Source of the DNA: a virus
IMG/VR virus record: IMGVR_UViG_3300027762_000027
Span: 1-30,300 of that record
Strand: one strand, 5' to 3'
DNA length: 30,300 bases
The translations under genes were made by a program, and so were the position numbers. This document shows, one piece after another, positions 1-30,300 of the stretch; position 1 is the stretch's first letter; each line of letters opens with the position of its first letter. The notes beneath the pieces were generated by a model. It made no database searches and was not told the origin of the DNA. It saw nothing but the letters and a program-made list of their open reading frames with translations.

Positions 1-72
1 AATTGCAATAGGCTGATTAAGGCGGTGGGAGTTTATATGTTTGACAAGGGGAGATTGCATGGCAAAGAATAA
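1..72 (+). CDS. 3' end of an upstream gene (partial), possibly small terminase
   Basis: Frame 1 is open from the window edge to a TAA at 70-72, while the other two forward frames close within the first 15 bases. It would supply the last 23 residues of a protein ending in RLHGKE. It overlaps the ATG of the large terminase gene by 14 bases, as in translationally coupled phage genes. A small terminase subunit commonly sits in this place, but too little sequence is visible to identify it. The function is inferred from position only. Confidence 0.5.
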   Translation, partial: NCNRLIKAVGVYMFDKGRLHGKE

Positions 73-2710
73 TAGAAAGGCTCTTGCTAAAGTCACACAA
101 AATAAGAAATCTCACGACATTCCTGTTGAATATACTCCAAACGATAAGCAGACTATTTTTCATAATGTTGGTACGGATATTTGTATGTACGGCGGGGCCA
201 AGGGCGGGGGAAAAGCTCAACCTTTGGATTGTGAAGTATTAACCCCTAATGGATTTAAAAAGATGGGAGACATACAAATAGGGGATGTAGTCGTAAACCC
301 TGATGGAGGTACTTCCACTGTTATTCAAGTGCATCCACAAGGGATTCAACAGGTTTACGAGATAGGTTTTGTAGATGGGGCATTTACTAAGTGTACCCTA
401 GACCACTTATGGAAAGTAAAAAAAACAGACAAGAAAAAATCACGTGTTATTGAGACACGAGACATCATAAAACACTTTGATAATAAGTATGTAAATAACC
501 TACTCATACCTCTAACTAAACCTTGTGAATTTATAACTGCAGAGGAGGAGTTACCAATCCATCCATATGTGTTAGGGTTGTTATTAGGTGACGGTTGTTT
601 GACTTACTCTAATAGAAGAATATCGCTCACAACGGATGATGATTTTATTGTAAATGAGCTTAAAGAGTTAGGGTATACTTTTGCTATTAGTGTAAAACAA
701 AAGACTAGAGCAAGGAGCTTAACATTTAATAAAGTATCTCATTTATATTTAAAAGAACAATTAAAAAAACTAGGGTTATTATCTCACTCTGCCAACTCAA
801 AATTTATTCCTAATATATATTTAGAATCAAGTATAGAGGATAGATTTGAGTTATTAAGAGGACTTATGGATAGTGACGGATATGTAGATAATAGGGGACA
901 TTGTGAATTTACTACTATATCAATGGTTCTTGCAGTAGACACACAACAATTGATTTGGAGTTTAGGTGGTAAGGCAACAATAAAACAAAAGAAATGTTCT
1001 TATAAAAAAGATGGTGTAAAAGTTGAATGTAATGATGCTTTTAGACTTTATATACAAACACCAAAAAATTCAGAAATATTTAAGTTGCCTAGAAAAAAAG
1101 AACGATGTACTGATAAATTTAATGGTGGAATTTCTAAATTACAACGTAGAATAACAAGTATAGAATATTGGGGTGATGCTGAATGTAAGTGTATTACTCT
1201 AGATAGTGAGAATCAGTTATATATTACTGATGATTATATAGTAACTCATAATTCATGCGCCTTAGTTATGGATGCCCTTATGTATGCTGTAGATTATCCA
1301 GGAGCATTGATATATTTGTTTAGGGAGAGTTACGATGATTTAGAGGCCAATATTATAAGAGAGTGGAAAACCAAAGTCCCTAAGGAATTATACGAATACT
1401 CTGAAACGAAGCATATTGCTAAATGTATAAATGGCAGTGAAGTAATATTTAGATATATCTCAAATGACCAAGATGCTGATAGGTATAGGGGTCGTTCGAT
1501 GGACTATATTGGCGTTGACGAATTAACCAAGCATAGTAAAGAAAGTATACAAATATTGCTTTCTTGTTTGAGAAGTCCAAAGGGATTTCCTCCTAGGTTT
1601 AGAGGTACGACGAATCCAGGCTCAAAAGGCCATAATTGGGTTAAAATGGATTTCGTTGAGGCCACTGATTATGGCAAATATATTATAAAAGATCCAGTTA
1701 CAGAACAATCAATTTCTTTTATTCCTGCCACAGTGTATGATAACTATGTCATAATGGAAAATGACCCTAACTATGTTAAGAGGTTGGAGAATCTACCAGA
1801 GAGAGAACGTAAAGCCTTTCTGTTAGGTGATTGGGATTTATTCGAAGGACAGTATTTTAATTTTGTTCGTTCTGTTCATGTGGTAGATAATATGGTTATT
1901 CCGAAAGACTGGGATAGATACGTTTCCCTTGACTATGGATTAGATATGTTGGCGGCATACTGGACAGCATTTGATCCGCAGGGGAAAGCTCATGTATACA
2001 GAGAAGCCCACGTTCCTAATTTAATTATTTCTGAGGCAAGAGAATTAATAAATTCTATGACATTACCGAACGAAAATGTAGTTTCATATATTGCTCCACC
2101 TGATTTATGGAACAGGAGACAGGACACAGGAAAGTCCGCTGCTGAAATATTTTCAGAAAGTGCAGATGGAATATTCTTAATTAAAGCTAGTAATGATAGG
2201 GTGCAGGGTTGGTATAACATGAGAGAGTGGCTAAGAATCCACAAAGTTAGAGATGAGCAAACTGGTGCAGATATATTTGTGTCTAACATGGTTATATCAA
2301 GTGAGTGTCCTTGTTTGATAAGAGGTATTTCAGAATCACAGGCAGACGAGAAAAATCCTAGTGATGTTGCAAAAGAGCCTCATATCTTGACACATAGTTG
2401 CTTGACTGGTGATACTATTATTGAAACTGTAACTGGTGGTATTAGAATAGATGAATTAATAGGGTCTAATCATTTAGTATATTGTATAGATGATAAAACA
2501 AGGAAACAAGAAATAGGTTTGGCTTATGATGTTAGAATGACAAGCCCTAAAGAAAAGGTGTATAAGGTTGATTTAGAAGATGGCAGATTTGTGAAAGCAA
2601 CAGCAGACCACAAACTACTTACTGAAAGAGGTTGGGTAGAATTAAAAGATTTAAAATTAGATGACGAAATAGTAACTATTGATGGACAGACACCTTGCGA
2701 TATGTTATAA
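59..2710 (+). CDS. terL: Terminase large subunit, N-terminal part, with an internal intein and the N-half of a split intein
   Basis: This is the DNA packaging motor: an ATPase that pumps DNA through the portal and a nuclease that cuts the concatemer. The ATG at 59 has an AAGGGGAG ribosome site at 46-53; the in-frame TTG at 41 has none and is less likely. In spliced numbering the protein shows Walker A GGAKGGGK-S (residues 45-53, split by the intein at 215-1252), Walker B IGVDE (D141/E142, 1508-1522), the coupling motif GTTNPG (170-175) and a first nuclease aspartate in SLDYGLD (D279). The terminase part stops at THS (2398). The rest of the reading frame, 2399-2707, is an intein N-half, then TAA. 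The missing end, including a conserved DSIRY motif, is encoded at 3479-3598. The N-extein is 434 residues; with the 40-residue C-extein the product is 474, a normal length for the family. Confidence 0.93.
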   Translation: MAKNNRKALAKVTQNKKSHDIPVEYTPNDKQTIFHNVGTDICMYGGAKGGGKAQPLDCEVLTPNGFKKMGDIQIGDVVVNPDGGTSTVIQVHPQGIQQVYEIGFVDGAFTKCTLDHLWKVKKTDKKKSRVIETRDIIKHFDNKYVNNLLIPLTKPCEFITAEEELPIHPYVLGLLLGDGCLTYSNRRISLTTDDDFIVNELKELGYTFAISVKQKTRARSLTFNKVSHLYLKEQLKKLGLLSHSANSKFIPNIYLESSIEDRFELLRGLMDSDGYVDNRGHCEFTTISMVLAVDTQQLIWSLGGKATIKQKKCSYKKDGVKVECNDAFRLYIQTPKNSEIFKLPRKKERCTDKFNGGISKLQRRITSIEYWGDAECKCITLDSENQLYITDDYIVTHNSCALVMDALMYAVDYPGALIYLFRESYDDLEANIIREWKTKVPKELYEYSETKHIAKCINGSEVIFRYISNDQDADRYRGRSMDYIGVDELTKHSKESIQILLSCLRSPKGFPPRFRGTTNPGSKGHNWVKMDFVEATDYGKYIIKDPVTEQSISFIPATVYDNYVIMENDPNYVKRLENLPERERKAFLLGDWDLFEGQYFNFVRSVHVVDNMVIPKDWDRYVSLDYGLDMLAAYWTAFDPQGKAHVYREAHVPNLIISEARELINSMTLPNENVVSYIAPPDLWNRRQDTGKSAAEIFSESADGIFLIKASNDRVQGWYNMREWLRIHKVRDEQTGADIFVSNMVISSECPCLIRGISESQADEKNPSDVAKEPHILTHSCLTGDTIIETVTGGIRIDELIGSNHLVYCIDDKTRKQEIGLAYDVRMTSPKEKVYKVDLEDGRFVKATADHKLLTERGWVELKDLKLDDEIVTIDGQTPCDML
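215..1252 (+). mobile_element. Uninterrupted LAGLIDADG intein in the terminase Walker A loop (346 residues)
   Basis: This intein lies between Lys (212) and Ser (1253) of GGAKGGGK|S. It begins with Ala-Gln-Pro-Leu-Asp, not Cys or Ser, and ends VTHN followed by Ser. Block B reads CTLDHLW (Thr, His, Trp) and block F reads KCITLD. An Ala first residue with a block B Trp, a block F Cys and a Thr just before the terminal His-Asn is the pattern reported for class 3 inteins, in which the block F Cys starts splicing. Two LAGLIDADG endonuclease motifs are present: LGLLLGDG (572-595) and LRGLMDSDG (854-880). Splicing in cis restores the ATP-binding loop, so terminase cannot be active before splicing. 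The boundaries are clear; the class 3 assignment is from motif reading only. Confidence 0.92.
2399..2707 (+). other. N-half of a split intein in terminase (103 residues)
   Basis: The half starts with Cys1 (CLTGDTIIE, block A) directly after terminase residues LTHS. It contains block B ATADHKLLT, with the usual Thr-x-x-His, followed by a WVELKDLKLDDEIV strand. It ends at a TAA, with no endonuclease domain and no C-terminal splicing blocks. Its length and its VYKVDLEDG/ATADHKLLT region resemble the N-half of cyanobacterial DnaE split inteins, which is about 102 residues. It should pair with the 35-residue C-half encoded at 3374-3478 and splice Ser434 to Cys435 in trans. Confidence 0.9.
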
Positions 2711-2729
2711 TATAAAGTGAGGTGAGAGT

Positions 2730-3362
2730 ATGTATGTAGAGTTAGATGGTATTAAATTTTACAAAGATAGTAAAGGTTATTATAGTGGTGCTTTTAAATA
2801 TAAAAGGCTTCATGTTTATATTTGGGAAAGGGAACATGGTAAAGTACCTAAAGGTTATCATGTGCATCATAAAGACGAGAATAAAGAAAATAACGAATTA
2901 AGCAATCTGGAGTTGATAGAAAAAAGTAGACATCTTAGTTTACATTCTAGTACGAAAGAAAATGTTGAACGCATCAAAAAAGTTTTAGAAGAAAAAGCAA
3001 GACCAGCCGCTATAAAATGGCATAAGTCTAAAGCGGGTAGAGAGTGGCACTTAAAACATTACGAAGATATGAAAGATAAGTTTCATGCGACTAAAGAAAT
3101 AATCTGTTTAGTCTGTGAGAAAAAAGTAGAAGTGCCTCTTGGTGGAGGGGGAAAAGAAGGACATAAATTTTGTTCTAATAATTGCAAATCCACACACAGA
3201 AGGCGTTCTGGTGTAGATAATATAAAAGCAAATTGCATATTATGTGGTAAGGAATTTGAAAAAAACAAATATTCCAAAGTGGTATATTGTTCTCGTTCCT
3301 GTTCTGCTAAGGTTAACAGAAAAATTCAATTAGAAAAAATGGACTCAAATAGAACAAGTTAG
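2730..3362 (+). CDS. Free-standing HNH homing endonuclease with two zinc fingers, inside the split intein locus
   Basis: This 210-residue protein has its own ATG and a GTGAGGTGA ribosome site (2717-2725), 19 bases after the stop of the intein N-half. Residues 27-72 form a phage HNH domain: RLHVYIWEREHG, then YHVHHKDENKENN with H46/H47, SNLELI with N59, then SRHLSLH. The C-terminal half has two Cys4 zinc-finger-like units, C126/C129/C148/C152 and C169/C172/C187/C191, which probably bind DNA. Its position exactly between the two intein halves suggests that it cuts an uninterrupted terminase allele and so spreads the whole unit. The stop TAG overlaps a GTG of the next frame (TAGTG), so translation may be coupled. 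Endonuclease identity is well supported; target and activity are inferred. Confidence 0.88.
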   Translation: MYVELDGIKFYKDSKGYYSGAFKYKRLHVYIWEREHGKVPKGYHVHHKDENKENNELSNLELIEKSRHLSLHSSTKENVERIKKVLEEKARPAAIKWHKSKAGREWHLKHYEDMKDKFHATKEIICLVCEKKVEVPLGGGGKEGHKFCSNNCKSTHRRRSGVDNIKANCILCGKEFEKNKYSKVVYCSRSCSAKVNRKIQLEKMDSNRTS

Positions 3363-3373
3363 TGGGTGACGAA

Positions 3374-3478
3374 ATGAAAATCAAATCAATAACTTTTATC
3401 GGTGAAGAACCTGTCTATAATATGGAAGTAGACAGGTTTCATAATTTTGCGGTAAATGGAGGAGTGATAGTCCACAAC
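3374..3478 (+). other. C-half of the split intein (35 residues)
   Basis: The C-half runs from the Met at 3374 to the terminal Asn at 3476-3478, followed by Cys as the +1 residue. The block F His-Asn-Phe and the penultimate His needed for Asn cyclisation are present. The 103 + 35 split lies where endonuclease domains normally sit in uninterrupted inteins, and where DnaE inteins are naturally split. Confidence 0.88.
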
Positions 3479-3601
3479 TGTGACTCCATTAGGTATCTCC
3501 TTAGTAATCGACCAGCTCCTACAAATCCTGGTGCTACATATTACAGTGATGATGAGGATGATGATGATATTGATTTAAAAGGTGGCTATTTCGACAGTTA
3601 A
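3374..3601 (+). CDS. terL: Split intein C-half fused to the terminase C-terminus
   Basis: This 75-residue protein consists of a 35-residue intein C-half followed by 40 residues of terminase. The intein part carries block F (VYNMEVDRFHNF) and block G (VIVHN|C) and resembles DnaE-type C-halves. The terminase part begins at Cys (3479) with CDSIRYLLSN. The conserved DxxRY segment normally carries the third acidic residue of the terminase nuclease (D436 after splicing), so the N-terminal product alone should lack nuclease activity. The tail is acidic (SDDEDDDDID). I chose the ATG at 3374 because GGGTGA (3364-3369) precedes it. The GTG at 3362, which overlaps the HNH stop codon, is an alternative through coupling and would add MGDE. 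Confidence 0.88.
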   Translation: MKIKSITFIGEEPVYNMEVDRFHNFAVNGGVIVHNCDSIRYLLSNRPAPTNPGATYYSDDEDDDDIDLKGGYFDS

Positions 3602-3607
3602 TTATTT

Positions 3608-3695
3608 GGCATAAAACATAGCACGTGCCACGTGTTGAGGACATTGTTACCCGATCGACAGGTTCTTTTTTTATGCCTTTTATAAATGGTCGGGT
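3608..3695 (+). promoter_or_regulatory. Structured leader upstream of the methyltransferase gene, with crossing inverted repeats
   Basis: Two long-range pairings are visible. GGCATAAAA (3608-3616) is an exact complement of TTTTATGCC (3669-3677). ACCCGATC (3649-3656) pairs with GGTCGGGT (3688-3695) with one G-U, followed by the T-rich TATATTATTTTT. The pairings cross, so they are either mutually exclusive or form a pseudoknot. A further small hairpin, TAGCACG-TGCCA-CGTGTTG, occupies 3619-3637. The second stem with its T-rich tail could act as a weak terminator and the first as its competitor, which would make this an attenuator. It matches no RNA class I recognise. The function is inferred. 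Confidence 0.4.
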
Positions 3696-3717
3696 TATAT
3701 TATTTTTAGGAGGATTT

Positions 3718-4263
3718 ATGAAGTACAGTATTATTTACGCAGATCCACCATGGAAGTATGAGGATAACCGTTGTCAAGGTGCGTGTGAAAGGCATTACGC
3801 TACATTAAGTAATAAAAGAATATGCGAGTTACCCGTCAACAAATTAGCCGCTGAAAACAGCGTACTTTTTTTATGGGCTACTTATCCTATGTTAAAAGAG
3901 GCTTTTGAAGTAATTGACTCGTGGGGTTTTACATATAAAACAATCGCATTTCAATGGGTAAAGTTAAATAAAAGCGGGAATGGGTATTTTTTAGGATTAG
4001 GTCGTTGGAGTAGGTCTAATACTGAACCATGCTTATTAGCAGTAAAGGGCAAACCCAAGCGTGTGTCTGCTAGTGTTAGACAATTAATTACATCTCCTTT
4101 AAGACGTCATTCACAGAAACCTGATGAGACACGAGACAGAATAGTTGAACTTGTAGGAGATTTACCAAGATTAGAGTTGTTCGCCAGAGAAAAAATAGAT
4201 GGCTGGGATTCGTGGGGGAATGAAGTAAAAAACAATATAAAACTTTCTTTGGAGGATTTATGA
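3718..4263 (+). CDS. MT-A70 family DNA adenine methyltransferase
   Basis: This 181-residue protein is predicted to methylate adenine N6 using S-adenosylmethionine. The catalytic DPPW motif is at residues 9-12 (YADPPW), the pattern of the MT-A70 family found in phages. Downstream it has the FLWATYPML segment and a conserved SRSNTEPCLLAVKG stretch. The ATG at 3718 has an AGGAGG ribosome site (3708-3713), which decides the start over upstream in-frame codons. The stop overlaps the next gene by ATGA, implying coupled translation. A methyltransferase between terminase and portal is an accessory insertion and may protect phage DNA from restriction or mark it for packaging. No cognate restriction gene is present, so an orphan role is likely. 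Confidence 0.85.
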   Translation: MKYSIIYADPPWKYEDNRCQGACERHYATLSNKRICELPVNKLAAENSVLFLWATYPMLKEAFEVIDSWGFTYKTIAFQWVKLNKSGNGYFLGLGRWSRSNTEPCLLAVKGKPKRVSASVRQLITSPLRRHSQKPDETRDRIVELVGDLPRLELFAREKIDGWDSWGNEVKNNIKLSLEDL

Positions 4264-4574
4264 TAAGTGAATTAACTATATTAATGTTAGTGCATGGATT
4301 AAGTATTCTATGTGGTGTATTTGTGGGATATAAGATAGCAATGAGGTGCGTTGATTTAGATTTAAAGTATGATAATGATGTTGATATACCTAGCTTTGAG
4401 CCAGAGGATATTGCAGAGCCACTACTAAGCAAGATATTCCCTAGCGAGACTGTGAAAAAGGCTATTAAAAATGCTATAAAGAAAGATTCTAAATTTGATG
4501 ATGATACTTATATAAAGCCAATGACACAAGAGGATATAGAGGATAATGGTAGAAAACACGCTTTTTATGATTAA
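4260..4574 (+). CDS. Small single-pass membrane protein, unknown function
   Basis: This 104-residue protein overlaps the methyltransferase stop through ATGA and has GGAGG upstream. Residues about 3-27 form a hydrophobic helix (LTILMLVHGLSILCGVFVGY), probably a membrane anchor or uncleaved signal. The remainder is hydrophilic, acidic and then lysine-rich, with no motif I recognise. Its place between the terminase unit and portal suggests an accessory gene expressed with the methyltransferase. The function is unknown. Confidence 0.7.
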   Translation: MISELTILMLVHGLSILCGVFVGYKIAMRCVDLDLKYDNDVDIPSFEPEDIAEPLLSKIFPSETVKKAIKNAIKKDSKFDDDTYIKPMTQEDIEDNGRKHAFYD

Positions 4575-4586
4575 GGAGGTGTAATT

Positions 4587-6698
4587 TTGTTAAAGGCATT
4601 ACTTAGCACGAAACGAGAAAGTGAAACAAACGAAAAAGCTAGTGTAAATCCTAACACTCCAGTGGAGCAAGAACTAGGGATTAAGATTGCTAGTGATTTG
4701 TATTCAGCGGACGCTGCTAAAACAAGCACTATTGATGAGTTAGGTTTTACTATTGAAGATAACTGGAAGGACGAAGAAAAGATATACAAAGGTGGAGGTC
4801 TCCAGTGGTGTACTGATTTTGCATACCGTAGTAAACGTATGAGAAAGATAAGACCTAACAGCGAGGATAATTTTGTATTTAATGCAGTCCAAATACAAAT
4901 GTCAAATATTACATCAACTACACCAGAAATAAAGATTACAGGCACAAAAAACGAGCATGAGGTACAAGCTCATAAAATACAATGTGCAAGTCGGTACAAT
5001 GATGAAAAGAACAACTTTGATTTATTGTGGAGACGATCTGTTTTAGATTTCTTGAAGTATGGTCCAGCTATAATGAAGGTTTCGTGGGATTCAGAGAAGT
5101 ATGGTGGTAGGGGTCCCGATAGGTGGATTGGTGATGTTGCGGTAGAAAAAGTTAGGAAAGAAGATTTTCTACCAGACCCAGCAATACTTGATTTAGAATT
5201 AGATATGGATTCATGTTCTTTCATAATTCAAAGATACAGAAAAAAACTTTCTTATATTCATGACCGTTGGGAAGAATACGGGAAACACGTAGGAACTGAT
5301 ACTAACACCGATATTGATGTTAATGAGGGATTCAATCCTCAAATGACGTATGTGTATGAATACTGGCACAGAGGATTCCCTGAGTATATGCCTAAAGGTA
5401 GGAAAAAAGAATTAGAACAAAGGGCAATTGACCTAGAGGAAAAAGGTTATATTTACAAGGCAAAAGATATACTCGATATGTCAAAAGGAGATATAGACGG
5501 TGTTCACGTAGCATATTATGCTGATGGTGTTTTACTTGAATATGTTCCTTATGTATACGACCATGGTAAATATCCTTTTGCTTTTTCTACAAGATATGAT
5601 GATGAAATAAGTCAATGGGGTTTTGGTGAGATAAGGAATATAAAAATACCCCAGGTCTTGCATAACAAAGCTGACGAAGTGGAAATGGAGGCTATGTCAA
5701 GGCAAGGGCTTGGTGGTTTCTGGTACAGGAGAGGTTCTATTTCTCCTAAACAACTAGAAAAAATCAAAGAGGACAACGGAAAAGGTGGAATGTTTTTTGA
5801 AGTAAACGATACAAACGGTATATTGCCACGTGAGGGTGTTCAAGTTCCACCTAGTATAACTAATTACAAAGAACATAAACAACGTATGGTAGAGACTGTT
5901 TCACAAGTTACAGCTATACAACAAGGAATAAGTCCATCCGCCTCAATGCCATTTAAAAGTTTAGCTGAATTAGGGGCACGTACTGACGTAAGAATGAGAT
6001 CGGCTGCTGAAAAGCTAAAATACCTACTTATTAAAGTTAATATGATAAGGATAGATTTGTTCGAGCAATTTTATACAGAAGAAAGATACTACAGGCTAAA
6101 AGGTCCAGACGGAAAGATAGTAGAGGATGGAACAATCTCTAATCAAATGATGTATGACGTATGGATAAGAGAAACAAAAACAGATGAACTAGGAAACACA
6201 ATCAATTTAGAGGAGCACTTTATACCTGACTTTGATATAGAGGTTGACGTAATATCTAAAAAACCTACTGACAGAAACTTCTACGCTAATATAGCTTTCA
6301 CTATGTTTGATAGAGGAGCTATTACAAAAGAAGATCTATGGAAAACAGTAGACGAAGGAAGATTGCCAGATTTGGATATAGTAATGCAGCACTTGATGGC
6401 ACAAGACAATATCCTTGCAATGACTTCCCAATTAGGTGAACTGCCACCAGAAGTACAACAAGAAATAATGCAAAGCAAGATGGCAGAATTACAGATGATA
6501 GTACAAGAGGCAAAAAGAATGATAGAAGAAAACCAAATGATGCAAAAGGGTAAAGGTGGTGGCGGTGGTGTGAACAACCCACAAAACCAAACTAACAAGC
6601 CCCAACAGCAACCTAAACCAAAAGAATTTGCTGACAATCTTGAATATAGTGGAGGACTTGTTGGAGGACAAAATTTTGATAATTCTTTAACAAGATAG
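4587..6698 (+). CDS. Portal protein (P22-like, 703 residues)
   Basis: The portal forms the dodecameric ring at the special capsid vertex through which terminase pumps DNA and to which the tail attaches. The start is a TTG at 4587, preceded by a near-perfect AAGGAGGTG (4573-4581). The length and the pattern of an early segment with RIR-like basic residues (RSKRMRKIRPNSEDNFVFN), a FLKYGPAIMKVSWD core and a long alpha-helical C-terminal part resemble the large portals of P22-type podoviruses. Residues after about 630 are helical and Gln-rich, followed by a GKGGGGGVNNPQNQ low-complexity stretch, perhaps the barrel end and a disordered tail. Terminase upstream and scaffold downstream support the call. 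Confidence 0.85.
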   Translation: MLKALLSTKRESETNEKASVNPNTPVEQELGIKIASDLYSADAAKTSTIDELGFTIEDNWKDEEKIYKGGGLQWCTDFAYRSKRMRKIRPNSEDNFVFNAVQIQMSNITSTTPEIKITGTKNEHEVQAHKIQCASRYNDEKNNFDLLWRRSVLDFLKYGPAIMKVSWDSEKYGGRGPDRWIGDVAVEKVRKEDFLPDPAILDLELDMDSCSFIIQRYRKKLSYIHDRWEEYGKHVGTDTNTDIDVNEGFNPQMTYVYEYWHRGFPEYMPKGRKKELEQRAIDLEEKGYIYKAKDILDMSKGDIDGVHVAYYADGVLLEYVPYVYDHGKYPFAFSTRYDDEISQWGFGEIRNIKIPQVLHNKADEVEMEAMSRQGLGGFWYRRGSISPKQLEKIKEDNGKGGMFFEVNDTNGILPREGVQVPPSITNYKEHKQRMVETVSQVTAIQQGISPSASMPFKSLAELGARTDVRMRSAAEKLKYLLIKVNMIRIDLFEQFYTEERYYRLKGPDGKIVEDGTISNQMMYDVWIRETKTDELGNTINLEEHFIPDFDIEVDVISKKPTDRNFYANIAFTMFDRGAITKEDLWKTVDEGRLPDLDIVMQHLMAQDNILAMTSQLGELPPEVQQEIMQSKMAELQMIVQEAKRMIEENQMMQKGKGGGGGVNNPQNQTNKPQQQPKPKEFADNLEYSGGLVGGQNFDNSLTR

Positions 6699-6712
6699 TT
6701 CGGTTAGTATTT

Positions 6713-6733
6713 CACTCGAAAGAGTGTTTTTTT
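6713..6733 (+). terminator. Rho-independent terminator after portal
   Basis: CACTC-GAAA-GAGTG forms a five-pair stem with a stable GAAA loop, followed directly by seven T. It would reduce read-through from the packaging genes into the scaffold and capsid genes, or allow their separate control. Confidence 0.85.
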
Positions 6734-6788
6734 ATAACTAAAATTCGCTTGAGAATAGCGTAAAAAACTCAAAGTTTAAGGAGGAAAT

Positions 6789-7649
6789 ATGTATTTAGAT
6801 AATGACAAAACCTTTAACGAAGGTCAAGAGGGAGTCGTAGACCCTAAAGATAATAGGCAAGATGAAATCGATTATTCTAACACTGATTTGGATGTGGAGT
6901 TAGAAACCGAGGAGACATATGAGGAGGACTCTAACAACAGCGTATATGAATACGGTGAGGAAGAATCCGAAGAAACATATGAGGAGGTTGAAGAGGAAGA
7001 GGAAGTAATCGACACCACTCCACAAACTAAAAATAAGCAGACAAAAGAAGAAAATTCTTTGTATGCCAGAGTTAGAAGAAAAGAAGAGGAGCTCGCTAAA
7101 AGAGAGGCTGCTATTAGAGAGGCTGAAATAGAAAGGCACATTGAAACTGATATGTTGCACCCAGATAAAGTCTGGGAGTATTCCGAAGAACATGGCATAT
7201 CAGAGGATGTTGCTAGAAAAATATTGAGGCTTGAAGCTAAACAAGTTGCTAATCAAATGAAACTTGAATCAGAAGTTAGACGAGCTAAAAATAAAGAACA
7301 ATTAGAGGAACTAAAAAAGAACTCGTTGTATCCTCGTTTTGAGGCTAGACTAGAATCTTTGATGGCATCTAACCCAGACGTAGAGGCGAAAGTTGCTTTT
7401 AGGTATCTAATTGGAGAAAACAGCGAGGAAGTTGCACAATTACTAGAAAAAAAAGTTGAGAAACGTACATTAGCTAATGTGCAAGACAATATGAGGAGAC
7501 GAGGCATCAAAGGAAGTGATGGTGCTGAATCAATTGCAAGTAAGTCGTTGTTATCTGGGGACGAGCTCGACATGACAATGGCTTTTGGCAACAATCCTAA
7601 AAAGATAGCACAGTATGTAAAAACAGAATCTAAAAAATTAAGGAGATGA
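6789..7649 (+). CDS. Capsid scaffolding protein (probable)
   Basis: This 286-residue protein follows AAGGAGG (6778-6784). The first 75 residues are extremely acidic (runs of Glu/Asp with Tyr). A Lys/Glu/Arg-rich coiled-coil region follows (RVRRKEEELAKREAAIREAE), then helical segments up to a basic C-terminus (TESKKLRR). A highly charged, mostly helical protein between portal and the decoration/capsid genes is the usual signature of a scaffold that directs procapsid assembly and then leaves. No protease domain is visible. The identity rests on position and composition rather than a diagnostic motif. Confidence 0.75.
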   Translation: MYLDNDKTFNEGQEGVVDPKDNRQDEIDYSNTDLDVELETEETYEEDSNNSVYEYGEEESEETYEEVEEEEEVIDTTPQTKNKQTKEENSLYARVRRKEEELAKREAAIREAEIERHIETDMLHPDKVWEYSEEHGISEDVARKILRLEAKQVANQMKLESEVRRAKNKEQLEELKKNSLYPRFEARLESLMASNPDVEAKVAFRYLIGENSEEVAQLLEKKVEKRTLANVQDNMRRRGIKGSDGAESIASKSLLSGDELDMTMAFGNNPKKIAQYVKTESKKLRR

Positions 7650-7653
7650 TAAT

Positions 7654-8310
7654 ATGAAAGGTTTCAACTGGGCTGGAGATTTAAACGGTCAAAAAAATCC
7701 ATTAGTTAGAAAATTTTATATACCAACAGCAACCGTCATTGAAAAAGGCGAACCTGTTAGATTTACACCAGGTACAGGAATCGTTGTGTTAGACGATCCT
7801 ACAGACCTACAAGATGCTATATTAGGTGTATCCATGCAAGAACACGCTGCAAATAGTGGAACAACACTTGAAGTTTCATATTCACCTACTGCTATTTATA
7901 AGTATGTGGCAGCAAAAGCATACACGCTTACTGGTGGTTCTACAACTACTGCTGTTGATGATAGTTTATTACCAGATGAAGCAGATACATTCAATGGTGG
8001 ATCAATAAAAATCATTACTTGTGCTGCTGATTCTAGTCTTGTTGGTAGAATAGTAAAAATAACTGACTATGCAGCAACAGACGGAACAATTACTCTAGCT
8101 GAAACATTACCCGCTGCTCTTGCTGCTGGTGACACAATTTACATTTGCCCAGGAAACATGATGGAAGGATTTTTAGGTTGGGATTTATCAGCGGATGCAA
8201 TGCACCCTGACTTTGATACAGAAGGCAGTAACGTATTAAAATTCCTATACTCTAATCCAGAAACATTGGAAATGTATTTCACATTCTTACCATATGAGCC
8301 GAATACTTAA
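7654..8310 (+). CDS. Head structural protein, decoration-like
   Basis: This 218-residue protein begins five bases after the scaffold stop, with AAGGAGA upstream (7640-7646). It is rich in Thr, Ala and Gly and in predicted beta strands (PLVRKFYIPTATVIEKGEPV, GTTLEVSYSPTAIYKYVA) and has no transmembrane segment. Its strand-rich start (ATVIEKGEPVRF...) resembles capsid-associated proteins that lie beside major capsid genes in other phages, and the order scaffold-this-capsid supports a capsid decoration or stabilising role. A minor head protein is an alternative. Confidence 0.6.
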   Translation: MKGFNWAGDLNGQKNPLVRKFYIPTATVIEKGEPVRFTPGTGIVVLDDPTDLQDAILGVSMQEHAANSGTTLEVSYSPTAIYKYVAAKAYTLTGGSTTTAVDDSLLPDEADTFNGGSIKIITCAADSSLVGRIVKITDYAATDGTITLAETLPAALAAGDTIYICPGNMMEGFLGWDLSADAMHPDFDTEGSNVLKFLYSNPETLEMYFTFLPYEPNT

Positions 8311-8350
8311 TAAGTTAATTTCGCCTAGCTACCATGAGTAGCAAAGGAAT

Positions 8351-8383
8351 CCAGTTTTCGTAAAAACGATTACTGGTTTTTTT
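8351..8383 (+). terminator. Rho-independent terminator before the capsid gene
   Basis: CCAGT-TT-TCGT-AAAA-ACGA-TT-ACTGG folds into two short stems separated by a symmetrical T/T internal loop, followed by seven T. It separates the scaffold/decoration pair from the major capsid gene and probably contributes to the different amounts of these products. Confidence 0.8.
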
Positions 8384-8416
8384 ATACCCAATTTTAGAAT
8401 AAGGAGATGATATATC

Positions 8417-9322
8417 ATGGCATTAACAGCTCAACAGTTTTCCACGTTAGAAGGAAACATTAGAGAGGTTTGGGATGCGTTTCATAAAGCACAAAAAGAC
8501 TATAACCCTGAGTTATATAACATCGTAAAAGGAAATATGGCACAGTATACTGATTACACAATCGGTACTGCTGGAAGAATGACACCTTGGACTGGTGCTG
8601 TTGCGTATGACACTATTTCAGAAGGTTATACAAAACAATACAGAGCAAGTAAACATTCAACTGGTATTCAAGTAGATAGAGATATGTACGAAGATAAAGA
8701 ATGGAATAGAATTAAAAACCATGTAAATCTTATTGCTTATGGGGTTCACAAGACTTTACAATATGACGGAGCAGACATTTTCAATCAAGCATTTACTACG
8801 GCTTATCTTGGACCAGACGGAAAAAGATTATGTGCTACAGACCACAAATCAACTCCAGATGCACCAGCACAATCAAACACTGGAACATTAGAGTTGAATT
8901 ATGACAACCTCGAAACTACTCTAAGAGCTATGGAAGATTGGGTAGATGATAGAGGAGACAAAATGCTTATAGAGGGAAACAGAATTATTGCTGGTTCAGC
9001 TCAAAGAGTCAATTGTCAAAAGCTATTTGGTTCTGACAAAGAGGCTTATGTAGCTGACAACACAAAGAACGTATACAACGGATTTGATTTCTTTATACAT
9101 CCACTTATAAGCGGTAACAAGTGGTTCGTAGTAAATAAGGAATTAATGAAGGGTGGAGCTGGACTTAATATGTTTATGAGAAGAGATCCTAGAAGTATCG
9201 AAAGAGATGGAGATGCTGCTAAAGGAGACTTCAACACTGAAATGTTAAGCTGGAAATGTGTGGGCAGATGGACTAAAGGATGGACCAACTATTTTTGGTG
9301 CTATGGGCAAAACCCTGCATAA
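8417..9322 (+). CDS. Major capsid protein
   Basis: This 301-residue protein has AAGGAGA (8401-8407) upstream of ATG 8417. It starts MALTAQQFSTLEGNIREVWDAF. Segments such as GAVAYDTISEGYTKQYRASK, VDRDMYEDKEW and ADIFNQAF followed by CATDHKS resemble the Mu-type major head subunit branch of the HK97 fold. It is flanked by terminators on both sides, lies after scaffold and decoration genes, and has the expected length. No N-terminal prohead protease cleavage region is obvious, in keeping with the separate scaffold. The call is based on position and recalled family pattern. Confidence 0.8.
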   Translation: MALTAQQFSTLEGNIREVWDAFHKAQKDYNPELYNIVKGNMAQYTDYTIGTAGRMTPWTGAVAYDTISEGYTKQYRASKHSTGIQVDRDMYEDKEWNRIKNHVNLIAYGVHKTLQYDGADIFNQAFTTAYLGPDGKRLCATDHKSTPDAPAQSNTGTLELNYDNLETTLRAMEDWVDDRGDKMLIEGNRIIAGSAQRVNCQKLFGSDKEAYVADNTKNVYNGFDFFIHPLISGNKWFVVNKELMKGGAGLNMFMRRDPRSIERDGDAAKGDFNTEMLSWKCVGRWTKGWTNYFWCYGQNPA

Positions 9323-9342
9323 TCTCCACTAGAAAAGATTGC

Positions 9343-9401
9343 AATCCCCCCAGCTATATTATATAATAAAAGAAATATTTTATAGTTGGGGGGATTTAAT
9401 T
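9343..9401 (+). promoter_or_regulatory. Long hairpin: terminator-like, and masks the endonuclease ribosome site
   Basis: AATCCCCCCAGCTATA (9343-9358) pairs with TATAGTTGGGGGGATT (9381-9396) over 16 positions with a single G-U. The loop is AT-rich, and AATTTTT follows. It can end transcripts from the capsid gene. The only purine-rich ribosome site for the next gene, GGGGGGA (9388-9394), lies wholly within the 3' arm and would be buried in full-length transcripts. Such masking is known for homing endonuclease genes in phage T4. Confidence 0.75.
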
Positions 9402-9404
9402 TTT

Positions 9405-10214
9405 ATGCCTAATGGAGTTTATCTAGTTTGCTGTATGAAAACAAATAATATTTATGTTGGTGAGTCAAGGAATATCGGACATAGAATTTCTAGACATAAG
9501 TGGATGCTAAAAAATGGGACTCATTTTTCTAGGATATTACAGGATGACTGGAATAATAACGGTTCGCACAATTTTACTTTTGGTGTAATTGAACATATGG
9601 CTGATTCCAATAAAGAGGAACGGGTAAAGAGAGAATCTTATTGGATTGAACATTATAATGGAGACCCAGATTATAATGTTGTTAATGTATGTTTCGGTGA
9701 CACTCGTATGTCTGAGGAGGGTAAAGCCTCTTTTAAAAAGAAAATGAGCGAACGTATGTCTGGAGAAAACCATCCTATGTGGGGCAAAGAAGGATTTTGG
9801 AAAGACAAAAAAAGACCTGCTGAGTTTAGTTATAAAATTAGCAATGCTCTAAAAGGTCATACAGTCACAGAGGAAAGTCGTAAAAAAATGTCAGAAGCTA
9901 AACTAGGTAAAGAACCACCTAATAAATTTCAATCTACTCCAGAAATACTTGAAGAAATAAAATTTGGTATGAGTGCAAAAGAGTTCGCTGATAAGTATGG
10001 ATATTCAAAAAATACTTGGAAACGAATAAGAAAAGAACTTAAACAAACAGGCGAAATATCAGATACTAAACTTTCAAAGTATAAGGGAGTAACCTTCGAT
10101 AAGGGAAGAAATAAGTGGAGAGCGAGTTTTAGAGAAAATGGTAAAACTCGTACTATTGGTAGGTTCGATACTGAGGATGAGGCTTACAACATGATTTTGC
10201 AAAAGCAAAACTAA
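9405..10214 (+). CDS. GIY-YIG homing endonuclease with NUMOD3, HTH and AP2 DNA-binding parts
   Basis: This 269-residue free-standing endonuclease is predicted to cut intron-less or gene-less relatives and spread its own gene. Residues 4-85 are the GIY-YIG nuclease: GVY (4-6), YVG (17-19), catalytic Arg27 and Glu77 in RESYWIEHYN. A NUMOD3-type motif (SGENHPMWGK, about 119-128) and a related KALKGHTVTEES-like copy follow, then a helix-turn-helix region (AKEFADKYGYSKNTWKRI). The C-terminus is an AP2-like domain (YKGVTFDKGRNKWRASF ... TIGRFDTEDEA). The ATG at 9405 is chosen because the domain begins there; upstream in-frame codons fall in the hairpin. It interrupts the head gene order and is best read as an invader. 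Confidence 0.88.
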   Translation: MPNGVYLVCCMKTNNIYVGESRNIGHRISRHKWMLKNGTHFSRILQDDWNNNGSHNFTFGVIEHMADSNKEERVKRESYWIEHYNGDPDYNVVNVCFGDTRMSEEGKASFKKKMSERMSGENHPMWGKEGFWKDKKRPAEFSYKISNALKGHTVTEESRKKMSEAKLGKEPPNKFQSTPEILEEIKFGMSAKEFADKYGYSKNTWKRIRKELKQTGEISDTKLSKYKGVTFDKGRNKWRASFRENGKTRTIGRFDTEDEAYNMILQKQN

Positions 10215-10238
10215 GTAAAATAATAACAATAATTAATG

Positions 10239-10254
10239 GGGAGGGGAACCTCCC
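10239..10254 (+). terminator. GC-rich hairpin after the endonuclease gene
   Basis: GGGAGG-GGAA-CCTCCC is a perfect six-pair GC-rich stem with a four-base loop. The downstream T-tract is poor (TGCTTCCTATTTT), so it may be a weak terminator or a processing/stability hairpin before the beta-helix gene. Confidence 0.45.
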
Positions 10255-10284
10255 TGCTTCCTATTTTAGAGAGGAGTGTTAATT

Positions 10285-11247
10285 ATGGCATATACTCATT
10301 TTAAAAACTTGAGTGGAGTAAACAGTTTAGCAGTAGGTAAAAAAGGTAGTGAAAAGGTTATTGCTGATTCACTAGGAAGAATGTATTTAAACTTTGAGCC
10401 AGGCAATCAGTTTTATGTTGATTCTGGTTCTGGTAGTGCAAGTAATGATGGCTTAACATGGGCTACTGCTCTTGCTACTATTGACAGTGCAGTAAACAAA
10501 TGCACAGCTAGTAATGGTGATGTTATATGGGTTGCTCCAGGACATACTGAAACAATAACAGGAACAGATATTACTGTTGATGTTGCAGGTGTGACAGTAA
10601 TAGGTCTTGGCAAAGGTTCGCTAATGCCACAAATTAAACATAACCATGAAAACGCTGAAATATCTATTGCGGCTGACAACGTAACATGGAAAGGTATTAG
10701 ACATACCGCCGATGTTACTGGTGTAAAAGTAGCCATAGAAATTGAGGATGGTATTGATTATTGTACAGTTAGCGATTGTGTCTTTGACGTAGTTGCTACA
10801 GCTACTGATGAATTTCTTGTATCAGTTAGGACTAATGATGCATCGAATTTTGCATTAATCGAAAATAACTTTTTTGACATGGGATTAGGCGGAGCTGTTG
10901 CGGCTATATCATTCACAAAAGATACTGATGGTACGGTAGTAAGAAATAATGTTGCTATGGGTGACTATTCAACAGCAGTAATTAATGGAATAACAACTCT
11001 TTCAACTAAACTTCTTATTGAGAAGAATTTACTTGTAAATGGAGATGCTGCTAATGTCGGAACTGAACCAGGTATTGAGCTAGTAACTGGTAGTTCAGGC
11101 ATTATTCGTGACAATGATATAGTTTGTAATGTAAATACATTGGCATTGGCTATAGTAGCTGATGGTGTAATGATGTATAGAAACTATTCAACCGAAACAG
11201 TTGCTGAAACAGGAGCTGTGATTGGTACTGCTCATGCAAATGATTAG
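10285..11247 (+). CDS. Beta-helix (pectin-lyase-fold) virion protein, head fibre or decoration
   Basis: This 320-residue protein has AGAGGAG (10269-10275) nine bases before ATG 10285; an in-frame GTG at 10276 is less likely. After about 45 residues it has the YVDSGSGSASNDGLTWATALATI signature that opens many phage parallel beta-helix proteins. Short strands with hydrophobic/Asn ladders follow (VTVIGLGKGS, VTWKGIRHTADV, IENNFF, VVRNNVAM, IEKNLLV, IRDNDIV). No catalytic residues of pectate lyase are evident, so a structural surface role is more likely than an enzyme. The location just after the capsid gene suggests a head fibre or decoration protein. Confidence 0.75.
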   Translation: MAYTHFKNLSGVNSLAVGKKGSEKVIADSLGRMYLNFEPGNQFYVDSGSGSASNDGLTWATALATIDSAVNKCTASNGDVIWVAPGHTETITGTDITVDVAGVTVIGLGKGSLMPQIKHNHENAEISIAADNVTWKGIRHTADVTGVKVAIEIEDGIDYCTVSDCVFDVVATATDEFLVSVRTNDASNFALIENNFFDMGLGGAVAAISFTKDTDGTVVRNNVAMGDYSTAVINGITTLSTKLLIEKNLLVNGDAANVGTEPGIELVTGSSGIIRDNDIVCNVNTLALAIVADGVMMYRNYSTETVAETGAVIGTAHAND

Positions 11248-11267
11248 ACTAAACTAATAAATATACT

Positions 11268-11297
11268 GGGGTACATATTGTACCCCTTTTTATTTTA
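11268..11297 (+). terminator. Rho-independent terminator after the beta-helix gene
   Basis: GGGGTAC-ATATT-GTACCCC is a perfect seven-pair stem followed by TTTTTATTTT. This is a classical terminator and closes the capsid/beta-helix segment. Confidence 0.85.
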
Positions 11298-11309
11298 TAA
11301 GGAGATTTT

Positions 11310-11540
11310 ATGAGAGAGATTAAAAGAGAAAGATTAATAGACGATACAGACATGTTGCTATTTGACATATTAGAAGAACTAAAGAAAATGAATAATCCTG
11401 CTATCATACCTACTGAACCTACCACAGAAAGTGTTAAGTTAATAACCGAAACTAAGAGATACTCATGCAAATACTGTGGTGGAGGACACGACCAACCATG
11501 GGAGATAGCTAAGTGTGGGAAAAATAAAAAGAAAGGGTGA
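11310..11540 (+). CDS. Small Cys/His protein, unknown function
   Basis: This 76-residue protein begins at ATG 11310 with AAGGAG upstream, immediately after a terminator. The N-terminal half is a charged helix (REIKRERLIDD ... LFDILEELKKM), then a Pro/Thr linker. The C-terminal part has CKYCGGGHDQPWEIAKCG, with Cys-x-x-Cys, His and a further Cys spaced as in a small zinc-binding knuckle. It ends with a lysine-rich tail. I do not recognise the family. Confidence 0.7.
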   Translation: MREIKRERLIDDTDMLLFDILEELKKMNNPAIIPTEPTTESVKLITETKRYSCKYCGGGHDQPWEIAKCGKNKKKG

Positions 11541-11546
11541 TAATTA

Positions 11547-12128
11547 ATGTATGTTTATACTGATTACAAAACTCCAAAAATTATTGTTCCAAGTTGTACT
11601 GTAACTAATTGGAGTGGGTTGACAAACCAACCCGCGGGAGATGGAGTTGAAATTGTTTCGGATAATACTGCTGATACAATGGTATGTACCATATTTGGTA
11701 CTACTCATGGCACAAACGCATTTACACACGAACAAATAAATTTAAATGGTACAACTGTAGTTTCCACAACAAAACCTGATTGGGGAAATATCTATGGTGT
11801 TATACTTGCTAAACCAGATGGCAGCCAAATTAAAAGGGCTACTGGAACAATAACCATAAGAGAGGCTAGTGGTAATCAAGCAATAACAACAATAACAGCT
11901 ACTAACTTCCACGCAGGTATGATGAATTTATACTTACCTGGCACTAATGTAGAGATTTTTTCAGAGAGTGGAAACTTATACTGGAAAACCTTCTTACCTG
12001 TGGCAACAGCTACAACTGGCATTACTGACAAAGGTAAAACTGCAATAGGAGTTAAGGTTAAAGATTACGTTAGTTTAATATCCGATAATACTGGTTCTGT
12101 TTGTCAAATTGTAGTTTTGGATGATTAG
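11547..12128 (+). CDS. Putative structural protein of unknown function
   Basis: This 193-residue protein starts six bases after the preceding stop, with AAAGGG upstream. It is Thr/Gly-rich with many predicted beta strands (PKIIVPSCTVTNWSGL, GTITIREASGNQAITTIT, GMMNLYLPGTNVEIFSESG) and has no membrane segment. It lies in a run of fibre and decoration-like genes and is probably a virion component. No domain is recognised. Confidence 0.65.
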   Translation: MYVYTDYKTPKIIVPSCTVTNWSGLTNQPAGDGVEIVSDNTADTMVCTIFGTTHGTNAFTHEQINLNGTTVVSTTKPDWGNIYGVILAKPDGSQIKRATGTITIREASGNQAITTITATNFHAGMMNLYLPGTNVEIFSESGNLYWKTFLPVATATTGITDKGKTAIGVKVKDYVSLISDNTGSVCQIVVLDD

Positions 12129-12190
12129 TTGATTTATCAATTTAGTAATTTAATACCATGATTATACTTAATATGTAGGGAGGGTTTAAA

Positions 12191-14176
12191 ATGAGAAGGA
12201 CATTTGGTTCTGGAGATATAACATTAGATACTGAAAATGTTAATATAGACAATGCAGCGTTGGAGGCACTTATAGGAGAAGTACAAGCGAGTCCCACAGC
12301 CAACACATTATTAGACAGGGTGAAAACACTATCTACTTTAATAGGAGAAGTTCAAGCAAATCCTACTGATAATACTGTGTTAGATAGGTTAAAAGATTTA
12401 CTTACTGGAATAATTTTAGCAGAAGGAACTAATATAGTAGGTAAAGTTGGGATAGACCAAACAACAGACGGTACAACAAATAAGGTTGCTGTTGGTTCTA
12501 TTGCAGCAGGTACAGCGAAAATTGGAACAGTTAACATAAGAAATAATGCGGATAGTGCCAATATAGATCCTTTAGCAGAAGCTACATTTACAGGGCGTGT
12601 TGGAGAAGTACAAGCAAGTCCAACGGCTAACACGGTGTTGGATAGACTTAAAACTCTAGCTACATTAATTGGTGAAGTACAGGAGAATCCCACAGATAAT
12701 ACACTACTAGATAGATTGAAAGATATAAAAACAGCATTAGATAGTTTAACTGTAGAAACAGACACAACGGATTTAGAGGCATTGGTAGGTGAAGTGCAAG
12801 AAAGTCCTACCACTAATACGGTGTTAGATAGGTTAAAAACTATAAATACTACATTAGGCTCTTTATCAGTAGAAAGTGACACAACAGACTTAGAAGCTCT
12901 AGTAGGTGAAGTTCAAGCTAGTCCAACTCAATACACTTTATTAGATAGGGTTAAGTCTTTATTGACTGGAATAAGTTTGGCGGCTGGAACTAATTTGTTG
13001 GGTAAGGTAGGTATAGACCAAACTACAGATGGAACAACTAATAAAGTGGCGGTTGGTTCAATATCGGCAGGAACTAATAAGATTGGTTCTATAAATATTA
13101 GAAACAACGCAGATAATGCAAACATAGACCCTCTTGCAGAAACTACATTCACAGGTAGAATTGGAGAGGTACAAGCTAGTCCAACGGCAAATACCGTCTT
13201 AGATAGGTTAAAAACACTATCTACTTTAATAGGAGAGGTACAAGCGAGTCCTACAGAAAACACATTATTAGCAAGATTAAAAGATTTGTTATCAGGGATA
13301 GTTTTGGCAACAGGTAGTCATATTATAGGACAAGTTGGAATAGACCAGACTACTGATGGCACGACTAATAAAGTTTCGGTAGGTTCTATCGCAGCAGGTA
13401 CAACAAAAATTGGTTCTATCAATATAAGGAATAATGCAGATAGTGCGAACATAGATCCTTTGGCTGAATCAACATTTACAGCGAGAATAGGAGAGGTTCA
13501 AGAAACACCTACAGAAAACACGGTATTAGATAGACTAAAAACAATAAACACAACTCTAGGTTCATTATCAGTAGAAACAGATACATCGGATTTAGAGACA
13601 TTAATAGGGGAAGTACAAGCGAGTCCTACAGCTAATACTTTACTAGATAGGGTTAAAGCGTTATTAACTGGTATAGTATTAAACACTGGTTCTAATGTGA
13701 TAGGGCAAGTATCAATTAATCAGACTACAGACGGAACAACAAATAAAGTACAAGCAAGAAATGCTACACATGGAGATTTCCAAGTTAATGCCACTATCCA
13801 ACTTGCAGATACAGATGTGTCAAACACAAATGCTGTGCCTGTGAAGGTTGGCAAAGGAAGTTTGACTACATCCCATAATGCTGTGGAAGAAACAACTACA
13901 AGTGCTGAAATAGACACAACGGGTTATAACGCAGTTATGGTGTATGTTGAAGCTATATCAGGTGGAACATGGAAAGTAGATATTCAAGGTGCAGCAGCTA
14001 CAGGTGGAACATTCGTCAATTTATATGATAACTATGACAATCAATTAACTACAGGTAATCTAACAGCGGCAAGGGCAAGACTATTTGTTGGTGTAGGCAA
14101 CTTCATTAAAGTAGTTGCAACAGAAGTAGTTGACGGTGGTGCTTGTACGGTTAAAGTATTACCTATGGTTGTATAG
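12191..14176 (+). CDS. Repeat-rich virion protein with ten GEVQxxPTxNTxLDRLK repeats
   Basis: This 661-residue protein has AGGGAGGG before ATG 12191. Residues about 28-520 are built from ten copies of a 20-odd residue unit, GEVQxxPTxNTxLDRLK, each probably a short helix in a coiled-coil-like shaft. Between some copies lies a longer beta-type block with VGIDQTTDGTTNKV, GSIxAGTxKIG and IRNNADxANIDPLAE, present three times in full and once shortened. The last about 130 residues are non-repetitive and beta-rich (TGYNAVMVYVEAISGGTWKVD), perhaps a globular tip. GEVQ repeats of this kind occur in phage structural proteins of low-GC bacteria. A trimeric fibre or capsid spike is the likely role; it is inferred. 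Confidence 0.7.
   Translation: MRRTFGSGDITLDTENVNIDNAALEALIGEVQASPTANTLLDRVKTLSTLIGEVQANPTDNTVLDRLKDLLTGIILAEGTNIVGKVGIDQTTDGTTNKVAVGSIAAGTAKIGTVNIRNNADSANIDPLAEATFTGRVGEVQASPTANTVLDRLKTLATLIGEVQENPTDNTLLDRLKDIKTALDSLTVETDTTDLEALVGEVQESPTTNTVLDRLKTINTTLGSLSVESDTTDLEALVGEVQASPTQYTLLDRVKSLLTGISLAAGTNLLGKVGIDQTTDGTTNKVAVGSISAGTNKIGSINIRNNADNANIDPLAETTFTGRIGEVQASPTANTVLDRLKTLSTLIGEVQASPTENTLLARLKDLLSGIVLATGSHIIGQVGIDQTTDGTTNKVSVGSIAAGTTKIGSINIRNNADSANIDPLAESTFTARIGEVQETPTENTVLDRLKTINTTLGSLSVETDTSDLETLIGEVQASPTANTLLDRVKALLTGIVLNTGSNVIGQVSINQTTDGTTNKVQARNATHGDFQVNATIQLADTDVSNTNAVPVKVGKGSLTTSHNAVEETTTSAEIDTTGYNAVMVYVEAISGGTWKVDIQGAAATGGTFVNLYDNYDNQLTTGNLTAARARLFVGVGNFIKVVATEVVDGGACTVKVLPMVV
12270..13770 (+). 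repeat. Tandem and higher-order coding repeats in the GEVQ protein
   Basis: Ten GEVQ units are arranged with 3.5 copies of a longer block that starts near 12402, 12964, 13288 and 13668. Some segments are nearly identical at DNA level, for example AAAACACTATCTACTTTAAT in two places, while others differ mainly at third codon positions. This implies old duplication with continuing recombination and selection on the protein. Confidence 0.85.
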
Positions 14177-14191
14177 AAAGGGGGACTAATT

Positions 14192-16135
14192 ATGTCAATC
14201 CTTTTAGATGGTGGTAGACCACAGACAACACTAACTAATATTATAACTAATGGTAATTTTACAAATGGGGATAGTTGGACTCCTGCAAATGGAACAGAAG
14301 GTGTATCGGGTAATGTGTATAGTTTGACAGGCAATGGTGATGGTGCTGTTGTATCTACAAGCCAATCAACAAGTACAGCAGTAGCTAGTGGCAAGAAAAT
14401 TTACATCAAGCTACTAGCTAAAGTTACTAATGCTGATTGTAGTTCTATAACTGTGACAATGGATGGTAGTACAGCAGGTACAGAAACAACAGTAATTACC
14501 CAAGCTACACCAAGTATAGATACTTCGTATGTGTTGGAGGGTATATTGACTACTCCTGCTGATTTTACAGGAAATTACGTTATTGCAATAAAACATACTT
14601 ATGCAAGTGCAGAAACAGCAGACACTAAAGTATTACAAATAGAAAAGGTAATAGCAATAGATATAAGAAATCTGGCATTAAGTACCAATACTGTTTTAGC
14701 TGCCAAAATGGATGAATCATCTGGAACTGTTGTTACAGATTCAATACAAAATTATCAAGGAACAGCAGGAGCAGGAGCAGTGGCAGGTGCTAGTGGTAGA
14801 GCATTTGACGGTGGTGCAAATGCAAAAATAACCTACGGTAATCAAGTTATTCCGCTAGGGGCTAAAAGTATTAAAACAAAAATTCAACGCAATGGAATAT
14901 CAAAAGCATTAGAAGTCCTAGCGGATAACGCTGATATGAGCGAGTCTAATCATGGGACGAGTTTGAGTTTGAAAGGTTATGGTATCGACCAGTATGTAAA
15001 ATTATCAATACAATCAAATACATCTAATGGAAGCACGACTTTTAGTGATAGTTCAACATCTAATCATTCTATAAGCCGAAATGGCGATACACAGCATAGT
15101 ACAACACAGAAAAAATTTGGGAGTTCATCGATATTTTTTGATGGCACAGGTGATGATTTAGTTGTAGCTAGTTCAAACGATTTTATATTCGGTTCTGATA
15201 ATTTTACCATTGATTGGTGGCAACATCCAACCGAAATTACAGGTAATGATTATATGGTTTGTTCATACAATTCATCGGCAGGAAATAGTTTTTATATTGA
15301 TTTCCAACCTGGAACATCAAATCGATTTATGTTTTATGCAACTGTTGGTGGTAGTGTAACGGCTCAATATTATTTCGCTGTAACAAAACAAAAGGATGTA
15401 TGGAAACATTACGCTTTAGTTAGAAACGGTACTGACATAAAACTTTATGAAAATGGAACAGCTTTAACAAGGACTGAGGCGACTGCAGTTAGTACAAATT
15501 CTATTGGTAATACACAAACATCATTTGTATTAGGTAGTTTTGTGAATAATTATTACTTTAAGGGTTATATAGACGAATTTAGAGTGTCAAAAGGAATTGC
15601 AAGATGGACAAGTAATTTTACGCCTCCTACTACCTCTTATAACTTAGAAACCTTAAATTTTAGTTCATACAAAGGCTCAGCTGGAAAGCGTTTCGATTTA
15701 ACAGGTAAAACATATTTAACAGACAACGTGCTATATGATGTAATGTGTACTTGGGATGGTACTACATCAGCCAATAAAGTTAAGATGTATATTAAGTCTC
15801 TATCGGGTACTAATGACGGCAAGTGGCATAATGGTTCGGCTTGGGTGACAAGCATAGCAAGTCATGCAACTACAACGGCTGCTAGTACAGAAACAACTGA
15901 TGCTAGTTATAATTTAGTATTAGGACAAAAAGCTAATACTGGCGGAGCTACAGAGGCCTACGGTGGTACAATGAGCCAAGTTGAGATTAATAATAACGAA
16001 TCTGCTGTTATGTTAAATTATTTTGATAATCCAGGTTATCAGTTTCCTGTTGTAGCACAAATGAAAAGATGGTTAGATATATTTAGTGGTGGATGGTTTG
16101 ATACGACAAAAGCAATACCAAAACGTATTTTTTAG
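14192..16135 (+). CDS. Carbohydrate-binding-like virion protein with LamG-type domains
   Basis: This 647-residue protein has AAAGGGGG (14177-14184) before ATG 14192. Residues about 12-158 (NIITNGNFTNGDSWTP onward) look like a CBM/galactose-binding beta sandwich. From about 159 a LamG/concanavalin-like fold begins (AKMDESSGTVVTDSI, GRAFDGGANAKI). It appears interrupted at about residue 265 by a complete second LamG-like domain (KFGSSSIFFDGTGDDLVV, FGSDNFTIDWW, YFKGYIDEFRVSKGIARW) up to about 487. The first fold then resumes (LYDVMCTWDGTTSANKVKMYI ... LGQKAN ... GTMSQVEINN). Such domains bind glycans or decorate capsids, so host attachment is plausible. The stop codon overlaps the next ribosome site. 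Confidence 0.75.
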   Translation: MSILLDGGRPQTTLTNIITNGNFTNGDSWTPANGTEGVSGNVYSLTGNGDGAVVSTSQSTSTAVASGKKIYIKLLAKVTNADCSSITVTMDGSTAGTETTVITQATPSIDTSYVLEGILTTPADFTGNYVIAIKHTYASAETADTKVLQIEKVIAIDIRNLALSTNTVLAAKMDESSGTVVTDSIQNYQGTAGAGAVAGASGRAFDGGANAKITYGNQVIPLGAKSIKTKIQRNGISKALEVLADNADMSESNHGTSLSLKGYGIDQYVKLSIQSNTSNGSTTFSDSSTSNHSISRNGDTQHSTTQKKFGSSSIFFDGTGDDLVVASSNDFIFGSDNFTIDWWQHPTEITGNDYMVCSYNSSAGNSFYIDFQPGTSNRFMFYATVGGSVTAQYYFAVTKQKDVWKHYALVRNGTDIKLYENGTALTRTEATAVSTNSIGNTQTSFVLGSFVNNYYFKGYIDEFRVSKGIARWTSNFTPPTTSYNLETLNFSSYKGSAGKRFDLTGKTYLTDNVLYDVMCTWDGTTSANKVKMYIKSLSGTNDGKWHNGSAWVTSIASHATTTAASTETTDASYNLVLGQKANTGGATEAYGGTMSQVEINNNESAVMLNYFDNPGYQFPVVAQMKRWLDIFSGGWFDTTKAIPKRIF

Positions 16136-16145
16136 GAGGTGTGAA

Positions 16146-18011
16146 ATGACAACATTTAATGAGTTGCTTTCTCAGGGAGGTACTACTGGTTGGGTAGATG
16201 AATTAATAGAGACATATAACGAGCAAATGAATGAAGTTATAGAGGCGGCGGATTCCGAATGGACTGCCTTTTTTGATGGGAAAGATACAACATGGACTAA
16301 CTTTTTAAGTGGAATTGAGTCTGACTGGTCGGATTATTTGGTTGCTAAAGATGGTGAGCTTGAAGATTGGTTGGATGAGAACTCTGGTAGTTTAGGAATG
16401 TTAGAGGCTGAGAGCATATCGTTAGGGCTTGATGCAGACTCGACAGCCGCTACATTTGGTGTTGCAATAGGACACTATGCTACTGCTGGAGGAAATGCAG
16501 ATCCATTGGATAGTGGTTCTGTTGCTGTTGGATATAATTCTATTACTACAGGAAGAGATTCTGTTTCTGTTGGAAATGAAGCTACAACTACACATTTAAA
16601 AGGAGTGGCAGTCGGTTATTCTGCTGATTCTACAGCAGATTTTGCAGTGGCTGTAGGAACTAATGCTGATTCTAGTGCTGAGGGTGCAATCTCAATAGGT
16701 GATAATCCAACTGCAAGTGCTGCTGATTCAATTGCTATAGGTACAACAACTACTGCTAGTGGAGTTGAATCAATTGCAATTGGAAATTCTGCTGCTGCTC
16801 CTTCTGCTGATTCAATAGTCATAGGTAGTGCGGCGGCGGCAACTGGTGGGGCAACAAGTGCAATTGTTATAGGTGACGGTGCGAGTGGTACAGGTGTAAG
16901 CTCAATAAGTATCGGCGATACCACTGAGGCAACCAATAGCTATGCTATAGGAGTTGGTTTCGAAACTAACGCAACTGGTCATTCATCTATTGGTATTGGC
17001 TACAGAGCAAATTCAACTACAAATAATACAGTCGCTATTGGAACTACTGCTGAGGCTACAACTACTGGATCTATTTCTATAGGTTATGATGCCACATCGG
17101 AAACTGGTACTTATGGATTAACAATAGGTTATGGCGGTCTCACTTCTGGGCAATACGGAATAGGTGTTGGTTATGATACAACAACATCGGGAGCTAGTGC
17201 TATTGCTATAGGAAAAGGTGTTAGTGCAACTGGTGTTAGTGGTGTAGCTGTTGGCAATAACACGACAAGGGCACAAGGTAATTTCGGTGTTGCTCTTGGG
17301 ACGGATGCTAAGGCTGACGGTCTTTCTAGCGTAGCTTTAGGAATAGGAGCTCAAGCTGCTGGAGATTACTCCGTTGCAATAGGTATTAATTCATCCGCAC
17401 CTAATGCAAGTGAAATTGTTTTGGGTAAAACCTCTACCCCACCAACTGTAAAAATTCCTGGAGATTGTGCCATAACTGGGGCTATTTCAAAAGGTTCTGG
17501 TACATTTAAAATAACTCATCCACTCGATACAAATAAATTTCTTATACATGGATTCGTTGAGTCTCCTAGATATGACCTTATATATAGAGGCAGAGTCAAA
17601 CTTAAAAATGGTTCTGCTAATATAGACATTGACGAATCAAGTAATATGACAACAGGCACATTCACAGCTCTTACTCAAAATGCAGAGGTTACAAGTTTGT
17701 GTAATAGGGCTGGTTTTGCAAGGGTTCGAGCTACGGAAATAGTTGAAGGTAAATTTACTATAGAGTGCGAGGACAAAACAAGTGACGAAATAGCGTGGGT
17801 TGTTATAGCTGAAAGAGCAGACGAACATATTAAAAATAACAAAGCAGCTTTTACAGATAATGACGGACACCTAATTCCAGAGATAGATAAATTGGACACC
17901 GATATAATTGAAGATAAGGTAAGAAACGCAAAGACAGACGAAGAGGCAAACGAAATAAGAGAAAAAGAATATAAAAAATTGAAACCAAAAAAGAAAAATA
18001 AAAGTCAATAG
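16146..18011 (+). CDS. Tail fibre/spike with YadA-head-like repeats
   Basis: This 621-residue protein starts at ATG 16146 behind AGGAGG (16134-16139). Residues 1-85 are acidic and helical with Trp-containing repeats (SEWTAFFDGKDTTWTNFLSG). Residues 90 to about 433 contain about 24 repeats of roughly 14 residues of the SxAIGxxAxAxGxx type, the left-handed beta-roll repeat of YadA/trimeric autotransporter heads. The C-terminal part has a SGTFKITHPLDTNKFLIHGF and VESPRYDLIYRG module seen in phage and bacterial fibre-like proteins. The tail is lysine-rich. No signal peptide or membrane anchor is present, so it is a phage fibre rather than an adhesin. It is probably a trimer. Confidence 0.8.
   Translation: MTTFNELLSQGGTTGWVDELIETYNEQMNEVIEAADSEWTAFFDGKDTTWTNFLSGIESDWSDYLVAKDGELEDWLDENSGSLGMLEAESISLGLDADSTAATFGVAIGHYATAGGNADPLDSGSVAVGYNSITTGRDSVSVGNEATTTHLKGVAVGYSADSTADFAVAVGTNADSSAEGAISIGDNPTASAADSIAIGTTTTASGVESIAIGNSAAAPSADSIVIGSAAAATGGATSAIVIGDGASGTGVSSISIGDTTEATNSYAIGVGFETNATGHSSIGIGYRANSTTNNTVAIGTTAEATTTGSISIGYDATSETGTYGLTIGYGGLTSGQYGIGVGYDTTTSGASAIAIGKGVSATGVSGVAVGNNTTRAQGNFGVALGTDAKADGLSSVALGIGAQAAGDYSVAIGINSSAPNASEIVLGKTSTPPTVKIPGDCAITGAISKGSGTFKITHPLDTNKFLIHGFVESPRYDLIYRGRVKLKNGSANIDIDESSNMTTGTFTALTQNAEVTSLCNRAGFARVRATEIVEGKFTIECEDKTSDEIAWVVIAERADEHIKNNKAAFTDNDGHLIPEIDKLDTDIIEDKVRNAKTDEEANEIREKEYKKLKPKKKNKSQ
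16413..17445 (+). repeat. About 24 YadA-head-type coding repeats
   Basis: Successive units such as SVAVGYNSITTGRD, SIAIGTTTTASGVE and SVALGIGAQAAGDY share the (S/G)x(A/S)(I/V)G core. The period is mostly 42 bases, with a few units of 45 or 48. Copies are diverged at DNA level. Confidence 0.85.
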
Positions 18012-18023
18012 GAGGTGGGTATA

Positions 18024-18653
18024 TTGACCGTTGCTGAAATAATTGCATGGGCTGACAGATACTTTGACAATCAGGTATCAGAAGCTAACAAAATAAAAGA
18101 TTTGGATATGTTACATAAAAAAATATATATGACAATTGGTAGGTTGAAACAGGATTACACATCCTATTCCACTACCTCAACAGATGGGCAAATTGCTTAC
18201 ACTCTTCCTACTGATTGCAGAATTGACAATATTATTGGTGTAATGGTTTCTCAATCAGACCTAGTCAATTATGATGAGTATGAGTTTGCTGGGATAAAAG
18301 ATAAAATAGATAACGGGAAATACTACGCTGTTGGTAATGGGAATACAATTTTAATTTCAAATTATGGTGAGGCTTTAAATTCAACTGGTTTATTTATAAA
18401 GATTTTATATTATAAGATACCAGCTACCATCACATTAAGCACTGATACTCCAGAACTAGACAGCATGTATCACACTCTACTTTGTTATTTGTTAGTACAG
18501 ACTTTAGCAGTGCAAGGACAAAATCCTAACACTGATATTGCTGACTATTACCAAAACAAGTATGAAGAAGAATTAAAAATTGTGGCAGATGATTTAACAG
18601 ATAGGTTTAATTCAACACCGACTAACTACAACCAATCGAAAGAGTGGTGGTAA
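18024..18653 (+). CDS. Head-tail adaptor protein (probable)
   Basis: This 209-residue protein probably starts at TTG 18024, six bases after AGGAGGTG (18010-18017); the GTG at 18015 overlaps that ribosome site and is unlikely. Features are an N-terminal helix (TVAEIIAWADRYF), a beta segment with AYTLPTDCRIDNIIGVMV, a YNxKIPATITLSTDTPELD-like strand region and a C-terminal helix ending in a YYQNKYEEELKIVADDL segment. This pattern matches podovirus-type adaptor proteins that bind the portal ring from below. The hub-like gene two bases downstream supports it. Assignment is by pattern and context. Confidence 0.7.
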   Translation: MTVAEIIAWADRYFDNQVSEANKIKDLDMLHKKIYMTIGRLKQDYTSYSTTSTDGQIAYTLPTDCRIDNIIGVMVSQSDLVNYDEYEFAGIKDKIDNGKYYAVGNGNTILISNYGEALNSTGLFIKILYYKIPATITLSTDTPELDSMYHTLLCYLLVQTLAVQGQNPNTDIADYYQNKYEEELKIVADDLTDRFNSTPTNYNQSKEWW

Positions 18654-18654
18654 T

Positions 18655-20826
18655 ATGGCATACTTTAATAAAAAAATTCGTTATACTAGAAGTCCACAAG
18701 ATCTAATACAATTAGGAGATGGAGTTAATACATCCATTGGAACTTTTGATATAAAAAAGTCTGAGGCTGTTTCAAGTTATAACACGCTATCTCAAAACTA
18801 TCCTTCACTATCTGTTAGACGAGGTATGAGCACACCTTTTACGAATGTTACTGGTCCGATTAACGCAATAGGTGTGAGAAACAATACTGAGGTTCACATT
18901 CTCGATAACACTACATGGAAAAAATGGAATGGAACTTCATGGGATACATTGGCTACTGGGCTGACTAACACAAAGTCTAAGATATTTGACTTTGTAAGAG
19001 AGGCAGATAGATTAACTATTCTAGTTAATGGCACAGATAGAAAGTCTTATGATGGAACAACTGTAAGTAATCTATGGGACAACAGGCAAGGTTCTGCTTT
19101 CACAGGGAAAACATGGGATATATCTACTATAGTTAACAATAAAATGTTTGTGCGTATGACTAATGTAGGTGATATAGGGAAAGTTGGCATATATGATATA
19201 GTTGAAGATAGTTGGAGTATGGGTGCTGACCTTGGTTATACTTGGCAACACATGGTTCTGGTAGATAATATAATATACACCATATACACAAATACAGGGA
19301 CATACTATTTGGGTGCGTATGATACGCAGTCCGATACTTGGAATACATCATTAGCTGCTCCTGGATTTTCATTATTCGGGATTGCTGCAATAGGAAAAAA
19401 AGTGTATGCGTGTAGAATCGTAGGTAATACTCTCATGGAGTATGATATAGACGGTGATTCTTGGTCAAGTTTGACTGCTCCTAGTGTTACTTGTACTCTA
19501 TTTACTTCTATAAGTAATACTTTGTATTTCAGACAAGACACATCTCCATATAGAATAATTAAATACAATACAACGAGCAGTGCATGGGATGTGACCTCTG
19601 GTTCTAGTCCAGGTGCATTATGGGATACTGGGTATAGTGTAACTTACAATAGCAATATCTATGCTAGACAATACAATAGTCCATATGCAATGTGGATTTA
19701 TAATACGACAACTAACACTTGGGATACTACCACAGGAGGTTCTTTAGGATCACTATGGCAAGGAGCAGCAGTATATCTGTACGGTGATGAGATTGCTATA
19801 ATATCACAACTCACTTCAACAGGAGTAATAATTAAATATTATATACTATATAATTCATGGGGTGAGGATGAAGTTTTCCAATCTCCTAAAACAAATTTAT
19901 ATACATCCAGTGACTACAGACTTTTTGCATTAGATGGTGTTACTCTAAAATGTTCAGACATTGCCATACCTACAGAGTGGTTATTTGGTGATTCAGACTC
20001 TATAACAATAACATCAATGATAGGTGCTGGTACTGCTATTGCAAGGTATAAAAATATGACTATATGTTTTTCAGATAATTCAATGCACATTTTATTGGGC
20101 GATGATACTGAAAATTTCAGATGGTCTGACACAATCAAAGCTGGGTGTTTGTCTAGTAGAGGTCACACTATACATGACGATACATTATACTTCGCTGATT
20201 ATAATTCTATAAAAACTTTCAGCGGTGGAATCGCTAGAGATATAAGCCAGAAAGTAAGGCGTTATATGGAAGGTATAAATTATACTTATAAAGAATCCGT
20301 TTGTATGGGTGCTGATGATAGGTATATATATACATCCATTCCGTATGGTTCTACTGTAAACAATGTTACTTTAGTCTATGATACACAGACTAATAATTGG
20401 TATCCTATTGAAAAAGGGTTCAATGAATTTCTACGTGTTGGAGAATATATATACGGGATAGACTCAACCACAGTATGGAGACTTAACAGCGGTACAACAG
20501 ATAGCGGAGAAGCTATAGTGTGGAGACATGAAACAGGAGCTTGGTTTGACGGTAAATTACGTCAACAAAAAGTTATATCTGATATATATATGTTAGTTGA
20601 TTTGCCTATAGGTAGTACATTGACAGTCAGCTATTCTACTTCTGTAGATAATGACGATTGGGAATCTCTTTATACTTTTACAGCAGATGCAGACGAACAA
20701 AATACCAGGGTTCAAATTCCAACTAATAAACTACAGTCAGTTAATTGGTATAGGTTGAAATTCAGTGGTACTGGACCATGTCAAATAATTTATATTGAGC
20801 CGCACATGAGAATAAATACTGTTTAA
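18655..20826 (+). CDS. Tail hub/nozzle-type beta-propeller protein with kelch-like repeats
   Basis: This 723-residue protein begins one base after the adaptor stop, with only a weak ribosome site (GAGTGG), so its translation is probably coupled. The N-terminus (RSPQDLIQLGDGVNTSIGTF) and the C-terminal half (LFALDGVTLKCSDIAIPTEW, YKNMTICFSDNSMHILLGDD, LYFADYNSIKTFSGG) resemble the beta-propeller hub/nozzle proteins of podoviruses. Residues about 170-405 contain kelch-like blades, each with a YDxxxDSW or YNTTTNTW motif (IYDIVEDSW, AYDTQSDTW, EYDIDGDSW, KYNTTSSAW, IYNTTTNTW). This stretch looks like an extra propeller inserted into the hub. The role is closing the tail below the adaptor and holding fibres. 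Confidence 0.72.
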   Translation: MAYFNKKIRYTRSPQDLIQLGDGVNTSIGTFDIKKSEAVSSYNTLSQNYPSLSVRRGMSTPFTNVTGPINAIGVRNNTEVHILDNTTWKKWNGTSWDTLATGLTNTKSKIFDFVREADRLTILVNGTDRKSYDGTTVSNLWDNRQGSAFTGKTWDISTIVNNKMFVRMTNVGDIGKVGIYDIVEDSWSMGADLGYTWQHMVLVDNIIYTIYTNTGTYYLGAYDTQSDTWNTSLAAPGFSLFGIAAIGKKVYACRIVGNTLMEYDIDGDSWSSLTAPSVTCTLFTSISNTLYFRQDTSPYRIIKYNTTSSAWDVTSGSSPGALWDTGYSVTYNSNIYARQYNSPYAMWIYNTTTNTWDTTTGGSLGSLWQGAAVYLYGDEIAIISQLTSTGVIIKYYILYNSWGEDEVFQSPKTNLYTSSDYRLFALDGVTLKCSDIAIPTEWLFGDSDSITITSMIGAGTAIARYKNMTICFSDNSMHILLGDDTENFRWSDTIKAGCLSSRGHTIHDDTLYFADYNSIKTFSGGIARDISQKVRRYMEGINYTYKESVCMGADDRYIYTSIPYGSTVNNVTLVYDTQTNNWYPIEKGFNEFLRVGEYIYGIDSTTVWRLNSGTTDSGEAIVWRHETGAWFDGKLRQQKVISDIYMLVDLPIGSTLTVSYSTSVDNDDWESLYTFTADADEQNTRVQIPTNKLQSVNWYRLKFSGTGPCQIIYIEPHMRINTV

Positions 20827-20839
20827 AAGGAGGTCTGAA

Positions 20840-21013
20840 ATGGCTGAGAACTTGCCAAAATTTCAATCGGTTAGATTGGTTAGTGATGATATAAAAATAA
20901 TAGCAGATTCACTACACGAACTTAATAGAAATTTAGAGTTTATGTTTGATAATATAAATAGGGTATTAAGCAACTTAGATGATAGAATAAGTAATATAGA
21001 GGAGGGCACATAG
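20840..21013 (+). CDS. 57-residue helical protein, unknown function
   Basis: The ATG at 20840 has AAAGGAGG at 20826-20833, and the frame runs to TAG at 21011-21013, directly abutting the next ATG. The sequence is almost wholly helical with hydrophobic residues at heptad spacing (LHELNRNLEFMFDNINRVL), so a small coiled coil is likely. The strong ribosome site, tight packing and coding-like composition make it a real gene. It could be a minor virion protein, or an oligomerisation partner of the neighbours. Confidence 0.75.
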   Translation: MAENLPKFQSVRLVSDDIKIIADSLHELNRNLEFMFDNINRVLSNLDDRISNIEEGT

Positions 21014-22924
21014 ATGGCTATAAGTCTTAGAGATTATGCAGCACAAAAAGGTTATACAGTAGGGTATAAAGACGGAAAAGTTTCTATAACCAATCCTAAC
21101 ACTGGTTATTCAACTGGTTTTGCTGCTGGTCAAGGTTCGCCTTATGGTGTTGGTGTTTATACTGGCGGTACTCATTATTTATCTGATGCTAGTAAATTAG
21201 ATGGTATTATGAGCTCAACGAGTCTTAGAGATTATGCAGCACAAAACGGATACAATGTTGGGTATTCAAATGGATACGTATCTTTAAATAATCCTACAAC
21301 TGGGTATACAACTGGTTTTCAGTCTGGAAGTGGGTCTAGTCTTGGTGTAGGTGGTATGTCTGGTGGTTCAAACTATGTAACAGATCCGACTAAATTACAA
21401 AGTATAATGAATCAGCAATCTAAAACTCAACCAATTTTGAATAACCCTAGTATCACTACATCGCCAAATTCTTATACACCAAAGTATTTAGATAACACTA
21501 GCACACAAACAACATTAAACAATTTAGGTAGTTCACAATTTAATTATCCTTCTTTGACAAACGAAAATATACAAAGTCAATTAGGTAATATTCAGAATCA
21601 GCAATTTAATTATCCTTCTTTGACAAATGAGAACATACAAGGTCAACTAAGTAATATGCAAAACCAACAATTTGATTATCCAGAGCTAACAAATTCAATG
21701 GTACAAGATGAACTAAACAAATTAAATACACAATTTCAATATGGCAATTTGACAAATGAGGATGTAATGAAGAGTCTAAATTCTTTAAGTAGACAATTCA
21801 ATTACAATCCTAATCAAGATACAGCCTTACAAGCGGCACAAAGACAAGCACAAGATGCTGTTAAGAAATATATGGCAAGGAATGGGATGCTTTATTCAGA
21901 CAGTGCGAAAACTCGTATGTTGTCTGAGTCTCAAAATCTTATACCTCAATTTGAGGAGCGTTCATATGGAAGGTTTAAAGATGAGCTAGGTAGAGAAAAA
22001 GATATATTAGGTATGAGATTGCAAGAAAGAGACAGTGCATATGATAGATTCAGTGGAGATAGACAACATGGTCTTGGCGTATTAGAACAGAAAGTAAATA
22101 TGAGAGATTCTGAGTATGACAAATTTAGAGATAACAGACAATTTGGTATGGATGTACTTGGGAAACAAATGGATGTAAGAGAAAGTGAATACGATAAATT
22201 TAGAGATAGTCAGCAACTTGGTCTTGATGTTTTAGGAAAACAGATGGATGCTAGAGAAAGTGAGTATAATAAATATCAAGATAATATACAAAACCAATAT
22301 AATTTATTGAGTCAAAAAGCCCAGTTAGAGCAATTAAATTATACTGAGTATAAAGATTTACAACAGTTAGAATTACAGCAATATGGTGCTGTTTTATCGC
22401 CAGAGGCACGTAGACAAATGACAATATTTAATACAATACCAAATGATTTAAAACGTGATTTAGAGACTACTTTTGGTGGCGATTATAATGCTGAAATAAA
22501 TAGATTGAGAGCAACTGATCCGAATCATTATATGATTCCATATTTAGAGGCAATGAGATTGAATAAGATATTAAAAGATCCTAATTCCCTATCAAAACAT
22601 GGTAGCCAGTATGGAATAACGGCTCCTTCATTGGCAAGTAATAGTGTGGAATACGATACGAATAGATACCAAAGAGATATAGCTCAGGTCGAATCACAAT
22701 GGGCTAGTCAAATTAAGAGTGCTGAGTATCAGAAAATCAAGGTAGATATAGAGTCTGGAAACTTACAGAACGCACAAGCAAAAATATTGAACTCTTACTT
22801 ACCACAAGAAATGAAATTAAAATTATTACAAATGTCTGCCGATTTGGCTGCGACTAAAGCAAGTACCACTAATACATACGCTGATACTGCATACACAAAT
22901 AAATCAACTGCATTAATGAAATAG
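21014..22924 (+). CDS. Internal virion/tail-associated repeat protein
   Basis: This 636-residue protein has GAGGAGGG (20999-21006) upstream of ATG 21014. Two copies of a SLRDYAAQxGYxVGYxxGxVS ... NPxTGYxTGF domain occupy about residues 4-65 and 72-130. They resemble the copper-amine-oxidase N-like fold seen in Gram-positive cell-surface proteins. Three to four FNYPSLTNENIQ-type repeats (about 175-265) and then four or five helical repeats ending in RxSEYDKFRDxxQ (about 330-430) follow. The C-terminus is Gln/Ala-rich and helical. It precedes the giant ejection-type protein and is probably an internal or ejected virion protein. The function is inferred from place and composition. Confidence 0.65.
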   Translation: MAISLRDYAAQKGYTVGYKDGKVSITNPNTGYSTGFAAGQGSPYGVGVYTGGTHYLSDASKLDGIMSSTSLRDYAAQNGYNVGYSNGYVSLNNPTTGYTTGFQSGSGSSLGVGGMSGGSNYVTDPTKLQSIMNQQSKTQPILNNPSITTSPNSYTPKYLDNTSTQTTLNNLGSSQFNYPSLTNENIQSQLGNIQNQQFNYPSLTNENIQGQLSNMQNQQFDYPELTNSMVQDELNKLNTQFQYGNLTNEDVMKSLNSLSRQFNYNPNQDTALQAAQRQAQDAVKKYMARNGMLYSDSAKTRMLSESQNLIPQFEERSYGRFKDELGREKDILGMRLQERDSAYDRFSGDRQHGLGVLEQKVNMRDSEYDKFRDNRQFGMDVLGKQMDVRESEYDKFRDSQQLGLDVLGKQMDARESEYNKYQDNIQNQYNLLSQKAQLEQLNYTEYKDLQQLELQQYGAVLSPEARRQMTIFNTIPNDLKRDLETTFGGDYNAEINRLRATDPNHYMIPYLEAMRLNKILKDPNSLSKHGSQYGITAPSLASNSVEYDTNRYQRDIAQVESQWASQIKSAEYQKIKVDIESGNLQNAQAKILNSYLPQEMKLKLLQMSADLAATKASTTNTYADTAYTNKSTALMK

Positions 22925-22940
22925 AGAGGAGAATGGTTTT

Positions 22941-25900
22941 ATGTTTAATAGACTAATAAATGCTGCTAAAAAATTATTTACTAAGAAAAAAAAAGAAACG
23001 AAACCAAAACCAAAACCAAAGCCTAAGCCTAAACCTACTCCTAAGCCTACACCTAAACAAAATGTAAAAGCTCCAGTTAAAAAAAATATAGCACAGATAA
23101 AAGAAAGACAATTAGAGCCTAGAGTACCATCAAAAAAAGCACCAACTAAAGCACAGCCTAAACAACAAGTAAAACAACAGCCTAAGCCACAACCTAAACA
23201 ACAAGTAAAACAACAAGTAAAACAACGACCTCCTGCTCCTATAAAAAGAAGTGTTATTCAAGAGAAAGAGCGTAGGTTAGATCCTAAAATTTCTAACAAA
23301 AAAATTGCAGCACTTCAAAAACAAAGTGTCAAAGCCCCAGCACCAGTTAAACAGCCTACTAAAAAACCCATATCACCAGAGGCTAGGCAACGAGCAGCCT
23401 TTATTGTAGGTGATACATCAAAAGTTAAACCATCAACCAACACTAATTCTTCTCAAAAATTCACTCCTAAACAAGTAGAGAAAAAAACTACCGACTATAA
23501 TAAATTTAAAACTGATACAGCAAAAAAATATGGTGTTACTCAAACACCTACTGCTACTAAGAGAAAAGATTTTATCGGACCACAGCCTAAGAAATTTGAT
23601 TTCAATAAATATGTAGATGATATGAATAAGGCTGTCGTAAATTTAAAAAAAGAGCAGGATAAAATAACAGCTAAACCAGTAAAACCAGTTAGGAGTAATG
23701 AAATATATTCTGGAGCTGGGACACATCCGTCTATTGCAAAAATTAGACAATACACTAGCGACCAACAACAAGCTAAACCAGTCAATGAGAAAAGCTATTT
23801 AACTAGGGATTTGTCTAACAAAGCAACCAATAGAATGTTGGGCGACTTTAAACAAAGCACTGATAATATAATGGCTGCTAATCCAAACCCTATTGATAAT
23901 AGAATTAGAGAATATATAAATAGTAGGAGAGACTCTTTTGTTGGTCCAAAACAACAGGAGCAAGACAAGTCTTTAACTAAGCAACCTACTACAATAGCTA
24001 AAAATATGGATATAAAAAGATTTAATGATGCTAATATAAAGGGAATACAACAAGGGAAAACAGGCGTATTAAATATGTCTCGTTATTCCGATAAACCAAC
24101 AGAGAAGGAAAGAATATTAGATATAGGCAGACAAAATAGGAGTGAGCTAGATAGAGGAAATATCAATTTTAGTAATATGGCAGGATATAATAAGAATTTA
24201 TATAAAGACACACCACAAAAACCTATTACTAAAATGGATGATCTTAAAGCATCTGTATCTCCACAACGTAGAAAAGAAACTGCATCAAATATTCCATATG
24301 GTGCATTTGAGGCTATACCTTTCGCAGAACAATTAACCTCAAAAGCATTAGGAGTAAAACCAAACAAATTACGTGAGGCTCTAACTGGTGCTAGTGGTAG
24401 GCTTGATATGGAGTCTACCTTGACAGGGCAACCAAGGAGAGAATACAAACCAAGTGGAACAGATGAAGCAATGAAATATCTAGGTGCAATGTATAGTTAT
24501 GGTATGCAGACAAATTTTGGAGGACATATCATAAAAAAAATACCCGCTGTATCTAGGGAACTAAATAAAATTAATAGTCCAGTAGTAAAAGAATTTGTGG
24601 CTGATGTTTTGGCAGACCTACCAGTCTCTATTGGTGAGGGAATCAATGAGGCTCTAAGGACAAAAAGCGGTAGAGCTGGTATGGAAAATCTTATAGCTAA
24701 TGTGGCTATCAATGCTGCAATGGCTGGAATACCAACGATACCTACAGGTATTAGAAAAACAAACGATTTTATCAATAACAAAATTGGTAATATGCGTAAT
24801 AATCTTAATGCTAAGGTTGAGCAACCAAAGCCAGAGTTATTTGATAGTGTTGTAAAAGAACAGGAGATTAAGCCAGTACAAGAGCAGGAAATAGTGAGAC
24901 CTACGGAACCAAAAGAAATAGCTATGGAAACTAAGCATGATATAGAATTACAACCTAAGACACAAGAGATAGAACCGAATAATACTGTTGCTGAATACAA
25001 AGCACAGTCTGGAACTACATATAAGATAAAAAAACTAGCTAACGGAAAGTCTCAAATATTTAAAAAGGTAAATGATAATTATGAGCAACCTGGTAAAGTA
25101 TTTGAATCGGTAGACGAGGCAGTAACAAAGGTTGAATCAAGTGGATTTAAAAAGGTTGACGATGTTGCTAAACCTGTCAAGGATGATATTGAATCACCTA
25201 CCAGTTTAAAATTGCAAAATATTGATGAATTATCTTCTACAAAAGGTGCTTTTATATCTCCTGATGGGAAATATCATTATTTAAATAGTGATTTTGATAA
25301 ACACCAATATTATGCTAGTGATGAATTATTTAATCAAAATTATATTAGAAAAACTGTGAGAGATGGGACTTATAGTTTTGAACTAAATTCATTAGATGAA
25401 AAGAGTTTAAAAAATATAGAAAAAGATATTTTAACTATTTCAAATATTGGAGATAGGAAATTTTGGATTGAGGTAGGAAAAGAAAATAGGACTTACACAG
25501 TTAATGGCAATGACTTTGTAGATAATGGGTTTAATTTAGCAAAAACAATAAAACAATCTAGATTTAAAGAAAGTAAATATATGAGTAACTTTGATTCAAG
25601 TGCGTATATTGCTAAACCTATTGTGCAACCAACAGAAGTAAAACCAGAACCAACTGTTGCAAAACAGACAACCGTTGATAAACCTGTAGAGGTTAAGCAA
25701 GAACCAGTTAAACAAGTAGTAAAAGAAACACCACCTACACCTAAAAAACTACCTGACACAGAACAAGAACTCGAAACACTTGTCAAAGATTTAACTGAAC
25801 AGCAGAAAAAAGGTAAGGGTATAGACTTACAATTCTTTGCAGAGGCTAAGAAAAAACTATCTAAGCTAAGGTCTAACACACTAAGAAATGCTAACTGGGC

Positions 25901-28900
25901 ACAAGACGAGGAAATGCAAAAGGCTATAGATAGCTTTGCTATGACGTATGAAGAAAAACCTAACAAGAAATCTATAGAAAGAGCAGTAAATGAATTAGAG
26001 ACAGATTATGACGGTACTAAGGAAAGAATACAGAACAATGGTATATCTGGAGCAGAGGATTCAGTTGCTGCTGGTATTATCGCAAGAGATTTATTGACGA
26101 GTAAAAAATATGATGAGGCAAAGGAATTTATAAGAGCTGCTAGAAAAGAATATACAAGTCAAGGGCAATCAATACAGGCAATTAAAACATGGCAGATTGA
26201 TTCTCCAGAAACTGCAATAAGAAAAGCTGATGCCACAATATCAAAATCACAAAAAGAATTGTTAGACAAAGATCCTAAATTGAAAAAGAAAATAAATAAG
26301 GAAACGTCTGACGTTGACAAGGCAGTTAAAAAGGCTACTAAAAACGCTGCTGAGGATATTGCTGACGAGGTGGCAGAAAACTTTGAGGAAATAATAAGTT
26401 CAAAAGGTAAGTCTAAACCAAAACAAAAAACTGATTCACCAAATAAAAAAGAAAGAAAAGAAATGTTGGAAGAACCTACACCAGAGGAAATGTTATTTGA
26501 GAAAATTTCTAGTGATGTAACAAGACCTCCAGCAAGTGAAAAAGAAAAGGATATAGTAGAAGAACTTGTCAATGAGCTATACAAAAAATATAAAGAGACA
26601 ACGAATAGTCCAGTTAAGATTAAGGACCCAACAGAGAAAATAAAAGAACTAGGACAAGCTATGCAAAATAGGAGTCTGACCTCACAAGTGTGGGATGATG
26701 CAAAGGAACTTGTTAGGACTAAGTTTGCCAAAGAGGAGACAGCATTAGAATATTTAGAGCAATATTTAGATACAAGGAGTAAGCCTCAATTCGCAGACAA
26801 AACATTAGTACAAGCATTTAACGAGGGAACGGATGCACTTGGTATCAAGGTAAAAGAAACTATACTATCACACTATGAAACTGGAGCAGAAACAAGAGGC
26901 AAACTAAAAGACTTCATAATTGAGCAATCTGGGTTGACTGGTGATGATGCTAAGTCTATAGCAAACTACATAGACAACAGATTTAAGGAACTAAGAAAGG
27001 AATATAGTGCTAAGTATTTAGAGTCTGAAACTAAAGTAAGGTCTAAAGGAACAGCTAAAGACGTACTTAAAAAAATCGAGGAAATCTCTAACGCTGGTGG
27101 TTTTAATAATGAGATATTTAACAAAGCCATATTAGAGAAAATGCCAGTTAAATTAAGACGAGCTATAAAAGATACTGGTGTTGATATGTTAAAGACAGTA
27201 AAAAGCGGAATAGAGACAACAAACTTAGTTAAAGATGCTTTTATTATGTATATCAAGGACAATTTAAAGGTTAATAAAAAGGATGCTAGGCTGATAACTG
27301 AACTTGCAAAAGCTGAGTTTGACAAACTAGCACTAGAAAAAAGAGAGGGTATTCTAAAGAATATGTTTAGGACTTATCCTAAAACAGCTCCTAAGCGTAC
27401 TATTGATAGAGTCCTTGAATTAATTGAGCTAGATGCTTACAGTAAGCCAGAATTAGTTGATATTATGAGAGCACAAAATAAAGTCCCTGTGCTAGAAACT
27501 GAGGATGTAAAAGAAATAACAGAGATAATGAATAGTATTAAAAAGTATGATAAGGATAGTTGGGATTATAGAGCAGGGATAAGCAAAGTAGAGAATATTA
27601 TAACTGAAAAGACACACGTACCATTCGGCGAAAAAATTGCGTCTTTTACTCGTAATAATATGTTACTCGCTGTGCCTGGTAGAGTTAGAGACTTTGGCAG
27701 CAATGTTAGTGGTGCTCTTGTTACAAGTGCTAAAAATGTTGTAGCTGTTCCTGTTGACAAGGCTGTTTCTAAAATAACTAAACGTAGGGAATTTGCATTG
27801 ACAAATCCAATGTCTGGGTTTAAAGGATTTAAAAAAGGTCTTAAAGAGGTCAGTAAAGACATAAAGTACGGAGTAGATACAGGAAGAAATAATACTCCTT
27901 ATGGGTTTACAAAAGGTTATAAAATTGATAATAAAGTTGGTCGTACAATGGAAAAAGTAGTTAATAACGCAATGGCTATCACAGATAGACCGTTCCACGA
28001 AATGGGTTATCAAGACAGACTAGATATGCTAAAAAAAGTTAACGATATGAATAACACTAAATATACTGATGAACAAATGAAAGAAATGGCTTTGAAAGAG
28101 GCTAACACTAGGGTATTACAAGACGATAATTTACTAGGTGAGGGAATAGGAGATATTAAAGTTGCCATCAATAAAATTGGTGAGTATTTTAATATAGGAA
28201 ACAAAGATTATGGTGCTGGGAATCTAGTGTGGCCATTTATAAAAACAAGTGCTAATTTTATTGCTCGTGCATGGGAATATACTCCAGCTAGTATAACTAA
28301 GGTGGCAGAGCAATTATACTATGCTAAGAGATATGGTAAAGATAGATTTGACCAGGCTAAATTTGTGGATGCTATTGCTAAAGGAATAACTGGTACTGGT
28401 CTAATTTACATAGGTCATAGGCTACGTTCAATGGGGCTTATAACTGGCAGATCTGATACGGATAAAGACAAAGCTGCTGTTGATAGAGAAAGAGGAATAA
28501 TACCATATGCCTTTAAAATTGGTAAAAACTTTGTTTCTTTTGATTGGGCTCAACCTTTTGCAACATCCTTAGCAATAGGAGCTGATTTGTATGACGAAGG
28601 TAAAACTGGATCTGGTGTTACAGACACTATCATAGAAGCAATATATACAGGAGGAGAAACATTATTTAAACAACCTTTATTCCAGAGTATAGAAAGATTG
28701 TTTTCTACTAATTATAGTGGGGACAGTAGTTTCTTTGGCAACATTCTTGATTTTGGGCAGACAGCATCACAACAATTTGTTCCACTTGGCACGATGGTAA
28801 GACAAATAAATAGAATAGTTGATCCTACGGTAAGAACTACATATAATCCGTCACGTACTAAACAGCTTATGTTAAATCAAATAATATCAAGATTGCCTGG

Positions 28901-30200
28901 AGGAAGTTTTGCTCTTGAACCTAAGATTGGAACTGACGGAAAACCTATAAAACAATATCAAGGTAGAGGTATTGTTTCAAGATTTTTAGAGTCTTTCTTT
29001 AATCCAGGTGTTTATAGTAAATTATCAAACGACAATGTATCGAAGGAGGTTTCTACTTTATTTGAAAAGACAGGACAAAAAACTCACGTTCCTAGTATAC
29101 AAGAAAAGTCTTATCGTATAGAAAATAAACCATACAAGCTAACTGACAAGGAGTATACGAAGTATCAATCCCAATTGGGTACTCGTACTAGGGAATTATA
29201 CGACCTTGTTATGGCTACGGATGAGTACAAAGATTCTAGCGATAGTCAAAAAGTTAAGCTGCTGTCTGATGCAATAGAGGAGTCCAGACAGGATGTTAGG
29301 AGACAATTCATAGCTGACAGAGGTATTGCATTAAGTGGTAAAGAAAAGACAGATGATTACTTTGCTGAGAGTTCTGTTGCTCAAATAGTTAGGAACAAGT
29401 ACAAAGGATTTGATAAGTTTACTATCAAGGGTAAGGAGTATCGTTTGACTAATGACGAGGTGAAACAATACAGGGATATTTATAACGATGAAATTTCTAT
29501 TGCATACGAGACAGTTAAGAACGAATCAGATTTCTACAAGCTAAGTCCAGAGGACAAGTACAAATTCCTAAATCAAATGGGAACGGATGTTAAGTCTGCT
29601 GTAAGAAATATGTATGCGGAGGCAAAAGGTATTGATACAACATCAGAGAGGACAGAGGAACAAAAGAAATTGTCTGTTATGAGGAATGAATTAAAGAGTA
29701 AATACATGATCCAGACTGACAATATGTTTAATTATGCAGAACAAATACAATGGATACCAGCTAAAGATTCCTCTTATGAAAATCTTAAAAAGGCAGAAGA
29801 AAAAGGATTCGACCGAATAAAACTCAATCAGGTTATACGTGACTTCAAAAAGATTGATGTTTTAGAAGGTAAAGAAGAGGTTAGTAAAAAACAAAAAATT
29901 AGATATTTATATGATAGGACTGACCTTACGAAAGAGGAAAAGGATGTTGTGTATGATGCCTTTTTATTTAGACCTACTGACACACAAAAAACGAAGATAG
30001 AAAATGCAGAGAAGGTTGGAGTATCCACTGATATTTCAAGAGAATTTCTAAGGTTACTATCAGAGTTAGAACCAGAAGGAGTAAATAAAAAAGGTGAGCC
30101 TTACAAGGGAGTTAGAAATGTTCAAAAAGATAGAGTCTTAAATTCAATGGGTTTATCGGGAGAACAAAGAGCGGCACTTAGAAAATTCTACGCAAAATAA
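22941..30200 (+). CDS. Giant internal virion (ejection)-type polyvalent protein, 2419 residues
   Basis: ATG 22941 follows GAGGAG. The N-terminus (about residues 15-150) is a disordered Lys/Pro/Gln region with KPKPKPTPKP runs. A hydrophobic patch near 583-605 (LIANVAINAAMAGIPTIPTG) lies in an IPYGAFEAIPFAEQL-containing block. A small folded domain lies at about 755-885 and a Lys/Glu-rich coiled region at about 940-1300. A block at about 1560-1920 (FTRNNMLLAVPGRVRDFGSNVSG ... DRPFHEMGYQDRLDML ... LVWPFIKTSANFIARAWE) resembles large phage/plasmid polyvalent proteins. The C-terminus has a duplicated about 75-residue unit (29106-29325 and 29410-29635). Size and place fit a T7 gp16-like ejected protein. 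No lysozyme or polymerase active site is evident. Confidence 0.65.
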   Translation: MFNRLINAAKKLFTKKKKETKPKPKPKPKPKPTPKPTPKQNVKAPVKKNIAQIKERQLEPRVPSKKAPTKAQPKQQVKQQPKPQPKQQVKQQVKQRPPAPIKRSVIQEKERRLDPKISNKKIAALQKQSVKAPAPVKQPTKKPISPEARQRAAFIVGDTSKVKPSTNTNSSQKFTPKQVEKKTTDYNKFKTDTAKKYGVTQTPTATKRKDFIGPQPKKFDFNKYVDDMNKAVVNLKKEQDKITAKPVKPVRSNEIYSGAGTHPSIAKIRQYTSDQQQAKPVNEKSYLTRDLSNKATNRMLGDFKQSTDNIMAANPNPIDNRIREYINSRRDSFVGPKQQEQDKSLTKQPTTIAKNMDIKRFNDANIKGIQQGKTGVLNMSRYSDKPTEKERILDIGRQNRSELDRGNINFSNMAGYNKNLYKDTPQKPITKMDDLKASVSPQRRKETASNIPYGAFEAIPFAEQLTSKALGVKPNKLREALTGASGRLDMESTLTGQPRREYKPSGTDEAMKYLGAMYSYGMQTNFGGHIIKKIPAVSRELNKINSPVVKEFVADVLADLPVSIGEGINEALRTKSGRAGMENLIANVAINAAMAGIPTIPTGIRKTNDFINNKIGNMRNNLNAKVEQPKPELFDSVVKEQEIKPVQEQEIVRPTEPKEIAMETKHDIELQPKTQEIEPNNTVAEYKAQSGTTYKIKKLANGKSQIFKKVNDNYEQPGKVFESVDEAVTKVESSGFKKVDDVAKPVKDDIESPTSLKLQNIDELSSTKGAFISPDGKYHYLNSDFDKHQYYASDELFNQNYIRKTVRDGTYSFELNSLDEKSLKNIEKDILTISNIGDRKFWIEVGKENRTYTVNGNDFVDNGFNLAKTIKQSRFKESKYMSNFDSSAYIAKPIVQPTEVKPEPTVAKQTTVDKPVEVKQEPVKQVVKETPPTPKKLPDTEQELETLVKDLTEQQKKGKGIDLQFFAEAKKKLSKLRSNTLRNANWAQDEEMQKAIDSFAMTYEEKPNKKSIERAVNELETDYDGTKERIQNNGISGAEDSVAAGIIARDLLTSKKYDEAKEFIRAARKEYTSQGQSIQAIKTWQIDSPETAIRKADATISKSQKELLDKDPKLKKKINKETSDVDKAVKKATKNAAEDIADEVAENFEEIISSKGKSKPKQKTDSPNKKERKEMLEEPTPEEMLFEKISSDVTRPPASEKEKDIVEELVNELYKKYKETTNSPVKIKDPTEKIKELGQAMQNRSLTSQVWDDAKELVRTKFAKEETALEYLEQYLDTRSKPQFADKTLVQAFNEGTDALGIKVKETILSHYETGAETRGKLKDFIIEQSGLTGDDAKSIANYIDNRFKELRKEYSAKYLESETKVRSKGTAKDVLKKIEEISNAGGFNNEIFNKAILEKMPVKLRRAIKDTGVDMLKTVKSGIETTNLVKDAFIMYIKDNLKVNKKDARLITELAKAEFDKLALEKREGILKNMFRTYPKTAPKRTIDRVLELIELDAYSKPELVDIMRAQNKVPVLETEDVKEITEIMNSIKKYDKDSWDYRAGISKVENIITEKTHVPFGEKIASFTRNNMLLAVPGRVRDFGSNVSGALVTSAKNVVAVPVDKAVSKITKRREFALTNPMSGFKGFKKGLKEVSKDIKYGVDTGRNNTPYGFTKGYKIDNKVGRTMEKVVNNAMAITDRPFHEMGYQDRLDMLKKVNDMNNTKYTDEQMKEMALKEANTRVLQDDNLLGEGIGDIKVAINKIGEYFNIGNKDYGAGNLVWPFIKTSANFIARAWEYTPASITKVAEQLYYAKRYGKDRFDQAKFVDAIAKGITGTGLIYIGHRLRSMGLITGRSDTDKDKAAVDRERGIIPYAFKIGKNFVSFDWAQPFATSLAIGADLYDEGKTGSGVTDTIIEAIYTGGETLFKQPLFQSIERLFSTNYSGDSSFFGNILDFGQTASQQFVPLGTMVRQINRIVDPTVRTTYNPSRTKQLMLNQIISRLPGGSFALEPKIGTDGKPIKQYQGRGIVSRFLESFFNPGVYSKLSNDNVSKEVSTLFEKTGQKTHVPSIQEKSYRIENKPYKLTDKEYTKYQSQLGTRTRELYDLVMATDEYKDSSDSQKVKLLSDAIEESRQDVRRQFIADRGIALSGKEKTDDYFAESSVAQIVRNKYKGFDKFTIKGKEYRLTNDEVKQYRDIYNDEISIAYETVKNESDFYKLSPEDKYKFLNQMGTDVKSAVRNMYAEAKGIDTTSERTEEQKKLSVMRNELKSKYMIQTDNMFNYAEQIQWIPAKDSSYENLKKAEEKGFDRIKLNQVIRDFKKIDVLEGKEEVSKKQKIRYLYDRTDLTKEEKDVVYDAFLFRPTDTQKTKIENAEKVGVSTDISREFLRLLSELEPEGVNKKGEPYKGVRNVQKDRVLNSMGLSGEQRAALRKFYAK
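29106..29635 (+). repeat. Tandem duplicated C-terminal domain in the giant protein
   Basis: Two units match in order: KPYKLTDKEYTKYQ / KEYRLTNDEVKQYR, then YDLVMATDEYKDSSDSQKVKLL / YETVKNESDFYKLSPEDKYKFL, then RRQFIADRGI / VRNMYAEAKGI. They are too diverged for recent duplication and probably serve as repeated helical binding modules. Confidence 0.7.
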
Positions 30201-30220
30201 AATTTAAAGGAGATGCCATT

Positions 30221-30300
30221 ATGAAAAAACTTATTAAGAAAGAAACTAAGAAAGACAATAAAAAATTAGTAGGCAAGAAAAATATGTTAGATTTTTTCAA
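30221..30300 (+). CDS. Start of a lysine-rich gene (partial, runs off the window)
   Basis: ATG 30221 has AAAGGAGATG at 30206-30215, and the frame is open for 26 codons to the window end. The visible part is very lysine-rich (MKKLIKKETKKDNKKLVGKK), then NMLDFF. It follows the giant protein by 20 bases and is probably in the same operon. The function cannot be judged. Confidence 0.75.
   Translation, partial: MKKLIKKETKKDNKKLVGKKNMLDFF

What the first reader, a model, noticed from the sequence alone, without database searches (positions are those of the whole stretch)
2399..3601. Fractured terminase gene: split intein with an HNH endonuclease gene lodged between its halves
The terminase frame ends after a 103-residue intein N-half starting Cys-Leu-Thr-Gly. 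A separate HNH/zinc-finger gene follows with its own ribosome site. A third gene then gives a 35-residue intein C-half ending HN|C joined to terminase CDSIRYLL. All needed splicing blocks (A, B with Thr/His, F, G) are present, and the exteins join to a normal 474-residue terminase. Fractured genes with split inteins and free-standing endonucleases are known from environmental phage sequences. A terminase example with a double zinc-finger HNH gene, in a phage with a second intein in the same protein, may be undescribed. The unit could be a mobile split intein spread by an endonuclease acting in trans, and the intein may be a useful fast trans-splicing pair.
Basis: partly seen in the sequence, partly recalled or inferred. 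Interest (0 to 1): 0.92.

Follow-up and report, generated by a model that had tools for sequence, protein, structure and literature searches.

The report
Split-intein terminase gene harbouring HNH gene
A phage's DNA-packaging gene is cut in two by a self-joining protein element (a split intein) with a DNA-cutting gene parked between the halves; relatives show the same cutter beside, between or hidden in an overlapping frame inside such inteins, which lays out steps by which split inteins can arise.

Summary
terL stops after a 103-residue intein N-half (2399-2707); an HNH/double-zinc-finger gene with its own ribosome site follows (2730-3362); a third ORF carries a 35-residue intein C-half (3374-3478) joined to the terL tail. 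Without both inteins TerL has 474 residues, 97.7% identical to an uninterrupted relative with an exact empty site. By anatomy it is a fractured gene, a known kind. Splicing and homing are untested.

It is not isolated. The same HNH family at the same TerL nuclease motif fills over 140 sequence clusters: about 40 fractured (including Lactobacillus phage CL2), a few with the HNH antisense between the halves, 31 free-standing beside intact terL, and 72 with the HNH overprinted in another reading frame of a contiguous, stop-free intein. One pair is a natural with/without comparison: a contiguous mini-intein lacking the HNH (L257) and nearly the same intein split by a clean 639-bp HNH insert (L132). 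The overprinted intein arrangement looks new; the nearest precedent found is the ShiLan hidden HNH, which is not an intein. Verdict: new variant of a known kind, with strong evolutionary value.

The parts
59..214 (+). terL N-extein, part 1 (to Walker A GGAKGGGK)
   Evidence: uninterrupted in L001-L003
215..1252 (+). first intein of the same terL (346 aa, Ala1, LAGLIDADG), not part of the fractured unit
   Evidence: PF14528 2.6e-13, PF05204 5.7e-9; empty in L001-L003; boundary
1253..2398 (+). terL extein, part 2 (motor domain remainder and nuclease domain up to ...HILTHS)
   Evidence: Terminase_6N PF03237 3.2e-13; phrog_979 1.1e-38
2399..2710 (+). split intein N-half (103 aa; Cys1, block B T68/H71) and stop TAA 2708-2710
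   Evidence: PF14890 5.8e-9; similar to Ssp DnaB mini-intein 6frg/1mi8, E about 4e-8 to 6e-8
2683..2711 (+). promoter-like sequence TGGACA-17-TATAAT (11 of 12), possibly for the HNH gene; weak evidence
   Evidence: 8 sites found, 6.3 expected by chance
2720..2725 (+). Shine-Dalgarno-like AGGTGA, 4 nt before the HNH ATG
   Evidence: sequence
2730..3362 (+). free-standing HNH endonuclease gene (210 aa): HNH core (H46/H47, N55/N59, H68) and two Cys4 treble-clef-like fingers (C126/C129/C148/C152 and C169/C172/C187/C191)
   Evidence: PF13392 2.4e-15; phrog_15471 5.3e-43; invariant residues; AlphaFold pLDDT 90.8
3364..3369 (+). Shine-Dalgarno-like GGGTGA before IntC ATG 3374 (alternative GTG start at 3362 overlaps the HNH stop by 1 nt)
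3374..3478 (+). split intein C-half (35 aa; blocks F and G, ends HN)
   Evidence: PF14890 3.1e-5, profile 122-155
3479..3601 (+). terL C-extein (Cys+1, CDSIRYLL..., 40 aa and stop)
   Evidence: 85-93% identical to L001/L002 terL tails; P0003 matches phrog_28563 1.4e-15

Best explanation
A class-1 mini-intein sits in the catalytic motif (H..D..RY) of the TerL nuclease domain. An HNH endonuclease gene has been inserted at the place where inteins usually carry their endonuclease domain, turning the intein into a natural split intein. TerL-IntN, the HNH protein and IntC-TerL tail are translated separately, probably from one transcript (inferred). The two intein halves should associate, excise themselves and join TerL at S|C (inferred from complete splicing motifs). 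The HNH protein probably cuts intein-free terL alleles at or near this motif, so that repair copies intein and HNH gene together (inferred from the sporadic distribution, the empty sites and the same HNH family lying beside intact terL in many phages). The family occurs as HEG-less mini-intein, naked split intein, fractured intein with the HNH in either orientation, contiguous intein with the HNH overprinted in another frame, and free-standing HNH beside terL (shown by sequence).
For: Complementary intein-domain hits and HNH hit. Exact empty sites; spliced TerL 97.7% identical to uninterrupted TerL. 32 stops in the intein frame between the halves. About 40 fractured clusters at the same TerL motif, all with an IntC start and 38 of 41 with at least 4 nt of Shine-Dalgarno match. 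HNH antisense between the halves in L133/L256, L143/L260, L251/L252. HEG-less contiguous intein L257 against L132: 291 bp at 88% and 148 bp at 82% flank a clean 639-bp insert. Naked split intein L261. HNH within about 200 bp of an intact terL end in 31 clusters.
Against: No splicing or cleavage data. The HNH target site is unknown. The Foldseek match of the HNH model to I-HmuI is not significant (E 0.7). L257/L132 could be insertion or clean loss. Flanks of the window insert show no clear co-conversion signal.
Confidence: 0.88

Rival explanations
1. The HNH is not a homing enzyme but a domesticated packaging partner of the terminase, as reported for HK97's HNH protein; its place inside the intein is secondary.
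For: The HNH family is tightly linked to terL (31 free-standing clusters next to it); PMC10448857 cites HK97 HNH acting with terminase in cos cleavage.
Against: Close relatives L001-L002 with 94-99% identical TerL core lack it at this site; it occurs in both orientations and several frames within inteins; HEG-less alleles exist.
Confidence: 0.08
2. The locus is a broken gene or assembly error: a normal contiguous intein with frameshift or stop errors.
For: A metagenome contig; one relative (L214) does look like a simple frameshift of an overprinted locus.
Against: 32 stops between the halves, a second contig with identical sequence, conserved starts and Shine-Dalgarno-like sites, about 40 independent clusters, the complete phage CL2 genome.
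Confidence: 0.02
3. An RNA intron (group I or II) carrying an HNH gene splits terL, as in phage ICP1.
For: HNH_3 genes are common in group I introns; ICP1 terL is split by an intron with an adjacent HEG (PMC10448857).
Against: No Rfam match even at permissive E; both halves match the intein splicing domain, ending HN|C; insertion boundaries coincide with intein boundaries.
Confidence: 0.02
4. The halves are still joined in cis by programmed frameshifting or readthrough, giving one bifunctional intein.
For: In 72 related clusters the intein frame is open through the HNH gene.
Against: In the window the frame has 32 stops; no enrichment of slippery heptamers even in overprinted loci (23 seen, 21.6 expected); the HNH can be antisense.
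Confidence: 0.02

Closest known systems
Fractured genes with split inteins and free-standing endonucleases (Dassa et al. 2009, known to me from memory and citations; paper not held)
   Same: Enzyme gene broken by a split intein with an endonuclease gene between the halves, mainly in phages
   Different: As I recall, those hosts were DNA synthesis and repair enzymes and half the endonucleases were Vsr-like; here the host is the terminase nuclease motif and the endonuclease an HNH_3 protein with two zinc fingers
MIJ3 PolB split intein with HNH gene (PMC6892783)
   Same: HNH gene between split intein halves in one phage operon
   Different: Different extein (PolB), Ser1 intein, different site
AceL-TerL and GOS-TerL split inteins (PMC11766414)
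   Same: Naturally split inteins in a terminase large subunit
   Different: Atypical split with 25-37-residue N-half and 104-115-residue C-half; here 103 and 35
ShiLan domain, hidden out-of-frame HNH in a phage methylase (PMC11855218)
   Same: HNH with zinc fingers in an alternate frame of a host ORF that stays open, as in the 72 overprinted relatives
   Different: ShiLan has no splicing domain; the TerL relatives are inteins with a Hint domain; the window itself is fractured, not overprinted
Lactobacillus phage CL2 terL region (KR905067)
   Same: Same architecture: IntN 44%, HNH 42%, IntC 60% identical
   Different: The record annotates terminase, HNH and portal only; the IntC-terL tail is unannotated

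Membership tests
Fractured gene (split intein plus free-standing endonuclease gene) | Conserved enzyme gene broken in two by split intein halves | tested here: met
Fractured gene (split intein plus free-standing endonuclease gene) | Separate endonuclease gene between the halves | tested here: met
   PF13392 2.4e-15, own start and Shine-Dalgarno-like site
Fractured gene (split intein plus free-standing endonuclease gene) | Protein trans-splicing restores the host protein | not testable with these tools
   Motifs complete; spliced model matches uninterrupted TerL 463/474
Class 1 intein | Cys1, block B TxxH, penultimate His-Asn, Cys/Ser/Thr +1 | tested here: met
   C1, T68/H71, HN, C+1
Class 1 intein | Hint fold | tested here: inconclusive
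   Window halves match the PF14890 profile and DnaB mini-intein by sequence; fold predicted only for relative L056 (pLDDT mostly 94-97 in Hint parts, TM 0.8 to Mtu RecA intein)
HNH homing endonuclease | HNH catalytic motif | tested here: met
   PF13392; H46 H47 N54 N55 N59 H68 invariant
HNH homing endonuclease | Presence/absence alleles at one site | tested here: met
   Window against L001-L003; L132 against L257
HNH homing endonuclease | Site-specific cleavage and gene conversion | not testable with these tools
   None
Overprinted (hidden) HNH as in ShiLan | Host frame open through the HNH gene | tested here: not met
   32 stops in the window; met in 72 related clusters
AceL-TerL type atypical split intein | Short N-half (25-37 aa) | tested here: not met
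   N-half 103 aa
Group I/II intron | Intron RNA core | tested here: not met
   No Rfam family at gathering threshold; only chance-level matches at E up to 5

The most novel reading that the evidence does not exclude
A TerL-specific intein/HNH system in which the endonuclease gene can be written in an overlapping reading frame through the intein's own coding sequence: the intein splices in cis as one chain with a roughly 200-residue unconstrained linker, while the same DNA encodes a separate HNH protein. Insertion of the gene into a mini-intein in other frames or orientation instead makes a split intein. This would be a new intein architecture and a directly visible route to split inteins, of which the window is the cleanly fractured state.
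Probability: 0.7. Interest if true: 0.82.

Novelty: new variant of a known kind. Interest (0 to 1): 0.7.

Why it matters
How split inteins arise has long been argued with few intermediates. This family holds the empty site, mini-intein, naked split, fractured and overprinted states at one motif of one gene, including a with/without pair, so the question becomes testable. It also shows that a homing-type endonuclease gene can share DNA with its intein in a different frame, and supplies dozens of new canonically split TerL inteins as candidate protein-joining tools.

Tried and rejected
Frameshift expression of the HNH from the intein frame: slippery heptamers not enriched in overprinted loci (23 of 72; 21.6 expected). 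Constraint on the overprinted peptide: substitutions by codon position are the same in overprinted, fractured and free-standing HNH genes, so apparently only the absence of stops is kept. L214 was counted as fractured but looks like a frameshift of an overprinted locus. HNH by phmmer against PDB: no match; by fold: I-HmuI first but E 0.7. Single-protein scan of genome contigs found nothing; alignment A1 was too diverse to scan with. No nucleotide relative of the insert in phage records. The Dassa 2009 paper is not held, so comparison with it rests on memory and citations.

Full report
WHAT IS THERE. The window is a whole 30.3-kb virus record. terL starts at ATG 59, is interrupted at Walker A by a LAGLIDADG intein (215-1252), and ends at TAA 2708 after a 103-residue intein N-half that begins Cys-Leu-Thr-Gly. 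An HNH gene (2730-3362) follows with AGGTGA four bases before its ATG; then an ORF from ATG 3374 (GGGTGA upstream; an alternative GTG at 3362 overlaps the HNH stop) gives a 35-residue intein C-half ending HN and the 40-residue terL tail beginning with Cys. Pfam's intein splicing domain matches the two halves at complementary parts of the profile, and HNH_3 matches the middle protein. The N-half resembles the Ssp DnaB mini-intein by sequence. Without both inteins TerL has 474 residues and is 463/474 identical to the uninterrupted TerL of contig L001.

EMPTY SITES. Three relatives (94-99% identical TerL core for L001 and L002, 83% for L003) are intein-free at both positions...HILSHS|IDSIRY or ...THS|VDAIRY. 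The occupied allele has Cys at +1, the empty ones Ile or Val, as splicing chemistry demands. A second contig carries the identical insert.

NOT AN INTRON, NOT AN ERROR. No Rfam family matches. The intein frame has 32 stops between the halves. Architecture and starts recur widely (below).

THE FAMILY. Searches with the HNH protein and the N-half brought the session to about 300 loci. HMM scans and frame analysis sorted 224 HNH-bearing loci into 171 clusters at 80% identity. About 40 clusters are fractured like the window, among them Lactobacillus phage CL2 and a Staphylococcus borealis contig. In 72 clusters IntN and IntC lie in one open frame running right through the HNH gene, which is read in another frame; the relation is always intein = HNH+1. 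54 clusters had no intein detected around the HNH on the same strand; in 31 of these the HNH lies within about 200 bp of the end of an intact, intein-free terL, and three (L128, L133, L143) proved to have the HNH antisense beside or between split-intein halves. Where the exteins can be read, they show the TerL nuclease motif H..D..RY, with the intein at one of a few neighbouring positions inside it (84 of 114 pass a strict pattern, many of the rest are subsite variants).

THE OVERPRINTED STATE. Over an average of 194 codons the +1 frame has 0 stops in the overprinted set by definition, against a mean of 8.1 in fractured and 7.8 in other HNH genes, where only 3-4% are stop-free. Shuffling synonymous codons within each overprinted gene gives on average 2.0 stops and a 13% chance of none (5% for 43 low-GC genes); the product over clusters is about 1e-95, which overstates the case because clusters are related. 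Of clusters with both halves in the +1 frame, 72 have no stop and 11 have 2-17, a two-peaked pattern. The contiguous L056 intein is predicted as a confident Hint domain (residues 1-88 and 289-325, pLDDT mostly 94-97) around a low-confidence overprinted middle and matches the Mtu RecA intein with TM 0.8. Substitution patterns suggest that only the HNH frame is constrained as a protein; the intein frame is merely kept open. Shine-Dalgarno matches of at least 5 nt precede the HNH in 25 of 38 fractured and 29 of 42 other genes, but in only 20 of 72 overprinted ones, so how the hidden gene is translated is open; slippery sites are not enriched.

HOW SPLITTING ARISES. The HEG-less contiguous mini-intein of L257 aligns to L132 without gaps for 291 bp and again for 148 bp; between them L132 has exactly 639 extra bases carrying most of the HNH gene, with a stop and AAGGAGG at its start. 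L261 is a split intein with no HNH and only a few dozen nucleotides between the stop and the IntC start, sister to fractured L190 in the intein tree. L060-L062 lie among overprinted clusters but have 12 stops. The intein tree separates a mainly split lineage (with the window) from a mainly overprinted lineage by a supported branch, with a few exchanges; the short alignment limits resolution and the root is unknown, so the direction of most changes is not shown. In about three quarters of the fractured clusters IntC is still read in the +1 frame relative to the HNH and often starts inside it; the window is one of the cleaner cases with separate genes.

MECHANISM. Shown: anatomy, motifs, empty and HEG-less alleles, recurrence at one protein motif. 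Inferred: trans-splicing, separate translation, cleavage of empty terL by the HNH, joint spread. The HNH beside intact terL in many phages fits collaborative homing as discussed for ICP1 terL (PMC10448857).

KNOWN OR NEW. Fractured genes with split inteins are known (Dassa 2009, by citation; MIJ3 PolB with HNH, PMC6892783). Split TerL inteins are known, but with another split point (PMC11766414). Hidden out-of-frame HNH genes are known in a phage methylase insertion that is not an intein (PMC11855218). No paper found in the held open-access library describes an HNH overprinted in an intein or this TerL family; most subscription papers are not held, so absence is not proof. The window is thus a good new member of the fractured kind, and it opened a wider family whose overprinted branch appears to be a new variant.

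Noticed in passing
window 215-1252: First intein in the same terL, at Walker A (GGGK|AQPL...IVTHN|SCAL), starts with Ala and has Trp in block B, Cys in block F and Thr before HN, which from memory fits the class 3 (WCT) signature; carries a LAGLIDADG domain and is absent from L001-L003.
   Followed up: partly
window 9339-10214: GIY-YIG homing-endonuclease-like gene directly after the major capsid gene (phrog_314 and phrog_5123).
   Followed up: no
window 3625-4263: MT-A70-type DNA methyltransferase downstream of terL; absent in L002 and replaced by a C5-methyltransferase-like ORF in L001: a swap site.
   Followed up: partly
window 3374-3601: PHROG family phrog_28563 (unknown function, 98 positions) matches the IntC-terL tail (1.4e-15): such 'unknown' small genes may be split-intein C-halves with terminase tails.
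   Followed up: no
L028 (phage TJE1), L029 (phage Highwayman), L033 (phage MD07): Deposited phage genomes whose annotated single terL ORF hides an overprinted HNH gene in another frame.
   Followed up: yes
L251/L252, L256/L133, L260/L143: HNH gene antisense between the halves of a split TerL intein.
   Followed up: yes
L205 (Thermoplasmatales archaeon MAG): Overprinted TerL intein/HNH in a contig assigned to an archaeon, presumably a provirus or a binning error.
   Followed up: no
L039 (Bacillus phage SP-15), about 1472-2602: Hypothetical gene with an intein holding an in-frame HNH-like domain.
   Followed up: no
window 12191-14176: Large gene with repeated IGEVQASPTANTVLDRLKT-like units, probably tail or fibre related.
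   Followed up: no

What the first reader, a model, noticed from the sequence alone, without database searches (positions are those of the whole stretch)
215..3481. Two inteins, one at each catalytic centre of the same terminase
Intein 1 separates Lys and Ser of the Walker A loop (GGAKGGGK|S). Intein 2 joins Ser to Cys just before Asp of the DSIRY segment, which in terminases normally carries a nuclease metal-binding Asp. Both the ATPase and the nuclease should therefore be inactive until splicing. Conserved sites are favoured by inteins, but two in one phage motor, one cis and one trans, is notable and would make packaging depend on both splicing events. It could delay packaging or couple it to redox or other conditions.
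Basis: partly seen in the sequence, partly recalled or inferred. Interest (0 to 1): 0.75.

Follow-up and report, generated by a model that had tools for sequence, protein, structure and literature searches.

The report
Phage DNA-packaging motor with two inteins
A phage's DNA-packaging enzyme is interrupted at both of its catalytic centres by self-removing protein inserts, one of them encoded in two separate pieces around a DNA-cutting gene; close relatives lack both inserts, so they look like selfish mobile elements in conserved motifs rather than a proven control switch.

Summary
The terminase large subunit (TerL) at 59-3601 carries a cis, class 3 type intein with a LAGLIDADG endonuclease at the Walker A K52|S53 junction (215-1252), and a class 1 type naturally split intein at S434|C435 (IntN 2399-2707, IntC 3374-3478) with a separate HNH gene between the halves (2730-3362). 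Removing both gives a 474-residue TerL. D436 is invariant in 44 aligned relatives and aligns, by profile and by fold, with the third nuclease Asp of solved terminases. Three distinct intein-free relatives (79-97% identical) show both empty sites, so neither intein is essential and regulation is unsupported. A short foreign-looking tract 3' of site 2 suggests arrival by homing. Double-intein TerLs are published (cyanophage Mic1, a crAss-like phage); two further contigs found here (L165, L169) share the same two sites. The broader result concerns the nuclease-site intein family. Its HNH gene is never an in-frame domain: 27 of 49 loci carry it out of frame inside a contiguous intein, 22 between the halves of a split intein. 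I found no description of this in the papers searchable here. Splicing, homing and any timing role remain untested.

The parts
59..214 (+). TerL N-extein, residues 1-52, ending in Walker A GGAKGGGK
   Evidence: 44 of 44 relatives have G49 G50 G51 K52
215..1252 (+). Intein 1 (cis), 346 aa: Ala1, block B Trp (DHLW), block F Cys (CKCIT), block G Thr (VTHN); inserted K52|S53
   Evidence: relatives
563..1021 (+). LAGLIDADG (DOD) endonuclease region inside intein 1, both motifs present (LLLGDG, GLMDSDG); limits approximate
   Evidence: (PF14528, PF05204)
1253..2398 (+). TerL middle extein, residues 53-434: rest of ATPase domain and most of nuclease domain (D279 and the D334/D336 region)
2399..2707 (+). 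Intein 2 N-terminal half (IntN, 103 aa, Cys1, TADH block B); stop codon 2708-2710
   Evidence: TIGR01445 4.9e-07; PF14890
2730..3362 (+). Separate HNH endonuclease gene with two Cys4 zinc-finger-like modules (210 aa), upstream Shine-Dalgarno-like gaggtgag
   Evidence: PF13392 2.4e-15; phrog_15471 5e-43
3374..3478 (+). Intein 2 C-terminal half (IntC, 35 aa, ends VIVHN); ATG 3374, or GTG 3362 overlapping the HNH stop
   Evidence: TIGR01443 1.8e-05
3479..3601 (+). TerL C-extein, residues 435-474 (CDSIRYLLSN...); C435 at 3479-3481, D436 at 3482-3484; stop 3599-3601

Best explanation
Two unrelated mobile inteins have colonised the two catalytic motifs of one phage TerL. Intein 1, a class 3 type intein with its own LAGLIDADG endonuclease, is excised in cis and restores the P-loop. 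Intein 2, a class 1 type intein, is made as two polypeptides: TerL(1-434)-IntN and IntC-TerL(435-474). These associate and splice in trans, adding the C-terminal helix that holds the nuclease Asp. The HNH gene between the halves is the likely homing endonuclease for site 2. Shown: gene layout, intact catalytic motifs, empty-site alleles, invariance of D436, and a foreign-looking 3' flank at site 2. Inferred: that both inteins splice, that the precursors lack ATPase and nuclease activity, and that the endonucleases cut the empty alleles. The simplest reason for the positions is that conserved, essential motifs are good homing targets and punish imprecise loss.
For: Junctions and families. Class 3 triad shared with TerL inteins of PF672P1, TaPaz, CL131 and HM1. 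IntN 103 aa / IntC 35 aa with C1, TxxH, block F His, penultimate His, terminal Asn and +1 Cys. 32 stops between halves. Same layout in L005, L010 CL2, L049 and others. Empty alleles. D436. 3' flank tract at site 2: identity about 65% over 45 nt against L002 and L003, which are 87% alike there, while the 60 nt upstream is 90% and the next 78 nt is 94% to L003; the protein is unchanged there apart from I435C.
Against: No splicing or cleavage data. The IntC start is uncertain (ATG 3374 or GTG 3362). The 45-nt tract is short and could be local recoding rather than co-conversion. The empty-site phages carry Ile or Val at +1, so a homing event had to bring the Cys with it.
Confidence: 0.88

Rival explanations
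1. The two inteins form a conditional switch: packaging waits for both splicing events, timed by TerL fragment dosage, redox or another signal.
For: Both sites are catalytic; one reaction is bimolecular, so it should be concentration dependent. Mic1's authors proposed similar control (PMC7156551). Mycobacterial DnaB inteins respond to stress (abstract of PMC6195587).
Against: L002 (97% identical TerL), L003 and L004 lack both inteins, so the lineage does not need them. In L165 and L169 the Walker A inteins are different sequences on near-identical exteins, which fits turnover of mobile elements. No redox sensor was shown.
Confidence: 0.08
2. Intein 2 is a decayed contiguous intein and the TerL gene is broken (pseudogene).
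For: Stop codons lie between the halves.
Against: All intein 2 splicing residues are kept in both halves, the IntC ORF has its own starts, the HNH gene is intact, and 21 other loci in the 49-locus set show the split form with conserved halves. L005 is identical.
Confidence: 0.02
3. The two TerL pieces work as a gene in pieces without splicing, as reported for a phage ribonucleotide reductase split by an endonuclease gene.
For: Such a genes-in-pieces case is cited in PMC10448857.
Against: Both pieces end in conserved intein halves with full catalytic residues, which would be pointless without splicing.
Confidence: 0.02

Closest known systems
Microcystis phage Mic1 TerL (MN013189; PMC7156551)
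   Same: TerL with two inteins, one in the ATPase domain and one in the nuclease domain; the nuclease intein sits directly before the same Asp (DHL|CDALRY); regulation by splicing was proposed there.
   Different: Mic1's ATPase intein is at the TG|TPKG motif, not Walker A; both inteins lie in one contiguous ORF, with no HNH gene between halves.
IMG/VR contigs L169 (3300032296_004457) and L165 (3300047512_000187)
   Same: Walker A K|T class 3 type intein plus nuclease-motif intein in the same TerL.
   Different: The nuclease-site intein is contiguous, with the HNH gene nested out of frame rather than between separate halves.
Fractured genes: split inteins with an intervening endonuclease gene; AceL NrdHF (PMC7891396) is a worked example
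   Same: Host gene broken into two ORFs, each with an intein half, endonuclease gene between; breakpoint at the usual endonuclease site.
   Different: AceL NrdHF is class 3 with a GIY-YIG gene in a reductase; here the split intein is class 1 type with an HNH gene in TerL. The Dassa 2009 paper itself could not be read.
Split TerL inteins AceL-TerL, GOS-TerL, Cat-TerL (PMC11766414)
   Same: Naturally split inteins in terminase large subunits.
   Different: They are split near the N-end (IntN 25-37 aa); this one is 103/35. Their insertion site was not compared.
TerL1-a inteins of mycobacteriophages (PMC5050341)
   Same: P-loop insertion between Lys and Thr/Ser; several phage inteins there were shown to splice and to encode working endonucleases.
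   Different: That survey found TerL inteins only in the ATPase domain.
ShiLan domain, hidden HNH (PMC11855218)
   Same: HNH gene with zinc-finger modules read out of frame with its host gene, without stops in the host frame.
   Different: ShiLan has no splicing domain; the TerL elements here are true inteins.

Membership tests
Class 3 intein (intein 1) | No nucleophile at position 1 | tested here: met
   Ala1 (AQPLD)
Class 3 intein (intein 1) | W-C-T triad: block B Trp, block F Cys, block G Thr | tested here: met
   DHLW, CKCIT and VTHN aligned with four other TerL inteins; triad defined in PMC7891396
Class 3 intein (intein 1) | Block F Cys is the branch-point nucleophile | not testable with these tools
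   needs mutagenesis
TerL P-loop (site a) intein | Insertion between the Walker A Lys and Ser/Thr | tested here: met
   K52|S53; empty alleles GGGK-S/T
Class 1 split intein (intein 2) | Cys1, TxxH, penultimate His, terminal Asn, +1 nucleophile on two separate ORFs | tested here: met
Class 1 split intein (intein 2) | Trans-splicing activity | not testable with these tools
   needs co-expression
Fractured-gene arrangement | Endonuclease gene between the two host-gene fragments, not fused to the intein | tested here: met
   HNH ORF 2730-3362 in the +1 frame
Fractured-gene arrangement | Endonuclease cuts the intein-free allele | not testable with these tools
   indirect only: empty alleles and a 3' flank tract
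Terminase large subunit | ASCE ATPase plus RNase H-like nuclease fold | tested here: met
   L002 model pLDDT 88; best matches 5oea/5oe8 Z 23, SPP1 nuclease 2wc9 Z 17 rmsd 2.6, G20c 5m1f Z 15.9 rmsd 2.9
Terminase large subunit | Third metal-binding Asp equals D436 | tested here: met
   invariant in 44 rows; profile alignment to 5oe8, 4dkw and 2wbn (the 2wbn match weak); model 251-446 to SPP1 237-413. Coordinates of the active site were not inspected

The most novel reading that the evidence does not exclude
Inteins at the TerL nuclease motif form a widespread phage family whose HNH homing endonuclease is never an in-frame domain. It is encoded either out of frame inside a contiguous intein whose own frame is kept open (dual coding), or between the two halves of a split intein, as in this window. 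These are two alternative ways for an intein to keep a separately translated endonuclease gene.
Probability: 0.8. Interest if true: 0.7.

Novelty: new variant of a known kind. Interest (0 to 1): 0.52.

Why it matters
It gives a natural case where both catalytic sites of one viral motor depend on protein splicing, one reaction in cis and one in trans, with near-identical intein-free phages as controls. The claim that inteins regulate their hosts, rather than parasitise them, can thus be tested directly. The wider TerL family suggests a route to naturally split inteins: an endonuclease gene sits in the intein in its own frame, and the intein either keeps its frame open across it or goes to trans-splicing. 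It also yields about 20 apparently uncharacterised split inteins with a conventional breakpoint (about 95-103 / 35 aa) that may serve as ligation tools.

Tried and rejected
Group I/II intron or other RNA element between the halves: no Rfam match in 1-6000. Read-through or frameshift joining the halves: 32 stops. Assembly artefact: the intein 2 region is identical in L005, IMGVR_UViG_3300009009_000079; intein 1 has no second copy. First fold of TerL with six sequences was poor (pLDDT 53) and was replaced by a 44-sequence model (pLDDT 88). A six-sequence profile found no solved terminase; the 44-sequence profile did. Host: the only near hit in genome contigs, L192, is a 3.8-kb contig in a Burkholderiales MAG, identical to phage contig L003, and is not taken as host evidence. 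Intein 1 has no near relative in IMG/VR by the close-relative search. The spliced protein was not folded, as it is not read directly from the DNA; intein-free L002 was used instead. Dassa 2009 is not held, so what it says of terminases was not checked; preprints are not held.

Full report
What is there. ORF 59-2710 encodes a terminase large subunit (Terminase_6N; PHROG terminase families) interrupted by intein 1 and ending inside intein 2. Intein 1 spans 215-1252 (346 aa) between Walker A K52 and S53. Intein 2 begins at C1 (2399) after S434 and its ORF stops at 2708-2710. An HNH gene follows (2730-3362), then a short ORF (ATG 3374) with the 35-residue C-terminal intein half and TerL residues 435-474. 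The TerL frame holds 32 stops between the halves, so intein 2 can work only in trans. Removing both inteins gives 474 residues. A second record, L005, is identical over 6,023 nt, covering intein 2 but not intein 1.

Intein-free relatives L002 (97% identical TerL), L003 (93%) and L004 (about 79-80%) have GGGK-S/T-CALVM and HS-I/V-D-S/A-IRY uninterrupted. In 44 aligned TerLs, K52, D279, H433, D436 and Y440 are invariant. A profile of these aligns D436 with the Asp of NDHQLDADRY in D6E terminase (5oe8, E 8e-19), with the Asp of DDVLDATRY in the P22 nuclease (4dkw, E 3e-6) and, weakly, with that of NHTIDATRY in SPP1 (2wbn). The L002 model (pLDDT 88) matches D6E, Sf6, SPP1, P22 and G20c terminases. 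Its residues 251-446 pair with SPP1 237-413; if the C-terminal part is ungapped, 436 falls on 403, which I recall as an SPP1 metal ligand (from memory). Atomic geometry was not inspected.

Intein 1. It has Ala1, block B Trp, block F Cys and block G Thr, the class 3 signature (definition in PMC7891396), with both LAGLIDADG motifs. Parabacteroides, Acinetobacter, Aphanizomenon and Pseudoalteromonas phages carry TerL inteins with the same signature at the same motif. The K|S/T site is the TerL1-a site of mycobacteriophages (PMC5050341). In 'phages', 776 records hold a relative of intein 1. Intein 1 is thus a new member of a common kind.

Intein 2. The halves carry Cys1, TADH, block F His, penultimate His, terminal Asn and Cys+1, the class 1 catalytic positions. 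The split (103/35) lies at the usual endonuclease position. Site 2 of the empty alleles has Ile or Val, so Cys+1 came with the intein. The 45 nt just 3' of the junction are about 65% identical to L002 and L003, which are 87% alike there, although the encoded residues are the same apart from C435; identity is 90% over the 60 nt upstream and 94% to L003 over the following 78 nt. This is best read as a short donor tract carried in by homing, though local recoding is not excluded.

The wider family. Using the HNH protein as bait and profiles of the two intein halves, I classified loci by the frames of IntN, HNH and IntC. After removal of near-copies there are 49 loci with both halves: 27 with a contiguous intein frame and 22 split. 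The flanking residues are a TerL nuclease motif (variants of DHxxDAxRY) in nearly all of them. In no contiguous case is the HNH in frame with the intein: it lies in the +2 frame, except L036 (+1). Synonymous-codon shuffles of each HNH gene predict an open intein frame in only about 4 of the 49 loci (my sum of the per-locus values), against 27 seen; split loci carry about as many stops as the shuffles predict. Contiguous loci are defined by zero stops, so the meaningful figure is the 27 against about 4. In four informative near-relative pairs 52-60% of the substitutions fall on HNH third positions; the intein linker changes freely but gains no stop. On the HNH tree the two states need three changes against about 15 in shuffles, so state is inherited by clade, though many forks are weak. 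The direction of change was not established. The ShiLan report (PMC11855218) describes an out-of-frame HNH in an insertion without splicing domains; I found no paper describing it inside inteins, but preprints and Dassa 2009 could not be read.

Is the pair special? Mic1 TerL has inteins in both domains, its nuclease intein before the same Asp, and its authors proposed splicing control (PMC7156551). A crAss-like phage has two TerL inteins (PMC7886860). L165 and L169 have Walker A and nuclease-motif inteins; their exteins and second inteins are near-identical while their first inteins differ. So the combination has arisen more than once, and in that pair the first intein has turned over while the second stayed. 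What I did not find elsewhere is the cis plus trans combination of this window.

Mechanism. Most likely: translation of ORF1, excision of intein 1 in cis, association of IntN with IntC-TerL(435-474) and trans-splicing to mature TerL, with the HNH and LAGLIDADG proteins driving homing into empty alleles in mixed infections. Splicing is a reasonable requirement for packaging, but there is no sign that it is regulated: the nearest relatives do without both inteins. Positions in catalytic motifs are explained by the conservation of target sites and by selection against imprecise loss.

Noticed in passing
L012 (TJE1), L013 (Highwayman), L016, L018, L036, L129, L137, L143, L149, L152, L153, L155, L157, L163, L164, L168, L169, L171-L175, L181, L184-L186: Contiguous TerL inteins with an HNH gene nested in another reading frame; the intein frame stays open for about 145-235 codons across it.
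   Followed up: partly
L169 667-4317; L165 2-3625: TerL ORFs with two inteins (Walker A and nuclease motif); near-identical exteins and second inteins but different first inteins.
   Followed up: partly
L011 2200-2607 (Brochothrix phage BL3 gp2/gp3): Split TerL intein with a degraded HNH remnant (zinc-finger part only); the C-terminal half is annotated as an unknown gene.
   Followed up: partly
L010 2580-2750 (Lactobacillus phage CL2): The TerL C-terminal piece with IntC is unannotated and lies between the HNH and portal genes; TerL is annotated as if complete.
   Followed up: partly
L023, L024, L030 nuclease motif (HICDALRY): Intein-free TerLs with a native Cys at the +1 position: splice-ready sites, or scars of intein loss.
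   Followed up: no
window 9339-10214: GIY-YIG homing endonuclease gene just after the major capsid gene: a third endonuclease of homing type in this window.
   Followed up: no
window 3600-4260; L002 5443-7896: Between terL and portal the window has an MT-A70 methyltransferase where L002 has a cytosine methyltransferase-like gene and another ORF; terL is 95% identical to L002 but the portal region only 75%, so the boundary looks recombinogenic.
   Followed up: no
window 22941-30200: 2419-residue protein with no PHROG match.
   Followed up: no
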